From positions 1,301,001 to 1,365,000 of the forward strand of contig NC_014315.1 in the NCBI RefSeq assembly GCF_000143085.1: a stretch of 64,000 nt of DNA, read 5' to 3'. The notes beneath the pieces are model-generated. The model saw nothing but the letters and a program-made list of their open reading frames with translations, did no database searches and was not told the DNA's origin. A program made the translations under genes and the position numbers. Position 1 is the first letter of the stretch, and each line of letters starts with the position of its first letter. This DNA is from Nitrosococcus watsonii C-113 (GTDB lineage: Bacteria; Pseudomonadota; Gammaproteobacteria; Nitrosococcales; Nitrosococcaceae). This document shows positions 1 to 64,000 of the stretch, in pieces.

Positions 1-315
1 CAGCATTTTAACTTTTTTCGCTTCGATATGGCGGCTCCATTGGAACATGACAAAGGCATCATTCACCGAGAGGCAATAAATTTCATCTATCCCCATGGCC
101 TTGAATTCATCATAAAGTTCTTCATAACGAGGCAAGTGGTTAGATGAGCAAGTTGGCGTGAAGGCCCCGGGTAGGGAGAAAACAATTACCTTCTTGCCGG
201 TAAAAATTTCCTTGCTGGTGATATCCTGCCAGCGGTAAGGATTGGAGCCTTCGATGGATTCATCTCTGACCCGGGTTTTAAAGGTGGCGTCGGGAGCATA
301 TTCAATTCTGTGCAT
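1..315 (-). CDS. Peroxiredoxin, Prx5-like (C-terminus beyond window)
   Basis: The reverse strand reads without a stop from an ATG at 315 to the window edge, giving 105 residues that open MHRIEYAPDATFK. The stretch PGAFTPTCS (residues about 49-57) is the peroxidatic-cysteine motif of the Prx5/hybrid peroxiredoxin group, with the catalytic Cys near residue 56. A second Cys lies near residue 81. Such enzymes reduce hydrogen peroxide and alkyl peroxides with thiol donors, usually glutathione or glutaredoxin. An AGGAG ribosome-binding site lies just upstream of the ATG and supports this start. The C-terminal part, where a glutaredoxin domain would sit if this were the hybrid form, is outside the window, so the subtype is open. 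Confidence 0.88.
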   Translation of the reverse strand, partial: MHRIEYAPDATFKTRVRDESIEGSNPYRWQDITSKEIFTGKKVIVFSLPGAFTPTCSSNHLPRYEELYDEFKAMGIDEIYCLSVNDAFVMFQWSRHIEAKKVKML

Positions 316-652
316 GTTCTACTCTCCTTAGATGCGTGGTGCTTGAATAAATCACCTGCGATGCCTTTTAGGCGTAATAGCGACGGCATCCAGATGAATG
401 AGCGATTTTCTTTTAAGACAGTTAAATATCTTAATTAACCATAGCTCATGAGATACTTTCCAGCAAATCTTAGACGAAAAGCAAGGGAAAGGGTGATGTT
501 GCCTTTCCTCAAGTTACGCTACTTGATAAAAATAGTTCTATTGAGGGGCGGACTCTGTGCCTCTGCTATCCGCTATCTTAATTTTAAGGAGCAGGCTATT
601 GGGTAATTTAAAAAGGCGGCGATTCGTTAGGGTGAAATGCCTGCTGGGTCTT
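316..652. other. Intergenic region, no gene supported
   Basis: This stretch lies between the 5' end of the peroxiredoxin gene and the 3' end of the Slp-like gene, both on the minus strand. It should hold the peroxiredoxin promoter and the slp terminator. No reading frame with a credible start, ribosome-binding site and family resemblance was seen. Confidence 0.5.
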
Positions 653-1234
653 CTACCACCAAAACCCATAGGGCCAACCGTAATAGCCATAGAAATTGCC
701 ATAAAAATAGGGGTAAGGTCCGTAGAACCAAGGGCTATTGTAGTAGCGTCCATAATCGTAATAATCGGAGCGGGGCTGCCAGAGATAGGATGACTCCACG
801 GTAATGACTGGAAATTGGTAAGGAAATTCACCGATAGGGTGGGTCTCTACCCCGCTCACAGTACCAAAGATCGTCAAGTCCTGCTTGACGCTGTAGATGG
901 CTGGATCAAGAAACTCCTTGAATCTAGCGATGAAGCGTCCCTCGCTTTGACTATAATCCTTGGGTCGCCCCTCGCTATCGAGTTGATGGGAAACCACCTC
1001 AATGGAAGTTTCGGATTTGCCGTTCTTGATGGCGGCAATGGTACCGCCCCATCGCACCTGGGTTTCCATATAATGGTTTACATCGGCACGAACTTCCGCC
1101 ACGCTTGGGTTTTCCGGAGGGGGAATGCGAATGACCACCGGTACCTGGCTTGCGCAGCCGATCTCCAATAGTCCCACAAAGACTATTCCTATTTTCCAGT
1201 TTAGAAGCATCTTTCGAATCAACATGATCTTCAC
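653..1234 (-). CDS. Slp family outer-membrane lipoprotein
   Basis: The product is 193 residues. It has a short basic N-terminus, a hydrophobic segment and a cysteine near residue 27 in a GC-A-S context, read as a lipobox although Glu-Ile before Gly-Cys is atypical. The middle part (ADVNHYMETQVRWGGTI and the following strands) matches the Slp/YeaY starvation-inducible lipoprotein family, which is anchored in the outer membrane and whose function is unclear. The last 40 or so residues are extremely rich in Tyr, Phe, Gly and Trp, a tail that goes beyond the usual family core. The start could be the GTG at 1234 or the ATG at 1225. Repeats just upstream may be its promoter or operator. Confidence 0.85.
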   Translation of the reverse strand: MKIMLIRKMLLNWKIGIVFVGLLEIGCASQVPVVIRIPPPENPSVAEVRADVNHYMETQVRWGGTIAAIKNGKSETSIEVVSHQLDSEGRPKDYSQSEGRFIARFKEFLDPAIYSVKQDLTIFGTVSGVETHPIGEFPYQFPVITVESSYLWQPRSDYYDYGRYYNSPWFYGPYPYFYGNFYGYYGWPYGFWW

Positions 1235-1241
1235 CCAAGCC

Positions 1242-1278
1242 TATAAAAATAGTCTGCCTTGTATAAAAATAGACTATT
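1242..1278. promoter_or_regulatory. Direct/inverted repeats upstream of the slp-like gene
   Basis: The 11-base unit TATAAAAATAG occurs at 1242-1252 and again at 1262-1272, exactly 20 bases apart. Within it AATAGTCT (1248-1255) and AGACTATT (1271-1278) form an inverted repeat. The position, directly upstream of the minus-strand lipoprotein gene, suggests a promoter or a regulator binding site. The AT-rich units could also simply include the -10 element. Which protein would bind is unknown. Confidence 0.35.
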
Positions 1279-1362
1279 TATGAAGCCGCATACATAGTCG
1301 GAAGCGGAAGATGTTTTACCCAAAAAAAGGAAGACCTTCGCTGAGATGGCTCCGCTTAGATA

Positions 1363-2223
1363 TTAATCCCTATCGCGCCATTGGCGGCGGTTGATGGCAT
1401 AGCCGGTTATCTGGCCAATGAAGGGCAATCGCAGCATTCCCGGCAGCCAGGCACAGTGGCGGAGGTCACGAAAAGTATGGATACCAATGTCCATAGTTTT
1501 ATGGCCTGCACGGGGTTGATCGCGATAGGTGCCAAGTAGCCGATCCCACCAGGGCAGGTTGAAGCCAAAATTGGAGTTGGTTTCATCGTCTTCTATGGAA
1601 TGATGTACTCGGTGCATATCGGGGGTCACCAAAAACCAACGTAGTATTCTATCCAACTGGGTAGGGAGATATACATTACTATGGTTAAACATGGAAGTGG
1701 CATTCAGCAGAATTTCGAAGATGATGACGGCTGCCACGGGTGGCCCTAGTACCGCAATGGCGGTAAATTTGATCCCCATAGACAGCACTATTTCCAGGGG
1801 ATGGAAACGGACCCCCGTGGTCAGATCAAAGTCGAGATCGGCATGATGGACTCGGTGGAGTCGCCACAGGGCCGGTACGGCATGGAACATGACATGCTGA
1901 AGCCAAATAGTAAAGTCCAGTATCAGCACCGAAAGGGCAGCAGCCAACCAAAGTGGGAGTGGATAGATATTGAACAGACCCCAATTCTGTTCGGAAGCAA
2001 GCACTGCCATACCTGCCGCAGCAGTGGGAAAGAGCCACCGTAAAAGGAGAGTATTAAAGAATGCCAGAGCGAGGTTGTTCAGCCACCGTATGGGGTTGGA
2101 TACGGAGAGTTTGCGCCGGGGAGCAGCGAACTCCCATAGTGCCATGAGGGCAAAAATGCTAAGAAAAAATCCTAAGCGAAGAAGTATCTCCTGAGAGAAG
2201 ATAAATTCACTCAAATTCGTCAT
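1363..2223 (-). CDS. Sterol desaturase / fatty acid hydroxylase superfamily protein
   Basis: This 286-residue integral membrane protein has several hydrophobic segments and the histidine clusters that bind the di-iron centre of this superfamily: HVMFH (residues 110-114), HRVHH (123-127), an HSN element near 181 and a second HRVHH near 204-208, followed by the family-typical NFGFNLPWWDRLLGTY. Members insert hydroxyl groups or double bonds into lipids such as sterols, carotenoids or fatty acids. The substrate cannot be read from sequence. It is monocistronic on the minus strand, with unrelated genes on each side. Confidence 0.9.
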   Translation of the reverse strand: MTNLSEFIFSQEILLRLGFFLSIFALMALWEFAAPRRKLSVSNPIRWLNNLALAFFNTLLLRWLFPTAAAGMAVLASEQNWGLFNIYPLPLWLAAALSVLILDFTIWLQHVMFHAVPALWRLHRVHHADLDFDLTTGVRFHPLEIVLSMGIKFTAIAVLGPPVAAVIIFEILLNATSMFNHSNVYLPTQLDRILRWFLVTPDMHRVHHSIEDDETNSNFGFNLPWWDRLLGTYRDQPRAGHKTMDIGIHTFRDLRHCAWLPGMLRLPFIGQITGYAINRRQWRDRD

Positions 2224-2392
2224 CCCGTTGTGGTATTCGTTTCATCTAAATCAACTTGAACATAATGTCGTGATTTAGCGGCGCCTCTTGGGTCTGTATT
2301 TTGCTATCTAGTCCTACTCCATAGCCGCTTTATCTGCTTGATATGGAAACCCATTACAATTCGTAAAACCCCCGTCGCAACGAAAGCACCAC

Positions 2393-2590
2393 CTAGCCTA
2401 GCAGAACGCCGAAGAACAGTACGGTGACAACCGTAAGGGTCACACTCATTCCAAGCGCAATCGTTCCCAATACTATGAACAATATGCCCAAGGCTAATAA
2501 CCAGCCCCAGTGTTTACCCAGATCTCCGAATACTCTCTCTATTTCGGGAGCCCGCTCCTTGGTAAATGTCTTGCTCGTTATTTCAGTCAT
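2393..2590 (-). pseudogene. Truncated HdeD-like membrane protein gene
   Basis: The frame encodes only 65 residues: a charged N-terminus, then GKHWGWLLALGILFIVLG and two hydrophobic segments, which is the opening of HdeD family acid-resistance membrane proteins (normally about 180-200 residues and six segments). It stops at a TAG right after FFGVLLG. The sequence downstream in another frame (about 2306-2400) continues with a Gly-Gly-Ala-Phe hydrophobic stretch that could be the decayed continuation, so a frameshift is likely. A good ribosome-binding site (AGGAGG) precedes the ATG at 2590, so a short peptide may still be made. Best read as a gene remnant. Confidence 0.6.
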
Positions 2591-2693
2591 TTTTTCCTCC
2601 TATCTGTTTAATGAGAAATGGTTAGCGCAAACCTTCCAGATAGCCTTAATGAGTTAGCGTTGATGAGGAACTAAAATAGGATCTCCTTTTATT

Positions 2694-2975
2694 TTAATAA
2701 AAAACACAAGAAATTTGCCTTCTTTTAGTATTATTCACATTTTTCATCACCGTATGTATCTCAGCAGGGGTTTCATAAAATGTATCCCCAGAATTTAGCA
2801 CTTTTTCCTTTTCGCTTTTTACCTGCATCATGATACTGCCCTCCAGCGCATAAACAAATGTATGTGCGCTATGCTTGTGGGGCGAGTTAGATTCACCTGG
2901 TTGAAGTTTAACGGTTAGCATTGCAATTTCCTGGTTATCAGGTAACGGTGGAATGTCTACATTGGAATTAAACAT
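2694..2975 (-). CDS. Small cupin-domain protein
   Basis: The product is 93 residues and is almost entirely one cupin barrel. The first cupin motif is visible as KLQPGES followed by HKHSAHTFVYALEG (His33, His35, His38 and Glu45 as candidate metal ligands), and the second as SGDTFYETPAEIH. Single-domain cupins of this size act as metal-dependent enzymes or small-molecule-binding proteins. No specific substrate can be assigned. It could be slightly truncated at its N-terminus, because related proteins often carry a signal peptide and this one does not. Confidence 0.75.
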   Translation of the reverse strand: MFNSNVDIPPLPDNQEIAMLTVKLQPGESNSPHKHSAHTFVYALEGSIMMQVKSEKEKVLNSGDTFYETPAEIHTVMKNVNNTKRRQISCVFY

Positions 2976-3008
2976 GGATGTTTAATGCCCCCCCTAGCGA
3001 GAGTGTTT

Positions 3009-3036
3009 GCCTGTGCGTGTCCGCACGCAGACAGGC
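3009..3036. repeat. GC-rich hairpin (REP-like)
   Basis: GCCTGTGCGTG (3009-3019) pairs with CACGCAGACAGGC (3024-3036) around a TCCG loop, with a two-base bulge. It sits in the gap upstream of the metal-efflux operon and downstream of no gene in its own orientation. It could be a terminator-like structure or one copy of a dispersed palindromic element; no T-run follows on either side. Confidence 0.45.
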
Positions 3037-3214
3037 GAAGTGAAACGGCGCCATCGAGAGCGAAGGCCAAAATAGATATTAAACTCATCTTTAATAATTA
3101 TAGAGAAATCTTCTCCATATAACGCTAGTAGAAGGCTGTTGACGGTTGTTCTCTGACTTGACTATACTGGAACTGATCACCTCGGGAATATTGGTAATCC
3201 CTTAAGCAAAATCA

Positions 3215-3667
3215 ATGTATCGTTTCCGCCGCTCAAAAGGATGGCTTAGCCTGTGGCTTATCGTCGCGGTGCTGGGGCATTTCGGCTTAAGTCACCCTGA
3301 AGAGTCTGGGTGGGTGCTTTGCTTTGGGGTAGACAGCCATGTGGCGGTGGAGCCTGCCGATCATAACCATTTTGTTCCGCCTACCTCGAATGGGATTTCT
3401 CTTGCTAAAGGGGACGTTTATACCCAGGGGCTAACAACAGGGGAAAGCCCGTGTCTGGACATTCCCGTGGTGAGCGAAGACCATGGCGCCCACAAGCCAT
3501 TGAGCGGATCTCAACAGCCTTCCCTCGATGAAGGTCTGGCGGCGGTGGTACTAATTATCGCCGTTATTCTCTTCCCTCACACGATAACTAAACCAGTTTT
3601 TCTTCCCGATCCTTCTATTGTTGACTCTAGGCTGGTTGCCCTTCGTAGCGTTGTCCTTCTGAATTAA
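3215..3667 (+). CDS. Hypothetical secreted/membrane protein at head of metal-efflux operon
   Basis: The product is 150 residues: an N-terminal hydrophobic segment after a basic start (MYRFRRSKGW), then VLCFGVDSHVAVEPADHNH, a Cys at the CLDIP element, and a second hydrophobic stretch near residues 107-125. Short proteins with this pattern (VLC..G.DGHVA.E...H.H then C.DIP) commonly precede CzcCBA-type operons in Proteobacteria. The His and Cys residues suggest metal contact in the periplasm, which is an inference. It lies upstream of czcB in the same direction. No strong ribosome-binding site is visible at the chosen ATG. Confidence 0.65.
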   Translation: MYRFRRSKGWLSLWLIVAVLGHFGLSHPEESGWVLCFGVDSHVAVEPADHNHFVPPTSNGISLAKGDVYTQGLTTGESPCLDIPVVSEDHGAHKPLSGSQQPSLDEGLAAVVLIIAVILFPHTITKPVFLPDPSIVDSRLVALRSVVLLN

Positions 3668-3834
3668 ATCCTTAATTGCTGTGCTCCCGCGCCGTGTTTC
3701 CCTTAAGGGGGGATAACGGTGCCGTACTGCTTGCCTGGAGAACCTGCTTGCAGAACAGGATTCTCTCGCTGGAGTGCTCTTCCCCAGGCAATAAGGATTT
3801 TTCTGCTGCTCAACTTTGGATTAAAACTTGGACA

Positions 3835-5343
3835 ATGAAAAGTAAAAGTGTATTCGCTGGGGTTAGCGTGATTTTGGTAGGGCTTGTTCTGGCCTGGCTT
3901 ATCCTCCATCAGGAAGAAGAGTCACCTAATGGGCCTGCTGAAGGGGAAGCCCATGCCGGCCATGAAGAAGACGGAAAGGCTGAGGAACGCCACCGGCGGC
4001 ACTTGATCCAAAATGGATTCGAGCTTGAAGTTGGGCTTGAAGAGGGGCAGGAAAGTTCCCCCCATTTTCGGGTTTTTGCCTATGAACAGGAACAGCTGAT
4101 TAATCCAAAGTCCACGCAACTTGCTTTCCAACTCCAGCGGCCGGGAGAGGCCCCAGAGTTTATAGGTTTTCAGGCTGACGGAGAATCTCTACGTAGTACC
4201 CAGCCCATTGCTGAACCCCATATATTTAGGGTTCGAGTGGCAGCCGAGTATCAAGGCAAAACCTACCAGTGGAAATACTGGCAGGTGGAAGGGGGAATCG
4301 AATTACAACCGGGCGCTATTGCAGAGGCGGGGATTGGGATTAAGGTGGCTGGTCCCGCGCCCATTAAGACTACCGTGGCCTTCCCCGGCGAAATTCAATA
4401 CAACCCCCGCCAAGTGGCCCATGTGGTGCCTCGGGTGGAGGGAGTCGTCACCGAGGTGCGCAAGTTCCTCGGCGATAAGGTGAAAGAAGGCGAAATTCTA
4501 GCGGTGCTGAAAAGCCGGGAGCTGGCGGATCTGAAAAGTCAATATTTGGTGACTCTTAAACGTTTGGATTTGGCTCAAGAAATTTTTGAGCGGGAAGAAC
4601 GCTTGTGGAAGGAAAAAGTGTCCGCGGAACAGGACTACCTGGTAGCCAAAAAGGAGCTGGCTGAAGCCCAGGTGCTGATGGAGGCGGCGGCACAAAAACT
4701 CCGCGCTTTGGACTTTTCCAAGGTTGATTTGCAGGCTATGGATTCGGAAACCGGAGCGCTTTTTAGCCGTTATGAGCTGGAAACTCCTTTTAGTGGGGAG
4801 GTGGTGGAAAAGCATTTGGCTTTGGGGGAGGCCGTGACTGCCAACGCAAAAATCTATACGATTGCCGATCTGTCCACGGTTTGGGGCGAGATTACTGTCT
4901 ACAGCAAAGATTTAAATCAGGTTCGGCGAGGCCAGGAAGTGACGGTGAAAGCGACGGATATGGCGCTTTCCACAGAGGGCAAGGTGTTTTATATGGGACC
5001 GCTGGTGGGGCAGCAGACCCGTTCGGCCAAGGCCTATGTGGAAATTCCCAACCCCCAAGGACGCTGGCGTCCGGGATTATTCATCACAGTGGAGGTCGTG
5101 CAGGAGAAAATCAAGGTTCCGGTAGCAGTGACCGCCGAGGCGGTTCAAACTTATCAGAATCGCCCGGTAGTATTCGTTCAGCACGGAAACCTTTTTGAGC
5201 CCCGGCCAGTGGTGCTGGGAAGGGGATCGGGCCAGTGGGTAGAGGTGCGCCAGGGGCTCTCGGCAGGCGAGCATTACGTTGCTAGCAACAGCTTCGTGCT
5301 TAAATCCGAGCTCGGTAAATCCACTGCCACCCATCAGCATTAA
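3835..5343 (+). CDS. czcB: Efflux RND periplasmic adaptor (CzcB-type)
   Basis: Membrane fusion protein linking the inner-membrane pump to an outer-membrane channel. Starting at the ATG at 3835 gives 502 residues with an N-terminal signal anchor (VFAGVSVILVGLVLAWLIL), whereas the in-frame TTG at 3676 would add residues before the anchor and is unlikely. An acidic, His-containing linker (GEAHAGHEEDGKAEERHRRH) follows, then an N-terminal domain, the lipoyl/barrel-sandwich half VVPRVEGVVTEVRKFLGDKV, a helical hairpin, and the second half ending SRYELETPFSGEVVEKHLALGEAV. The C-terminus THQH also carries histidines. It is 15 bases upstream of the pump gene. No OMF (czcC) gene is present nearby. Confidence 0.9.
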   Translation: MKSKSVFAGVSVILVGLVLAWLILHQEEESPNGPAEGEAHAGHEEDGKAEERHRRHLIQNGFELEVGLEEGQESSPHFRVFAYEQEQLINPKSTQLAFQLQRPGEAPEFIGFQADGESLRSTQPIAEPHIFRVRVAAEYQGKTYQWKYWQVEGGIELQPGAIAEAGIGIKVAGPAPIKTTVAFPGEIQYNPRQVAHVVPRVEGVVTEVRKFLGDKVKEGEILAVLKSRELADLKSQYLVTLKRLDLAQEIFEREERLWKEKVSAEQDYLVAKKELAEAQVLMEAAAQKLRALDFSKVDLQAMDSETGALFSRYELETPFSGEVVEKHLALGEAVTANAKIYTIADLSTVWGEITVYSKDLNQVRRGQEVTVKATDMALSTEGKVFYMGPLVGQQTRSAKAYVEIPNPQGRWRPGLFITVEVVQEKIKVPVAVTAEAVQTYQNRPVVFVQHGNLFEPRPVVLGRGSGQWVEVRQGLSAGEHYVASNSFVLKSELGKSTATHQH

Positions 5344-5358
5344 TTCAGGAAGGAAGCT

Positions 5359-8300
5359 ATGTTTGAACGGTTATTAAGATCCTCTATCGAGCACCGGGGA
5401 TTGGTCATGCTGGCCATGGTGGGGCTGATCCTGCTGGGAATTTATAACTTCCAGCGTTTGTCCATCGACGCGGTGCCTGATATCACCAACATCCAGGTCC
5501 AGATCAATACCGCCGCGCCCGGCTACTCGCCCCTCGAAACCGAGCAACTCATCACCTTCCCGGTGGAGCTGGCCATGTTGGGCGCTCCCCGGCTCCAGGA
5601 GACCCGTTCGATTTCCAAATATGGGCTCTCCCAGGTGACCGTGATCTTCGAGGAAGGTACGGATATCTATTTTGCCCGCCAGCAAATCAACGAGCGCATC
5701 CAGCAGGCCAAGGGCCAGCTTCCCTCGGGCATTGAGCCCCGCATGGGGCCTATCGCGACGGGACTGGGGGAAATCGTTCTCTGGACCATGGAGGCGGAAC
5801 CCGGGGCGCGCCAGCCAGATGGTAGTCCCGTGACCAGTACATATCTGCGCACCCTGCTGGATTGGGTGATTCGTCCCCAGCTTCTTACCCTCCCTGGGGT
5901 GACGGAAGTCAACAGCATCGGCGGCTATAAGAAACAATATCATGTGACCCCGAGTCCGGAAAAGCTTATCGCCTATGGGCTTAGCTTCCGGGACGTTATG
6001 ACGGCCCTGGCGGAGAACAATCAAATGAAGGGGGCCGGCTATATCGAGCACCACGGGGAGCAATTCCTGATCCGGATTCCAGGGCGGGTTTATACGCTGG
6101 AAGAGATCCGTAATATCCGGGTAGGCACCTATCAGGGCATCCCCATCCTTATTAAGGACCTAGCGGAAGTTTTGCTGGGTAAGGAATTACGCACGGGTGT
6201 GGCCACGAGAGACGGCCAGGAAGCGGTCATCGGCACTGCTTTTATGCTCATGGGAGAAAATAGCCGCGCTGTGGCTCAGGCGGTGGGAGAAAAGCTCACT
6301 GAAGCCAATCGCTCCTTGCCGGAAGGAGTGGAAGCCGAGATTTTCTATGACCGGACGAACTTGGTGGACAAGGCGGTCGTCACGGTACGGAACAATCTGG
6401 TGGAAGGGGCGGCTCTGGTGATCGCCGTATTGTTTTTTTTGCTGGGCAATATCCGGGCGGCGCTGATCACCGCCATGGTGATCCCTCTGTCCATGTTGTT
6501 TGCCATCACCGGTATGGTATCGGAGGGGGTAAGCGCCAACTTGATGAGCCTGGGGGCCATTGATTTTGGCATCATCGTGGATGGCGCGGTGGTCATTGTG
6601 GAGAATAGCGTGCGCCATTTGGCGGAGGAGCAACAGCGGCGGGGACGGACGCTAACTCTTTCTGAACGCCTCAAAGTGGTGTATGAATCTTCCGAGGAAG
6701 CCCGTCGAGCGATCCTGTTTGGGCAGATGATTATCATGGTGGTTTACATTCCCATTTTCGCCCTCTCCGGGGTAGAAGGCAAAATGTTCCACCCCATGGC
6801 TCAGACCGTCATTATGGCGCTGTTTGGGGCCATGATTCTTTCCATTACCTTCGTCCCCGCCGCTGTGGCTTTGTTCATCGGCAAGCGGGTTTCGGAAAAG
6901 GAAAATTTCTTCATGAGATGGGGTAGCAAGGCCTATCTGCCCACCCTTGACTTTGCTTTGCATCACCGCACCTTAATGGTGACCTCTGCCGTGGTCATCG
7001 TGGCCTTGAGTGGATTGCTGGCGACCCGCCTGGGCACGGAGTTTGTGCCTAGCCTGGATGAGGGGGATATTGCGCTCCAGGTTTTGCGCACCCCGGGCAC
7101 GGGCCTCCAGCAATCCATTGCCATGCAAGAGAAGGTAGAGCAAGCGTTCAACACGTTTCCGGAAGTAGAAACGGTCGCGGCCCGGATTGGGACGGCGGAG
7201 GTGGCCACCGATGTGATGGGGCCCAACATCAGCGATATCTATATCATGCTCAAGCCTCGGGAAGAATGGCCCGACCCGGACCGGCCCAAGGAGGATCTCA
7301 TCGAGGCCATGTCCCAGCGGATCGCCCGGCTTCCCGGCGGCAAGTACGAATTTAGCCAGCCCATTGAGCTGCGTTTTAATGAGTTGCTTTCCGGGGTTAA
7401 AGCCGATGTAGCGGTCAAGGTCTTTGGCGATAATAGGTCGGTTTTGTTAGAGACGGCGGAACAGATCGCGGTTGTCCTCAGAACCGTGCCGGGGGCCTCG
7501 GATGTACGGGTAGAGCAAGTCACGGGGTTGCCGGTGCTAACCGTGGAGATAAAACGGCCGGAGCTGGCCCGCTACGGGCTCAATGTGGCCGATATTCAAC
7601 GAACCGTCGAGGCCGCCATGGGCGGGGTGGCGGTAGGTAAAATCTATCAAGGGGATCGCCGCTTCGATTTGGTGGTGCGCTTACCGGAGCGATACCGGAC
7701 GGATGTGGATGCCTTAAGGCGCTTGCCCATCCTTATTCCGCCAAGTCTTGGGGCTAGGGCTGGGGCTGCCCAGATTCCAGCTCCGGCTTATATTCCCCTG
7801 AGCACCATCGCCGAGGTGCAAATAAGTCCAGGACCTAACCGTATTAGCCGGGAGAACAGTAAGCGCCGAGTGACCACCACCTTCAATGTCCGGGGCCGGG
7901 ATATGGGCTCCGTGGTGGCGGAAGCACAAGCCAAAATTCAGGCACGGGTGGAGATCCCGCCAGGCTATTGGATCGACTGGGGCGGCCAATTTGAACTGAT
8001 GACCGAGGCGGCTGAGCGCCTGAGCCTTGTGGTCCCCGTTGCTCTGTTGCTCATCTTTATTTTTCTCTATAGCACCTTTGGCAATCTGAAAGATGGGTTA
8101 TTGGTCTTTACCGGTGTACCCTTTGCCCTCACGGGGGGCGTACTGAGCCTGTGGTTGCGGGAAATTCCCCTGTCCATTTCCGCAGGAGTGGGATTTATTG
8201 CCCTCTCCGGAGTGGCGGTGCTCAATGGGTTAGTGATGATCACGTTCATTCGCATGTTGCGCGATCAGGGCTTGTCCCTAGAAGAGGCCATCCGCCAGGG

Positions 8301-8502
8301 GGCCCTTACTCGCTTACGCCCGGTGCTCATGACCGCCCTGGTTGCTTCCCTGGGTTTTGTGCCCATGGCCCTGGCCACCAGCACCGGGGCGGAGGTGCAG
8401 CGGCCCTTGGCTACGGTGGTCATCGGGGGGATCATCTCTTCGACCCTATTGACCCTTCTGGTATTACCCGTGCTTTACCGGATAATCCATTACAGGGAGT
8501 AA
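5359..8502 (+). CDS. czcA: Heavy-metal efflux RND permease (CzcA/CusA family)
   Basis: This 1047-residue inner-membrane pump has the full RND plan of twelve transmembrane segments and two large periplasmic loops. The N-terminus (SIDAVPDITNIQVQINT) and the TM4 signature DFGIIVDGAVVIVEN place it in the heavy-metal (HME) subfamily. The DFG..VDGAV..EN form is that of Zn/Co/Cd (CzcA-like) exporters rather than the Cu/Ag form, so divalent cation export is inferred. The acidic residues of that motif carry protons. An AGGAAGGA ribosome-binding site precedes the ATG. With czcB it forms a two-gene pump that must borrow an outer-membrane channel from elsewhere. Confidence 0.95.
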   Translation: MFERLLRSSIEHRGLVMLAMVGLILLGIYNFQRLSIDAVPDITNIQVQINTAAPGYSPLETEQLITFPVELAMLGAPRLQETRSISKYGLSQVTVIFEEGTDIYFARQQINERIQQAKGQLPSGIEPRMGPIATGLGEIVLWTMEAEPGARQPDGSPVTSTYLRTLLDWVIRPQLLTLPGVTEVNSIGGYKKQYHVTPSPEKLIAYGLSFRDVMTALAENNQMKGAGYIEHHGEQFLIRIPGRVYTLEEIRNIRVGTYQGIPILIKDLAEVLLGKELRTGVATRDGQEAVIGTAFMLMGENSRAVAQAVGEKLTEANRSLPEGVEAEIFYDRTNLVDKAVVTVRNNLVEGAALVIAVLFFLLGNIRAALITAMVIPLSMLFAITGMVSEGVSANLMSLGAIDFGIIVDGAVVIVENSVRHLAEEQQRRGRTLTLSERLKVVYESSEEARRAILFGQMIIMVVYIPIFALSGVEGKMFHPMAQTVIMALFGAMILSITFVPAAVALFIGKRVSEKENFFMRWGSKAYLPTLDFALHHRTLMVTSAVVIVALSGLLATRLGTEFVPSLDEGDIALQVLRTPGTGLQQSIAMQEKVEQAFNTFPEVETVAARIGTAEVATDVMGPNISDIYIMLKPREEWPDPDRPKEDLIEAMSQRIARLPGGKYEFSQPIELRFNELLSGVKADVAVKVFGDNRSVLLETAEQIAVVLRTVPGASDVRVEQVTGLPVLTVEIKRPELARYGLNVADIQRTVEAAMGGVAVGKIYQGDRRFDLVVRLPERYRTDVDALRRLPILIPPSLGARAGAAQIPAPAYIPLSTIAEVQISPGPNRISRENSKRRVTTTFNVRGRDMGSVVAEAQAKIQARVEIPPGYWIDWGGQFELMTEAAERLSLVVPVALLLIFIFLYSTFGNLKDGLLVFTGVPFALTGGVLSLWLREIPLSISAGVGFIALSGVAVLNGLVMITFIRMLRDQGLSLEEAIRQGALTRLRPVLMTALVASLGFVPMALATSTGAEVQRPLATVVIGGIISSTLLTLLVLPVLYRIIHYRE

Positions 8503-8676
8503 AGCGGGTCCATGGCGAATTATTGTGAGAATGAGTAGTTACGGGAAGGAAGTTTGTCTCCGCCGGTATTTGTTTTTTCGATAAAAAACGATGTGCTACA
8601 CTGTTACTATGGGCACTGCTTTCACCCTCTAACATCTACAGCCAAAAAGTATAATGGTTTCTATGGAGGAATAAAA

Positions 8677-9258
8677 ATGAGCGAAATTCGAAAAGAAATC
8701 CTGGCGGCTAACCAGAGCTATGCGGCCAACTTTGGCGATAAAGCAGACTTGCCCATGCCCCCTGGCCGCCATTTTGCTATCTTGACCTGTATGGATGCCC
8801 GTTCAGATCCAGCGCAATATGCGGGTTTGGCAGAAGGCGATGCCCATGTCATCCGTAATGCGGGGGGACGGGCCAGCGATGATGCTATCCGTTCCCTAGT
8901 TATTTCTTATAAGCTTCTTGGTACCCGGGAATGGTTTGTGATCCATCACACTGACTGCGGTATGGAAACATTTACCAATGAAGTTATGGACAAATTATTG
9001 TCTAGCAGCCTTAAGTCCGCCATCCTGGATGGTAGTGGCTGGCATGATAACGGGCCGGGACCCGGAAGTTCGGAAGGCAAATACATCAATTGGTTGACCA
9101 TTAAGGATCAGACCCAAAGCGTGTTGGAAGATGTAAAGCGTATTCGCCATCATCCTTTAGTCCCTGGGGATCTTCCTATTTACGGTTATGTCTATGACGT
9201 CAAAACAGGTAAACTTATAGAGGTGCCCGAAGCGACGGCGGCAGGAAAAGTAGTTTAA
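8677..9258 (+). CDS. Beta-class carbonic anhydrase
   Basis: The enzyme interconverts carbon dioxide and bicarbonate with a zinc at the active site. The start at 8677 is fixed by a GGAGG ribosome-binding site, although the frame is open further upstream. The 193-residue product shows the zinc ligands Cys38 (LTCMDARSD, with the Asp/Arg dyad), His91 and Cys94 ([10 protein letters not shown]). It is close in length to the compact beta-CA group. In an autotrophic ammonia oxidiser it could feed carboxylation, but there is no link to carboxysome genes here. Confidence 0.92.
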
Positions 9259-9273
9259 GCTAAGCTTGTTGGG

Positions 9274-10443
9274 ATGATGGGGGCGGCAACTCTCCTATCT
9301 TTGTTAAAAATGCAAGACTTTCTAATAGTTTTCGGCCTTGCCTTGTTGCCCGCATTGGGGAATTTTGTCGGCGGGCTGTGGGCGGAATTTCTTCGAACCT
9401 CAGAACGCGCCCTCAACCGGGCGCTCCACGCCGCGGCCGGTATCGTCCTTGCTATCGTCGCCATTGAACTGATGCCCGAGGCGCTGAAAAGTATCTCCCC
9501 CTGGATGATTGCCTTGGCCTTTGCCCTGGGCGGCTTCGCCTATATGGCCCTGGAAGCGGCGATTGAGTATTTGCAGAAGAAAAAAGGAAAGAATAGCTCT
9601 GGAAGCACGGCCATGTGGATGCTCTATGGGGCGGTGGCTACGGATTTGTTCAGTGATGGCCTCATGATTGGTGCCGGTTCGGCTGTTTCACCCAGTATGG
9701 CGCTTATTTTGGCGCTGGGACAGGTGCTGGCCGATGTTCCGGAAGGGTATGCCGCGATCGCCAATTTCAAGGATAAAAACATCCCCCGTAGACGGCGGTT
9801 TTGGCTTTCCGCTTCTTTCGCTTTGCCAGCGCTAACCGCTGCCACTCTGGCTTATTTCCTGCTTCGTGACCAGAATGAAACCCTAAAAATGGCGGGATTA
9901 GTTTTTACGGCGGGACTGCTTACGGTAGCCGCTGTGGAGGACATGGTTTCCGAGGCTCATGAAATCGCGCAAGATACGCGCTGGTCGGACTTTTCCTTCA
10001 TTGGTGGCTTTGTCTTATTTATCCTTGTTTCCGCCGGTTTCAAAAGCTACCTGATAGAAGAGCCTGAATCTGCTGTAGCGGCCAAAGCAGGGGCGGAGGC
10101 GCTACCGGCGCTTTCGGTTTCCGAAACAGCCAAGTCTGGGGAAAAAGAGTCTCTCGTAACGCGCCTCCAGGAACGTTCCCGCGAAAAAGACGCCGACATG
10201 ATTACTAGGCTTCCTCCTACGTCGGCAACCAAAAAATCACAGGAAAAGCGTGCGTTAACGTCTAGGCTGCCGAAAAGGTTGGTTGTCCAGCACGGTGATA
10301 CCTTGTCGCAGATCGCGGCGCGTCTCTATGGCGATCCTGCTCAATGGCGACTCCTGTATGCGGCCAATCGGGACAGACTTGATAATCCTGATTTACTCAG
10401 AGCAGGAATGGAGCTTGTTGTTCCCCTTGATTCGGAAAAATAG
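9274..10443 (+). CDS. ZIP-family metal transporter fused to C-terminal LysM domain
   Basis: The product is 389 residues. Residues 1 to about 255 are a polytopic membrane domain of ZIP type (ALGNFVGGLWAE, ELMPEAL, ATDLFSDGLMIGAG, LADVPEGYAAIANF). The usual HN..D and HN.PEG metal motifs appear in altered form, with Asp where His is expected. A charged linker with repeated RLP/TSRLP-like elements (about 270-333) leads to a LysM domain (336-385: VVQHGDTLSQIAARLYGDP and AANRDRLDNP), a peptidoglycan-binding fold. The fusion suggests a transporter tethered to the cell wall through a periplasmic tail. The starts at 9274 and 9277 are equivalent; an ATG at 9310 is also possible. It follows the carbonic anhydrase gene by 15 bases. 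Confidence 0.8.
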   Translation: MMGAATLLSLLKMQDFLIVFGLALLPALGNFVGGLWAEFLRTSERALNRALHAAAGIVLAIVAIELMPEALKSISPWMIALAFALGGFAYMALEAAIEYLQKKKGKNSSGSTAMWMLYGAVATDLFSDGLMIGAGSAVSPSMALILALGQVLADVPEGYAAIANFKDKNIPRRRRFWLSASFALPALTAATLAYFLLRDQNETLKMAGLVFTAGLLTVAAVEDMVSEAHEIAQDTRWSDFSFIGGFVLFILVSAGFKSYLIEEPESAVAAKAGAEALPALSVSETAKSGEKESLVTRLQERSREKDADMITRLPPTSATKKSQEKRALTSRLPKRLVVQHGDTLSQIAARLYGDPAQWRLLYAANRDRLDNPDLLRAGMELVVPLDSEK

Positions 10444-10504
10444 AGCGATTAGCTCCGCATGGTTTTTTCTATTAGGCTCTATTAATAAATGGAGAATTAC
10501 AACA

Positions 10505-10777
10505 TTGGAATACAAAGTGCTCCTCACAGTTTTTGTCGCAGTCTTCATTGCTGAGCTTGGCGACAAAACTCAATTAGCCACTATGTTATTTGCAGCAGAT
10601 AAAGAGGTAAGTAAGCTCGCTGTATTTATTGGGGCCTCGTTAGCATTAATTGTGGCTTCAGGTATGGGTGTTCTCGCTGGCGGCATCATTTCGCAATATA
10701 TCAGTGAAAAACATCTGCATTACATTGCTGGAGTTGGGTTCATTGGCATCGGCATATGGATGCTTTTAAAAGCATGA
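10505..10777 (+). CDS. Half-size UPF0016/GDT1 (TMEM165-like) membrane protein
   Basis: Read from a TTG at 10505 that follows a GGAG ribosome-binding site, the product is 90 residues with three hydrophobic segments and the family signature ELGDKTQLAT near residues 17-26. GDT1/TMEM165 proteins are Mn/Ca-proton exchangers. Full-length members have two such repeats, while single-repeat forms must dimerise or pair with a second gene. No partner gene is seen here. The stop codon is two bases before an integron attC-like site, and an ATTAGGC core-like motif lies at 10471, so the gene has the layout of a mobile integron cassette. Confidence 0.75.
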   Translation: MEYKVLLTVFVAVFIAELGDKTQLATMLFAADKEVSKLAVFIGASLALIVASGMGVLAGGIISQYISEKHLHYIAGVGFIGIGIWMLLKA

Positions 10778-10779
10778 GC

Positions 10780-10873
10780 GCCTAACAAGGCAAATTCACT
10801 CGGACGGCAAAAAAAGCACCGCTCCTTCGTCGCTCTGCTTTTTTTGCCGCTGGTGATCTGCGGCGGTATTTTA
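10780..10873 (+). other. attC-like (59-base element) recombination site, degenerate
   Basis: GCCTAAC at 10780-10786 fits the R'' core consensus RYYYAAC and continues with AAGGC and CACTCGGACGG, typical of attC left arms. A perfect 13-base inverted repeat follows: GGCAAAAAAAGCA (10806-10818) and TGCTTTTTTTGCC (10836-10848). Then comes CGCTGGTGATCTGCGGCG, resembling the usual right arm. The final GTTRRRY core is not intact. The hairpin could also serve as a transcription terminator for the upstream gene. No integrase gene lies in the window. Confidence 0.5.
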
Positions 10874-10883
10874 TCCAATAAAA

Positions 10884-12386
10884 TTACTTCACGTACCGAT
10901 GGAACCGCACTTCCACCAAGCCATCATAATTCCCATCGGGTGCTAGTTGATAATGACTGATACCTTGATGGGCTGCGAACACGTTATCTTCGTACCAAAG
11001 AGGCACATAAGGCAGTTGTTCCAGAAGGCGTGCTTGTAACCGGCGGTAGAGATTGGCTTGCTGGTTTTGATTGTCTGTATTTCCCGCCCGTTCAATTAAA
11101 AAATCACTTTGAGGATCGTTAAAATGGCCTCGGTTCGCCCCTTGAGGTGGAGCCGACTCGCTATGAAAGATGTAATGAAAGGCATCCGGCAATTTAACGC
11201 CTACCCAGGATAGGCTATACATTTGGAAACGCCCGGCCTTAATATCGCCGTAAAAGGTTCCCCAATCATAACTTTGCACCTCTACCTGAATGCCCACTTG
11301 TTGCAGTTGATGCTGAATAATGGTGGCCAGGCGAACCCGGAAAGGATCGCTAGAGGTCTTATAGCTAACGCGGGCCGGAGAATGGGCATTGAAGCCAGCT
11401 TCCTTAAGCAGTTTCCTGGCCCGCTGGGGATCATAGGCGTGCGGGGGTAAAGCCGGGTGGCCTGCCCAATGCTCGGGCGGCAGCAGGGCCTGAGCTGGCC
11501 GGGCTGCTCCTTTAAAAACATAGCGAATGATCTTTTGACGATCCAAAGCATGGGCGATCGCTAAACGCACTTGAGGTTGGCCTGTTACCGGATCATCGAG
11601 ATTAAATCCTAGATACGTAAACGTATTCCCCCGACCCCGTTGCAGGGAAATTTCCTCCTTATCTTCCAGGTAAGCCACCAGCTCCTGGGGAAGATCGTTT
11701 TGCAGCATGTGGATCTCCCCACGGAGTAATTTTAATACCCGCACCGTGGGATCGGGTACATGAACAAATACAAACCCCTGTCTATCTCGTCGCCGCTGGA
11801 GTATCAATCGGCCCTCTTCCGGCCACGCCTTAAAGCGAAAGGGACCATTGCCTACCGGAATGCGATTCAAAGGGTGACCCACAGCTATTAGGGAAGCAGG
11901 GATTATCCCCAGGGTAAGCCGCCCTGGAAACAGGGAATCAGGTTCTTTCAAAACGAAGTCAATGGTTTCTGGATTGGGCACCGCAATAGACTGCACTTTA
12001 TCCAAGGAAGCTAAAAAAGGCGAGCCATTATCTGGATCAAGTACCGAGGTATAGGTCGCTTTCACATCCTGAGCGCTAAGCTTGCTGCCATCGTGAAAGC
12101 GAGGACGATCAAGCTGTAATCGAAACCGGTAGCGGCTCGGAGACAGTTGTTGCCAATGGGCTAAACTGGGGATGGGCTTGCCGCTGGCATCCAAATCAAC
12201 GAGGGGTTGATACAAGAGGCGGGTAATACGGGCTGAGGCGGCATCCGTGGCATAGCGGGGATCAAGGGTAAGGGGTGAAGTTGCTAGGCCAAAACGTAGC
12301 GTATTTTTGCCGTCAGGGCCGGGAGCGCACCCCATTAGTAAAGCCACGGCAACCAGTAGACCTAAAGTAGGCCATATCCGGTTCAT
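10884..12386 (-). CDS. ABC transporter substrate-binding lipoprotein, peptide/nickel family
   Basis: The 500-residue product starts with a lipoprotein signal ending LLMGC (Cys20) and continues with the family 5 extracellular binding fold: TLDPRYATDAASARI, FHDGSKLSAQDVKATY, IPVGNGPFRFKAW and VRLAIAHALDRQKI. These proteins capture oligopeptides, nickel chelates or similar ligands for an ABC importer. No permease or ATPase genes are adjacent on either side, so it is an orphan that must work with a transporter encoded elsewhere or act on its own. Its ligand cannot be predicted. Confidence 0.92.
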   Translation of the reverse strand: MNRIWPTLGLLVAVALLMGCAPGPDGKNTLRFGLATSPLTLDPRYATDAASARITRLLYQPLVDLDASGKPIPSLAHWQQLSPSRYRFRLQLDRPRFHDGSKLSAQDVKATYTSVLDPDNGSPFLASLDKVQSIAVPNPETIDFVLKEPDSLFPGRLTLGIIPASLIAVGHPLNRIPVGNGPFRFKAWPEEGRLILQRRRDRQGFVFVHVPDPTVRVLKLLRGEIHMLQNDLPQELVAYLEDKEEISLQRGRGNTFTYLGFNLDDPVTGQPQVRLAIAHALDRQKIIRYVFKGAARPAQALLPPEHWAGHPALPPHAYDPQRARKLLKEAGFNAHSPARVSYKTSSDPFRVRLATIIQHQLQQVGIQVEVQSYDWGTFYGDIKAGRFQMYSLSWVGVKLPDAFHYIFHSESAPPQGANRGHFNDPQSDFLIERAGNTDNQNQQANLYRRLQARLLEQLPYVPLWYEDNVFAAHQGISHYQLAPDGNYDGLVEVRFHRYVK

Positions 12387-12452
12387 GTTTCTCGTTTGGG
12401 TAAAACATTGTGCATGTTTCTGAGGCTCATATCTCTAGTATCAAGTTCCTCT

Positions 12453-12797
12453 CTAGCTTTTTATCCGTCGTTTTCGGCGATAGACACCAATTGCATAAAA
12501 TATAAGTGTAATAGTGTAAGCGATTATGATCTGCACCATGAGAATCGATTCTGTAAGATTTGGAATATCCATAAGCACGCTCACAAAGCGCAGGTTAAAA
12601 GTAACTATCACGAAAACAGTCAGTAAATATCTGGTATTACCGAGAAGCGCCGAGCAGGCCGATAATAGCAATGTAATAAGAGAAATAATTATCCCTGCAC
12701 CAGATACCAAACTAACCGGAATGGCCAAAATTGATACTACTACTGCGATCAAGCCGATAGCCTTAAATATCTTTTCAGCAATGGATAAATTTTCCAA
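12453..12797 (-). CDS. Small hypothetical membrane protein
   Basis: The product is 114 residues with four hydrophobic stretches (IGLIAVVVSILAIPVSLV, GIIISLITLLLSACSALLG, YLLTVFVIVTFNLRFVSVLM, ILMVQIIIAYTITLIFYAIGV) and a basic C-terminus YRRKRRIKS, the pattern of a genuine integral membrane protein. No family is recognised. It lies 66 bases upstream of the peptide-binding lipoprotein gene in the same orientation and might share a transcript with it. AT-rich composition differs somewhat from neighbouring genes. Confidence 0.55.
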   Translation of the reverse strand: MENLSIAEKIFKAIGLIAVVVSILAIPVSLVSGAGIIISLITLLLSACSALLGNTRYLLTVFVIVTFNLRFVSVLMDIPNLTESILMVQIIIAYTITLIFYAIGVYRRKRRIKS

Positions 12798-12823
12798 ATT
12801 TATGTAACCTTTACAGGAAACAT

Positions 12824-12853
12824 GCTAGCCGACACACATCACTGCCGGCTAGC
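12824..12853. repeat. Inverted repeat upstream of small membrane protein gene
   Basis: GCTAGCCG (12824-12831) and CGGCTAGC (12846-12853) are perfect inverted arms with a 14-base spacer. They lie just upstream of the minus-strand gene that starts at 12797. An operator or 5' leader hairpin is possible. No T-run is present, so a terminator is less likely. Confidence 0.35.
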
Positions 12854-13470
12854 TGTTTATATGTAATCCTTGATTTTATAATCTAAAAGCGGTCAGTCGA
12901 TTATACTCTCAGCCAGGCTTGTGAGGTCATCTTACAAAGATTAGTGAGTGCTCAACAATGAATGTATATGGAACAAGAAAGTAGCTTCACAGGATTTATA
13001 ATTGCTTTCCGACAACTACTACACTGCTATTAACGCAAAGTACAAGCCAGGATATATTTTCTTTTTTAGTTCATGGTGTTATGCTAAATACGCCGCTTCA
13101 GCAGATTCTTGATTTTTAGTCATTTGCCTGATTTACTGCGGCATATCCCGCAATTTAAGGAATCTATCGCAACTACTAGAGCGTTCTTTTCTTTCTATTT
13201 TGGAAATTTCGGGTTACTGGAGGACGATGGTTTTAAGTAGTTACGTAGGACGGGAAAGCGAAAGTGTTTCCTTGTTAGGAATTACTTACTGAGAAGTTTG
13301 GAGCACGGCCAGGCGGCCAGTGTGTTGCCTGACTGATAAGTGGACAGCCTCACCCGCTAGAGCGGGAGCCTATACAGGATAAGCAGCTTAAAGAAAGTTT
13401 AAAGTGGGTACGAGTCTCAGGGCCTTCTCAGACTATTCCGAGTAACTAGATTGAGTTGGCAGGAAGACGC
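12854..13470. other. Long intergenic region with local secondary structure
   Basis: About 600 bases carry no supported gene. In 13210-13440 there are several local stems: a GAAA-loop hairpin around GGAAAGCGAAAGTGTTTCC (13234-13252) and CCCGC TAGA GCGGG (13353-13366), plus AAGTAGTTAC facing a later GGAATTACTT. The composition and stems resemble a structured RNA, but no known family could be matched by eye. It could equally be a decayed element. It lies downstream of apaH (3' end at 13471). Confidence 0.3.
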
Positions 13471-14307
13471 TTAGGTAAACTTGCTATACCCCTGACAATC
13501 CACAAAAAACCATTGGGGATTCTTATCATCAAGGCGCAGGGCTACTAACTGTCCTCCCCAGACGCAACCTCCATCCACTGCGAAAACAGACCCTTCGTAA
13601 GAGCCAACTTCCAAGGTAGCCCAATGGCCAAAGACAATGCGTTCTCCGCGGCTTGCTCGATGAGGCACCTTAAACCAGGGCATCAAGCCGCTTTTGGTTT
13701 GAGCTCCCGGAGATTCTTTAAATTTCAGGAAAAAGCGTCCTTTAGTGTCACAATAACGCAACCGGGTTAAACAGTTGCTAATCGTCCGTAGGCGGTCCCA
13801 GCCTTGTAGATCATCTTTCCATAGCTTTGGTTTATCGCCATACATATGGGCTAGAAAATCCCGCCAGTTTGGCCCCTGCAAGACCGCTTCCAGTTCTCTG
13901 GCACAGGACTCTGCCTTGGTCATATCCCATTGGGGAGGTAAGCCAGCGTGAATGAGCGTTATTCCTAGCGTAGTATCCCGATGCAACAAGGGAAGGTGGC
14001 GTAACCAAGTTATGAGTTCCTCCCGATCCGGCGCCGAGAGAATAGCAGCTAAGGTATCCTTGGAATGGAGGGGGTGGAGGCCCGCAGCTACCGCCAGTAA
14101 ATGAAGGTCATGGTTGCCCAGTACGGTAATTGCTCGCTTTCCCAGGCTATAGACCAAACGCAGGACTTCTAATGACTTAGGTCCCCGGTTGACCAGATCG
14201 CCGGCAAACCAGAGTTGATCAGCCCGCTCATCAAAATGAATCTTTTTTAATAACTGCTGGAACTCATCGTAGCATCCCTGGATGTCGCCAATCGCATAAA
14301 TAGCCAT
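13471..14307 (-). CDS. apaH: Symmetrical bis(5'-nucleosyl)-tetraphosphatase ApaH
   Basis: The enzyme cleaves Ap4A and related dinucleotides symmetrically to two ADP in the cytoplasm. The 278-residue product has the metallophosphoesterase motifs in order: GDIQGCYDEF (7-16), GDLVNRGPKS (about 36-45), GNHDLH (about 64-69), and later IHAGLPPQ and FGHWAT. It is the last gene of pgl-glk-apaG-apaH, starting 4 bases after apaG ends. ApaG-ApaH adjacency is the classic arrangement in Gammaproteobacteria. Length and motifs are normal. Confidence 0.96.
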   Translation of the reverse strand: MAIYAIGDIQGCYDEFQQLLKKIHFDERADQLWFAGDLVNRGPKSLEVLRLVYSLGKRAITVLGNHDLHLLAVAAGLHPLHSKDTLAAILSAPDREELITWLRHLPLLHRDTTLGITLIHAGLPPQWDMTKAESCARELEAVLQGPNWRDFLAHMYGDKPKLWKDDLQGWDRLRTISNCLTRLRYCDTKGRFFLKFKESPGAQTKSGLMPWFKVPHRASRGERIVFGHWATLEVGSYEGSVFAVDGGCVWGGQLVALRLDDKNPQWFFVDCQGYSKFT

Positions 14308-14311
14308 ATCG

Positions 14312-14740
14312 TCAATGCAGAGAACCTGGCATCGCTAGGGTGAAAGCGGCGATCTCGGCATCGAAGGTGACGCCATCTTCTCCTACCATGCCATAACAAC
14401 CATGCATGGCGCCTACCGGCGTTTCAATCATGGCCCCGCTGGTATAGCAAAATTGTTCACCTGGTTTGAGAGAGGGCTGCTCGCCTATGACCCCTTGCCC
14501 CCGAACCTCTCGCACCTGACCCTCCCCATCGGTAATGATCCAGTGCCGAGTTAGCAACTTGACGGCAATCGTTCCCAGATTATGAATAGTAATAGTATAA
14601 GCAAAGACGTAACGGGCTGCGGCAGGGTCGGATTGTTCCTCGATAAAAGTTGTCGCTACTTCTACTATTATCTTATAAGGCTTGGGTTCTTCCATAAAAC
14701 AAATATTATCTAAAGTATCAACAATTCTATAGTTGCTCAT
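14312..14740 (-). CDS. apaG: ApaG (CorD) protein
   Basis: ApaG is a small fibronectin-III-like beta-sandwich protein, historically linked to Co/Mg phenotypes and always found near apaH. The sequence shows the family core YVFAYTITIHNLGT, LLTRHWIITDGEGQVREVRGQGVIGEQP, LKPGEQFCYTSGA and GAMHGCYGM. The family usually starts near the second Met (MEEPKPYKIIVEV), which would give about 127 residues. The longer start at 14740 overlaps the end of glk by 14 bases, which suits translational coupling, so both starts are possible. Confidence 0.95.
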   Translation of the reverse strand: MSNYRIVDTLDNICFMEEPKPYKIIVEVATTFIEEQSDPAAARYVFAYTITIHNLGTIAVKLLTRHWIITDGEGQVREVRGQGVIGEQPSLKPGEQFCYTSGAMIETPVGAMHGCYGMVGEDGVTFDAEIAAFTLAMPGSLH

Positions 14741-15734
14741 AAGCTAATCTTCTTGCTAATCGCGAGGCTCCCAGCAGGCCAACTTTGGACTCTAATATGA
14801 CTTTGACAGGGATCTGCCCCATAAGCTCGGACAGTCGTCCTTTGCTTAGAAAAGCCTCCATAAATCCGCCCGCCTGCAAGCGCTCGATAATTTTGGGTGC
14901 GATACCGCCGGCGACAAAAAGCCCCCCCCGCGGCAAGCAAGTCAGGGCTAAATTGCCCGCTTGTGCGCCATAGATTTGGATCAGTAAATCTAACGCTTGC
15001 CCCGCTAATGGGTCTCCATGCTCCAGAGCGGAGCGGCTGATGGCCGCTGCCTGATCGCCCTCGCTCAACGCCTTTTTCAAGGCCGGGCTTTCAGCCATGC
15101 CGCTGGTTTCCTTCAAAAAATGGTAGAGCGTGACTAAGCCGCCGCCTGATAATACCCGTTCGTAGGAAACATGGTCTAACTGACGAGAAAGATAAGTCAG
15201 CAATGCAATCTGGAGTTTTCCCTGAGGGGCAAAGTCTACATGACCTCCTTCAGTAGGTAAAACCTGGTAGTGACCCGTTTGCTCCTGCCATACGAGCAAT
15301 GCCTGTCCAAGCCCGGTCCCAGCGCCAATAACCGCCTGGGGAGCGGCGGCTTCCGGCTTGCCTGACTGGAGTATTGCGAAATCGTCTGGCGTTAGACCTT
15401 CAATGCCATAGCCGATGGCCGTGAAATCATTGATTAAAACCACTTGAGGCAGCTCGAATGTTGCCTCCAAATGTGTTGCATCCAGCCGCCAGGGGAGATT
15501 AGTGGCCGTCGCCACGCCTTGCGTCACGACGCCTGCTACAGCAAAACAAGCACCCCTAAGGCCGTTTCCTGTACTGCTCGTCTCTGTCAAAAATGTTCGC
15601 AGGAGATCATCAAAGCTTGAATAATCACCGCTGAGATAACGCTGTTCCGCAAGAACCTGCGGAGTGTTTTCCCCCCAGTCAGCGATCTGAAGTAAGGTTT
15701 TGGTTCCTCCAATATCCGCAGCCAATACTTTCAT
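14727..15734 (-). CDS. glk: Glucokinase
   Basis: ATP-dependent phosphorylation of glucose to glucose-6-phosphate. The ATG at 15734 is chosen because GGAGGT precedes it at the right distance; an in-frame GTG at 15749 lies upstream of that ribosome-binding site. The 335-residue product has the bacterial Glk (ROK-unrelated, proteobacterial) motifs: AADIGGTKT near the N-terminus for phosphate binding, INDFTAIGYG, IGAGTGLGQA, PTEGGHVDF and FVAGGIAPKI. The ATGA overlap with pgl shows translational coupling. Confidence 0.94.
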   Translation of the reverse strand: MKVLAADIGGTKTLLQIADWGENTPQVLAEQRYLSGDYSSFDDLLRTFLTETSSTGNGLRGACFAVAGVVTQGVATATNLPWRLDATHLEATFELPQVVLINDFTAIGYGIEGLTPDDFAILQSGKPEAAAPQAVIGAGTGLGQALLVWQEQTGHYQVLPTEGGHVDFAPQGKLQIALLTYLSRQLDHVSYERVLSGGGLVTLYHFLKETSGMAESPALKKALSEGDQAAAISRSALEHGDPLAGQALDLLIQIYGAQAGNLALTCLPRGGLFVAGGIAPKIIERLQAGGFMEAFLSKGRLSELMGQIPVKVILESKVGLLGASRLARRLAYEQL

Positions 15735-16459
15735 TTTGTTACCTCCCACTTGCGGGCTGCCTCCGCATCCAAATACCAGCTAACCTCACCTTGAGCCTGC
15801 AAATGCTGCACCGGCAAAGTCTTGTCCGCTGAGGGGGATAAGACGTGGGTAACGACCGCCGCCTTATCAGCGCCAGTGACAAGAAACAGGATCTGGCGAG
15901 CTTTTTCAACGGCGGGGTAGGTTATACTAATACGCCAAGCCTTTAATTTTTTTACATAAACTGCCGCTGCCAAACGATCACGGACTGTCAATATGGGGGT
16001 CTCGGGAAACAAAGAGGCGGTATGGCCGTCTGCGCCTAACCCCAATAATATCAGATCAAAAATTTCCCCCTCCGGCAAATGAGACTGTAGCACTTGCGCA
16101 TAGTCGTCTGCCGCCAGCTCGGGTTCCGGAAACTCGGTCTGTATTCTTAAAATCTGTTCCGGAGGAATGGCTACCGAATCGAGCAAGGCCTCTCGGGCCA
16201 TACGGTAATTACTATCCGGGTGATCTCTGGGCACATAGCGTTCGTCCCCAAAGTAGACATGAACCCGGTGCCAGTCTATTTGGCTGGCATAAGGCTCCGT
16301 TGCTAATAATTGATATAAGCCCCTCGGCGTGTTTCCCCCGGCTAGGGCGATATGGAAGGCTCCCGCCCTTTCAATGGCTCTTTTAGCCGTTCTTACCCAA
16401 TACTCCGCTGCACTGTGATAAAGGACCGCTGGAGTAGGAAAAACCTGAATATTAGCCAT
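15731..16459 (-). CDS. pgl: 6-phosphogluconolactonase
   Basis: Hydrolyses 6-phosphogluconolactone to 6-phosphogluconate, the second step of the oxidative pentose phosphate pathway. The 242-residue product shows ALAGGNTPRGLY, VYFGDERYVP and LLGLGADGHTASLFP, the signatures of the Pgl/DevB type. It is the first gene of the operon and overlaps glk by ATGA. Together they make glucose-6-phosphate and process its oxidation product, although glucose-6-phosphate dehydrogenase itself is not in the window. Confidence 0.94.
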   Translation of the reverse strand: MANIQVFPTPAVLYHSAAEYWVRTAKRAIERAGAFHIALAGGNTPRGLYQLLATEPYASQIDWHRVHVYFGDERYVPRDHPDSNYRMAREALLDSVAIPPEQILRIQTEFPEPELAADDYAQVLQSHLPEGEIFDLILLGLGADGHTASLFPETPILTVRDRLAAAVYVKKLKAWRISITYPAVEKARQILFLVTGADKAAVVTHVLSPSADKTLPVQHLQAQGEVSWYLDAEAARKWEVTK

Positions 16460-16598
16460 GGTTAACCTCTAATGAGTTCTAGAAAATAAGCGCAATCCCG
16501 GTCTAGCGGGGCATCTAGCAGCGTTTGTTGCGCACATGCTAAAAGCAAGTAACGCGGTCATTCAGCAAGCGCTACTTTTCTGTTCCGCTGGTATCAAG

Positions 16599-16889
16599 TT
16601 AACCGCTATTATCAATTCTCACAATCTCAACTTTTATTTGTTTAAACAAGGCCACTAGCGCGCTTAGTGCCAACAGCGTCGGGGTAAAAAATAGCAATAT
16701 CCCGCCAATCGCGGCCCCGACCGTCAGCGGAATCTCCATAAAAACATGGCCGCTAGGCTTGCGGATAACCAAACGACGCAAGTTACCCCTTTTGAGCCAT
16801 TTATTAATAAAATTCAAAACTTCTTCATATTTCTCCTGGGTTTTGTCTGTCTGAGGGTGGCTTATGTTTTTTCCGGATTGTTCTTCCAT
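16599..16889 (-). CDS. DUF4342 domain protein
   Basis: The product is 96 residues: a hydrophilic N-terminus with a helix KTQEKYEEVLNFINKWLKRGNLRRLVIRK, then GHVFMEIPLTVGAAIGGILL and a hydrophobic segment, ending in a strand VEIVRI. This matches DUF4342, a small family of unknown function with one membrane-associated segment. It is transcribed away from the beta-barrel gene at 17028, with a shared promoter region between them. Confidence 0.72.
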   Translation of the reverse strand: MEEQSGKNISHPQTDKTQEKYEEVLNFINKWLKRGNLRRLVIRKPSGHVFMEIPLTVGAAIGGILLFFTPTLLALSALVALFKQIKVEIVRIDNSG

Positions 16890-17027
16890 ACTTATTCCCC
16901 TGTCGTGAACGATTCTCCCAAAAAATCCTGCGGTTAATCTTATTTTCAGATCAATCTATTACGTTGGTATAGCCCAAAATATTTCTAACCGGGATAAAAC
17001 CGCCCAAGGCGGATTAAGGGGATATCA

Positions 17028-17789
17028 GTGGTTACAAAAAAAAGATATAAGGTTCGAAAATTCGCTATTATTTTAGCTCTTCTCTCACTAGTCCTGCCAG
17101 CTATCAGCAGCTCCGCAGAAGGCGTTCCGTCCAATTCCCATCCCCATATCCCCGAACCCATGGTATTTGATTTGGTTCGCCCTCTTGGGGCACCGAAAGG
17201 AGAATTGGAAGCGAATACCCTGCTGCAATATGACTTTGCTCATGAACGAACAGAAGCAAATCCAGAGGTAGAGTATACCTTTGCCGATGGCTACGGCATT
17301 GAATTTGAGCTACCGATAGACAATACCTCCGAGGAGGGTACTTCTATTGCGGCCTATAAAATTTCATTGCAGGGCACTTTTAATTACCCGCAGAGCAGTC
17401 AATTTATCCATGGTTGGCAGTATTCTGGGGAGTATTTCCCTGATCAAAACCAATATCAAAACAATGCACTTTATTTATTCGGATATCGGTTTAATAAACG
17501 TTGGAGCACGCTTAATATGATGGGATTGCGCCATACCGATCTTGGCTCAAAAGGACGTTTTGAGGGTTTATTCAATAGCAGTCTCTTCTACACCCTATCG
17601 CCTCGATTAACAATGGGATTGGAGATCAATTGGGAATATAAACCCAATCGCCCGGATCGAATCCTGATTCTTCCCCAGATGCATTTAAAATTTACTAAAC
17701 ACACCATGCTGCAATTTGGCGCCGGCATGCAGCGCGTACACAACCGTAATTTTGCCCACCTAGCGGCACGGCTCGTTTTTACCTTTTAA
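17028..17789 (+). CDS. Hypothetical secreted beta-barrel-like protein
   Basis: Read from a GTG preceded by AAGGGGA, the 253-residue product has a cleavable signal peptide (basic start, FAIILALLSLVLPAIS, then SSAEG). The remainder is made of alternating amphipathic strands (YTFADGYGIEFELPID, LYLFGYRFNKRWSTLNMMGLRH, LTMGLEINWEYKPN) and ends with a phenylalanine in LVFTF, the hallmark of outer-membrane barrels. It resembles uncharacterised outer-membrane proteins that accompany metal or PepSY genes. Function is unknown. Confidence 0.65.
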   Translation: MVTKKRYKVRKFAIILALLSLVLPAISSSAEGVPSNSHPHIPEPMVFDLVRPLGAPKGELEANTLLQYDFAHERTEANPEVEYTFADGYGIEFELPIDNTSEEGTSIAAYKISLQGTFNYPQSSQFIHGWQYSGEYFPDQNQYQNNALYLFGYRFNKRWSTLNMMGLRHTDLGSKGRFEGLFNSSLFYTLSPRLTMGLEINWEYKPNRPDRILILPQMHLKFTKHTMLQFGAGMQRVHNRNFAHLAARLVFTF

Positions 17790-17873
17790 GTACCAAGCCT
17801 TATTCATAAATAATTCAGGCACGGATCGTAAGGTGATCACTCGATACTCAGCAACACCCCTAAGGAGGGTTCA

Positions 17874-18185
17874 ATGAACGCAAGAAAATTGGTGTTAATC
17901 ATAGGCATTCTAGGTTTGGCGGGTACAGGGATAGCCCATGCCGATGATATCGGTCCAGACCAGGCAATTAAGTTGATGCAGGAGGGCAGAATTCAGTCCT
18001 TTGAAAAACTCAACGAGGCTGCCCTTGCTAAACATCCCGGCGCCACCGTAGAAGAGACTGAGCTAGAGAAAGAGCGTGGTAGCTATGTGTATGAAGTAGA
18101 ATTGCGGGATACCCAGGGCGTTGAGTGGAAGGTAGAACTCGATGCGGTAAGCGGTAAAATTCTTCGTGATGATAAGGATAATTAA
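17874..18185 (+). CDS. Periplasmic PepSY domain protein (copy 1)
   Basis: The product is 103 residues with a signal peptide (LVLIIGILGLAGTGIAHA) and one PepSY domain (AIKLMQEGRIQSFEKL through YVYEVELRDTQGVEWKVELDAVSGKIL). PepSY domains often act as small periplasmic inhibitors or ligand-binding modules. It is the first of three consecutive PepSY genes followed by a two-component system. AAGGAGGG precedes the ATG. The bases before its start (ACTCAGCAACACCCCTAAG) recur before copy 2, so the duplication included the leader. Confidence 0.85.
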   Translation: MNARKLVLIIGILGLAGTGIAHADDIGPDQAIKLMQEGRIQSFEKLNEAALAKHPGATVEETELEKERGSYVYEVELRDTQGVEWKVELDAVSGKILRDDKDN

Positions 18186-18193
18186 TGACCCAT

Positions 18194-18215
18194 GGGGCGG
18201 CTAGAAGGCCGCCCC
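18194..18215 (+). terminator. GC-rich hairpin between PepSY genes
   Basis: GGGGCGGC (18194-18201) and GCCGCCCC (18208-18215) form a perfect 8-base stem with a six-base loop, followed by TTT. It lies a few bases after the stop of the first PepSY gene and could act as a terminator or attenuator that lowers expression of the downstream PepSY-kinase genes. Confidence 0.6.
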
Positions 18216-18313
18216 TTTCACCTGGAAATACCCCCCGGCTCTTTGAAGCCCCGTTCATTTAGAATCGTACAGCTGGCTACTCAATACGCAGCAACAGCCC
18301 CTAAGAAGCGCCT

Positions 18314-18631
18314 ATGAACATAGAACAATTGTCATTAATTGCAAGTATTTTAAGCCTGGCTGGCACGATGATAGGGTATACCGATACTATTAGCGTTGAT
18401 CCGAACCAAGCGGTAGAATTGGTGAAAGAAGATAAGATTCAACCTTTTGAACAGCTTAACAGATTTGCGCTTGCCAAACATGCCAATGCCACTATGGAAA
18501 CTAGCAAACTGGAATCGGAATATGGCCACTATACTTACAAAGCAGAATTGCGGGACGCCCAAGGTATACAATGGGAAGTGGAGCTAGACCCAACCAATGG
18601 TAAGATTATCCGTGATCAGCAAGACGATTAA
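18314..18631 (+). CDS. Periplasmic PepSY domain protein (copy 2)
   Basis: The product is 105 residues, clearly paralogous to copy 1 (QAVELVKEDKIQPFEQLN, YTYKAELRDAQGIQWEVELD, NGKIIRD). Its N-terminal hydrophobic segment is shorter and less typical of a cleaved signal. It overlaps the start of copy 3 by about 35 bases. The leader before its ATG repeats the one before copy 1 with a few changes. Likely role: part of the sensing or modulation of the downstream kinase; this is inference from context. Confidence 0.82.
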   Translation: MNIEQLSLIASILSLAGTMIGYTDTISVDPNQAVELVKEDKIQPFEQLNRFALAKHANATMETSKLESEYGHYTYKAELRDAQGIQWEVELDPTNGKIIRDQQDD

Positions 18632-18941
18632 GCGCCCCTGGACGGTCCTTCTGGTTATCCTCACTTTTGCCTTGGGAATGTCGGGCACGCTAAAAGCGCG
18701 GGACTTGAGCCATGAGGAAGCGCTCCGCTTGCGCCAAACGGGCACTATCCTTCCCTTTGAGCAGATCCTGGCGCGGGCGCTCACGGCTTATCCTGGCGCT
18801 CAATTGCTGGAATCGGAGCTGGAGCGGGAAGACGGCCTCTATGTCTATGAGCTGGAAATACTCACTCCCGCCGGCGTGGTCCATGAAATTGAAATCAATG
18901 CCAGCAATGGTCAATTCATCGAGGACGAGATAGAGGACTAA
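18597..18941 (+). CDS. Periplasmic PepSY domain protein (copy 3)
   Basis: The product is 114 residues with an uncleaved or cleaved N-terminal signal ([21 protein letters not shown]) and a PepSY domain ([38 protein letters not shown]). It is more diverged than copies 1 and 2. The start may be the ATG at 18597 or a GTG at 18612; both overlap copy 2. Its TAA overlaps the ATG of the response regulator gene, so the three are translationally coupled, which ties the PepSY proteins to the signalling pair. Confidence 0.82.
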
Positions 18942-19600
18942 TGCGCCTGCTGCTGGTGGAAGACAATGTGGCCCTGGCCGATGAACTCTTGCCTTTGTTT
19001 AAGGGCTATGGCTACGCGGTGGATTGGCGGGTGGATGGCCGGGATGCCTTACTGGCGGTTCACGATGAATCTTATGATATGGTCGTTTTAGATCTGGGCC
19101 TGCCGGGCCTGGATGGTCTTCAGGTGCTGCAGCACTGGCGTGCAGAGGGGGTAACTCTGCCGGTGCTGATTCTCACTGCACGGGATGCCTGGGCGGAGCG
19201 TTTGGAAGGTTTGCGCGCTGGTGCCGACGATTATCTGAGCAAGCCATTCCACCCGGACGAGTTGCTATTGCGGGTGCAAGCGGTGTTGCGGCGCAGCCAT
19301 GGCACGGTCAATAGCCCGCGGCTGGAAGCAGGGGGGCTGGCTCTGGATGAAGATCGGCAGAGTGTTTGGCAGGGGGATCAGGAATACGAACTGACCCGGG
19401 GGGAATTTCGTCTATTACGTTGCTTTATGCTGCACCCGGGCAAGGTGCTTAGCCGGATGGAGCTGAACGAACATCTTTACGATGGTGAAAGCGAGCGGGA
19501 CAGCAATGTATTGGAGGTGCATATTAGTCGGCTACGCCGCAAACTGGGTGACCCAGTGATTGAAACCCGCCGGAGCCAAGGTTATCGCTTCCAAAAATGA
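18941..19600 (+). CDS. OmpR/PhoP-type response regulator
   Basis: The 219-residue DNA-binding regulator has a receiver domain with the acidic pocket near residues 7-8 (LVEDN), the phospho-acceptor Asp51 ([12 protein letters not shown]) and the conserved Lys in LSKPFHP. A C-terminal winged-helix domain follows ([39 protein letters not shown]). It most resembles PhoP/QseB regulators. It begins at a TAATG overlap with the third PepSY gene and overlaps the kinase gene by ATGA. Confidence 0.94.
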
Positions 19601-20922
19601 ACTCTATCGGCCGCCAATTAGGCATTAGTTTATTTATCAGCCTGTTGGTGCCGGGTGTGCTGGCGGGACAAACGGCTATCTGGTGGCTGGATCAGCGCCA
19701 ACGCGCCACCCTCGCCGCTAGCCTGCGAGAAGAAACCGTCAGCGTACTGGCGGCATTAGCCCGGGGGAGCAACGGCCTGCACTTAGACCGCCAAGCTCTT
19801 GATCAAGTTTACCAGCGACCCTTATCTGGTCGCTATTTTCTGATTATTACCCCGCAGGCGCGTTGGCGCTCCCGCTCTTTATGGGATACTCAATTTGAGG
19901 AACCAGAGCAAGAGGGGCTTAGCGCTACCCTGGTAGAGGGCCCCCAGGAACAAAAATTATTGCGCTATCGCGCCCATTATCAAATGGCGAGCCAGCCTAT
20001 TGTCGTGGTAGTAGCTCAGGATTATGCACCGCAATTGCAGGATTTCAGCCGCCTTAAAACGGGAGCGCTGGTAGCCTGGATAGCTCTCCTCGTGGTACTG
20101 GCGGCCGTTCAACAGGGACTCATCCGGCGCGGGCTTCGCCCGCTTCGCCAAGTGCGACAACAATTACAACAATTCCGTAAAGGCCAGCGCGCCACGCTGG
20201 ATAAAAACGTGGCGCGCGAATTGAAACCCCTGGTAGAAGAAGTGAACCGGCTCCAGGGCGATATTGAACGGCAACTACGTCGCTCCCGCCATGCTCTGGG
20301 AGATTTAAGCCACGGGCTGAAAACCCCCCTGGCAGTCATGAAAAATCAGTCCCGTACACAATTGCTCGCTTTTTCTCCCGCCCTTGCAGGCAGCTTTAGT
20401 GAGCAACTCTCGCAAATGGAAGCTGGCATCAAGCGGGCCTTGGGGCGGGCCCGTATTGCTGCTAGCACAACTCCCACCAATCGTTTTACCCCTGTTGAAG
20501 ATGTCCCTCTATTGTTGCGTACTCTGCAACGGGCCCATGATCGTGATCTAAAGCTGGCAATCGAGGGGGTGCTGCCGCCAGCCTTGCCATTGGAACGGGA
20601 CGATATGCTAGAAATTCTCGGCAATCTGCTGGACAATGCCTGTAAGTGGGCCCGTTGCACCGTTACCCTATCGCTGCAGCGGCAATCCGCCGTGCTGCTT
20701 ATTACCGTAGTGGACGATGGTCCGGGGATTGCACCGTCACAGCGGCAGGTGGTATTGGCGCGGGGTCAACGCCTAGATCAGCGGGTGCCTGGCCAAGGAT
20801 TGGGGCTAGAAATCGTTAGTGATATGGTAGATGCCTATGGCGGAGAATTAACCTTGGAGGATAATCCTGGAGGCGGATTGTTAGTACAGGTACGCTTGCC
20901 ACTGCCTGGCTCGGGCGAGTGA
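19597..20922 (+). CDS. PhoQ-like sensor histidine kinase
   Basis: The product is 441 residues. It has an N-terminal transmembrane segment (about 9-30), a periplasmic domain of about 120 residues, a second segment ([19 protein letters not shown]), a HAMP-like region, the H-box [12 protein letters not shown] with His239, the N-box [12 protein letters not shown] and G-boxes DDGPGIAPS and GQGLGLEI. The H-box and N-box wording is that of PhoQ-family kinases. It presumably senses envelope signals, possibly through the PepSY proteins encoded just upstream, and phosphorylates the adjacent regulator. Confidence 0.93.
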
Positions 20923-21014
20923 TTAATGATTTTATATTGTGCTCAGAAATCATGAGTCCTTTGGTATAGGATGGGGAATGCTCTGCGGATAATTTAAATT
21001 TTGAAGGTTTTAAA

Positions 21015-22337
21015 ATGATGATAGCTCCTTTTTTTGGTCGACCCTCGAGAGCGTTTTTTTGGGCTATAGCGCTCTTTTTTATCGCTAAGCTGGCTTTTGC
21101 AGGCGCGCTTGAAGATTATGCTCGCAAGCCTGATCCTCATTATAATTGGAAACTGACGGAGCAGAAAAAAGAGTCCTGGGGAACCGTGGTCCACCTGGAG
21201 TTAGTGTCCCAGCATTGGCGCAATCAATTTTGGAGCCATCATCTTGTTATAGCTCGGCCCAAGGAAGTTCGGAATCCAGAAACCGGTTTACTTCTGATTG
21301 GAGGGGGGGGAGACGGGGAGAAGTATGTTAAACGGTTAAAAATGCTTGCTCAGCGGGCCGGTGCGGCGGCTGCGGTGATCACCCACGTTCCTAATCAGCC
21401 ACTCTACAATGGTCTCAAAGAAGATGCTTTGATTGCTTTTACCTTGGCCCAGTTTTTAAAAACTGGCGATGAAACGTGGCCATTGCTCTTTCCCATGGTA
21501 AAAAGTGTGGTTCGGGGTATGGATAGCCTGCAGGCATTTCTAGAGCGGGCATTTCAGCAGAAAATCGAGGGCTTTGTGGTGACGGGAGCTTCCAAGCGGG
21601 GCTGGACCACTTGGCTAACTGGTGCGGTAGATTCGCGGATAAAAGGGTTGGCGCCGATGGTCATTGATATACTGAATATGGAGCAGCAACTGCGTTGGGC
21701 TGAAAAGGCGTATGGTAGGCAAAGCGAAAAAATTGACGATTATACGGAGCTTAGCCTTCATCAAAATCAAGATGATCCGGCCGTGGCAAAACTGCGCAGG
21801 TGGATAGATCCCTATGAATATCGGCAGCGCTATACGATGCCTAAACTTTTGCTCTTAGGTACCAATGACCCTTATTGGGTGGTGGACTCCCTGCGACACT
21901 ATTGGAACGAATTGCCAGCGCCTAAGTTAATTTTTCAAACGCCTAATGCAGGGCATGATCTAAATGGCGGTAAACAAGCGATGCAGACCTTGGCCGCGTT
22001 TTTTCAAATGATTGCTGATGGCCAGAAATTGCCCCAATTAGCATGGGAATTACCAGTTAGCGACGCAGGAGAGGCAAGTGTTAAGGTAATGAGTGAACAA
22101 CCAGTTCGGGCAATTCAGCTCTGGACAGCCACTTCTGAGGATCGGGATTTTCGCAACGAGCATTGGTCAAGCCGCAGTCTAAAAATCCTACCGGGCAGCC
22201 GTCATGCAACAGTTAAGATGGTTATTCCAAAGCAGGGCTATCGTGCCTATCTGTTTGAAGTAGAGATGGTCACCTCGACGGGGCATCCTTATAATCTTTC
22301 CACGGAAGCCCGCGTCCTACCCGATGATATTAAGTGA
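21015..22337 (+). CDS. PhoPQ-activated pathogenicity-related (PqaA-type) protein
   Basis: The 440-residue product has a signal peptide (FFWAIALFFIAKLAFAG) and then an alpha/beta-hydrolase-like fold of the PhoPQ-activated protein family: VTGASKRGWTTWLTGAVD contains the nucleophile elbow, followed by GLAPMVIDILNM, LLLLGTNDPYWVVDS and NAGHDL for the later acid and His positions. The homologue PqaA of Salmonella is induced by PhoPQ. Its position after a PhoPQ-like system suggests the same regulation. The activity of the family has not been settled to my knowledge. Confidence 0.85.
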   Translation: MMIAPFFGRPSRAFFWAIALFFIAKLAFAGALEDYARKPDPHYNWKLTEQKKESWGTVVHLELVSQHWRNQFWSHHLVIARPKEVRNPETGLLLIGGGGDGEKYVKRLKMLAQRAGAAAAVITHVPNQPLYNGLKEDALIAFTLAQFLKTGDETWPLLFPMVKSVVRGMDSLQAFLERAFQQKIEGFVVTGASKRGWTTWLTGAVDSRIKGLAPMVIDILNMEQQLRWAEKAYGRQSEKIDDYTELSLHQNQDDPAVAKLRRWIDPYEYRQRYTMPKLLLLGTNDPYWVVDSLRHYWNELPAPKLIFQTPNAGHDLNGGKQAMQTLAAFFQMIADGQKLPQLAWELPVSDAGEASVKVMSEQPVRAIQLWTATSEDRDFRNEHWSSRSLKILPGSRHATVKMVIPKQGYRAYLFEVEMVTSTGHPYNLSTEARVLPDDIK

Positions 22338-22366
22338 GCGAACTGATTAACTTGGACTTCTTATAG

Positions 22367-23569
22367 ATGCAAAATCAAGTCACTATCCCCATTTTCCTTC
22401 TATTATTGTTTATCCTTTTTTTCTCTGTGCTGGTGCGGCCTTCGGCGGCAGTAGCTGTTGTAAGTGGGCAAGCGCATGGAAAGGCCAACGAGCTGGAAAT
22501 GCAACAGGCCCTTAAAATGAACACCTCCACCAAGGCAGTTAATTTAAGGCAGTTGCCAGAATTGGAAGCAATTATTCCCGAGTTGGCGCGCCACCAGGTT
22601 GTCTTTGTTGGGGAGCAGCATCCTCGTTTTGATCACCATTTGAATCAACTTGCCATAATTCGTGGCCTTCATGGGATACATCCAAAGTTAGTGATCGGCG
22701 TTGAGTTTTTCCAACAACCGTTTCAGCAGTACCTGGAGCAATTTGTTGCGAATCAACTTACTGTAGAAGAATTTTTAAAAAAAACAGAATATTATGATCG
22801 TTGGCGCTACGACTTCCGGCTGTATGCACCGATACTTGAATTTGCTCGGGAAAATAATATTCCTATATTAGCCCTCAATGTGCCTACCGAGCTCATACAG
22901 AAAGTAGGCCGGAAGGGTTTGGAAAAGCTTTCTAAAAAGGAAAGAGCGCAGCTTCCCTCCGAAATTGACCGCTCCAATGTGGCCTACCGCGAGCGCTTGC
23001 AAGAGGTGTTCGAAAATCATCCTCAGCATTTTGGAAATTTCGAGACTTTTTATGAAGCTCAATTAGTATGGGATGAGGCAATGGCGGAGAGCGCCAGCCG
23101 CTATCTTAAGGAACACTCGGATGCCCACATGATTGTTCTGGCCGGTAATGGCCATTTGGCTTATGGCGTAGGTATCCCGGAGCGCCTTAATCGACGCCTT
23201 GGTACAACCGCTAGTGTGGCTATTGTGCTGAACGATTGGGAGGGGCTAGTTGAGCCGGATATTGCGGATTATTTATTACTCTCCGAGAAAAAAGAATTGC
23301 CAAAGGCAGGTTTTTTGGGGGTTATGCTCAAGCAATCTAGCGGAAAACTTGAGGTCAATGCTTTTTCTGAGATCAGTGCGGCAAAAACGGCTGGAATTGA
23401 GGAAAAAGATGAACTCCTTTCCTTAAATGGGCACCTTGTTTCTGATATGTCGGATGTAAAGGAAATAATGTGGGATAAAAAACCCGGTGAGAAAGTGATC
23501 GTTAAGGTGCGCCGCGGGGCTTTTATGGGTAAGGATAAAGAATTAGAGTTTAAGATAAAATTACAATAA
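22367..23569 (+). CDS. ChaN-family heme-binding-like protein with C-terminal PDZ
   Basis: The product is 400 residues. A signal or anchor segment (IPIFLLLLFILFFSVLV) is followed by a ChaN/DUF399 domain (VVFVGEQHPRFDHHLNQL, IGVEFFQQPFQ, DFRLYAPILEFA, IPILALNVP, MIVLAGNGHLAYGVGIPERL), related to heme-binding and Tiki-type metalloprotease-like folds. After residue 310 a PDZ domain follows (GFLGVMLKQ, AKTAGIEEKDELLSLNGHLV). PDZ would bind peptide tails, so a role in envelope protein handling or iron uptake is possible. It is 29 bases downstream of the PqaA-like gene and likely co-transcribed. Confidence 0.83.
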   Translation: MQNQVTIPIFLLLLFILFFSVLVRPSAAVAVVSGQAHGKANELEMQQALKMNTSTKAVNLRQLPELEAIIPELARHQVVFVGEQHPRFDHHLNQLAIIRGLHGIHPKLVIGVEFFQQPFQQYLEQFVANQLTVEEFLKKTEYYDRWRYDFRLYAPILEFARENNIPILALNVPTELIQKVGRKGLEKLSKKERAQLPSEIDRSNVAYRERLQEVFENHPQHFGNFETFYEAQLVWDEAMAESASRYLKEHSDAHMIVLAGNGHLAYGVGIPERLNRRLGTTASVAIVLNDWEGLVEPDIADYLLLSEKKELPKAGFLGVMLKQSSGKLEVNAFSEISAAKTAGIEEKDELLSLNGHLVSDMSDVKEIMWDKKPGEKVIVKVRRGAFMGKDKELEFKIKLQ

Positions 23570-23747
23570 TAAGCTATCAGTTCAATCTATACTAGCGGTA
23601 TATATTGTTCTGGAGATGCCTCATGCTTCCCCAGCCTGTTTCCCTCAGAAGAAAGAACCCAGGGAAATGCCAAATTGCAGCAGGTTGAGGATACGCCTGT
23701 TTGGAGCAAGCAGGCGAGGTTTAGTTGCGAGCTCCAAATGAGAGAAT

Positions 23748-24194
23748 ATGATGACTGAGCCTGGATTCTGGAAACATAAGCCCTTGCAAGCCATGTCTTC
23801 GGAGGAGTGGGAAGCCCTATGTGATGGCTGCGGTAAATGTTGTTTGCACAAGTTAGAAGACGAAGAAACTGGAGAAATTTTTTATACCAATGTGGCTTGC
23901 CGACTCCTGGATCTCCATTATTGCCGCTGCACGGATTATCAAAATCGTGTCCGGAAAGTGCCAGATTGCTTAAACTTGCGGGAGGAGTTAACAGAAGCCT
24001 TGAAGTGGTTGCCACCAACCTGTGCCTATCGCTTAATAAATGAAGGCAAAGAGTTATTTCCGTGGCACCCTCTCGTTTCCGGTGATCCAGAGACGGTACA
24101 CCAGGCGGGTATTTCAGTACAAGGTGTAGCGATTCCGGAATTTCAAGCGGGAGACTTGGAGGAACATCTGGTGGATTGGTCTGTTAAGGATTAG
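23748..24194 (+). CDS. YcgN family cysteine-cluster protein (UPF0260)
   Basis: The 148-residue cytoplasmic protein begins with GFWKHKPLQAMSSEEWEALCDGCGKCCLHKLED and keeps the conserved cysteines CDGCGKCC, ACRLLD, YCRCTDYQNR, PDCL and TCAYRL, typical of the UPF0260/YcgN family, which may bind a metal or iron-sulfur centre. Length is normal. There is no operon partner immediately downstream. Confidence 0.93.
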   Translation: MMTEPGFWKHKPLQAMSSEEWEALCDGCGKCCLHKLEDEETGEIFYTNVACRLLDLHYCRCTDYQNRVRKVPDCLNLREELTEALKWLPPTCAYRLINEGKELFPWHPLVSGDPETVHQAGISVQGVAIPEFQAGDLEEHLVDWSVKD

Positions 24195-24448
24195 TCTTCC
24201 ATTTTAAATAGTTCCCAAGCTTGGCTTTCTCCATCCTCTGATTAACAAAACGAACATCTGAATGATCACCAAAGTATTTTTATATTTTAGTTCAGCACTA
24301 TGTCATTATTATCTGCCGATGAAGAAAGCCGGGATAAGGTTGAAATTACATGCTAACAAGACAATTAGAACTTATTATTAAGTAAGCTCCGCATTTCTGA
24401 CCTAGAATTAGGGTAACCTTGGCGTTTGGTTTTTTAATACTTTTCCGC

Positions 24449-24910
24449 TTAGTCAACGGGGGTAATCTCTTGCGAAGGTATATTTTTTTCCGTGGGTGAG
24501 GGAGGTGAACTTTCTTTTATTGAAATTTTAGGTGTCTGGGCATGGTCATTTGATCCAAAAGCGGATATTCGGCATCCTAGGCAGCGTGTAAATGTCTGCT
24601 GGGCAGGGCCCACAACCAGGGTATCCGCAGCTTCCTTAACGTTACCCCCCAGGACACTAAATGGCAGGCTTACCAGAAATATTCCCGTGCCTAGCCCCGT
24701 GGCTACTAGCAATAGTGGGCGAGCGATAAGCAGATCCCCCATCATTCGAAAATAACGTGGCTCGTCTTCATTCCGGGTATAGGAGAATGGGGAGCGTGCT
24801 CGATCATAGCCTTCCATAGAGGTATCGGCGGCATTGGCAAGGCTAGCCGCGCTGCTGAAAAATACGAGACAAAGTAAATAAGTTAGAAGTTTTTGCTTGA
24901 ATTCTGCCAT
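24449..24910 (-). CDS. Hypothetical envelope protein
   Basis: The product is 153 residues with a signal peptide (LLTYLLCLVFFSSAASLANA), then FRMMGDLLIARPLLLVATGLGTGIFLVSLPFSVLGGN with one or two hydrophobic segments, a VVGPAQQTFTRCLGCR element and a Ser/Pro-rich tail. Proteins with the DLL.ARP...GT..F..SLPFS..GGNV..A...LV..PA..TF.R core are known from Gammaproteobacteria as uncharacterised membrane proteins. Function is not known. The tail is not conserved in that core. Confidence 0.7.
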   Translation of the reverse strand: MAEFKQKLLTYLLCLVFFSSAASLANAADTSMEGYDRARSPFSYTRNEDEPRYFRMMGDLLIARPLLLVATGLGTGIFLVSLPFSVLGGNVKEAADTLVVGPAQQTFTRCLGCRISAFGSNDHAQTPKISIKESSPPSPTEKNIPSQEITPVD

Positions 24911-24977
24911 GATATTTCCTTCGGAGCAGGAGTACTTATTAGGGTTTTATAAATCTACCAACGATACGCGTTAGCTA

Positions 24978-25055
24978 TTAAAGTTTATCGGATAATGGAT
25001 AGTTGACTAAAATTCCTTTGACGCCATCATCATGGATGAACTTAATTCTATCTTC
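24978..25055 (-). pseudogene. Possible tail of a glycerophosphodiester phosphodiesterase
   Basis: In the 410-base gap between 24911 and 25319, the reverse strand encodes a short stretch EDRIKFIHDDGVKGILVNYP ending in SDKL and a stop. This matches the C-terminal pattern of glycerophosphodiester phosphodiesterases (a helix followed by .GVDGI.TDYP). Stops lie directly upstream in this frame, and another frame carries FQTDKA, so only a decayed piece remains. Nothing else in the gap was recognised. Confidence 0.3.
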
Positions 25056-25319
25056 GCTTTATCAGTCTGGAAAATTTTTACCTTAGTGGTAACTAGGCGA
25101 TTTACACCCACCAGGTTTTTTTACCTTTCCCAGCACTTTTACTGGAGGATTGAATTGCCTTTAGCAAAGGATGGCTAGGCGTCTACACCAAACGCGAATT
25201 TCTCAGGTTAGGCGAACCCTCGCTAGATAAGTGTGCGACCTATCCTTACCTTACCCCAAAAACCTTGTATGAAATCGGCTAGAATAGCACAAAAAAGCTG
25301 GAAACCTAGGCTCAGGAAT

Positions 25320-26492
25320 TTAGTCTTCTTCTCCCACCAAGCTAAAGGATAGCCCGCCTAATACATCCTTTTTTGGTTTCTTATCCATGGAGTTTTTTTC
25401 CGCTGCGGGAGAATAGGTGGTCGCTTCCATTCCTTTTTTTGACAAGTTAATTTTGAGGCGGAGGTTATTAAGCGAATCGGCGTTACGCAGTGCCTCTTCA
25501 ACGCTAATAAGGCCGGCTGTATACAGTTTATAAAGGGCGCTGTCGAAGGTTTGCATACCAAGATTTTCTGATTTTTCCATAACCTCCTTAATAGCGTGGA
25601 TTTCCCCCCGGTGGATAAGGTCTCGCACCAGAGGCGTTCCCAATAGAATTTCAATAGCCGCGGTGCGCTTGCCATCAATGGTAGGAATCAGACGTTGGGA
25701 AATAAAAGCGCGTAGATTTAAAGAGAGATCTAATAGTAACTGTGGGCGCCGGTCTTCCGGGAAGAAGTTGATAATTCGGTCAAGCGCCTGGTTAGCATTA
25801 TTAGCATGAAGGGTAGAGAGGCATAAGTGACCCGTTTCCGCAAAGGAGATGGCATGTTCCATAGTACTTCGGTCACGGATTTCTCCAATAAGAATAACAT
25901 CCGGTGCCTGGCGTAGGGTATTTTTAAGTGCATCTTCATAAGATTCCGTGTCGACTCCTATTTCGCGCTGATTGACGATGGATCTTTTATGGTGGTGTAT
26001 ATACTCGATGGGGTCTTCAATCGTGATGATATGACCCGCGCTGCTATTATTGCGATGATCAATGAGGGCGGCAAGGGAGGTCGACTTACCGGAACCGGTT
26101 GACCCTACAAATAAAATGAGGCCATGCTTATCCATAACAACGTTTTTTAATATAGGAGGCAGGCCGAGGTTATCTACGTTAGGGATGGTAGTTTTGATAT
26201 TCCGGATAACCATGGAAATTGCGCTGCGCTGTTTGAAAATATTGACTCGAAAGCGTCCAATGCCAGATTCGGAAAGGGCCAAGTTCATTTCCGGCTTTTG
26301 TTCAAACTCGCTTGCTTGTTCTTCGTTCATAATATCGTAGGCGATCTTCTTTATATCGCTGGAAGATAATCTCGTTTTTTCGAGAGGTTTCAGCAAACCG
26401 TGGAATTTGGCGCAGGGGGGGGCTCCGGCACTCAGGTAAATATCCGAGCCATCATGAGCAACAAGTATTTTTAGGTAATCCTTAAATTCCAT
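25320..26492 (-). CDS. pilU: Type IV pilus retraction ATPase PilU
   Basis: Hexameric ATPase that assists PilT in retracting type IV pili at the cytoplasmic face of the inner membrane. The 390-residue product shows the Walker A GSTGSGKS (130-137), the Asp box ITIEDPIEYIH, Walker B ILIGEIRD and the His box TGHLCLSTLHANNANQA. The longer C-terminal tail after GMQTFDSALYKLY points to PilU rather than PilT. pilT, its usual upstream neighbour, is not present in the window. Confidence 0.88.
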   Translation of the reverse strand: MEFKDYLKILVAHDGSDIYLSAGAPPCAKFHGLLKPLEKTRLSSSDIKKIAYDIMNEEQASEFEQKPEMNLALSESGIGRFRVNIFKQRSAISMVIRNIKTTIPNVDNLGLPPILKNVVMDKHGLILFVGSTGSGKSTSLAALIDHRNNSSAGHIITIEDPIEYIHHHKRSIVNQREIGVDTESYEDALKNTLRQAPDVILIGEIRDRSTMEHAISFAETGHLCLSTLHANNANQALDRIINFFPEDRRPQLLLDLSLNLRAFISQRLIPTIDGKRTAAIEILLGTPLVRDLIHRGEIHAIKEVMEKSENLGMQTFDSALYKLYTAGLISVEEALRNADSLNNLRLKINLSKKGMEATTYSPAAEKNSMDKKPKKDVLGGLSFSLVGEED

Positions 26493-26619
26493 CGGGGAGT
26501 CTCTCCAAGGGTGAGTGGATCTATTTATCCTAGTTTCGGCTATATTGCTGGGAGTTTAAGTGAGCTGGATCGCAATTTGATAGCTAGAACCTATCTGCTT
26601 GATGGTGGTGGAGCGGTAT

Positions 26620-27543
26620 ATGGTTGAAGTTTTGCTGCAAATGGCAGCGTTTATTGCCTGTGGTAGCGCATGGCGTTATTGTTCTCAACAACACCTAATA
26701 AGCCCTAAAAACACGCGTGAAGTACTGACCGAGTTAGTTTATTATTTATTCCTGCCCGCCTTGGTGCTCGATGTCCTGTGGTCGGCAGATTTGGGAGGAA
26801 CGGCGGGAGGGATCGCCGTGGTAGCTGCAAGCGGGGTATTCATAGCCATTGCTCTGGCCTGGGGGGCTTATCGTCTTCTTCTGGCTGCTTCTTGCCGTTC
26901 TACCCAGGGTGCTCTGATACTAGCGGCAGGATTTCCAAATGCCACTTATTTGGGCCTTCCAGTATTGCAAAGTACGTTAGGTGATTGGGCAAGAGCGGTG
27001 GCTATCCAGTATGATTTATTTGCCTGTACTCCCCTAGTGCTTACCCTAGGTATATATATCGCCCGTATTCATGGAAAAGATGGCAAATCCACCAATCACC
27101 TGCTTGAGTTACTTAAAACGCCACCCTTATGGGCGGCCGCAATGGGGGTCAGCCTTAACCTTGGCGGCGTGCCGGAGCCGGCGGAAATCCACGGCTTTTT
27201 AGATAGGATGGCTGCTAGCGTGGTACCTTTGATGCTTTTGTCCCTTGGGATGGGGTTAGAGTGGTCTCGACGCCAGTGGCAGCACTTACCTCTCCTGTTG
27301 CCGGTGCTCATAATTCAGTTATGCTTAATGCCTCTCTGGGCTACGTTTATGAGTCGCTTTTTTGCTTTCGATTCTTCTCAGCAAACCGCAGTGATATTGG
27401 AGGCAGCCATGCCGAGTATGGTATTGGGAATAGTGTTCTGTGATCGCTTTCATCTGAACACTTCCCTTTATGCCGCGGCTGTCACTTTCTCCACGACTCT
27501 AAGCCTAGTGACGTTGCCTCTTTGGTATCAATTCCTCACGTAG
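26620..27543 (+). CDS. AEC family transporter (auxin efflux carrier superfamily)
   Basis: The product is a permease of about 307 residues with ten predicted hydrophobic segments and family features such as LVYYLFLPALVLDVLW, FPNATYLGLPVLQS, PLMLLSLGMGLEWSRRQW and EAAMPSMVLGIVF. Bacterial AEC proteins carry dicarboxylates or other organic anions; the substrate is unknown here. The ATG at 26620 is preferred because GGAG lies eight bases before it; the frame is open to a TTG at 26599. The 3' end overlaps the convergent gene by eight bases. Confidence 0.87.
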   Translation: MVEVLLQMAAFIACGSAWRYCSQQHLISPKNTREVLTELVYYLFLPALVLDVLWSADLGGTAGGIAVVAASGVFIAIALAWGAYRLLLAASCRSTQGALILAAGFPNATYLGLPVLQSTLGDWARAVAIQYDLFACTPLVLTLGIYIARIHGKDGKSTNHLLELLKTPPLWAAAMGVSLNLGGVPEPAEIHGFLDRMAASVVPLMLLSLGMGLEWSRRQWQHLPLLLPVLIIQLCLMPLWATFMSRFFAFDSSQQTAVILEAAMPSMVLGIVFCDRFHLNTSLYAAAVTFSTTLSLVTLPLWYQFLT

Positions 27544-28294
27544 CGTGCCAGCGTATATTCATTTGTGCTAACCCCTCCTTCAATTCCTTCATTGCTCGCA
27601 TGACTTCTGAGCGGTTTCCCCGTAACCCAAGCTCAAGAATAGGTTGGTGCTTGCCGAGATGGGGAAGGCAGGAAAAACGCAGACGGGAGTAGCGGGAGAC
27701 GATCTGTTCCATAAGCGGGAGCAGATCACTTTCACCCACGCCAACCACGCGGATGACCTGTTCCGTCTTAGGGGCTAAATCGCGCAAATCTAAATAATAA
27801 GTTTCCAGGACCCATTCCATCATGGGCCAGGCCATTTCCGGGAACCCCGGCAAAAAATGGTGAGAATGGAGGGAAAAACCTGGGACTCGGTTGAGGGGGT
27901 TGGGAATAATTTTGCATCCTTGGGGAAGATGGGCCATTCGGATGCGGTAAGGATAGGCCCGCTCTCCATACTGAGCCTCCACTTCCTTGATGGCATCGGG
28001 GTGGGGAAAGAGGGTGACGCCGACAGCTTCCGCGGCGCACTGCCGGGTGCGGTCATCGGGGGTTGCGCCGATTCCGCCAAAGCAAAAAACGATATCCTCC
28101 GAATGAAGGGTATGGCGCAGGGTGCGGGTAATTATTCCGGCATCATCGCCGATGAACTGACACCAGGCTAATTCCAGTCCCCGCTTGTCCAGGGCTTCAA
28201 TGAGGTGGGGAAAGTGTTTATCGCGCCGTTTCCCGCTAAGTAATTCATCGCCTATGATAACGGCGCCTACCTGTCTCTGCATGGCTTGGTTCAA
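27536..28294 (-). CDS. MoCF/CinA-N-like competence/damage-inducible domain protein
   Basis: The 252-residue protein opens with VGAVIIGDELLSGKRRDKHF and continues FCFGGIGATPDDRTRQCAAEA, the molybdopterin-binding (MoCF) signature of CinA N-terminal domains. The C-terminal CinA deamidase domain is absent, as in the shorter molybdopterin-binding proteins common in Proteobacteria. Such stand-alone domains may act in nucleotide pyrophosphate metabolism; the activity is not certain. It is divergent from the yoaA gene, with about 90 bases between them. Confidence 0.87.
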   Translation of the reverse strand: MNQAMQRQVGAVIIGDELLSGKRRDKHFPHLIEALDKRGLELAWCQFIGDDAGIITRTLRHTLHSEDIVFCFGGIGATPDDRTRQCAAEAVGVTLFPHPDAIKEVEAQYGERAYPYRIRMAHLPQGCKIIPNPLNRVPGFSLHSHHFLPGFPEMAWPMMEWVLETYYLDLRDLAPKTEQVIRVVGVGESDLLPLMEQIVSRYSRLRFSCLPHLGKHQPILELGLRGNRSEVMRAMKELKEGLAQMNIRWHAT

Positions 28295-28385
28295 TGGGAG
28301 GTCTATATGGTAATGTTAAGCTATAACGATAGTAGTTTAGCGGCAATTTTAACGATAGTGTACAGCGATCTCCAATAACGTGCCC

Positions 28386-30308
28386 ATGGAATACGCTTTA
28401 TTTTCCGTGGTTGAACTTCTAGGCGAAGACGGTCCTTTAGCCCGCCAAATTGAAGGATTTACCCCGCGCCGCCAGCAACAGGAAATGGCGGAAGTGGTTG
28501 CCAGGGCGTTAGAAGGAAGACAAACGTTAGTGACTGAAGCAGGTACAGGAACGGGTAAAACCTACGCTTATCTGGTACCAGCATTATTGTCAGGGGTCAA
28601 GGTCATCATTTCCACGGGGACTAAACATCTCCAGGATCAGCTTTACCATCGGGATTTACCCTTGGTGAAAAATGCCTTGGGTATTTCCGCCCAGGTAGCC
28701 CTGCTTAAAGGGCGGAGTAATTATCTTTGCCTCCACCGTCTACATTTGTTTACCCAGGAAGGGGAGGCGAGTCATGGTCGTTTGGCTGTGGATCTGGTGA
28801 AGGCGCAACTGTGGGCGCGCCAGACTTCCGCTGGCGATATCGGTGAGTTGAGTGGCGTTGCGGATGATTCCCCCGTGTGGCCCCGAATTACCTCCACCGC
28901 GGATAACTGTTTTGGGCAAGGGTGTCCCTCATTTGCGGAATGTCATTTGATGGCGGCCCGGCGGCAGGCCCAGGAAGCCGATATCCTGGTGGTAAACCAT
29001 CATTTGTTATTATCGGATATGGCGCTACAGGAGGAAGGCCATGGCGATCTGCTGCCGCTAGCCAAGGCTTATATTCTGGATGAGGCCCATCAACTTCCTG
29101 AAACTGCCTCCCGCTTTTTTGGACGCCGGGTGAGCGGTCGTCAATTGTTAGATCTGGCCCGTGATAGTGGAGCAGAACAACGCAATGACGCTCCCGATAT
29201 GCTAGCTATCCGCGATGCTTGTCAGTGGCTGGAGAAGACTGTGGCCGATTTCCGCTTGGCCTTGGGTCTCGGAGAGCGTCGCTTGGCTTGGCGGAAGGTT
29301 GCGGATACGCCGCCGGTGGCCCTAGCGCTAGAGCAACTAAGTAAGGCTTTGGCGGATTTGGAAGTAGAACTTGAGCCGGCGGCGGTGCGGGGCAAGGGTT
29401 TGGATCATTGTTTTAAGCGCTGTGGGAGTTTGCGGGAGCAGCTTGCGATGTTTGCTGAAGAGGCAAGCGATGATTTTGTTTATTGGTTCGAAACCTACCA
29501 CCGATCCTTTATTTTAAGTGCGAGTCCTTTGGCAATCAGTGAAAATTTTCAGGCTTACATGGAGTGTCGGCCGGGCGCTTGGATATTTACTTCGGCCACC
29601 ATGGCGGTAGGGGAGTACTTTGATCATTTCAATCATCAGCTAGGTTTAACAATGCCCGCCACCTACCGTTGGGAAAGTCCCTTTGATTTCCAGCGGCAAG
29701 CCCTTTTGTATCAGCCCGTTGGGCTCCCTGAGCCCCACGATCCTGGTTATACCCAGGCCGTGATCGAAGAAGCCCTGCCGGTACTTGAAGCTAGCCGCGG
29801 CCGTGCCTTTTTGCTGTTTACCAGCCATCGGGCGCTAAAGGAAGCCCATGGTTTGCTCAAGGACCGAATCACCTTTCCTTTATTAGTTCAGGGCAGCGCG
29901 CCGCGCAGCGAGTTGCTACGCCGCTTCCGCGCTTTGGGTAATGGTGTATTGTTAGGTACGAGCAGTTTTTGGGAGGGCGTGGATGTCCGCGGCGAGGCTT
30001 TATCCTGCGTCATCATTGATAAATTGCCTTTTGCTTCGCCAGGCGAACCGCTACTGCAAGCCAGAATTGAGGCCATTCGCCGCCAGGGCGGTAATCCCTT
30101 TATGGACTATCAACTTCCCAATGCTGTCATTCAGCTTAAGCAAGGCGTGGGGCGGCTGATTCGCGATGAGCATGATCGAGGTGTATTGATGCTCTGTGAT
30201 CCTCGCCTTCGCAGTAAATCCTATGGTCGTTTGTTCCTAGAAAGTCTGCCGAGCATAGCCCAAAGCCAGGATATTGAAGAGGTGGAAGCCTTCTTTCGGA
30301 GAGGATAA
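28386..30308 (+). CDS. yoaA: ATP-dependent helicase, YoaA/DinG family
   Basis: The product is an XPD/DinG-type iron-sulfur helicase of about 640 residues. It shows Walker A EAGTGTGKTYAYL, the FeS cysteines around residues 113, 180, 185 and 191 (NYLCLHR, NCFGQGCPSFAEC), the DEAH box LDEAHQLPE, and the C-terminal motif VII region QGVGRLIRDEHDRG. YoaA works with the clamp-loader subunit chi in repair of stalled forks. The ATG at 28386 is chosen over the GTG at 28380; no strong ribosome-binding site decides it. Its end overlaps the convergent symporter gene by 88 bases. Confidence 0.92.
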   Translation: MEYALFSVVELLGEDGPLARQIEGFTPRRQQQEMAEVVARALEGRQTLVTEAGTGTGKTYAYLVPALLSGVKVIISTGTKHLQDQLYHRDLPLVKNALGISAQVALLKGRSNYLCLHRLHLFTQEGEASHGRLAVDLVKAQLWARQTSAGDIGELSGVADDSPVWPRITSTADNCFGQGCPSFAECHLMAARRQAQEADILVVNHHLLLSDMALQEEGHGDLLPLAKAYILDEAHQLPETASRFFGRRVSGRQLLDLARDSGAEQRNDAPDMLAIRDACQWLEKTVADFRLALGLGERRLAWRKVADTPPVALALEQLSKALADLEVELEPAAVRGKGLDHCFKRCGSLREQLAMFAEEASDDFVYWFETYHRSFILSASPLAISENFQAYMECRPGAWIFTSATMAVGEYFDHFNHQLGLTMPATYRWESPFDFQRQALLYQPVGLPEPHDPGYTQAVIEEALPVLEASRGRAFLLFTSHRALKEAHGLLKDRITFPLLVQGSAPRSELLRRFRALGNGVLLGTSSFWEGVDVRGEALSCVIIDKLPFASPGEPLLQARIEAIRRQGGNPFMDYQLPNAVIQLKQGVGRLIRDEHDRGVLMLCDPRLRSKSYGRLFLESLPSIAQSQDIEEVEAFFRRG

Positions 30309-31255
30309 TTTTCGGTTCTTAAGGATTTTCCGGGGACGCGGCTAGGGCGGCGTGACCAGTAATAGGCCAGTAGAGAACCGGAGAGATTGTGCCAGATACT
30401 AAATAAAGCTCCAGGAAGGGCAGCTTGGGCGGTAAAGTATTTTAAGGCCAGGGCCACCGCTAGACCTGAATTCTGCATGCCTACCTCAATGGCTATGGTG
30501 CGGGCTTGACGTTGATTGAAACCGAGGGCCTGGGCTAAGCCATAGCCGCTTGCCAGGCCCAGCCCATTATGTAACAAGATACAGAGGGCGATTGTTGGGG
30601 CAATGAGAGTCAGTTTATCCTGGTTAATGGCCACTATGATCGCCACGATAAGCACGATGGCAAAAACCGAAATGACGGGAAAAACGTCAGTGAACCTGCC
30701 TAGCCGTTGGCCGAAAAAAGTATTGATGATAACCCCTAAGGTGACAGGAAGCAGCACAATTATCAAAATACTTTGCAGCATATCAGCTATTGGCACTGGG
30801 ACTTGTTGCCCCACATAAAGCCAGGTAAGAAAAGGCGTGGCGAGAACGGATAGAAGCGTGGAAGCGGCCGTTAGGGTGATGGAAAGGGCCACATCACCCC
30901 GGGCTAGATAACACACTACATTGGATGCGGTGCCTCCTGGGCTGCATCCCAGCAGAATCATGCCAACGGTAAGATATGCCGGTAAGCTAAAAAGGTGGCT
31001 TACTATCCAGGCGATGAGGGGCATCAATAAAAACTGTAACAGGATACCCGTGGCAACGACTTGGGGCTGCTTGAAAATGAGCGCAAAGTCATTGGCTTTA
31101 AGGGTCATTCCCATGCCGAACATGATCAAGCCTAATAAGGGTACGATAGCCGATTTGAAAGCTACCCAGGGTTCAGGATAGTGGTAGGCTACTCCGGCCC
31201 CCATGAGCGCCAGCAGTGGAAATAGGGCTGTGATTCGATTAGGTGTCGTTGCCAT
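30221..31255 (-). CDS. Bile acid:sodium symporter (SBF) family protein
   Basis: This 344-residue membrane protein has about nine to ten hydrophobic segments and the SBF motifs GMGMTL, GCSPGGTASNVVCYLA and IEVGMQNSGLAVALALKYF, placing it in the BASS/SBF group of sodium-coupled organic anion carriers, to which pantothenate- and pyruvate-type carriers also belong. The last 30 residues, which are hydrophilic and basic, are encoded antisense to the end of yoaA and may be a late extension through loss of an earlier stop. Confidence 0.9.
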   Translation of the reverse strand: MATTPNRITALFPLLALMGAGVAYHYPEPWVAFKSAIVPLLGLIMFGMGMTLKANDFALIFKQPQVVATGILLQFLLMPLIAWIVSHLFSLPAYLTVGMILLGCSPGGTASNVVCYLARGDVALSITLTAASTLLSVLATPFLTWLYVGQQVPVPIADMLQSILIIVLLPVTLGVIINTFFGQRLGRFTDVFPVISVFAIVLIVAIIVAINQDKLTLIAPTIALCILLHNGLGLASGYGLAQALGFNQRQARTIAIEVGMQNSGLAVALALKYFTAQAALPGALFSIWHNLSGSLLAYYWSRRPSRVPGKSLRTENYPLRKKASTSSISWLWAMLGRLSRNKRP

Positions 31256-31492
31256 GGTATATCGGCTTAGCTAAAGATATAGCGGGTTTGGATAGGCAAG
31301 AACGAAGCGATATTTTGGGCATAATAAATGAGTAGTAGCGCCGCATCCTTTTTAATGAGGGTCGATAAGGCTCTCTTTTAATCGTTTCCACATAAAAGCG
31401 TAGACAGTACAGCTACTTGATTAGCTGTGTTCGTGCAGCTTTAGAAAATAGTTAGATTTGAGTAAGGCCTTATTTAGTAGATCTGCTGCAAG

Positions 31493-32596
31493 ATGGATAG
31501 CACAAAAATGAAAAAACTAGAAGAAGTTTACAAACGATCCGGGATACCTACTTACACTTTCGTTGAACCAGCGGAATACAAGTCACTTCTTGTTTCCATC
31601 CGAATCCCCGGGCGCGGAACTATTGTTGAAGGACCGTCAGGTATAGGGAAAACTACAAGCGTCTTAAAAATCATCGAATCTCTTTCTCCTGGTGGCAATG
31701 TTACGAAACTTTCGGGAAGAAATACAGATGATTATGATGTGATTGCTGCTTTACCTGAACTGGGTAATTTAGGAATAGTTCTTATCGATGATTTTCATAG
31801 ATTGCCAGAAGAAACAAAATCTATATTAGCAGATTATATTAAGAGACTTGCAGATACGGAAAACGAAAATAGCAAGATTATCATTGTAGGTATTAATAAA
31901 GCTGGACAATCTCTATTGAATTATGCTTCTGATTTGACCGGAAGGATAGATACGATTGCATTTGAATCTAATCCAGAAAATAAGGTTGAAGAGCTTATAT
32001 CGAAGGGAGAGAATGCTCTAAATATCACGATAAATATCAAGAATGAAATTATTGTAGAATCCCAAGGCAGTTTTCACTTAGCACAGATGCTATGCCATGA
32101 ATGTTGTATTGAAGCTGAAATTCTTGGGGAAATGGAACGAAAAAAAGGAACTATCTCTAGCATGGAAGTTGTTCGTGAACGAGTTCTTGGTGACTTATCA
32201 AAGACATTTTTTGAGAAGGCCAAACCGTTTGCCACAGGCCCTCGGTTACGAAAAGAGGGAAGAGCGCCCTATTTCTTTTTGCTTTATTGGCTAGCAACTG
32301 CAAAAGATTGGTCTTTAAATATATCTGATGCAATTAGAAAGAATCCCGCACATCGTAGCAGTGTAAGCCAAATAGTAGATAAGGGTTTTCTTGCTGACCA
32401 CATCGCCAAGAATAGTGAATTGCAGGATGTTATTCACTTCGATAGCCAGACAAGAGAACTTAGCATTGAAGATCCTAAATTTGTATATTTTATCAGGAAC
32501 CTGTTGTGGTCTAAGTTTTGTGAAAAAATAGGATACCGATCAGTCGATTTTGATTCAACGTATGATTATGCCCTGTCCTTCGGCTGGTGCAGATAG
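31493..32596 (+). CDS. NTPase half of an interrupted NTPase-TIR protein
   Basis: The frame encodes 367 residues: Walker A GPSGIGKTT (47-55), Walker B GIVLIDDFHRL (94-104), NKAG and Arg-containing sensor-like elements, then a C-terminal winged-helix-like region. Its last residues before the stop, FDSTYDYALSF, are the first strand of a TIR domain (YD.ALSFAG.DR). The TIR then continues in the next frame from 32582. One extra G near 32582 or 32583 explains the break, so the original protein would be about 507 residues, NTPase-TIR. Base composition is clearly more AT-rich than neighbours, suggesting transfer. The architecture is that of immune-type signalling proteins; defence is inferred. Confidence 0.8.
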   Translation: MDSTKMKKLEEVYKRSGIPTYTFVEPAEYKSLLVSIRIPGRGTIVEGPSGIGKTTSVLKIIESLSPGGNVTKLSGRNTDDYDVIAALPELGNLGIVLIDDFHRLPEETKSILADYIKRLADTENENSKIIIVGINKAGQSLLNYASDLTGRIDTIAFESNPENKVEELISKGENALNITINIKNEIIVESQGSFHLAQMLCHECCIEAEILGEMERKKGTISSMEVVRERVLGDLSKTFFEKAKPFATGPRLRKEGRAPYFFLLYWLATAKDWSLNISDAIRKNPAHRSSVSQIVDKGFLADHIAKNSELQDVIHFDSQTRELSIEDPKFVYFIRNLLWSKFCEKIGYRSVDFDSTYDYALSFGWCR

Positions 32597-33017
32597 GGTT
32601 GTTGCAGAAAAACTCTTTAGTTTTCTGGAGGAGCGTGAACTTTCGGTATTTTACGATAATAATGAGCAACATCGGATTCTTGCGGAAAACATTGAAGACT
32701 ATCTTGCGCCTATCTATCGAAGTGAAGCTTCATTTGTGATTGTTCTTCTTGGCAGGGAATACCCTAAACGAGTTTGGACCAGATTTGAATCAGAACAGTT
32801 TAAAGAACGATTCGGTGACAAAGCGATAATTTCAGTATGGTTTAGCGACGTATCTCCAGGGATATTCGATGAGACCACCAAGTATGGCGGAATTAAATTT
32901 GACTATTCTAAACAATTAGACAGTGAAATTAAGCGAATAGGTGAGTTACTTTGTCAGAAGATCGTCGAGTATAAGGAGTCCAAGCAGGCGTTGCAGTCAA
33001 CTGGGCGGTTAAAATGA
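32550..33017 (+). CDS. TIR-domain half of the interrupted NTPase-TIR protein
   Basis: After the shift point the frame reads SAGADRVVAEKLFSFLEE, matching TIR box 1 after the F of the other frame, then LSVFYDNNEQHRILAENIEDYLAPIYRSEASFVIVLLG and PKRVWTRFESEQF. The Glu in that last stretch is in the position of the catalytic glutamate of bacterial NAD-cleaving TIR domains. The C-terminus is a short helix. The open frame starts at a TTG, but the true N-terminus is in the upstream frame. As given, the TIR would be made only by frameshifting or internal initiation. Confidence 0.8.
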   Translation: MIQRMIMPCPSAGADRVVAEKLFSFLEERELSVFYDNNEQHRILAENIEDYLAPIYRSEASFVIVLLGREYPKRVWTRFESEQFKERFGDKAIISVWFSDVSPGIFDETTKYGGIKFDYSKQLDSEIKRIGELLCQKIVEYKESKQALQSTGRLK

Positions 33018-33020
33018 ATT

Positions 33021-33310
33021 GATCTATACACCGGAATTCCGGGCCAGAGGTTGCTGGGCGGCTGGCGGTTGTGAAAAGAATCTCGGCGGCATGAGTAGGG
33101 AGGGCGTTGGCGGTTCTGGAAGCAGAGATCAAGCAGCTGCGTTAGGGTCTGGCAGAGGTGCGTATTGGGGCGGAAAATCTTAAAAAAAGAGTGGCGCCAT
33201 ACTTTGCTGGGAAGTCGCTTCCCGGCACGTGTTCATGAAGATAGTGACAGGGCTATCCCATGTAAGTGATGGTGCGAGTTCTGGAGGCTTCTCGCAGTGG
33301 ATTTAAGAGT
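33021..33310 (+). pseudogene. IS3-family transposase remnant (orfA and start of orfB)
   Basis: Short in-phase pieces of IS3-type OrfA are visible: IYTPEFRAR at 33023, LEAEIKQLR, a stop, then GLAEVRIGAENLKKRVAPYFAGKSLPG to 33235. A second piece, GYPM then VMVRVLEASRSGF (about 33250-33310), matches the beginning of OrfB. Stops and shifts interrupt all of them and the catalytic DDE part is missing. The remnant lies four bases after the TIR gene stop, consistent with arrival of the island through mobile DNA. Confidence 0.65.
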
Positions 33311-33425
33311 TCCGGCGTCGTTAATCAAAAAGCAGGAGGATTATCCTTCCTTTTGGGGATTTAGCAATTTCTTTATTGAAGCCATGGCTCATTCATATCT
33401 ATTATCTACCAGTAATAGAAAAAGC

Positions 33426-34079
33426 CTATAACTTCATGGTGAAAAAAACTTCCGCAAAGACTCCTTGAGGGGTGTTTTGTTGTGGATCGGCAAAGACTGC
33501 CCGCCAGCGATTAAGCCCCAAAATCCCTTCTCCATAGGGGATGGAGGCAAGTTGACTTTTGTGTTCTCCTATCGCCTGCATTTTTTTCCCTATCTGGTCA
33601 TCGATATATTCAAGGCGATCCCAACGGGGGAATAATCCCCACACCTCATAGGCCCATAGGGCGTTTATGGATAGGGGTGTTTCTTCAATACATTTTCGGG
33701 TCAGTTGTCCCGCCAGCCGGTGGGTAGGATGCCGGTCCCAGTGATCGTGGAGGGAATAGACCTCTTCAGGCTGAAGCCGCATGATGAGCTCGCTAAGCTG
33801 ATCCTTTGCTGAATGGTAATGGGAAGTGTTTTTTAGATCAGGGAGATCAAAGAAAATAACTTCGTTGATTCCTAATACTCCCGCCGCTCGAGTGGCCTCT
33901 TGTTTACGAATATCTACCAAAGTTTCTTCCGGCCAGCCAAAGGGATTGGGGCTTCTTCTCCCATCGGTTAAAATGACCGAGGTAATATGGCAACCCGAGG
34001 CCGCTTTTTTAGCCGCGGTCCCCCCCATGCCAATTTCCATGTCATCCGGATGGGCGCTGATGATCAGGGTTTGATTCAT
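33426..34079 (-). CDS. PIG-L family deacetylase (LmbE-like)
   Basis: The 217-residue zinc hydrolase shows the family motif SAHPDDMEIGMGGTAAK near the N-terminus and the second His motif DHWDRHPTHR. PIG-L proteins remove N-acetyl groups from sugar amides such as GlcNAc conjugates. The substrate is not known. The gene overlaps the preceding membrane protein gene by 38 bases on the same strand, suggesting co-transcription. Confidence 0.88.
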   Translation of the reverse strand: MNQTLIISAHPDDMEIGMGGTAAKKAASGCHITSVILTDGRRSPNPFGWPEETLVDIRKQEATRAAGVLGINEVIFFDLPDLKNTSHYHSAKDQLSELIMRLQPEEVYSLHDHWDRHPTHRLAGQLTRKCIEETPLSINALWAYEVWGLFPRWDRLEYIDDQIGKKMQAIGEHKSQLASIPYGEGILGLNRWRAVFADPQQNTPQGVFAEVFFTMKL

Positions 34080-34656
34080 CTTGCTGGGGTTTCTTTTCCA
34101 GGCGGGGAGGATTGGGTCCTGAAGTTTCTGCCTCGATAAGTTCCATGGGTTTACGCCGAAATAGGTTTTTTTTAGCTTCTTTTCCCTTTAGGCTTTCTTG
34201 GCGGGCCCGCACTGCATAGCCAGTCAGAGCGCCGCCGGCGGCCAGCAGGGTCAAGATGCCAACGGTAAAAAATTGCAGAGTAAGCAGCCCTACCCCGACA
34301 GCCGCTGCTCCAACGACGGCTGCGCCCACCTTAAAATTAGCTTTAGCATGGGCGCGATTGGTTTCTTTTACAATACGCTTATGGGTTTGTTCGAAGGCAC
34401 GGTTCTTTTCTTTTTCCGTGGAGACGAGGAGTTGTTCTCGCTCTTGAAGTAGCTTTTCCTTCGTTCGTACCAAGGCATCTTTTCTGATGTGATCAGCGAT
34501 GGAAGCGAACCAGAAAGCCGTCATAAAGCTGGCAATTAATGCAAGCAGCCCATAAGGAAGCCAGTTCGTTCCAGGATGTTCCAGAAAGGCAAAAACAAGG
34601 ATGGCGGTAGCTGCCTGAATAATAATAATTCCTGGGAGAAATCTGAGCATTGACAT
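34042..34656 (-). CDS. Hypothetical membrane protein with coiled-coil
   Basis: The product is 204 residues: two N-terminal hydrophobic segments (FLPGIIIIQAATAILVFAF and LLALIASFMTAFWFASIA), a long charged helix with heptad character (ALVRTKEKLLQEREQLLVSTEKEKNRAFEQ is read as several shorter pieces), then a Gly/Ala-rich hydrophobic stretch (AAAVGVGLLTLQFF) and a Lys/Pro-rich tail. No family is recognised. It overlaps the PIG-L gene, so the two may act together at the membrane. Confidence 0.6.
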   Translation of the reverse strand: MSMLRFLPGIIIIQAATAILVFAFLEHPGTNWLPYGLLALIASFMTAFWFASIADHIRKDALVRTKEKLLQEREQLLVSTEKEKNRAFEQTHKRIVKETNRAHAKANFKVGAAVVGAAAVGVGLLTLQFFTVGILTLLAAGGALTGYAVRARQESLKGKEAKKNLFRRKPMELIEAETSGPNPPRLEKKPQQDESNPDHQRPSG

Positions 34657-34941
34657 ATAGGGTCAACCTATCGGGATAAGAATCAGCAGAAGTAGACGGA
34701 GTCATTATCTGGCGAATGATCGATCCGTATTTTAATAGATCTCATTATAGGGTATTCGGAAAGTTATTTCCGGGATCAGCCTACGGCAGGCATGGACTGT
34801 GTTAAGCAATTGCCCAAATTCCCTGGGGTACGCGCGGCCAAGGATCGTAGTTGCTGGATGGGGAATGAAGCCATGCTTGCTATCAGGAGCCGGAAAGCCT
34901 AGACTGAATAATAACTCTCAGGCTGGGCTTTCCGGCGTTTC

Positions 34942-35466
34942 TTAAAATGGCAGGCCGTGAGAAGCCCCTCCCATAAATAAAAGCATGGGCACGGATAATA
35001 AAGTATTGCTCCGGGAAGCGAGAAATGCTATCCGCTTGGCCTTGGCTTTTTCTTCCTCAGTAGCGGCAACCAAGCCTAGCACTTTCTTCTGATTAGGCCA
35101 GATGAGAACCCAGACATTAAATAGCATGATCGTCCCTAACCAGGCGCCCATTCCAATGGTAGTCAAGGCTACGTTATTGGCGCCTATTCCTAGGGTAAAA
35201 GCACCGTGCAAACTATACTGGGGCGCCACCATTAAATAATAAGCTCCGGACAGCCAAGTTACCAGCGCCGACCATCTAAACCACAATAGGGCGCGGGGGG
35301 TGATGTATTTGCCAATAGCGGCTGGGCCGGGTCCTCCCTGGTCCTTAGCGGCTTCCGCCGCGGCGGGTGCCTGCACGAAATTAAAATAGTACAGTAGCCC
35401 AATCCAGGTAATACCCGCGAGAAAGTGTAGCCAGCGATCAAGGGCTAAAGAAGTTATTGATTCCAT
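34942..35466 (-). CDS. PuuD-like urate-oxidase N-terminal membrane protein
   Basis: The 174-residue protein has four hydrophobic segments: LHFLAGITWIGLLYYFNFV, RWSALVTWLSGAYYLMVA, IGMGAWLGTIMLFNVWVLIWPNQKKVLG and SNTLLSVPMLLFMGG. This fits the N-terminal membrane domain (DUF989) of urate hydroxylase PuuD, here without the C-terminal cytochrome c domain. Conserved His and Trp residues in the first segment resemble heme-copper-like helices. Stand-alone forms have no proven activity. A 31-aa membrane peptide is encoded just upstream. Confidence 0.78.
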   Translation of the reverse strand: MESITSLALDRWLHFLAGITWIGLLYYFNFVQAPAAAEAAKDQGGPGPAAIGKYITPRALLWFRWSALVTWLSGAYYLMVAPQYSLHGAFTLGIGANNVALTTIGMGAWLGTIMLFNVWVLIWPNQKKVLGLVAATEEEKAKAKRIAFLASRSNTLLSVPMLLFMGGASHGLPF

Positions 35467-35498
35467 AAAGTCATCTCCATAGGGTTTTATAAAAACGC

Positions 35499-35594
35499 TT
35501 AACCGCCTGCTATCATTTTAATGATGACAATCAACACCCCCGTTAGGATAAACCCCGAAACAATAGTGCCTGGAATAGAATCTAATGGGTTCAT
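35499..35594 (-). CDS. Unannotated 31-residue membrane peptide
   Basis: An ATG at 35594 follows AAGGGAG at a normal distance and opens a 31-codon frame ending at TAA. The peptide begins MNPLDSIPGT and consists mainly of one hydrophobic helix (IVSGFILTGVLIVIIKM) with a Gly-Gly end. It is transcribed with the PuuD-like gene 32 bases downstream. Small single-helix peptides beside membrane heme proteins often act as accessory subunits. That role is inference; it is too short to be found by usual gene callers. Confidence 0.5.
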   Translation of the reverse strand: MNPLDSIPGTIVSGFILTGVLIVIIKMIAGG

Positions 35595-35698
35595 TCTTTT
35601 CTCCCTTGTTCATGGATTAACGGCAGCTTCCTTACAAGTTAGCAATTTACCATGGTAGCTGCCAGCCATGTAAAATTCCTCTGCACGAAGAACGTAGC

Positions 35699-37324
35699 CT
35701 AGCGGCATCCTAGCGTTAGAGTCCAATAGCGCCCATAGGTGCTCCTTCCTTGATAGGCATAGCCGACACCCAATTCGCAGTAATTGGCATTTAAGAGATT
35801 ACGCCGATGTCCGGGGCTATTCATCCAGCCAGCGAGTACTGCTTGGGGCGAGGAATACCCAGCGGCGACATTTTCTCCTGCCGTGCGGAACCGATAACCC
35901 GCATCGGCCATCCGCGTAAATGGGCTTGAACCGTCCGAGCCCGTATGGCTGATAAAATTGTTCTGGGCCATGTCCTTGGAGTGTTCCTTTGCGGCAGTAA
36001 CAAGAGCACTATGGACCTTCAGGGAAGCGAGATTATATTTTTGCCGCTCTTGGTTAATCAGCTTGATAAGCTCCCGCTCGGCGGGAAGAAGATTCTGGCT
36101 ATCGGTAGTGTCGTTATTATTAGCAGCCTCCGTTGCTTCAATGGTGATTTGGGTGGAATCTTGGCTATTTTCATTGTCGATGACTGTCAGGGTAACTACA
36201 TGCGCCCCTGGCGTGTCGTAAGTATATTGGAGCTTTGGACCGGTAATAATTTGGCCGTTATCAAATTCCCAAAGATAGTGTTGAATAAATCCATCCGCAT
36301 CCTGGCTATTGCTGCCATCAAGCGTGACGGTGAGCGGCAAGGAGCCTTTCCGAGGATTGGCATTAACTACTGCCTGCGGGGGTTGGTTAAAGGAAGGTCC
36401 GGCGGTGTTTATTTTAAAAGCGGTCATTTTGGCGACGTTTTGGCCGATGTTGACATTACTCGCAATAAAAACGGGGTCTTCATCCCCAAAGGCGGTGGGA
36501 GCTTTCAGGATGTCTAACCCGTGAGCCCCGTTTTTTAGGGAGCGAACAAGTGCGATTTCATCCTCTGAATCATGATCGAAATCACCCACGGCAAGACCAT
36601 CCGGTATAATATCACTACCGAGGTCGCTATAACTAAGTAACGGTGGTCCGAGGCTATCGGAAAGAGAAGAGGGAGGTGAGTAAATTTCTACTCTAACCGT
36701 GCCGTTTCCATTTTTTTGGGCGATGACCAACTCGCTTTTGCTGTTACCCGCCATATCACCAGCGCTGAGGCCAATGATGTTATTGCCAATATTCGCAGCG
36801 CCCGCAATTGCCAAAGCATTCCCCCAGCGGCGGGTGGGAAGATCGTAAATGATGAGTTGATGGCTCCCATTTTGAAGGCGCTTAATGATAGCTAGCTCTT
36901 TCTCAGGATCGGAATCGCAATCGCAGAGGGTAGCAAATTGGACATTTCTCTCCAGAGATCTATCATCCGCCAGCAAGTGGAAGGACAAGGCGCCATCTTC
37001 CGGCTTGACTGTATAAAGATAAAGGCCGTTACTTCCAAAACTTCCATCCGTGAGGAAAATAAATTCATCGCCTGTTGTTCCGTTGATATTTCCGGCTGCG
37101 AGGCTTGCAACATTTCCAAAAATCTGGACATCTTGAAAAAGCTTAGCCTCTAATCTGTTTTTGGGGGCAAGCGGAGGTGTATATACTTGAAGCGTTAGTC
37201 CCTGTCCATTAGCGTTATTTTTTATGATAGCTAATTTCTCTTCTATGGCAAAAGCGACCGTTGATAAGGAGCATAACGTTGATATCAAGAACGCGAAGCA
37301 AAGCATTTTTCGATGGAGATACAT
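35699..37324 (-). CDS. Secreted FG-GAP/PKD/CAP-domain protein
   Basis: The product is 541 residues with a signal peptide (KMLCFAFLISTLCSLSTVAFA). Residues about 30-310 contain repeated FG-GAP/VCBS-like units with DxDxDxE-type calcium-binding stretches (GDFDHDSEDEIALVRSL, AGDMAGNSKSELVIAQ). A PKD domain follows (PPQAVVNANPRKGSLPLTVTLDGS, HYLWEFDNG). The last 130 residues form a CAP/SCP domain (LINQERQKYNLASLKVHSAL, HSKDMAQNNFISHTG, GENVAAGYSSPQAVLAGWMNSPGHR). It looks like a cell-surface or extracellular protein. The combination is unusual; the role is unknown. Confidence 0.85.
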   Translation of the reverse strand: MYLHRKMLCFAFLISTLCSLSTVAFAIEEKLAIIKNNANGQGLTLQVYTPPLAPKNRLEAKLFQDVQIFGNVASLAAGNINGTTGDEFIFLTDGSFGSNGLYLYTVKPEDGALSFHLLADDRSLERNVQFATLCDCDSDPEKELAIIKRLQNGSHQLIIYDLPTRRWGNALAIAGAANIGNNIIGLSAGDMAGNSKSELVIAQKNGNGTVRVEIYSPPSSLSDSLGPPLLSYSDLGSDIIPDGLAVGDFDHDSEDEIALVRSLKNGAHGLDILKAPTAFGDEDPVFIASNVNIGQNVAKMTAFKINTAGPSFNQPPQAVVNANPRKGSLPLTVTLDGSNSQDADGFIQHYLWEFDNGQIITGPKLQYTYDTPGAHVVTLTVIDNENSQDSTQITIEATEAANNNDTTDSQNLLPAERELIKLINQERQKYNLASLKVHSALVTAAKEHSKDMAQNNFISHTGSDGSSPFTRMADAGYRFRTAGENVAAGYSSPQAVLAGWMNSPGHRRNLLNANYCELGVGYAYQGRSTYGRYWTLTLGCR

Positions 37325-37682
37325 GGAAATCCTCTTGAATTTAGAAAAAAACTTTTAATAGTTTTATGGATGATACGTATTGTGGTTGGCGCGATCTAAT
37401 TCAGGCGCTGGAGGCAATAATAAAGCAAATAATAGGCTACCCATAACTTGGTGACTTTTCCCCTGTATTCCACGAGTCTAAAGATTGACTACGGCAGCCA
37501 ATAGAGTCGCTATTTAGCGACGAATTATTGCTAATACCCAGAAAATCTTCTGCTGCTAGTGTCTAGTTTCTGGGGCTAATAAAAGGTTGCTGGCGGGAAA
37601 GCCTTCCTTTGGGATCTCTCTTCAGACTCTTTTTGGGTTACCGATAAATTCCACGGAAATGGATAACGTAAAGTAGGCCCCC
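37325..37682. other. Intergenic region between divergent genes
   Basis: This 358-base gap separates the secreted CAP-domain protein gene (minus) and the Ycf46-like gene (plus) and should contain both promoters. No open frame with family resemblance and no clear terminator or strong repeat was seen. Confidence 0.45.
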
Positions 37683-39161
37683 ATGAGCGATCACTACGAT
37701 ATCGAACTGCTGATTAAATCTCACATTCCCATCATCGTGATTGAGACTCATGAAGAGCTGCGTGCGGTAGATTTGCTCATGCAAATTGCGCGGCGCCTAG
37801 CTAAACCGACCTTTAAATGGAGCGTGACGGAGGGCCTGCAACGTATGGATTTGGATTATGCTCCTCAACGCCATAACAGCAAGCCCCTTGACGTATTGCA
37901 GCATATTAAGGCGGTTTCTTCGCCGGGCCTTTTCATTCTTGCGGATTTTCATCCTTATTTGGACGATCCGTTCCATGTGCGCCTGTTGAAGGATATCGCC
38001 TTAACCGCTGAAACTCGGAGCCATACGCTAGTATTGTTGAGCCATCGTCTCAATATTCCGCCAGAATTACACAAGTTCTCAGCTCGTGCTGTGCTAACCT
38101 TGCCAAACCCATCGGAATTAGACAATCTCGTGCGGGAAGTCGCCAGGGAATGGTCCCGCAAGCACAACGGTAAACCGGTTAAAGCTGATCCCCAGGCGCT
38201 GCGGATGCTGGTGAGTAATTTATCGGGTTTGAGTTACAAGGATGCTAAACGTTTGGCTCGCAATGGAATCTTTAATGATGGAGCAGTGACCCGCCTCGAT
38301 TTGCAACGGGTGATGAAGGCGAAGTACGAGCTTCTCAATCAAGCAGGGGTGCTTACCTTTGAGTATGAGAGCGCGCGTTTTGCTGATATTGGCGGTTTCA
38401 AGCGGCTTAAGCATTGGTTGGAACAGCGCCGCGACCCCTTAATAAGCGGCCCCCAGCCTTCTCCGTTGGCAGTACCCAAGGGGATTTTATTATTAGGGGT
38501 GCAAGGATGTGGAAAAAGTTTGGCGGCAAAGGTGGTCGCGGGGGCGTGGGGGATTCCCTTGTTGCGGCTCGATTTTGGCGCACTTTATAATAAATTTTTT
38601 GGCGAGACCGAGCGCAACCTGCGCGAGTCTCTCAACATGTCTGAAGCGATGGCGCCTTGTGTGCTATGGATTGATGAGATTGAAAAGGGGGTATCCACGG
38701 AGGGTTCGGACAATGCTACTTCCCGCCGCGTGCTGGGGACTTTATTAACCTGGCTGGCGGAGAAAAAAGCGCCGGTATTTATGGTCGCAACGGCCAATGA
38801 TATCGAGGCCCTGCCGCCGGAACTGATCCGCAAAGGCCGTTTTGACGAGATATTTTTTGTGGATTTACCGGATCAGACAGCCCGGGAAACGATTTTCCGT
38901 ATCCATCTAGCCAAGCGAAATGCAGACATGACCGTGATTGACATTCCCCATCTGGCCACCATGAGTGAGGGGTTTTCCGGTGCGGAAATCGAACAGGTGG
39001 TTGTTTCTGCTTATTATTCCACCCATGCTCAAAGTTCCGTTCTCGATACCCAGTCCATTGCCGCGGAAATTGCTTTAACCCGACCGCTATCGGTCACGAT
39101 GGCAGAGAGGATCGCCTACTTGCGGTCGTGGGCGGTCGAACGAACCGTACCTTGTGATTAG
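37683..39161 (+). CDS. Ycf46-like AAA+ ATPase
   Basis: The 492-residue protein has a degenerate N-terminal NTPase-like region ([34 protein letters not shown]) and a full AAA+ module in the second half: Walker [16 protein letters not shown], Walker [12 protein letters not shown], sensor and Arg-finger region [19 protein letters not shown]. The layout matches Ycf46 of plastids and cyanobacteria, whose partner is not settled. The alpha/beta hydrolase gene begins 11 bases downstream, suggesting co-transcription. Confidence 0.88.
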
Positions 39162-39172
39162 CTTCGCGTAGG

Positions 39173-40165
39173 ATGATGCTATTTCGTACCGTGGGAATCA
39201 TACTGGTGGTAGGGTTGTTAACGCTTGTGGCCTGCGCCCCCTACGTTCAGCATTCTCTGGATGAACCGTTGCAAAGCCCCCTGTTGGAGACAGCGCGGTT
39301 TATTACCGCGGATGGCGAAATTCTTCCCGTACGTACCTGGCTGCCGAAAGGGGAGCCCCGTTCCATCGTCATTGGGGTTCATGGCTTTAATGATTACAGC
39401 CGTGCTTTCGCCAAGGTGGGCACGTATTTAGCGCAACAAGGAGTTGCTGTTTATGCCTATGATCAGCGGGGCTTTGGCGCCACGCGGCAGCGGGGGAAGT
39501 GGCCAGGTGTGGAATTGCTTGTCAAGGATCTCCGCGCCTTTATCCGGGCCGTGGGCACCCGCCATCGAAATCGCCCCCTTTATCTGCTAGGCGAAAGCAT
39601 GGGGGGAGCCGTTGCCATGGTGGCTTTGGCGGGTCCTGAGGCGCTCTTGGTGGATCGTTTGATCCTAGTTGCCCCGGCAGTTTGGGGCGGGCAAAGTCTG
39701 AATAGTTGGTACCGATCACTGCTCTGGGTGTCTGCCCATACGTTGCCCTGGTTGAAGCTCACTGGAAGTAGTTTGAAAATTAAAGCTTCGGATAATAGGG
39801 AGATGCTAAAACGAATGCGTGCTGATCCCCTGATTATCAAGGAAACCCGAATCGATGCCCTTTATGGCATGGTTCAGCTTATGGATAAGGCCCGGAAGGT
39901 TATTCCCCAACTTCATATGCCTACGCTGGTGTTATATGGAGGCCGAGATCAAGTGATTCCTGAACGGCCCATTTGCCATCTCTTGGAGGAGCTTCCAGGT
40001 CCCCACTCGGTGGCTTTTTATCCCGCAGGCTACCATATGCTATTGCGGGACCGAGAGGCTGAGCGGGTCTGGCAAGACTTGGTGGCATGGTTACAGGTAC
40101 CGGTTCGGATGTTAAATTCTCGCATTCCCGCCAGGTGCCTGCCGCTGCTGGCTCAAACCGGTTAA
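39173..40165 (+). CDS. Alpha/beta hydrolase (monoacylglycerol lipase-like) lipoprotein
   Basis: The 330-residue product starts with a lipoprotein signal (IILVVGLLTLVACAP, Cys21). It then shows IVIGVHGFNDYSRAF for the oxyanion hole, AYDQRGFGATRQRG, the nucleophile elbow LLGESMGGAVA (Ser about 142), the acid region LVLYGGRDQVIP and the catalytic His in AGYHMLLRD. This is the lysophospholipase/monoacylglycerol lipase class. As a lipoprotein it would act on lipids at the membrane. It is 11 bases downstream of the Ycf46-like gene. Confidence 0.9.
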   Translation: MMLFRTVGIILVVGLLTLVACAPYVQHSLDEPLQSPLLETARFITADGEILPVRTWLPKGEPRSIVIGVHGFNDYSRAFAKVGTYLAQQGVAVYAYDQRGFGATRQRGKWPGVELLVKDLRAFIRAVGTRHRNRPLYLLGESMGGAVAMVALAGPEALLVDRLILVAPAVWGGQSLNSWYRSLLWVSAHTLPWLKLTGSSLKIKASDNREMLKRMRADPLIIKETRIDALYGMVQLMDKARKVIPQLHMPTLVLYGGRDQVIPERPICHLLEELPGPHSVAFYPAGYHMLLRDREAERVWQDLVAWLQVPVRMLNSRIPARCLPLLAQTG

Positions 40166-40260
40166 GAAATCGTGGGGCCGATAAATTGCTTGCAGGGAAC
40201 TCACCCTGGCATAATTTATTTATTTACCGGAAATTAAGAGAGAAATTTGGAGAATAGACT

Positions 40261-40806
40261 ATGCGCGCTAGTGGAACTTTAGCTCCTGAGTGGAAGGTAG
40301 CCCAATGGTTTAATACCCAGCAGCCGTTGCAGCTCGCTGACCTTCGAGGGAAGGTCGTGGTGATGCACGCTTTTCAAATGCTTTGCCCCGGGTGTGTAGT
40401 ACATGGTTTGCCCCAGACCCAGAAAATTTATAATGTTTTTGACGCCAATGAAGTCGTGGTGGTGGGTTTGCATACGGTGTTCGAGCACCATGAGGTCATG
40501 ACTCCCCAGGCGCTTGAAGTTTTTATTCATGAATATCGTTATACCTTTCCCATCGGCGTCGATCAGCCAGATGGGCAATCAGGGTTGCCACTGACGATGC
40601 GCGCCTATGGAATGCAGGGGACTCCTAGCCTGATCTTGATTGATCATAAAGGCCGTCTTCGCAAGCATAGTTTTGGCCGCGACGACGATATCCAGGTAGG
40701 GGCGGATATTGCGACCCTGATTAGTGAAGCGAAAGCGGCGCCTCTAGCCGAAGCGGAGAACGCTGGCGGCAATGCTGGTTGCGATGAGGACAAGTGCACG
40801 GCCTAG
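40261..40806 (+). CDS. TlpA/AhpC-like redoxin with CxxC
   Basis: The 181-residue thioredoxin-fold protein shows LRGKVVVMHAFQMLCPGCVVHGLPQ with Cys42 and Cys45 in a CPGC active site, followed by the peroxiredoxin-like VVVVGLHTVFEHHE and GTPSLILIDHKGRLRKHSFGRDDD. The C-terminus adds GCDEDKC, a second cysteine pair. There is no signal peptide, so it is cytoplasmic. It may reduce disulfides or peroxides; the redox partner is unknown. Confidence 0.85.
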   Translation: MRASGTLAPEWKVAQWFNTQQPLQLADLRGKVVVMHAFQMLCPGCVVHGLPQTQKIYNVFDANEVVVVGLHTVFEHHEVMTPQALEVFIHEYRYTFPIGVDQPDGQSGLPLTMRAYGMQGTPSLILIDHKGRLRKHSFGRDDDIQVGADIATLISEAKAAPLAEAENAGGNAGCDEDKCTA

Positions 40807-40843
40807 CTCGCGGGTGGCAGGGGGACGCTAGGGTGAGAGGTCT

Positions 40844-42028
40844 TTATACCCTTGAAGCAGCGCGGATGCGGGCAGCAGCCATACGCGCTCCCGCGATATT
40901 GCGGGCAGCAGGCCCCAGTTCAAGTTCGGCGAGAGGGCCTGTCACGAAAATCCCCTCGGTCCAGCGTAGGTGGGAATCCACAAGAGGGTAATTATCTGTA
41001 TGCACGGGTAAACCCAGTTCGGCAATGGCTTTTTCTAGCCATTTTCCGCCGGGACGCTGGCGACCAAAGCCGGTGGCAAGGACGACTCTGTCAGTGATGA
41101 GCGGGTCGGCCCGTTTATTCAAGTAAAGCCGCAGGCTTTGATTTCGGTTTAGGGTAGCTCCTGTTATTTGATCGTGGATAAGCTGAATTCGCTCTTCCCT
41201 AAGAGCACGCCATAATTGCCGTGCTATGTCCAAGGGAACTGAGCCTCGGTGGCGAGCCTTATCAATAAGGCGGCGGCGCAAGGAGAAGTCCCGTATTTGC
41301 CGAAAATTATTTAGTTTTTTGGGACCCAGCCAGCCGGGATCGCTGTCAAAGGCGTGAATCCGTAGTGAGTGGCGCATGAGAAGCATAACGGGGCTGGAGG
41401 ATTGCTTGCTTGCGGTAATAGCAAACTGAATGGCGCTTAGTCCCCCGCCCACGACTACCAGGTGTTTTTCCTGAAGAGTTGGCAGGGGATTGGGATCATA
41501 GAGATGTTGTAGGGGGGAGTCTTTTCTTTTGAAGGGCTTGGCCCAGTCTGGCCAATGGGGCTGTTCTCCTGCCCCCATGGCGAGAATGAGATAGCGGGCG
41601 TGAAGGGGTCCTAGGGATGTTTCCACCGTAAATTGGGGAAGAGAAGGGCGGGACAGCCCTTCCGCCCGGGCTGAAAGGAGCCGCTGGTCAAGCTGGTATT
41701 CATGGATAAGCGCTTCGCAGTGAGCCCGAAATAACTCTAAAGAGGGACGATAGTGGGGAAGCATAAAGTCCTGGTGATGAGCCCCTTCTGGCTGCGGGCG
41801 TTGAAGGGCGAAGCGATGCAGATGGAGGGGATCGGGATGTAAATGGTGGACTCCCGGTGATCGCAGATAGGACATGCCTGTCCGCTGAGTGTATTGTTGC
41901 CAGCGCGCCAGCAGGTGATGGTGAGGGTCAATAATGGTGATATCCGCGGCAGCCACCCCTTCCTCCCGTAGAGCAATTGCGCTGCAAGTACCGTGGATTC
42001 CACCACCGATAACAAGCCATTTATCCAT
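40844..42028 (-). CDS. FAD/NAD(P)-binding oxidoreductase (YdhS/lysine hydroxylase-like)
   Basis: The start at 42028 gives about 394 residues that open with the dinucleotide motif WLVIGGGIHGTCSA. An earlier in-frame start adds about 20 residues before this Rossmann strand and is unlikely. A second dinucleotide motif (HLVVVGGGLSAIQFA) and the late ATGFGRQRPGG region follow. The pattern is that of FAD- and NAD(P)H-dependent enzymes near lysine/ornithine N-hydroxylases and FAD-NAD(P)-binding YdhS. The substrate is unknown. It converges with the redoxin gene. Confidence 0.83.
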   Translation of the reverse strand: MDKWLVIGGGIHGTCSAIALREEGVAAADITIIDPHHHLLARWQQYTQRTGMSYLRSPGVHHLHPDPLHLHRFALQRPQPEGAHHQDFMLPHYRPSLELFRAHCEALIHEYQLDQRLLSARAEGLSRPSLPQFTVETSLGPLHARYLILAMGAGEQPHWPDWAKPFKRKDSPLQHLYDPNPLPTLQEKHLVVVGGGLSAIQFAITASKQSSSPVMLLMRHSLRIHAFDSDPGWLGPKKLNNFRQIRDFSLRRRLIDKARHRGSVPLDIARQLWRALREERIQLIHDQITGATLNRNQSLRLYLNKRADPLITDRVVLATGFGRQRPGGKWLEKAIAELGLPVHTDNYPLVDSHLRWTEGIFVTGPLAELELGPAARNIAGARMAAARIRAASRV

Positions 42029-42202
42029 TATCCATAGACTGAGCAAAAACCTTGATTTTATCCTGAGTGCTCCGCTCCCCGCTAGCACACGCCGGGAGCA
42101 ATAATAAGTGCCTATCGGCGGAAACCTGGGCTCGCGTTATACTTAGCAAAATTTGCTGTGCTGTACGGCAAGCTGTTTTACCTATAATGTAAGGAATACC
42201 CT

Positions 42203-43471
42203 ATGGCTTATGACAAAATCTCCCTTCCCTCCGATGGCCAGCCTATTACCGTTAAGGAGGACTTTAGTCTTGAAGTTCCCGCCCGCCCGCTCATTCCTTT
42301 TATTGAAGGCGATGGGATTGGGGTGGATATCACCCCGGTGATGCGCCAAGTCGTCGATAAAGCAATTGCCGTGGCCTATGGGGGGGAGCGCTCCCTGGCC
42401 TGGACCGAGGTCTATGCGGGGGAAAAGGCAACACGCGTGTACGGCACTGATGAATGGCTGCCAGCGGAGACCTTGGATGCCTTGCGACAATTCGTGGTGT
42501 CTATCAAAGGCCCCCTTACCACGCCAGTGGGCAAAGGTATCCGTTCTTTAAACGTGGCGATCCGTCAGGTGCTGGATCTCTATGCCTGCATCCGGCCGGT
42601 TCGATATTTTCCAGGGACGCCAAGTCCCTTGGCCGATCCTTCCCGCACCCATATGGTGGTGTTTAGGGAAAACACCGAAGATATCTATGCCGGTATCGAG
42701 TGGCCAGCCCAGTCACCCGAGGCGAAAAAAATTATTGAATTTCTGCGGCAAGAGATGGGCGTGGAAAAAATCCGTTTTCCGGAAAGCTCTGGCATTGGCA
42801 TTAAGCCTGTGTCCCGGGAAGGCTCCCAGCGCCTCATCCGTAAAGCTTTGCAATACGCCATTGATAACGATCGCCGTTCAGTGACTCTGGTGCATAAGGG
42901 TAACATTATGAAGTTTACTGAAGGGGCTTTTTGTGACTGGGGCTATGCGCTGGCTCAGGAAGCTTTTGGCGCCCGCCCCATTGATGGGGGTCCTTGGTGT
43001 GAGTTCACGCCTCCTGAAAGGGGGCATAAAATTATTGTCAAAGACGCCATTGCCGACAACTTTCTGCAACAAATTCTGCTTCGTCCCGAAGAGTATGAGG
43101 TCATTGCGACTCTTAATCTCAATGGAGATTACATCTCCGATGCGCTAGCGGCCCAGGTGGGCGGAATTGGGATGGCGCCGGGGGCGAATATGGGGGATAG
43201 GGTTGCCGTGTTCGAGGCGACCCACGGGACTGCGCCTAAATATGCGGGCCAGGATAGGGTCAACCCCAGCAGCATTATTCTTTCGGGGGAGATGATGTTG
43301 CGCCATCTCGGCTGGAATGAAGCGGCTGATCTGATTATTCAGGGTATTACGGATGCCTTGGCCGCCAGGACGGTGACCTACGACCTGGCCCGATTGATGG
43401 AAGGCGCGACTCAAGTCTCGTGTTCTGGCTTCGGGGAAGCCATTATGAAGCACATGGCAGCTCCTGCTTAG
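42203..43471 (+). CDS. icd: Isocitrate dehydrogenase (NADP+)
   Basis: TCA-cycle enzyme making 2-oxoglutarate from isocitrate. The 422-residue sequence has the substrate serine loop [17 protein letters not shown], the Lys and Tyr active-site regions [13 protein letters not shown], the metal ligands [16 protein letters not shown], and the cofactor loop [18 protein letters not shown] characteristic of NADP+ bacterial Icd. AAGGAA precedes the ATG at 42203. Length is close to that of E. coli Icd. Confidence 0.96.
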
Positions 43472-43487
43472 CTGTTTTTGCTACTCA

Positions 43488-44669
43488 ATGGAAAATAGGG
43501 ACCCGACAGAACAGCAATTGCGTGCCGAAGCCGATGCCCTGTGCCGGGATCATCGCTTCAGGCGGGCCGTGTGGGAATGCTTCCCAGGGTCAGGTCATGA
43601 AAGCATGGGGATGGCGCTCAATACCGCGATCCATCCCCATGATCAGATGCTCATCCATTCATTGCGCCATCACCGCGATCCCAATGCGGCCGTGAGTCAG
43701 TATTACAATGTGGCGCTGCAGCAGTATTTTGCCGCCCAACAGATCCTGCAAGCTTTTTTTCCAAACCCTGAGCCAGATTTCGCTTTTCTAGATTTTGCCT
43801 GTGGATTTGGCCGGTTAGTTCGATTGCTGACCCTCAGCCTGTCCACGACTAATGTCTGGGTTGCGGAAATACAAAAAGATGCCCTTGCTTTTGTCACCCA
43901 AACATTCAATGTTCAGGCGCTGGAGTCCAGTGCCAGTCCGGAGCAATTCCAAGCCGAGCGGCAGTTTGATTTTATTTGGGTGGCTTCTCTATTTTCCCAT
44001 CTACCGCCAGGGCTATTCCAGCGCTGGCTGCAGCGGCTTCTATCCTTGCTGAACCCACGCGGCATTCTTTGTTTCAGCGTCCATGATCAAGTGCTTTTGC
44101 CCGTTGGAGCAAGCTTGCCAGAGACAGAGATTTTGTTTAATCCCCACAGCGAAAATGCTGAACTGAACCCTAAAATTTATGGTACCACCTTTGTTAGCGA
44201 AAGCTTTGTAAGGCATGCCATCCACGAGGTAGGTGGTGAGGATCATCCCTATTTTCGCATTCCTAAGGGTTTGGCCCAGGAGCAGGATCTCTATGTAGTG
44301 GCTAAATCCTCGGTCGTGGATCTGCCAGGGTTGCAAGCCTTTCGTTATGGTCCCTGGGGCTGGGTGGATGAGCGGCGTATTTCAGAGTCCGGTGAATTAT
44401 ACCTGCGTGGCTGGGCTGCCTCTTTGGATGATGGGGCATTGCCTGCCGTTGAGATCAAAGTTAATGGAACCCTTCATCAATGTCCCACCGGATTGCAGCG
44501 CAAGGATGTCCGCCAGGTTTTTGGGGATGATCGGCTAGAGTTCGCAGGCTGGGAGTTTAGCTATCCGCTGGCTAGTCAAGCACGGGAAGCTTGGGTCGAA
44601 GTCACGGCGAGGACGGTTGCTAACGAAAGGGCCTTGCTCTACGTAGGAAGCCTTTCCCGTTCAAGCTGA
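43488..44669 (+). CDS. Class I SAM-dependent methyltransferase with C-terminal beta domain
   Basis: Residues about 95-215 of the 393-residue product form a Rossmann methyltransferase core: FLDFACGFGRLVRLL is the SAM motif I, then WVAEIQKDALAF, FDFIWVASLFSHLPPGLFQRWL and LLNPRGILCFSVH. The C-terminal 120 residues (YGPWGWVDERRISESGELYLRGWAASLD) look like a beta-sandwich domain of unknown role. The protein is read as an O- or C-methyltransferase of unknown substrate. It is 16 bases after icd, so it may share its transcript. Confidence 0.85.
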   Translation: MENRDPTEQQLRAEADALCRDHRFRRAVWECFPGSGHESMGMALNTAIHPHDQMLIHSLRHHRDPNAAVSQYYNVALQQYFAAQQILQAFFPNPEPDFAFLDFACGFGRLVRLLTLSLSTTNVWVAEIQKDALAFVTQTFNVQALESSASPEQFQAERQFDFIWVASLFSHLPPGLFQRWLQRLLSLLNPRGILCFSVHDQVLLPVGASLPETEILFNPHSENAELNPKIYGTTFVSESFVRHAIHEVGGEDHPYFRIPKGLAQEQDLYVVAKSSVVDLPGLQAFRYGPWGWVDERRISESGELYLRGWAASLDDGALPAVEIKVNGTLHQCPTGLQRKDVRQVFGDDRLEFAGWEFSYPLASQAREAWVEVTARTVANERALLYVGSLSRSS

Positions 44670-44732
44670 CCGAACGGCGGGGGATAAAAAATCAACACTC
44701 ATAAAAAAGGTTTGCGGTAGAGGAGCTTCAGC

Positions 44733-45800
44733 ATGAAAATTATACTCATAATACTTGCCCTTGTGCTTATCATTGCCACCCTTACGCCTTTGATTCGACA
44801 GAGCGCATGGTGGATACGAGTCTTTGATTTCCCTCGGCTGCAAATTCTGATTATGGGCTTAGTCGTGTTGGCGGCTTTTTTCTTCTTCTGGGATGTGCAA
44901 AATATTTTTGAAGGGATAACGTTTACTGTTCTCGCGGCGGCGATTCTTGTTCAGAGTTATAACATATTTCCCCACACTTTCTTTGCGGCTAAGCAGGTTC
45001 GCGATACCTCTGCTGACACGCCGGGCAACACGATTTCTTTACTGATCGCGAATGTGTTGATGGATAATCGGAATGTTCAGCGCTTCTTGGCGATAGCGCG
45101 GGAGGCTGACGCTGATATTGTATTGATGTTGGAACCGGATCAATGGTGGGAGGAGCAAGTTCGGGAGTTGGAGGTTAAATATGCTTACACCGTAAAAAAA
45201 CCTTTAGATAACCGCTATGGGATGTTGCTGTATTCCAAATTTGAACTGGTAGCTCCCGAGATAAAGTTTTTGCTTAAAGAAGGGATTCCTTCTATCCATA
45301 CCGAGGTGAAATTGCCTTCAGGCCAGTTAATTCGAATGCATTGCCTTCATCCGGAACCTCCTTCTCCCACGGAAGCCGACACTTCCATATATCGGGATGC
45401 AGAGTTATTGATTGTGGGCAAAGAAGTAAAAAACAGCACTCAGCCGGTGATTGTAGCCGGTGACCTCAATGATGTCGCCTGGTCCTATACCACCACGCTT
45501 TTTCAAAAAACAAGCGGATTACTCGATCCTCGTATTGGTCGCGGGATGTTCAACTCCTACCATGCCAAGCATCCTTTAATACGCTGGCCACTTGACCATC
45601 TTTTTCATTCGGAAGATTTTCTTCTGGTGAGGGTAATCCGGATGCCGGCCTTTGGGTCCGATCATTTTCCTATCTATATTAAGCTTAGCCTTAACTCCAA
45701 TGCCGAGAAATTCCAGGAGTCACCTGAGGAGCCAGACGCCGAAGATAAAGAATTTATAGCGGATACACTCCAAAAAGTAGAGCAAAAACAAACCATTTAA
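44733..45800 (+). CDS. Membrane-anchored endonuclease/exonuclease/phosphatase family protein
   Basis: The 355-residue product has two or three N-terminal hydrophobic segments (IILIILALVLIIATLTPLI, ILIMGLVVLAAFFFFWDV and FTVLAAAILVQSY), followed by an EEP-fold domain: LLIANVLMDNRN, IVLMLEPDQWW, VIVAGDLNDVAW and FGSDHFPIYI with the terminal Asp-His pair. Such membrane-anchored members are often phosphodiesterases of unknown substrate. It overlaps the convergent AI-2E gene by four bases. Confidence 0.87.
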   Translation: MKIILIILALVLIIATLTPLIRQSAWWIRVFDFPRLQILIMGLVVLAAFFFFWDVQNIFEGITFTVLAAAILVQSYNIFPHTFFAAKQVRDTSADTPGNTISLLIANVLMDNRNVQRFLAIAREADADIVLMLEPDQWWEEQVRELEVKYAYTVKKPLDNRYGMLLYSKFELVAPEIKFLLKEGIPSIHTEVKLPSGQLIRMHCLHPEPPSPTEADTSIYRDAELLIVGKEVKNSTQPVIVAGDLNDVAWSYTTTLFQKTSGLLDPRIGRGMFNSYHAKHPLIRWPLDHLFHSEDFLLVRVIRMPAFGSDHFPIYIKLSLNSNAEKFQESPEEPDAEDKEFIADTLQKVEQKQTI

Positions 45801-46948
45801 TCTTCATGGGAGCCTTTCCCCATCAGTTCGCCGAGAGAGGTTAGATTTTCCACATGATCGCAACAGACTTTAATGATGATCAGGATGGGGGTGGCGACGA
45901 TGAGTCCGATGGGTCCCCATAGCCAGCCCCAGAATAGAAGGCCCACGAAGACGACCACCGCATTGAGGCTGGAGGTGCGGCTGGTCAACCAAGGGGTAAG
46001 CCAATAGCCTTGGATGCCGGTAATGAGGAGGGAGATGGCGCCAACGGTAAGTCCCATCGTAAGGGTGCCAAACTGCGCTAGCGCCACGATGGTAGTAGCG
46101 GCGAACACCATGGCGGGTCCGAGGTAGGGTATGGTGCTTGCTACTCCGGCAATGAGTCCCCAGAGCGCTGCTTGTTCTAGCCCGATCCATAGGAAGGCGC
46201 CCCAAGTGACTAGCCCCACGAAAGCCCCTGAAATCACCAATACAAACAAATAGCGACGGATCTGGATGTTGATATCATCCAGTATCTCCACCGTTACCTT
46301 CTTTTTGGAGAGCGTAGGGCCAGTGATCTTCACTAGTTTGCGTTTATAGGTATCGCCAGAAGTTAAGAATAAAAGCACCAGCATAACGACCGTAGCCACC
46401 TGCCCTACGAAGGCCATGGCTCCCAGCGATCCCCACCAGACATATTCTCCCAGCTTGAGTCCTGGCTCCACGATTTCTACCTTCATCACCCCTGGCTTAT
46501 GGGTATCGTGACCATCATCCGCAGGCTTGGTGGCTTCCTGGATTTTTTCCGCGGCCTCCTGGACTTTCTGGATGATTCCCTCACGGGGCCTGGCAGGTTC
46601 AGCTTGCAGGGAATAGCGTAATGTTTGCACTGCCTGGGGAATTTTATCCAGAAGCTCCGTGGCCTGGTCTCTAAGGGTATAGCTGCTATAGCCTACCAGT
46701 CCTATAAACACCGTTACCAGTAGCATGGCGCCCAGCCAACGGGGAATTTTGACTCGTTCCAGGGCGCTGACGATGGGGTCCAGGGAATAGCTTACTAATA
46801 TACTGAATACTAGGGGCACTAACACCGCCTGGGTCCATTCTAGTATCAGGAGCGCGGCAAATAGAGCGAGCAGCACTAGTGCAGTGCTGCGGATATCAAT
46901 GGGACCAGCTACCGGGGAAGACGGCGGTTCTTGGGAATTCGATAACAT
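45797..46948 (-). CDS. AI-2E family transporter (PerM/TqsA-like)
   Basis: The 383-residue permease has a family-typical order: VLLALFAALLILEWTQAVLVPLVFSILVSYSLDPIV (two segments), IPRWLGAMLLVTVF, an extended cytosolic or periplasmic loop with a Pro/Lys-rich insert (about 130-175), and the C-terminal LWGLIAGVASTIPYLGPAMVF and LLFWGWLWGPIGLIVATPILI. Members export autoinducer-2 or act as Na+/H+ antiporters; which one cannot be said. The insert is larger than in the typical family. Confidence 0.88.
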   Translation of the reverse strand: MLSNSQEPPSSPVAGPIDIRSTALVLLALFAALLILEWTQAVLVPLVFSILVSYSLDPIVSALERVKIPRWLGAMLLVTVFIGLVGYSSYTLRDQATELLDKIPQAVQTLRYSLQAEPARPREGIIQKVQEAAEKIQEATKPADDGHDTHKPGVMKVEIVEPGLKLGEYVWWGSLGAMAFVGQVATVVMLVLLFLTSGDTYKRKLVKITGPTLSKKKVTVEILDDINIQIRRYLFVLVISGAFVGLVTWGAFLWIGLEQAALWGLIAGVASTIPYLGPAMVFAATTIVALAQFGTLTMGLTVGAISLLITGIQGYWLTPWLTSRTSSLNAVVVFVGLLFWGWLWGPIGLIVATPILIIIKVCCDHVENLTSLGELMGKGSHED

Positions 46949-47163
46949 CGTGTGACGGCTATTTATTATAAAAATCGTGACTGTAACAGATAAGTCGATA
47001 AAATTATTAGTCTATACCCCCGTAGTATATTCTGCGGGTAAAGAAATCTTCTATTCTTTTGTCGGTATTCAGATTGACTATTTGCGTAAGGCTCTGGATG
47101 ATCGTGTCAAGGTCTCCGCGCGAGACCATCCAGGTGGAAGTGCAAGGAGATAGATGAGGCATC

Positions 47164-48105
47164 ATGGAATTTAAAGATTATTACCAAATCATGGACATCA
47201 AGCGTGATGCCACGCAGGATGAGATCAAGCGCGCCTACCGCAAACTGGCGCGCAAATACCACCCGGACGTGAGTAAGGAACCGGGAGCTGAGGCACGCTT
47301 TAAGGAGGTTGGCGAGGCTTACGAGGTTCTCAAGGACCCGGAAAAGCGCGCCGCCTATGACCAATTAGGCGCCAACTGGAAGGAGGGTCAGGATTTCCGG
47401 CCGCCGCCAGATTGGGATCAGGGATTCGAGTTCCACGGTGGCGGTTTTACCGGGGGCGATGCTGAACAGTTCAGTGATTTCTTCGAGAGCTTGTTTGGGC
47501 GCGGTGGGTTTGGCGGGCGCAGGCAACGGGAGTTTCATGCCCGGGGCGAGGATACCTACGCTAAGATTCTGATCGACCTGGAGGACGCCTACCAGGGAAC
47601 TAGTCGAACGATCACGCTCAAGCATACCGAACTTGGCCCCGATGGCCGACCCCAACTCAAAGAACGTACGCTCAATGTGCGTATCCCCAAGGGCGTGCAT
47701 CAGGGGCAGAATATTCGTCTAGCCGGGCAGGGCGGGGCCGGTGCCGGTAAGGGGGGCGCCGGCGACTTATATCTGGAAGTCGCGTTCAAGCCCCATCCTT
47801 TCTACAAGGCCGAGGGTAAGGATGTTTACCTAAACTTGCCGGTGGCGCCTTGGGAAGCAGCTTTAGGCGCCACAGTCAAGGTGCCGACACTCTCGGGAAC
47901 CGTTGATCTGAAGATTCCTCCAAACTCATGGAGTGGACGCAAACTGCGCCTCAAGGGCCGGGGCATTCCCGCCAAAGAACCAGGGGATTTTTATCTAGTG
48001 TTGGAGATTGTCCTGCCCAAAGCGGATACAGACAAGGCCAAGGCGGCCTATGCGGAATTTGAGAAGGCGCTCGGCTTCAATCCACGCGCCGAACTGGGAG
48101 TGTGA
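47164..48105 (+). CDS. cbpA: DnaJ-like co-chaperone CbpA
   Basis: The 313-residue Hsp40 shows an N-terminal J domain (YYQIMDIKRDATQDEIKRAYRKLARKYHPDVS with the HPD motif near 35-37), a Gly/Phe-rich linker (GGGFTGGDAEQFSDFFE) and two C-terminal substrate-binding domains (LNVRIPKGVHQGQNIRLAGQGG) without the zinc finger of DnaJ. CbpA stimulates DnaK and binds DNA. A GAGG ribosome-binding site is near the start. cbpM follows six bases later. Confidence 0.94.
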   Translation: MEFKDYYQIMDIKRDATQDEIKRAYRKLARKYHPDVSKEPGAEARFKEVGEAYEVLKDPEKRAAYDQLGANWKEGQDFRPPPDWDQGFEFHGGGFTGGDAEQFSDFFESLFGRGGFGGRRQREFHARGEDTYAKILIDLEDAYQGTSRTITLKHTELGPDGRPQLKERTLNVRIPKGVHQGQNIRLAGQGGAGAGKGGAGDLYLEVAFKPHPFYKAEGKDVYLNLPVAPWEAALGATVKVPTLSGTVDLKIPPNSWSGRKLRLKGRGIPAKEPGDFYLVLEIVLPKADTDKAKAAYAEFEKALGFNPRAELGV

Positions 48106-48111
48106 ACTGAT

Positions 48112-48426
48112 ATGGGTGACGAAATGATGAACTCGTTAACAGGTGAAATCCTAGAAGAGGATGTGGAATTGACTCTAACGGAACTATGCCAGACCTGCCA
48201 GGTAACGGCCGAGCGGGTATTTCAGCTGGTTGAGTACGGCGTGGTTGAGCCACAGGGATACTGGCCTAAGCAGTGGCGCTTTCGCGGTGTCAGCGTGCGG
48301 CGTATCCGCTGCGCCCAGCGTCTGGAGCAGGATTTGGAGGTCAATCTTGCCGGTACCGCGCTGGCCCTGGAGTTGTTGGACGAATTGACGCAGCTACGCG
48401 CACGGCTGCAAAGGCTCGAAGGTTAG
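48112..48426 (+). CDS. cbpM: Chaperone modulator CbpM
   Basis: The 104-residue protein (ELCQTCQVTAERVFQLVEYGVVEP, RIRCAQRLEQDLEVNLAGTALALELLDEL) is the MerR-like modulator that binds the CbpA J domain and blocks its action. Its helical pattern and length are usual. It forms a two-gene operon with cbpA, and a hairpin follows its stop. Confidence 0.92.
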   Translation: MGDEMMNSLTGEILEEDVELTLTELCQTCQVTAERVFQLVEYGVVEPQGYWPKQWRFRGVSVRRIRCAQRLEQDLEVNLAGTALALELLDELTQLRARLQRLEG

Positions 48427-48440
48427 TAAGGTGGGCTCTA

Positions 48441-48460
48441 TTGCAAAAATTTTTTTGCAA
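48441..48460 (+). terminator. Terminator-like hairpin after cbpAM
   Basis: TTGCAAAAA (48441-48449) and TTTTTGCAA (48452-48460) are perfect inverted arms with a two-base gap, just after the cbpM stop. The T-rich right arm is compatible with intrinsic termination on the plus strand, although the stem is A/T-rich and weak. Confidence 0.4.
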
Positions 48461-48617
48461 CGGCCTCAACTTTGCGTACTCTTTGGAAGAACCCCCCATT
48501 ATTCTCAGCAGCCACACCAAAAATCTACTATATATAAGCTAGTATGTACCATGACAAGTAATCAAATAGGGGTACATACGCCTTTATATCGGATAAGTTT
48601 GTCAAAAAGGAAAAATT

Positions 48618-48881
48618 ATGAAATTAGCTACAATCATTAGCATCTTTTCGGTGCTTACTATCCTTCCAGCCATGGTGTTAGCAGGTGATAAACCACCGCA
48701 AGATGGCAAGCCGCTCTCAGAGATTGTGAAAAGTCTTGAGGAACAAGGGTTCAAGCAAATCTCAGAAATAGAGTTCGATGACGGCAAATGGGAAGTTGAC
48801 GTTTACAAAGACAACCAAAAACGCGAACTGGAAGTCGATCCTTCTTCTGGCGAGATTTTGTCCGATAAGCTTGACGATTAG
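48618..48881 (+). CDS. Small secreted PepSY domain protein (fourth copy)
   Basis: The product is 87 residues with a clear signal peptide (LATIISIFSVLTILPAMVLAG) and a single PepSY domain (LSEIVKSLEEQGFKQISEIEFDDGKWEVDVYKDNQKRELEVD, quoted here as several joined motifs). It belongs to the same broad family as the three PepSY genes at 17.9-18.9 kb but is not a close copy. GGA precedes the ATG. It is followed by a long perfect hairpin. A periplasmic regulatory role is inferred. Confidence 0.8.
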   Translation: MKLATIISIFSVLTILPAMVLAGDKPPQDGKPLSEIVKSLEEQGFKQISEIEFDDGKWEVDVYKDNQKRELEVDPSSGEILSDKLDD

Positions 48882-48907
48882 CCGAGACGTTCTGTCTAAG
48901 TAAATGT

Positions 48908-48950
48908 TCCCATCGACTCGCGTGCTTCGTTTTACCGCGAGTCGATGGGA
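48908..48950. repeat. Long perfect inverted repeat after the PepSY gene
   Basis: TCCCATCGACTCGCG (48908-48922) and CGCGAGTCGATGGGA (48936-48950) are perfect 15-base arms around a 13-base loop. It lies 27 bases after the stop of the fourth PepSY gene. No T-run follows, so termination is possible but not shown. A dispersed palindromic element is an alternative. Confidence 0.55.
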
Positions 48951-49126
48951 GCGCTGCTACTAGCGCTTAAGAATCAAATGGCGAGATCAAGAAGATCCGC
49001 ATCATTGTTTGTATTTAGGGGAAGGGACCTTGATCTGTTGCGGCTGCCCCCCCACTTCCCCTCGTGGCGTAAGTATTTCTCCACTTGCTGATCGATGGCG
49101 GTATGGAGGAAGCAGGCCAGCAGCAT

Positions 49127-49162
49127 GATGGGAGCCGGACCATTAATGGTCCGGCTCCCATC
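49127..49162. repeat. 36-base perfect palindrome
   Basis: GATGGGAGCCGGACCATT (49127-49144) is followed at once by its exact reverse complement (49145-49162), giving a 36-base palindrome with no loop. The mirror symmetry makes the same peptide readable on both strands. It sits beside the start of the HMG-CoA lyase remnant and between hairpins, in a decayed region. Its origin could be a mobile-element end or a recent fold-back duplication. Confidence 0.65.
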
Positions 49163-49164
49163 GT

Positions 49165-49540
49165 TTGGTGTAGGCGCCACTTCCTTGCAGGCCCGCTATT
49201 GGCGACGGTGGTGGAAGAGATTCCCCTGGCGCGGTTGGCGTTGCATTTCCATGATACCTACGGCTAGGCGCTGGCCAATATTTTTGCTTGCCTGAAACTT
49301 GGGGTCTCCGTTATTGACAGCGCTGTGGCTGGTTTGGGCGGGTGTCCTTATGCCAAGGGAGCCACCGGCAATATGGCAACGGAAGATGTCGTTTATATGT
49401 TGGAGGGAATGGGTATTGAAACGGGCGTGGATCTGGAAAAGCTGATCGGGGTGGGCCGTCATATTTGCCAAGCGTTGGAGCGCGAGAACCAAAGCCGGGT
49501 AGGCCGGGCGGGGATAAGCCTCTTGAAGCAGGTAATTTGA
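49165..49540 (+). pseudogene. 3' fragment of hydroxymethylglutaryl-CoA lyase gene
   Basis: The plus strand encodes PLLATVVEEIPLARLALHFHDTYG, an in-frame TAG at 49265, then [61 protein letters not shown] quoted as its motifs. This is the C-terminal half of HMG-CoA lyase, with the metal-binding HFHDTYG and the catalytic [13 protein letters not shown] loop. The TAG replaces the expected Gln. The N-terminal half is missing, so this is a remnant of leucine/ketone metabolism genes. Confidence 0.75.
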
Positions 49541-49675
49541 AACCACCGAGGCCCGTGATTCGATAACGTTATACATCATTGGAGGATTTTGAGAGCAGCG
49601 CAGTATACTGGTTGAAGTGGCTTATAGCAGCAAAGAACTTACATCTGGCTATTTGGCCGTAAGGAGCAAAATGGC

Positions 49676-50647
49676 ATGAGTATTAACTTTAGCTCGTTGC
49701 TTCAAAAGTCGTTCCCTTCTAAACAGCCGCGTTCCGCGGCTGTCAAGCCGTCCGAGGCGGTCGCGCATCTTGGCGAAGATTTCGCGAAAATAAAGGCGGA
49801 TATCGCCGAGCATCTGCAAGAAGAGCAGCGGCGCGTAGTATTATTCAATGGTCTAGATGCTCTCCAGGCTATCTGGTCCAATATGCCGGAAGTGATTTCC
49901 GTTGAGGCCCGCGTTGTAACTAAAACACGGCCTGGCCAAGACGAATTTGACCAGGCGCGATGGCGGCAAATAGGTCTGATTAGGATCGGCCAAGGGCTGG
50001 TGGTGTTGGCTGTCCTCGCTTTGGCAGTTCTCGAACCGTCAGCTATCACGGTAGTCATAGCCGTGTTAGTGCTGGTGTTAGCCCTCGCTGAAGTGGCGGT
50101 CACGGACCTTGATCCCTATAGGCGCTTCCGCCCTGCCTTTTTCTTGAGTCTAATGGGCAGACCCGCAGGCTTGGTCCATCGAATGATCTTCGGAGCCTGA
50201 AAATCGCCGCCACAGCTTGAAGGGGAGGCGGAGGCGGATGTGCTGTTCGATGAGCGACGGCTCCGATCGGCTGTACGGACCGCGCTCGGGCATCTCGGCG
50301 GCGCCTTAGATGCCATCGCCCCCTCATCTTCCGCCGAGCGAGGCGGTCCGGCGGAAACCGCCTTGCTGGAATTTATCCAGCAATTGATCGGTTCGGTCGA
50401 CAGTAAAAACCCGAAGGAACTGCATGAGACCTTCCTGATCGAACCAGCTCGATTTCGCCGCCAGTTAGAAAGCTTAGAAATCGATGTTGTTACCGAATGG
50501 TCGCCGGAGGCGCCGGCCGATGATTGGAGGATTCGAAGGAGCCCTACTGTTCCTTCGCCCAAGACGGTCCTTTCCGTGGTGCGGCGAGGTGATCGCATAG
50601 CGCCAGGAGTCGTCTATCTTACCCTTTCCAAGGAGACATGCCGATGA
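49676..50647 (+). pseudogene. Membrane protein gene interrupted by an in-frame TGA
   Basis: Starting at the ATG at 49676 (AAGGAG upstream), the frame reads 174 residues and meets TGA at 50198-50200 right after HRMIFGA. The same frame then continues without further stops to 50647. The first part has two hydrophobic segments (LVVLAVLALAVLEPSA, VVIAVLVLVLALAEVAV); the second is hydrophilic (VLFDERRLRSAVRTALGHLGG). The end overlaps the next ATG as ATGA, which shows the whole frame was once one coupled gene. Length would be about 323 residues. No family is recognised. Confidence 0.6.
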
Positions 50648-52500
50648 ATACCTCAACCCTGACTCAATTGCCGCAACTCCCCGAAGGCCGCTTCGACGTT
50701 TTTGTTGGTTTTGACTTGGGCCACGGCGAGACCTGCCTAGTTAAGGTCCCGGCCGATGGCAATGAACCCCCTAGCCCATTGGAGATGGGCAACGAAAAAA
50801 CCTTCCCGACCGCCATAGCCTGAATTGGGGATCGGGACGAAGTGGGCTATCAAGCTATCGACTCGGATGCGGACGATACTGAGGAGTTTGAAATTGCCTT
50901 CAAGGCGCGCCCTTTTTCAGGTGCCTGGAAAGACAAGCGTCCGGCAATTGTCAGGTACGCGCGAGTGTGTCATCAAAAGGTAAAAGAAAACTACCTGCTG
51001 GATAAAGATAAAGTGTGCTATTTAATCGGGTGTCCAACCGCATGGCCGAATGATGCGGTAGAGGAATACCGCAGGGTGTTCGTCGAGGCGGGTCTCCCTC
51101 ATCCTCTCGTGGTGCGGGAGTCCTGGGCAGCCTTGATCCATGCCCGTGATTCAAGGCGGCTTGATTCTGAAAATAAAAACTTTGATGAAAACCTCGACGT
51201 ACCCATTGTTGTGATTGATATTGGTTCGTCGACTACCGACATTACTTATATCAATAAACTGCAAGTGAAGGATGTGGAAAGCGGATACGATCTGGGGGCC
51301 GGCCTGATCGATGAATACATTTTGGAAGAAAACCTCAAGAAGCGGATGAATCCGTCAGACCGTCAATGGTGGGGAGAGCACTTCGCCCGAGATCCAAAGG
51401 ATCGACGGCGAGCATTATTCGTTGCCCGCAAGTTGAAAGAAGAATACTTTAAGGTCAGCAAGGCCAGACGCAAAAAAAACCTGCCCGAGAGCAAGACCAA
51501 GTACTTGGTTAAAAAACTGGAACTTGAGACAAGTCAAGAGATGATTGATGATGCTGTTCATAGGTATCGCTACGAGCAATTGGCTGGCAAAACCTGGGCC
51601 GACGCCTACCGCGAGTTGCTGCAAAAAATCCGCTCGCGCTTGGATTCTCCACCTGCCTTCATTCTTTTGACAGGCGGGGCGTCACGCATGGAGTTCCCCG
51701 GGGAAATTTGTAAGGAAATCTTCGGCGAGGGGACCTTCGGTAAGAAGGACTCCATCAAACATGAATCGAGCCCGGAAACCATGGTCGCCAGTGGCCTAGC
51801 ACGAACTGGTCGCTGGTTGCAACGCTGCCGCACGTTTGCCGAGGAAATCGAAAACACCTTTACCGTTGAGGCCCTGAAGGAGAAACTCGAACCCGAGGTG
51901 CCTAAGGCGATCGAAGCATTTCTGTTAAAGTCGCTTGACTCCACCTTCAAAGGTATTATGCCCGCCTGTATTGATGAATGGAAAGAAGGCAAGATCAAGG
52001 CAGCCGATGGTCTAGCCAAAGCATTCATAGAAAAGGGACGAGAGTGGGAGGCTAGTGGCGAGGGACGCGAGATAAAAAACGAGGCTGCCCAGCAGCTCAT
52101 TAAGGTAGTGCTCCATCACGTCGAAGCGGACGCCGAGAAGATTGCCAGCCAATATAGCATTCCGTCTCGGAAACTACATTTTGAACTCGACGTGGGGAAT
52201 GTTCCCCACTTGGTTGAGATTCAGGAATGGCTTGAAAATGAGTATTACGTCGGCTTTGATAAGGCCGTTGGTGAACTCATCGACTGGTTCAAAGGGTGGG
52301 CTGACTGGGCCGCCCCGCTTGTTAAGGGAGCCCTGTGGCTGGTAGGTCAGTTCGAAGTACTCATCGTCCCAGCGGTAGGCGGTCTCCTGAGTGACGCCGA
52401 AGCCGAGCAACATACGCAAAGACTGGCCGAGGAGCTTCACACCCAGATGCTCAAGCAGTTCCGCGATCAGCAGAAATCGGTTTTGCCTTGGATTCGATGA
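50644..52500 (+). pseudogene. Hsp70/actin-fold ATPase gene interrupted by an in-frame TGA
   Basis: The ATG at 50644 (AAGGAG upstream, ATGA overlap with the previous gene) opens VFVGFDLGHGETCLVKV, the phosphate-1 loop of the Hsp70/actin fold. A TGA at 50821-50823 follows TAIA, and the frame then continues to 52500 with the phosphate-2 motif VVIDIGSSTTDITYIN, adenosine motif LLTGGASRMEF and a C-terminus rich in Trp and hydrophobic residues (WFKGWADWAAPLVKGALWLVG). Total about 618 residues. The stretch from 50842 alone lacks the phosphate-1 loop. It is an Hsp70-related protein unlike DnaK, and its partner is probably the upstream membrane protein. Confidence 0.7.
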
Positions 52501-52599
52501 GGGCTCGTTCGGCTTTTGGCCGCTGCCGGTTCTTCAATCATTCTGGCGTCTCCTTATCCAATGGAGGCACGGGGTTTAAAATCGTAAATTGACAATAAA

Positions 52600-52616
52600 C
52601 AAAAGGGGTCAGACCC
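52600..52616. repeat. CAAAAGGGGTCAGACCC motif
   Basis: This short motif is a common repeat seen near REP-associated (Y1/TnpA-like) transposase remnants in Proteobacteria. It marks the start of the decayed region downstream of the Hsp70-like gene. Only one copy was noticed here. Confidence 0.4.
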
Positions 52617-52649
52617 TAATATAAACACCACCCTCAATATCGATGATCA

Positions 52650-53007
52650 GCCTGCGTAGGATGATGGGTAGAGCGTAGCGGAGGGGCGGACAGAGCTCGG
52701 CAAGAGCCATGTAGACAGCGTCATAGGCGGTACGTTATGGCGCAACTCCCAGATTCGGGACAGAAATAGATCATGTGGATAGGGAATGATGGGGAAATTA
52801 GCCAGGTCGCTCAATGCCTGATAGCCACGTCCAAACGTCATCTGCTCACTGGCGCAGTTAACGTCATAGCACCTGGGCGAGTTCAAGATCGAGGAGGTGA
52901 GGAGCATGGAGGGTTTCTATCGTTGAGAAGATACGATCTTCAATGGTCTGGGCTGCCTGGGTAACTAGAAGTATTTCAAGGATTGCCGAGGCATCTATTA
53001 CGATCAC
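52650..53007 (-). pseudogene. VapC-like PIN-domain toxin, frameshifted
   Basis: From a GTG at 53007 that overlaps the antitoxin stop, the reverse strand reads VIVIDASAILEILLVTQAAQ and LLDLELAQVL. A stop then interrupts, and a second frame continues ASEQMTFGRGYQALSDLANFPIIPYPHDLFL and SRIWELRHN. A third frame gives AYDAVYMALAEL. These are the first Asp, the middle helices and the late Asp motifs of PIN ribonucleases, split by two frameshifts, so the toxin should be inactive. Confidence 0.7.
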
Positions 53008-53237
53008 TGCCGCTCCCGCTCAGCCCTGATGGCCTCAGCGGGTGGTGCTACGTGCGGTTCTACCGGAATGCGCCCATGAAGGCGCTTACGCAACTCACTT
53101 AGAGTAGGTCGCTCAGACGCTCTCTGAATCCTAGCAAGGAGATAATCCGAGAGCGGCATTCCTTCTTGAGCCGCCCGCGCTTTGAGTTTTCGGTGCAGTT
53201 TGTTAGGGACATTTCGTAGCTGGATCAGCTTAGACAT
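53004..53237 (-). CDS. VapB/FitA-type antitoxin (ribbon-helix-helix)
   Basis: The 77-residue protein starts LIQLRNVPNKLHRKLKARAAQEGMPLSDYLLARI, a ribbon-helix-helix DNA-binding domain of FitA/VapB type, and ends with a Pro/Ala/Arg tail that would bind the toxin. It would repress its own operon. It is intact while the toxin gene that overlaps its stop is frameshifted, which is the tolerated direction of decay. Confidence 0.82.
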   Translation of the reverse strand: MSKLIQLRNVPNKLHRKLKARAAQEGMPLSDYLLARIQRASERPTLSELRKRLHGRIPVEPHVAPPAEAIRAERERQ

Positions 53238-53322
53238 GTTAAAAATATACTTGCATGTTTATAACATATGTTAATGCAGGTGTGATTCCTTTTGGCTCAG
53301 GTCATGCAACAAGGCCCTAATA

Positions 53323-53559
53323 GATCAGCCCGAACAAATGACGGAAGGACAAGCCTCGGAGTACGGTCAAGCGAACGCACTGATTGATCAGATTCAAGCC
53401 GACTATATTTTAGCGGACAAAGGCTATGATAGTGACGGGTTTATTAATAGCATTGAAGCGTCAGGTGCGGTAACGGTTATTTCGCTTGGCAAGTTCGATG
53501 ATAGAGCTGGCTTAATCAAAGCTAAGAGACTTAGTTGTCAGATGGAGGGAAAAAAATAG
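53323..53559 (+). pseudogene. IS5-family transposase fragment
   Basis: The frame reads TEGQASEYGQANALIDQI, then YILADKGYDSDGFINSIEASGAV, which is the IS5/IS1031 transposase segment around the second catalytic Asp (ADKGYDS). The sequence leaves the family after VTVISLGKF, so only a middle piece is present and no terminal repeats were seen. It lies between the vapBC remnant and the imported aldehyde dehydrogenase. Confidence 0.7.
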
Positions 53560-53655
53560 CGAAATTTAATAAAGTGGGCGGGTTGTCTAAAAAACTGACA
53601 GTCTGTAGTAAATGGACACGTCTAATGGAAGATATTATTTTACAGGAGAGGAATA

Positions 53656-55140
53656 GTGAGTGTTTTAAAAATTAATCCAAACTCGAAGGTAGAGAAATTT
53701 CTTAATGGTACAAAGCGGATGTACATTAATGGGGAATTTGTAAAAAGTAAATCGCAAAAAACGTTCGAAACGTATAATCCTGCAACAGGAGAAGTATTGG
53801 CAACTGTATTTGAAGGAGGACCAGAGGATGTTGATGTTGCGGTAAAAGCTGCTCGTGAGGCTTTTGATAACGGTCCATGGCTAAAAATGAGTGCTGCTGA
53901 AAGAAGCAGAATTATGTATAAACTAGCGGATCTGATGGAAGAGCATGCAGAAGAATTAGCACTGCTTGAAACATTAGATAATGGAAAACCAATCCGTGAA
54001 TCTAGAAATATGGATGTGCCGCTTTCGGTGGAACATATGCGGTATTATGCTGGTTGGCCTACAAAAATTGTCGGTCAAACGATTCCGGTAAGTGGCCCGT
54101 ATTTTAATTACTCACGTCATGAACCGTTGGGAGTCGTGGGACAAATTATTCCATGGAATTTACCATTGCTTATGGCGATGTATAAAATGGGTGCGGCATT
54201 GGCAATGGGATGTACGATGGTTCTTAAGCCTTCAGAACTAACACCCCTGTCAACTTTATACTTGGCGGAGTTAACGGAAAAAGCGGGGTTTCCTCCGGGT
54301 GTTTTCAATGTAGTTCCCGGTTTTGGTGGACCCGTTGGCGTACCATTAGTTGAACATCCGCTGGTTGATAAAATTGGATTTACGGGTTCTACACAGACCG
54401 GCAAAGTGATTATGCAAAATGCCGCAAAAACGTTAAAAGATATTACCTTAGAACTTGGTGGAAAATCCCCTAATATCATCATGCCAGATGCTGATTTATC
54501 TAAAGCAATCCCAGGTGCATTGAATGGAGTCATGATCAATCAAGGCCAAAATTGTACAGCAGGCTCCCGTGTCTTTGTTCATAAGAAGCATTATGATAAT
54601 GTTGTGGCAGAAATGATTGATTATGCCAATAATATTAAACAAGGACCTGGAATTTATAATGATACTGAAATAGGACCTCTAATATCGATAGGTCAGCAAG
54701 AAAGGGTATTAAGTTATATTGAGAAAGGGGTTAGTGAAGGGGCAGAATTGGTTGCTGGTGGTAAAAAATTTCAGGAGGAAGGATACTTTGTAAAGCCAAC
54801 CGTGTTTGCCAATGTACGCGATAAAATGGTTATTGCTAAGGAAGAGATCTTTGGACCCGTTCTTGCCGCAATTCTGTTTGATGACCTGGATGACTTGATT
54901 GAACGTGCTAACAATACACCGTATGGCCTAGCTGCCGGATTGTGGACACGGGATGTGACAAATGCACATTATATTGCAGCAAAACTCCGTGCCGGTACAG
55001 TTTGGGTGAATTGCTATAATGTTTTTGATGTTGCTACACCATTTGGTGGGTTTAAGCAATCTGGCATTGGACGCGAATTAGGCTCATACGCCCTGAATAA
55101 TTATACTGCGGTTAAGAGTGTTTGGATTGCGATGGATTAA
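53656..55140 (+). CDS. Aldehyde dehydrogenase of Bacillus type (DhaS-like)
   Basis: NAD(P)-dependent oxidation of aldehydes to acids. The GTG at 53656 follows AGGAGAGG. The 494-residue sequence has the cofactor and catalytic motifs IIPWNLPLLMAMYKMGAALA, FTGSTQTGKVI, LELGGKSPNI (Glu base), NQGQNCTAGSRVFVHKKH (catalytic Cys) and EEIFGPVL. The wording and AT-rich codon choice resemble Bacillus DhaS far more than proteobacterial relatives. It stands between IS fragments, so recent transfer from a Firmicute-like donor is inferred. Confidence 0.9.
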   Translation: MSVLKINPNSKVEKFLNGTKRMYINGEFVKSKSQKTFETYNPATGEVLATVFEGGPEDVDVAVKAAREAFDNGPWLKMSAAERSRIMYKLADLMEEHAEELALLETLDNGKPIRESRNMDVPLSVEHMRYYAGWPTKIVGQTIPVSGPYFNYSRHEPLGVVGQIIPWNLPLLMAMYKMGAALAMGCTMVLKPSELTPLSTLYLAELTEKAGFPPGVFNVVPGFGGPVGVPLVEHPLVDKIGFTGSTQTGKVIMQNAAKTLKDITLELGGKSPNIIMPDADLSKAIPGALNGVMINQGQNCTAGSRVFVHKKHYDNVVAEMIDYANNIKQGPGIYNDTEIGPLISIGQQERVLSYIEKGVSEGAELVAGGKKFQEEGYFVKPTVFANVRDKMVIAKEEIFGPVLAAILFDDLDDLIERANNTPYGLAAGLWTRDVTNAHYIAAKLRAGTVWVNCYNVFDVATPFGGFKQSGIGRELGSYALNNYTAVKSVWIAMD

Positions 55141-55208
55141 GGCAGGTTGAGTTGGACGAATTTCGGCGCAACCGTTTGTATTTCAATAAATCAGGGAGTT
55201 AACTCTCT

Positions 55209-55301
55209 TGCCGTTATATTACGCGACCGGCGATTGTTAATGAACGGCTAACGCTCAATAGTGCAGGGGAGGCGGTGCCGATGCTAAAGCCGTTTGATCA
55301 T
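55209..55301 (+). pseudogene. IS91-family transposase fragment
   Basis: A short frame reads CRYITRPAIVNERLTLNSAG, the conserved block of IS91-type (Y2) transposases that contains CRYI.RPA...ERL. It continues a few residues to KPFDH, and nothing else of the element is recognisable. The rest of the gap 55141-55555 contains no supported gene. IS91 elements move by rolling circle and can carry adjacent genes, which may explain the neighbouring foreign gene. Confidence 0.6.
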
Positions 55302-55555
55302 CCCAGCCTACCTGCTCGAGCATCGCTACCTTCACCTGCAAGAGGCTTTGCACTCATCGAGCCTGTTTGATTCAAACCCATGCGCGTCTTTTACAGCTCC
55401 CTTAGCTGTTATTCTCCGAAGCACCAAAACGCGACAGAGGCTTTTATTTTTTTGTGCTAACTGAACCAGAAAGCGGTTATTTTTCGCCAGCGTTCAGTAC
55501 ATTTCACTGGCAGTACCTGGACCTTATATTTACCTTGATATTTATTAAGAGAGGA

Positions 55556-56428
55556 CTAATGGGGTTTGGGTTCCGTCCGGCCTTGGTCCAAGACTTGCCT
55601 AATGGCGTTGATTACTGCCGCACGCACTCGGGATATATTTGCCCGGTGGCTATTTGTCCACCAGCGTGCCCGGATGGTGACTTTGTCTTCAGTTAAATCC
55701 CAGGCCAGGGCCTCAGGAGGCGGGTTGGTTTCAACCTCTGCAACCTGGGCGATAGCACCCCGTATTCGCTCGCACGTCTCTCCAATACTATTGGCACTAT
55801 TATCATAGTTTATATTAATATCGTATTGGCTGCGGCGTTTTTCATAAGCTGTTTTTACTATCACTGCATGGGTGTAAATGTAGCTGTTTGGGATAAGAAT
55901 CCGCTGCCCATCATAAGTTTTAATAATCGTTGCACGGGTCTCGATTTGTTCGACGGTACCCTCATGGCTATCGACTTTGATTTGATCGTCAACCTCAAAT
56001 GGCTGGCGTAATAAAATCAGCAACCCGGCAAGCCAGTTTTGTAATATGTCTTTGAATGCAAAACCGATGGCAACAGAGCTGACGCCTAACCCCGCTATCA
56101 AATCACCGGGGTTTAAAGTGGGCAACACGATAGTTGCCGCTAGCAAAAAACCAGATAAGATAACCGCCCATTTCGAAAAACTGCCGAGCATTCTTCCTAG
56201 GTTGTGGCGGCCCCGGCGGATTGATTGGCGCTGAACAAGCCATTGGATAAGTACAGCCAAACCATAGAATAATATCATTACTACGAGAGCCAAAACGATA
56301 TTCGGCAATAATCGGATAGCGCCATCGACCCAACTGTCGAAACGTTCAACAGCCATGCCAAGGTCGTAATCAATTTGTTGAGGTAGGTCCTGTATTGCGC
56401 CAGAGCCTATGCCATTTTGCTCGGCCAT
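55556..56428 (-). CDS. Small-conductance mechanosensitive channel (MscS family)
   Basis: The ATG at 56428 follows GGAGAAAG and gives 290 residues; the frame is open upstream but lacks a ribosome-binding site. Three transmembrane segments are seen (LLPNIVLALVVMILFYGLAVLIQWL, SKWAVILSGFLLAATIVL, and the pore helix LIAGLGVSSVAIGFAFKDILQNWLAG with its Gly/Ala packing). The beta domain follows (FEVDDQIKV, GTVEQIETRATIIKTYDGQRILIPNS). It protects against hypo-osmotic shock, relevant for a marine or saline bacterium. Confidence 0.92.
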   Translation of the reverse strand: MAEQNGIGSGAIQDLPQQIDYDLGMAVERFDSWVDGAIRLLPNIVLALVVMILFYGLAVLIQWLVQRQSIRRGRHNLGRMLGSFSKWAVILSGFLLAATIVLPTLNPGDLIAGLGVSSVAIGFAFKDILQNWLAGLLILLRQPFEVDDQIKVDSHEGTVEQIETRATIIKTYDGQRILIPNSYIYTHAVIVKTAYEKRRSQYDININYDNSANSIGETCERIRGAIAQVAEVETNPPPEALAWDLTEDKVTIRARWWTNSHRANISRVRAAVINAIRQVLDQGRTEPKPH

Positions 56429-56789
56429 ATTTCTTTCTCCAATGAGTGATTTCCAATTCGGCGTTGGTGTGTCATTATATTCCTGGATCAATATTAAGAA
56501 ACGCGGACGAGTGCAAATCATCATCGAGAAATGAACGGGAACGCGTTCGGGCACCGAGCTGGATCACAGTCCATCACTAAATAAAGAATTTCTGCGCTTC
56601 CCCGGATTGCGCGCCCGCCGCCCCTTCTGAAAAACCTTGTAAGCTGAGGCCGAGAAAACCCCGCTTCTACTAAAAATTACAAGGCTTGTATTGCTATTTA
56701 GTAAATTCTGTACCATAAAATATAGATACTATACTTTTATATAGGATGAAAACGGTTTGAGGGTTGCCTTCGTGCCTGGGATATAGAAG
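56429..56789. other. Intergenic region, nothing supported
   Basis: This 361-base stretch lies between the divergent MscS-like and TPR-lipoprotein genes. It should contain both promoters; an AT-rich stretch near 56700-56740 is a candidate promoter for the plus-strand gene. No open frame with family resemblance was noticed. Confidence 0.4.
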
Positions 56790-58493
56790 ATGAGATATCT
56801 AGGGTTATTGAGTCTCTTTCTATCATTATTGGCAGGATGCGAACAGCGGGTGCCCGCCGTTGCCAATGAAGGGCAGCAGAGCAGCTTTGCCGCCGGTTCA
56901 GCCACGACAGCGAGCGAAGATGCGCCACCGGGGGATATCGATCCCCTGTTGGATAATCTGGGCGATCATCATCACCCCATCACTACTTCCTTTCCCCTGG
57001 TCCAGCGTTATTTCGATCAGGGCTTAACCCTTGCGTTTGCCTTCAATCATGCCGAGGCTATCCGCTCCTTTAGGGACGCCGCCAAAATCGATCCCGATTG
57101 TGCCATGTGTTATTGGGGAGTTGCCTTGGCGCTTGGACCCAATATCAATGCGCCCATGGAAGCGGCGACTGTCCCGCAGGCTTATGAGGCCGTTCAGAAA
57201 GCGCTGGCGCTGGCGCCTAAGGCCAGTGAAGCGGAGCAAGCCTATATCCAAGCGCTGGCGCAACGTTATGGGTCCACCCCTGGGGCTGATCGGGAGGCGC
57301 TGGATCGGGCCTATGCCGATGCCATGAGGGCGTTGTCGCGCCGTTACCCTGATGACTTGGACGGGGCAGTGATTTTTGCCGAGGCCCTGATGAATCTCAC
57401 GCCATGGGAGTATTGGACTCCCGTAGGGGAGCCGACGGCCTATACTCAGGAAATCGTAGCTACCCTGGAGTCGGTATTAGAGCGCGATCCCAATCATATT
57501 GGGGCTAATCATTATTATATTCATACTGTCGAGGCTTCCTCGGCGCCGGAGCGGGCGCTTCCTAGCGCCAAGCGGTTAGAGCGGCTAGCGCCGGGGGCGG
57601 GTCATTTGGTTCACATGCCTGCCCATATTTACTGGCGGGTAGGGCGTTACCATGAAGCCGTGGTGGCCAATGAGCATGCTATCCATACGGATGAAGCCTA
57701 TCTTCTTGATCCAGATGCTGAAGGGTTATACCGGCTCGGTTATTACCCCCATAACATCCATTTTCTATTTGCCGCGGCGCAGATGGAAGGCAACAGCCAG
57801 TTGGCCTTGGAAGCGGCTCGTAAGCTGGTGATTAGCATCCCTGAAGAATCCTACTCCACCTTGCCTCAATTGGAGGAATTCAGGCCCATGCCTCTCTATG
57901 CCTTGGTGCGGTTTGGGAAATGGGATGAGATTCTCCGGGAGCCCGAGCCCGGCACCTCCTTTCGGTATACTAGGGGAATCTGGCACTGGGCCCGAGGTAT
58001 AGCGTTTACGCGGCTGGGCCAGTTTGATTCCGCAGCCCAGGAATATGAGCAATTAACCAAAATCGGGCAGTCTCAGGCCATGGCCCAACTGGTTTTTTGG
58101 TCTGCCTCCTCTGGCTCAACCCTATTAGGGATCGCAGCCCATATTTTTGCCGGGGAATTAGCAGGTGCCCGAGGCCAAGCCGAGGAGATGATTGCCCAAC
58201 TCAAAAAGGCCGTGCAAATTCAGGATAACCTGCGGTATATCGAACCGCCGGCTTGGTATTACCCGGTGCGTCATAATCTGGGCGCGGCGTTATTAGAAGC
58301 CGACCGGGCGGCGGAGGCCGAAGCCGTTTACCGAGAGGACTTAAAGCAATATCCTCACAATGGCTGGTCGCTCTTTGGCTTGGCCCAAAGCCTCCATGAG
58401 CAAGATCGACCCGAAGCGGCGGCAACGGTGGAAGCGCGTTTTGAGGAGGCTTGGCGGCACGCCGATGTGGGCTTGACGGCTTCCCGTTTTTGA
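56790..58493 (+). CDS. TPR-repeat lipoprotein
   Basis: The 567-residue protein has a lipoprotein signal (GLLSLFLSLLAGC, Cys17) and then tetratricopeptide-like helical repeats: FDQGLTLAFAFNHAEAIRSFRDAAKIDPDCAMCYWGVALALGPNIN and EAEAVYREDLKQYPHNGWSLFGLAQSL among others, quoted as motifs. The CAMCYWG stretch resembles a cytochrome-like CxxC but lacks the following His, so heme binding is not expected. Its gene precedes norCBQD by about 130 bases. Proteins of this type are often found near oxidative metabolism genes; the role is unknown. Confidence 0.85.
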   Translation: MRYLGLLSLFLSLLAGCEQRVPAVANEGQQSSFAAGSATTASEDAPPGDIDPLLDNLGDHHHPITTSFPLVQRYFDQGLTLAFAFNHAEAIRSFRDAAKIDPDCAMCYWGVALALGPNINAPMEAATVPQAYEAVQKALALAPKASEAEQAYIQALAQRYGSTPGADREALDRAYADAMRALSRRYPDDLDGAVIFAEALMNLTPWEYWTPVGEPTAYTQEIVATLESVLERDPNHIGANHYYIHTVEASSAPERALPSAKRLERLAPGAGHLVHMPAHIYWRVGRYHEAVVANEHAIHTDEAYLLDPDAEGLYRLGYYPHNIHFLFAAAQMEGNSQLALEAARKLVISIPEESYSTLPQLEEFRPMPLYALVRFGKWDEILREPEPGTSFRYTRGIWHWARGIAFTRLGQFDSAAQEYEQLTKIGQSQAMAQLVFWSASSGSTLLGIAAHIFAGELAGARGQAEEMIAQLKKAVQIQDNLRYIEPPAWYYPVRHNLGAALLEADRAAEAEAVYREDLKQYPHNGWSLFGLAQSLHEQDRPEAAATVEARFEEAWRHADVGLTASRF

Positions 58494-58543
58494 GTGGGTA
58501 TAACAAAATAATTATTAGTGGCGCAATTAAGTTCATTAAAAGT

Positions 58544-58581
58544 ACATCCTGAATGCTCCCTTTGGGAGCACCTTGGGATGT
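58544..58581 (+). promoter_or_regulatory. Nested hairpin upstream of norC
   Basis: TGCTCCC (58554-58560) pairs with GGGAGCA (58564-58570) around a TTT loop, and outside it ACATCC (58544-58549) faces GGATGT (58576-58581). It lies between the TPR gene and norC. It could terminate the TPR transcript, act as an untranslated leader structure for norCBQD, or both. No clear FNR- or NsrR-type site was seen. Confidence 0.45.
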
Positions 58582-58621
58582 TGCTGCAATAAAGATTAAC
58601 CAAGAGTAAAAGGAAGGAATC

Positions 58622-59074
58622 ATGGCAGAACGCTTAACCAAATCCGCTGCACGCAATATCTTTTACGGTGGTTCTTTTTTCTTCCTAGTCGTCTTTTTGA
58701 TCCTGGGAATAGACAGTCACCTCTACATTAAAAATACTTCAACGGATGAGTCCACGTTGACGGAGTCGGTGGCCCGGGGTAAGCATGTGTGGGAACGCCA
58801 TGCCTGCATCGATTGCCATTCCTTGTTAGGTGAAGGCGCCTATTTCGCGCCGGAATTAGGCAATGTCTGGGTTCGTTATGGCGGGCGTGAAAATCCCGAA
58901 GGAGCGCGGATGGGTATTAAAGCTTGGATGAAGGTGCAGCCAACTGGGGTTGAGGGACGGCGCCAAATGCCGCAGTTTAACCTGACGGAGCAGGAATTGG
59001 ATGATCTGGTTGATTTTTTTGAATGGACGAGCCGCATTGATACCCTGGGCTGGCCACCCAATAATGCTGGTTAA
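58622..59074 (+). CDS. norC: Nitric oxide reductase subunit C (cytochrome c)
   Basis: The 150-residue membrane-anchored cytochrome c passes electrons to NorB at the periplasmic face. It has one transmembrane segment (about 14-31) and the heme motif ACIDCHSLLGEGAYFAPELG (Cys62, Cys65, His66), with a likely Met axial ligand in RRQMPQF. AAGGAAGGA precedes the ATG. It is first in norCBQD, followed by norB after 34 bases. Confidence 0.95.
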   Translation: MAERLTKSAARNIFYGGSFFFLVVFLILGIDSHLYIKNTSTDESTLTESVARGKHVWERHACIDCHSLLGEGAYFAPELGNVWVRYGGRENPEGARMGIKAWMKVQPTGVEGRRQMPQFNLTEQELDDLVDFFEWTSRIDTLGWPPNNAG

Positions 59075-59108
59075 TTAGTGTGTGCCCTTTGTCTATGGAG
59101 ATTTCTAA

Positions 59109-60455
59109 ATGAAATATCAAACGCAGCAGCTTGCCTATCCTTATTTCGTGGCCGCTTTGGCTTTGTTTCTAGTGCAGCTCGTGGCGGGGGTGCTGGCGGG
59201 CACCATCTATGTCTTCCCCCATTTTCTCTCTGAAGCCGCCCCTTTTAACATTATCCGCATGATACATACCAGTGCCTTGTTGGTATGGCTCCTGCTCGGT
59301 TATTTTGGCGCCAGTTACTTCTTGATACCCGAGGAATGCGAGCGGGAGGTTTACAGTCCTAAGCTGGCTTGGTGGCAGCTTGGAATCTTTGTTTTCGCGG
59401 CGCTAGGGGCGGTCATTAGCTATCTGTTCGGGGTCCACGAAGGACGCGAATTTCTGGAGCAGCCCCTTTGGGTCAAAATTCTTTTGGCCGTTGCCTTTGT
59501 CATATTTCTCTACAATATCACCATGACCGTGCTTAAGGGGCGAAAGACGGTGGTTTCCATTGTCTTGCTGGTAGGATTGTGGGGGGCAGCCTTGTTTTAT
59601 CTCTTTGCTTTTTATAACCCCAGTAATTTAGCTCTCGATAAATTGTACTGGTGGTGGGTGGTGCATGTTTGGGTCGAAGGGGTGTGGGAACTCATCATGG
59701 CGGCCATGCTGGCTTTTCTTCTTATTAAATTAACCGGTGTGGACCGGGAAATTATTGAAAAATGGCTTTATGTCATTGTGGGTCTTTCCCTGGTGAGCGG
59801 TCTTTTGGGCACCGGCCATCATTATTACTGGATTGGTACTCCGGGCTATTGGCACTGGATAGGTGGCGTGTTTTCAGTGTTGGAAGTGCTGCCCTTTTTC
59901 GCCATGGTGCTATGGGCTTTTTATCTGGTTCATGAAAGCGGTCGCGACCACCCGAACAGGGCTGCCATGCTGTGGAGTTTGGGCTGTCCGGTGATGGCCT
60001 TCTTTGGTGCCGGGGTATGGGGGCTCATGCACAGTTTTTCCCAGGTTAATTTCTATAGCCACGGCACTCAAGTGACGGCTGCCCATGGCCACTTAGCTTT
60101 CTATGGGGCCTATGTGATGCTGAATTTAGCTTTCTTTACCTATGCGTTACCCGCCTTGCGGGGGGTGCAGCCCTTCAACCAAATCCTCAATATGTGGAGT
60201 TTTTGGATCATGACCGGGTCCATGGCGTTCATGACTTTTACCCTAACTTTTGCCGGAGTGATTCAGACTCATCTCCAGCGTGTGCTCGGCATGGACTTTA
60301 TGGAGATTCAGCAGCAGATTGCCCTTTTTTACTGGTTACGTCTAGGCTCGGGAATTTTCTTCGTAATCGGCGCTCTGCTTTATATCTACGCGGTACTAGG
60401 CCCGGTTCGAGGACAAATGGCAGCGCCTCTAGGGGTGCAAACGGCCACTAAGTAA
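59109..60455 (+). CDS. norB: Nitric oxide reductase subunit B
   Basis: Catalytic subunit that reduces two NO to N2O with heme b and the heme b3/FeB centre. The 448-residue sequence has twelve predicted transmembrane segments, conserved histidines in MIHTSALLVWLLLGYFG, VVHVWVEGVWE, TGHHYYWIG and AHGHLAFYGAYVML, and the NorB-type Glu residues instead of the Tyr-His crosslink of oxidases. In an ammonia oxidiser it removes NO made by nitrite reduction. It belongs to norCBQD. Confidence 0.97.
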   Translation: MKYQTQQLAYPYFVAALALFLVQLVAGVLAGTIYVFPHFLSEAAPFNIIRMIHTSALLVWLLLGYFGASYFLIPEECEREVYSPKLAWWQLGIFVFAALGAVISYLFGVHEGREFLEQPLWVKILLAVAFVIFLYNITMTVLKGRKTVVSIVLLVGLWGAALFYLFAFYNPSNLALDKLYWWWVVHVWVEGVWELIMAAMLAFLLIKLTGVDREIIEKWLYVIVGLSLVSGLLGTGHHYYWIGTPGYWHWIGGVFSVLEVLPFFAMVLWAFYLVHESGRDHPNRAAMLWSLGCPVMAFFGAGVWGLMHSFSQVNFYSHGTQVTAAHGHLAFYGAYVMLNLAFFTYALPALRGVQPFNQILNMWSFWIMTGSMAFMTFTLTFAGVIQTHLQRVLGMDFMEIQQQIALFYWLRLGSGIFFVIGALLYIYAVLGPVRGQMAAPLGVQTATK

Positions 60456-60465
60456 GAGACGGAAG

Positions 60466-61293
60466 ATGGAGGTTTCCTGGTCTTCGCAAGAAGCGCAACC
60501 TTCTCGCCAGGTGGAAGAAGAAATCCCTTTTTATCTGCCGGTGGGCAATGAGTGTGCCTTGTTTGAAGCTGCTTACCGCTACCGGCTCCCCCTTTTACTT
60601 AAGGGACCCACCGGCTGTGGCAAGACCCGCTTCGTAGCCCATATGGCGGCCCGGCTGGGCCGCCCCTTGTTGACCGTTTCTTGCCACGACGATTTGACGG
60701 CCTCTGATCTAACCGGGCGCTATCTCCTCAAGGGCGGGGAGACGATTTGGGTAGATGGGCCGCTGACCCAGGCTGTCCGGGAAGGGGGCATTTGCTATCT
60801 GGATGAAATTGTGGAGGCCCGTAAGGATGTCACCGTGGTACTTCATCCCTTGACTGATGACCGCCGCATCCTGCCCTTGGAGCGCACCGGGGAGACTTTG
60901 CAGGCGCCCCCGGAGTTCATGTTGGTAGTCTCTTATAATCCAGGCTATCAGAACATCCTCAAGTCTCTAAAGCCTAGTACCCGGCAGCGTTTCGTGGCCC
61001 TTAGCTTCGATTTTCCCGCCACTGAAGCGGAAGTTGAAATCGTCGCCAGGGAAAGCGGCTTTCCCCGGGAACGTTGTATTCCTCTGGTTAATTTAGCCAA
61101 CCGGTTGCGGGCATTGAAAGGGGTTGACCTGGAGGAAGTAGCGTCAACCCGCCTTTTGGTTTACTGCGCTATTTTGATGGAGGAAGGGATAGATCCTTTT
61201 GAAGCTGCTCAGGTGGCTTTGATAGAACCCCTTTGTGATGAAGCTGAAGTCAAAGAGGGACTGCTGGAACTGGTTCGCGCTACCTACGGTTAG
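60466..61293 (+). CDS. norQ: Nitric oxide reductase activation protein NorQ (MoxR-type AAA)
   Basis: The 275-residue AAA+ ATPase has Walker A KGPTGCGKTR (46-55), Walker B GICYLDEIVEAR, sensor and Arg-finger region SLKPSTRQRFVALSFDFP. It belongs to the CbbQ/NirQ/NorQ group of MoxR ATPases. Together with NorD it helps insert the non-heme iron of NorB. It starts 10 bases after norB and norD follows after five bases. Confidence 0.95.
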   Translation: MEVSWSSQEAQPSRQVEEEIPFYLPVGNECALFEAAYRYRLPLLLKGPTGCGKTRFVAHMAARLGRPLLTVSCHDDLTASDLTGRYLLKGGETIWVDGPLTQAVREGGICYLDEIVEARKDVTVVLHPLTDDRRILPLERTGETLQAPPEFMLVVSYNPGYQNILKSLKPSTRQRFVALSFDFPATEAEVEIVARESGFPRERCIPLVNLANRLRALKGVDLEEVASTRLLVYCAILMEEGIDPFEAAQVALIEPLCDEAEVKEGLLELVRATYG

Positions 61294-61298
61294 CTTCC

Positions 61299-63236
61299 AT
61301 GTGGCAGTTTCTGGAGCTGGAAGAGCAGATTGGCCGCTATTGGCACCGCCTGGTGGGGCAAACTGCCAGCTATCCTTATCATCCGGAGGCTGAGGTAGCG
61401 TTGGATTCAGTGCACGCTTCCCTCAGCGTTTTCTTCCGGGGATTGGGAGGAACGCCGGGGCTGGCGCTGGCGGCAGGGGGAGCCCGAGCCTCGGGGCATC
61501 GGTTGGGATTACGGCAGCGCCTGGGCCTCGATCAAGAACGCTTGCCACAGGCAGAATGCAGTCCTGAGCGGTTATTGTTGCCCGTTTCTATCGCCTGTTT
61601 TCCGTTAGCTTCTCTCAACCGGCGTCTTTATTTTTGGTTGGCTGCTTTTTTTGCCTTGGCGGAGGCTCCTTCCCGGCCGTGTCCGGTCGATCCGCTCCAA
61701 GCCGATCTGGCCTTTTTGCATTGGGCCTACTGGACCAGTTTAATTGTTAGCCGCCGCTATCCAGGATTGGCGCGGAGTTATCAGTTGCTTGGCGAAGCTG
61801 TGCGGGTGTTGCGGCCACCGCGCTCTTTACCGGCGCAAGAGCAAGCGCTAGAAGCCGCGGTTCTAGGGCTATTGGGGGACAAGCATGCAAATCATCCTCT
61901 TGGTAACCAGTTTTTGGAGGCGATTATGCAGTTGGAACCGGATTTTACCCACTGGCATGCTGCCAAGCGTTACCATCCTTTCTTGCCAGTACCCTTATGG
62001 GGAGAAATGAGGGGCAACCCAAAATCCTCGAATTCTCCGCCGTCCCCTTCCGAGGAGGATGGGGGCGGTAATCGGCAAGAAGAAGATCATAGTCTCCGAA
62101 GACAAGCCCAGCGGAGCAGACAGGATCAATGCGAGCGGGATGACCCGCTGTTGCTGAACCGTTTTGAAAAGCTCATCAGCTGGGCTGAGATGGTGAATGT
62201 GAATCGGGCGGTGGAAGATGAGGAGGAAGAGGCCGCCAAAGAGATTGCCGACACCATGGAGGAATTAACCCTGAGTCCCCATCAGAAAAGGGCGGCCACT
62301 AAGCTTAAGTTTGATCTTGATCTGGCACCCGAGGATGTCGATCCTACTGCCTTGCTTGCCGAACTCACCTATCCAGAGTGGGATTACCGCCGTCAGGGTT
62401 ATCATGATCGCCATTGCCGGGTTGTTGCCCAGATGGCTGCAGAGGAGGGAGAGATGTGGGCACCCGATCTTCAAGCCAGACGTCGGCTTCGCCGAATCCG
62501 GCGCCAGTTCGAAGCGCTGCGTCCCAGGCGCGAGCTCTTGCGCCGCCAGCTTGATGGCGCCGAGCCCGATATGGATGCCGTGGTGCGGTCCCATTGTGAT
62601 TTAATAGCCAGCGGCCATGGTTCTGAGCGGGTGTATCTCATGGCTCGCCAGCAGGCCCGGGATTTAGCCGTGGCTATTCTGGTGGATGTTTCCCTGTCTA
62701 CTGATAGTTGGATTGATAACCGCCGGATATTGGAAGTGGAAAAAGAAGCTTTGACTGCACTGGCCGCTGGCCTGGCCACCTGCGGGGATGCTTTTGGGAT
62801 TTATACATTTACTTCGCGCAAACGGCATTTTGTCCGCGTGGCTACGGTGAAGGATTTCACGGCGCCCTTCAACAGCCAGGTTTTGCGGCGTATTGCGGCC
62901 CTGCGCCCTGGTTATTACACCCGCATGGGTGCGGCGCTGCGCCATGTTCAGCGGCAATTGTCCCCGCGCCCCGAGCGCCACCGTCTTTTGCTTTTGTTGA
63001 GTGACGGAAAACCCAATGACTTGGACCGTTATGAAGGCCGTTACGGAATCGAAGACACCCGGCGGGCAATTTTAGAAGCCCGCCGGGCGGGGCTATCGGT
63101 GTTTGGGATTACTATCGACCGCAAGGCCCAGGATTATTTTCCTTATTTATTTGGCCAGGGAGATTATGCCATCGTGGGCCAGCTTGATCGTCTTACCCAG
63201 GTCTTGCCTATGCTTTATCAGCGGTTGGTAAGCTAG
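61299..63236 (+). CDS. norD: Nitric oxide reductase activation protein NorD (VWA domain)
   Basis: The 645-residue cytoplasmic protein has a variable N-terminal part, an acidic Ser/Glu/Asp-rich middle (SEEDGGGNRQEEDHS, VEDEEEEAAKE) and a C-terminal von Willebrand A domain with the MIDAS motif ILVDVSLSTDSW, Thr and Asp elements PGYYTRMGAALRH and LLLLSDGKPND. It partners NorQ in maturation of NorCB. It closes the norCBQD operon; norE and norF are not adjacent. Confidence 0.95.
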   Translation: MWQFLELEEQIGRYWHRLVGQTASYPYHPEAEVALDSVHASLSVFFRGLGGTPGLALAAGGARASGHRLGLRQRLGLDQERLPQAECSPERLLLPVSIACFPLASLNRRLYFWLAAFFALAEAPSRPCPVDPLQADLAFLHWAYWTSLIVSRRYPGLARSYQLLGEAVRVLRPPRSLPAQEQALEAAVLGLLGDKHANHPLGNQFLEAIMQLEPDFTHWHAAKRYHPFLPVPLWGEMRGNPKSSNSPPSPSEEDGGGNRQEEDHSLRRQAQRSRQDQCERDDPLLLNRFEKLISWAEMVNVNRAVEDEEEEAAKEIADTMEELTLSPHQKRAATKLKFDLDLAPEDVDPTALLAELTYPEWDYRRQGYHDRHCRVVAQMAAEEGEMWAPDLQARRRLRRIRRQFEALRPRRELLRRQLDGAEPDMDAVVRSHCDLIASGHGSERVYLMARQQARDLAVAILVDVSLSTDSWIDNRRILEVEKEALTALAAGLATCGDAFGIYTFTSRKRHFVRVATVKDFTAPFNSQVLRRIAALRPGYYTRMGAALRHVQRQLSPRPERHRLLLLLSDGKPNDLDRYEGRYGIEDTRRAILEARRAGLSVFGITIDRKAQDYFPYLFGQGDYAIVGQLDRLTQVLPMLYQRLVS

Positions 63237-63251
63237 TTCACAAATACTATA

Positions 63252-63275
63252 GAGGGCGCGGAGGTTGCTGCCCTC
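63252..63275 (+). terminator. Possible terminator of norCBQD
   Basis: GAGGGC (63252-63257) and GCCCTC (63270-63275) form a six-base stem with a 12-base loop, 15 bases after the norD stop. No long T-run follows, so this is only a weak candidate for the operon terminator. Confidence 0.4.
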
Positions 63276-63342
63276 ATAATTAAGGAGAACATCTTACACT
63301 TCTTACAAGCGAATTAAAAACTTTAATAAAGTTAGCTGCCAT

Positions 63343-63657
63343 TCATTTTCGTAACAGTAATCCCACTAAAAAGGCGATACCTATAACAGCAATACTCGCG
63401 CTTGCCACCGGATGTTTTTTGATTTCCCTCTGGGTCGCTATAGTTGCCTGCTGGCCACTTTCACGGGCAGATACGTATGCTTTATTCAGTTTTGCTAGTA
63501 TTTCATCTAGCCTTTCTTCGGCCTTGTCTTGGGTTGTCCGGGCGACGCTTTGGCCGTGGCTTTTAACTTCTGAGATTACCCCTCCTATTTCTTTACGGAG
63601 TTGACCTAGTTCTTTCTTTAGGCCGTCAATTTCTTTTTGCAAGGTAGTATCCGTCAT
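63343..63657 (-). CDS. DUF883 (YqjD/ElaB-type) membrane protein
   Basis: The 104-residue protein has a long amphipathic, Lys/Glu-rich helix (EIDGLKKELGQLRKEIGG, EERLDEILAKLNKAYVSAR) and a C-terminal hydrophobic segment ASIAVIGIAFLVGLLLRK, the layout of DUF883. Such proteins are tail-anchored in the inner membrane and may bind ribosomes in stationary phase. It is convergent with norCBQD. Confidence 0.87.
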   Translation of the reverse strand: MTDTTLQKEIDGLKKELGQLRKEIGGVISEVKSHGQSVARTTQDKAEERLDEILAKLNKAYVSARESGQQATIATQREIKKHPVASASIAVIGIAFLVGLLLRK

Positions 63658-64000
63658 TTGAAAAAACCTCTTAGCTATTTGAAATAATTAATATTTTAAC
63701 GATAAAATAAGCAGCACTTAGGATAAAGATTATAGGATGCTTTTTCTTCTCTATGATCTTTTATCATATTAGACTTGCTACATTACCCTATCAAATATAG
63801 ATATATATGCTCGTACCATTAAAATAGCACAGTAATAAAAGACTACCATTTTTTTGTTGCTGTATAAGTGATAAAGGTGGTTAATTTTTATGCTACTTGT
63901 TTGCTATTGTATAGGCACAAAATTACCCCTATTACTCTTAGTTATAGAAATGTCTGCAAGACGGTGTGCGTGAGGTTAGTGGTTATGAAATTTTTACACA
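63658..64000. other. AT-rich region at window end, no gene seen
   Basis: This stretch is visibly AT-rich and contains no open frame with a credible ribosome-binding site or family match. It should hold the promoter of the DUF883 gene. The right part runs to the window edge, so a gene starting beyond is possible. Confidence 0.4.

Follow-up and report, generated by a model that had tools for sequence, protein, structure and literature searches.

A gene at positions 31493–33017 of the window (the 64,000-nt stretch of Nitrosococcus watsonii C-113 contig NC_014315.1 analysed here) is probably a horizontally acquired, single-gene defence module of phage/plasmid type that has been inactivated by a recent one-base frameshift. 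Two pieces in displaced frames, 31493–32596 (+) and 32550–33017 (+), make up one protein, a P-loop NTPase followed by a TIR domain. The displacement is one base, near 32,581–32,583, and is located inside TIR box 1. An earlier note on this DNA had read the region as one low-GC NTPase–TIR gene in two frames, probably transferred and defence-like, and this core reading survived the tests made.

Sequence features

Residue counts refer to the 24 full-length homologues described in the next section.

31493..32596, + strand: N-terminal part, with an AAA+-like P-loop NTPase, a winged-helix-like region and the first TIR strand; the frame closes a few codons past the joint
31631..31657, + strand: Walker A, GPSGIGKTT; Lys in 24/24
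31778..31798, + strand: Walker B, VLIDDFH; the two Asp and the His are invariant (24/24)
31886..31897, + strand: candidate sensor 1, VGIN; Asn in 20/24, the putative role drawn from what is known of AAA+ proteins
31943..31945, + strand: Arg at a place suiting an AAA+ arginine finger, a putative role; 24/24
32267..32497, + strand: predicted winged-helix-like region in the NTPase–TIR interval, transferred from the model of homologue L002 as secondary structure only
32550..33017, + strand: TIR domain forming the C-terminal part, read in the shifted frame; 28.3 bits with Pfam TIR_2 (cut-off 28), homologous from ~32583
32561..32597, + strand: split TIR box 1 (YDYALSF / AGADR), site of the one-base displacement
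32649..32705, + strand: FYDNNEQHRILAENIEDYL, a region that we take to be the BB loop; Asp of FYD in 24/24
32775..32789, + strand: WTRFE motif with a candidate catalytic Glu, presumably the equivalent of the known TIR catalytic Glu; Trp and Glu in 24/24, the catalytic role suggested by TIR NADases
33101..33304, + strand: decayed IS3-like remnant (end of orfA / start of orfB) with stops and frame changes
33309..33428, + strand: 3' stub (~last 40 codons) of a SWIM zinc-finger gene, which congener G369 has in full

The joined protein and its homologues

Frame 1 (31493–32596, 367 aa) has the C-terminal end YDYALSFGWCR*, and the shifted frame (open 32550–33017, 155 aa) continues as AGADRVVAE. The two frames overlap by 47 bases. 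The earlier proposal that YDYALSF and AGADRVVAE rebuild TIR box 1 is borne out by the homologues. When aligned separately to 7, and later to all 24, full-length homologues, the pieces meet in TIR box 1 with zero residues lost, the Phe at the joint being read in frame 1. The joint is crossed by one open frame in 24/24 homologues, and the TIR frame of the window has no stop codon. The joined length is ~507 aa, so the combined length given in the earlier note was right. Intact homologues with a continuous NTPase–TIR order, on which that note had let its reading stand or fall, were found (24/24). They also have the Walker A/B motifs and the candidate catalytic Glu that it named, since the Walker Lys, both Asp and the Glu are present in every one.

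The 24 full-length homologues are L002 from an uncultured proteobacterium MAG, L003 from a Defluviicoccus MAG, L005–L009 from plasmids of Gloeothece, Azospirillum, Curtobacterium, Acetobacter and Pantoea, L030 from genome G573, and L041–L056 from 16 viral contigs, where the gene is full-length. Loci with the ATPase part only (L010, L011, L032, L033, L036), loci with the TIR part only (L034, L035, L037, L038, L040) and E. coli copies are not counted among the 24. The gene is also intact in an E. coli P2-like prophage, where its annotated product has 508 aa. L043 and L056, equal in ORF length and in identity, may be near-duplicates.

The AAA+–TIR family is rare and scattered. Among 369 genomes of the class only the window's own genome has a match. 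In the phylum 9/398 genomes match, and both parts are found in only two of these, the window's genome and G573. A blastn search with the L047 gene finds matches in 2/5426 E. coli genomes. In 50,697 phage records tblastn (E 1e-5) gives one N-part match only, with 26.5% identity over 55% of the query, and the L047 protein has no match there. Phage carriage therefore rests on the viral contigs and prophages. A single-sequence scan of the viral contigs revealed no relative; the alignment query alone found the 16.

Domain assignment

The match of the window C part to Pfam TIR_2 (PF13676) is marginal, just above the curated cut-off, and L002 scores 32.9 bits. Pfam shows no TIR match in the window N part. 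In the family alignment TIR_2 matches 18/19 rows at E 0.001 and AAA_22 matches 15/19. The TIR domain is C-terminal, and the homologues end soon after it. A structural model of the window C frame (pLDDT 74, pTM 0.71) matches the TIR domains of RPV1 (Z 13.4, rmsd 2.4 over 134 residues), SPARTA (8ifl, Z 13.2) and RUN1 (Z 12.5). Over TIR domains including these and AbTir the values are Z 12–13 and rmsd 2.2–3.4 over 126–134 residues, and response regulators and other flavodoxin-like folds rank lower (Z 10–11). The window C part is therefore predicted to have the TIR fold.

The NTPase was modeled in the intact relative L002 (pLDDT 86, pTM 0.78). The model matches RFC and bacterial clamp loaders with Z ~15 and rmsd ~3 over ~193 residues, and the archaeal ATPase 2qen, tied with the clamp loaders, with Z 15.8 and rmsd 5.4 over 284 residues. 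Foldseek with the same model places Cdc6/ORC and RuvB on top. A viral structure library gives mostly clamp loaders and other AAA-type proteins, with low TM-scores. A sequence-profile search finds RuvB, TnsC and TIR proteins such as AbTIR; it did better than a single-sequence search of the PDB, which gave nothing convincing. In the window protein the Pfam AAA models give weak matches, all below cut-off, and the STAND models nSTAND_NTPase5 (21.8 bits, cut-off 34) and nSTAND3 (16.6 bits, cut-off 27.2) are both below theirs as well. In NCBIfam the N part has no match near a cut-off and the C part has no match.

The L002 model thus points to an AAA+ fold of the clamp-loader/initiator kind, and its predicted secondary structure fits a winged helix in the NTPase–TIR interval. 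The NTPase of the earlier note stands. A STAND assignment is not favoured over AAA+ by the model, the domain being at least as much clamp-loader/Orc/RuvB-like, and it may also be related to archaeal ATPases.

Comparison with known defence systems

The PADLOC profile PDC-S59, a candidate single-gene defence, matches the N part (residues 68–328 to profile positions 128–394 of 428, E 6.3e-20), with the TIR outside the match. It matches 7/7 TIR-bearing homologues tested, but has a much stronger match in L033, which is without a TIR (1.9e-72). PDC-S66 matches the TIR: E is 1.7e-4 for the window and 1.3e-9 for L002, and 6/7 homologues match. PHROG 6841, a family of 470 positions with no function attached, matches L043 (3.7e-87), L002 (7.5e-58) and the window N part (5.3e-53). 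The best stretch in L002 and L043 extends into the TIR; the window C part alone has no PHROG match at 0.001.

ThsB of Thoeris is a stand-alone TIR protein. It is similar to the present family in its TIR domain, and ThsB-like genes are near three of the plasmid homologues. In the AAA+–TIR family, however, the TIR is fused to an ATPase and no neighbour is conserved across the 24 loci.

TIR-NLR (TIR-STAND-TPR) proteins of P4-like satellites have, in the excerpts of Rousset et al. 2022 (PMC9122126), an N-terminal TIR, a central STAND domain and C-terminal TPRs that may act as sensor, and were tested against phages. They resemble the present protein in that one protein joins an NTPase to a TIR and is carried by phage-related elements. 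They differ in domain order, since here the NTPase is N-terminal and the TIR C-terminal, with little sequence beyond it. The N-terminal TIR and C-terminal repeat sensor of STAND-TIR (NLR-like) proteins are not found here. The P2 hotspot in the same excerpts lies between gpA and gpQ, whereas the P2-like copies of the present gene are between tail-completion and baseplate genes. SpbK, a TIR NADase of Bacillus subtilis that gives abortive anti-phage defence, has a mobile-element link and interacts with the phage protein YonE (excerpts of PMC12847820, PMC11984713), is likewise a TIR protein linked to mobile elements, but those excerpts name no ATPase in it.

No description of the AAA+–TIR architecture was found in the literature searched, which included few subscription journals. 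PMC9519451 does not use the word TIR in its main text.

Genomic contexts of the homologues

Viral loci L043, L046, L047 and L056 share most neighbours in a P2-like tail module, with no V-like ORF called in L047. In L046 the tail terminator and tail completion genes are upstream and baseplate assembly and wedge proteins are encoded downstream. The E. coli P2-like prophage has, by RefSeq annotation, a virion morphogenesis protein, the AAA+–TIR gene and baseplate V, the order seen in the L046 group. Other viral copies are found in varied places: 3' of a baseplate gene (L042, where one other tested neighbour has no PHROG match), upstream of a tape measure gene (L044), one to three kb downstream of a tail protein (L048, L050), near terminase or portal genes (L045, L049, L051; one tested L049 neighbour has no PHROG match) and near a phage-type helicase (L052). 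The sole tested neighbour is an O-acetyltransferase in L053, and in L041 it has no PHROG match. The boundaries of the viral contigs are predictions. The GC content of the gene is below that of its locus in 16/16 viral loci.

The interval that holds this cargo in the E. coli prophage (L063 7418–10227), flanked by the morphogenesis and baseplate V genes, may be another defence hotspot besides the gpA–gpQ one already published.

ThsB-like TIR genes are within ~4 kb in 3/4 annotated plasmid loci, those of Gloeothece, Curtobacterium and Pantoea. The Curtobacterium match is weak (9.5e-8), and a caspase-like gene is also near the AAA+–TIR gene there; the Pantoea copy is also near a CBASS-type phospholipase. 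The Acetobacter plasmid copy is near integrases. Within 5 kb on either side (blastp 1e-6) the 24 loci have no conserved partner gene. The recurrent neighbours are integrases and, within groups of related phages, phage genes. The low GC, the phage and plasmid contexts and the ThsB-like neighbours fit optional anti-phage cargo.

On the Pantoea plasmid (L009 6820–9145) a ThsB-like TIR gene is followed by a gene for a 538-aa protein with a C-terminal patatin-type phospholipase. The pair looks like a Thoeris-like variant.

The intact protein might instead serve the phage or plasmid itself, e.g., in taking over the host or controlling replication, its TIR being a signalling module and not for defence. 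Its NTPase fold is like that of clamp loaders and replication initiators, and many copies are among virion genes. This is nevertheless unlikely, since low GC, varied positions in phages and an occurrence also in plasmids and chromosomes are more in keeping with optional cargo than with a core phage gene, and the PADLOC candidates and ThsB-like neighbours fit defence.

The site in Nitrosococcus genomes

The GC content is 37.7% in the N part and 40.7% in the C part vs 50.1% in the window, in agreement with the low GC reported in the earlier note. The immediate gene neighbours in the window, an SBF transporter and a PIG-L gene, are not defence genes. The IS3 remnant that the note placed next to the gene is real: ~33101–33304 matches an element of a congener in broken pieces, and in that element the downstream ORF has rve domains.

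The AAA+–TIR gene has no match in the three congeners examined, which implies either a gain since the lineages diverged or a loss in the congeners. In G370, the sister species and nearest congener examined, the flanking DNA is ~90% identical to the window; the average nucleotide identity of Nitrosococcus oceani and N. watsonii is 89.3% in the excerpt of PMC7285500. The flanks are kept in G370, and between them are a TnpB-like IS605 gene, a 746-aa DNA methylase and a 174-aa ORF (L024 1883–6164). In G369 an SNF2 helicase and a SWIM-domain gene are present at the site (L025 2355–6356), and in G371 the flanks are apart. The SWIM stub in the window suggests that older genes at the site have been lost. 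The site turns over genes, and the TIR gene is located where older ones seem lost.

The 174-aa ORF of G370 has no Pfam or PADLOC match and may be a restriction enzyme.

Nature of the frame break

Both parts are equally close to the nearest relative, L002, with 239/357 identical residues (67%) in the N part and 92/138 (67%) in the C part; the Gloeothece protein has identities of 55% and 53%, respectively. Separate maximum-likelihood trees of the two parts (23 homologues and the window, with L056 dropped) each place the window as sister to L002, with support of 99/97 for the N part and of 92/93 for the C part, the latter just below the level that the tool marks with a star. The window and L002 differ at 96/55/208 first, second and third codon positions in the N part and at 44/22/78 in the C part. 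The excess at third positions in both parts indicates a protein under selection. A value of dN/dS is not available for this pair as dS is saturated. Chance is excluded by the third-position excess and by shuffling of the C part, in which 0/5000 base shuffles stay open.

Strongly conserved columns are altered in the window at 2/98 positions, compared to a range of 0 to 11 in 20 intact relatives (L009, L054, L055 and L056 were dropped from this count). Together with the third-position excess, this conservation implies that both parts were selected at the protein level until shortly before the break. The few changed columns and the TIR frame without a stop also imply a recent break or, with lower probability, an error in the sequence. 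Slow decay was considered and rejected, because the count of changed columns is within the range of intact relatives and the parts are equally conserved. The window branch is longer than the L002 branch in both trees (0.38 vs 0.21 in the N part, 0.46 vs 0.25 in the C part), a mild sign of faster change that is indistinguishable from ordinary variation.

The frameshift is seen in one assembly; were it an error of sequencing or assembly, the living strain would have an intact gene and a functional defence module. Such an error would account for the fully open TIR frame, the few conserved columns changed, the equal third-position excess in both parts and the lack of any sign of decay apart from the break. 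It is rather improbable all the same. The joint is outside any long homopolymer, the longest nearby runs being three bases. The assembly is not error-rich, since 36/38 sister-species ORFs (at least 100 aa and at least 70% identity, lower matches dropped) are whole in the window; of the other two, one matches in part and the second is interrupted by a single in-frame stop. The genome has 3,373,286 bases in 3 contigs, with a completeness of 100.

The truncated 367-residue ATPase could itself be in use, e.g., as a regulator like the natural TIR-less cousins. Such ATPase-only open frames exist, with 438 aa in Shinella (L010 4563–5879) and 459 aa in L033 (1495–2874), and L033 scores 242.7 bits against PDC-S59. 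These cousins are distant, however (Shinella 24%, G379 27% identity), and the 367-residue product terminates in a broken TIR strand, so that a use of this kind is very unlikely. In G379 (L028 6418–7660) the TIR-less ATPase cousin is in two overlapping frames, 173 + 277 aa, and may be broken too.

A regulated break, in which recoding (a +1 ribosomal shift) or the phase variation raised in the earlier note yields some full-length protein, is in keeping with two open, conserved frames that overlap by 47 bases but is hardly credible, since the joint has no repeat tract (longest run at 32560–32610, three bases), the 24 homologues need no recoding, and a shift at the frame-1 stop, not at the joint, would change the well conserved box 1. 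Phase variation was rejected for want of a repeat tract. No second copy of the gene was found in the window's own genome.

Proposed function and significance

With a recent inactivating frameshift as the preferred reading, a mechanism can be proposed by analogy with known TIR systems, as described in the excerpts of PMC9122126, PMC10952713 and PMC9503650. In an intact protein the AAA+-type ATPase (Walker A/B, candidate sensor 1, candidate Arg finger) and the winged-helix-like region would sense a ligand linked to infection, probably nucleic acid or replication machinery. ATP-driven assembly on this signal would gather the C-terminal TIR domains, and the invariant Glu of the clustered TIRs would cleave NAD+. 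The loss of NAD+ would starve or kill the infected cell (abortive infection) and exclude competing phages. We infer sensing, assembly, NADase activity, abortive infection and the loss of function in the window from this analogy. In the window the main product would be a TIR-less 367-residue ATPase with the NADase arm lost, and a loss of the effector is expected because the frame-1 product is without nearly all of the TIR.

A broader reading of the intact family, offered here tentatively as a possibility that falls short of an even chance, is that it represents an uncharacterised immune class. In this class a clamp-loader/initiator-like AAA+ domain with a winged helix would gate a C-terminal TIR NADase and read foreign replication structures. 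It would be a single-gene cargo of temperate phages, with an insertion place in P2-like phages between tail-completion and baseplate genes.

The window gene belongs to a scattered AAA+–TIR family that has been little described, and is a broken copy, of modest interest alone and better as a lead to the family. The N. watsonii copy shows how such a gene is lost where congeners have other genes. NTPase-gated TIR enzymes connect bacterial anti-phage defence with plant and animal immunity, and here the NTPase is no less similar to DNA clamp loaders or origin-binding ATPases than to NLR-type switches, and the domain order is reversed. If intact copies defend, they would provide a one-gene system for how an ATPase like those of the DNA machinery activates a TIR, and would add another place in P2-like phages that is used for defence cargo.
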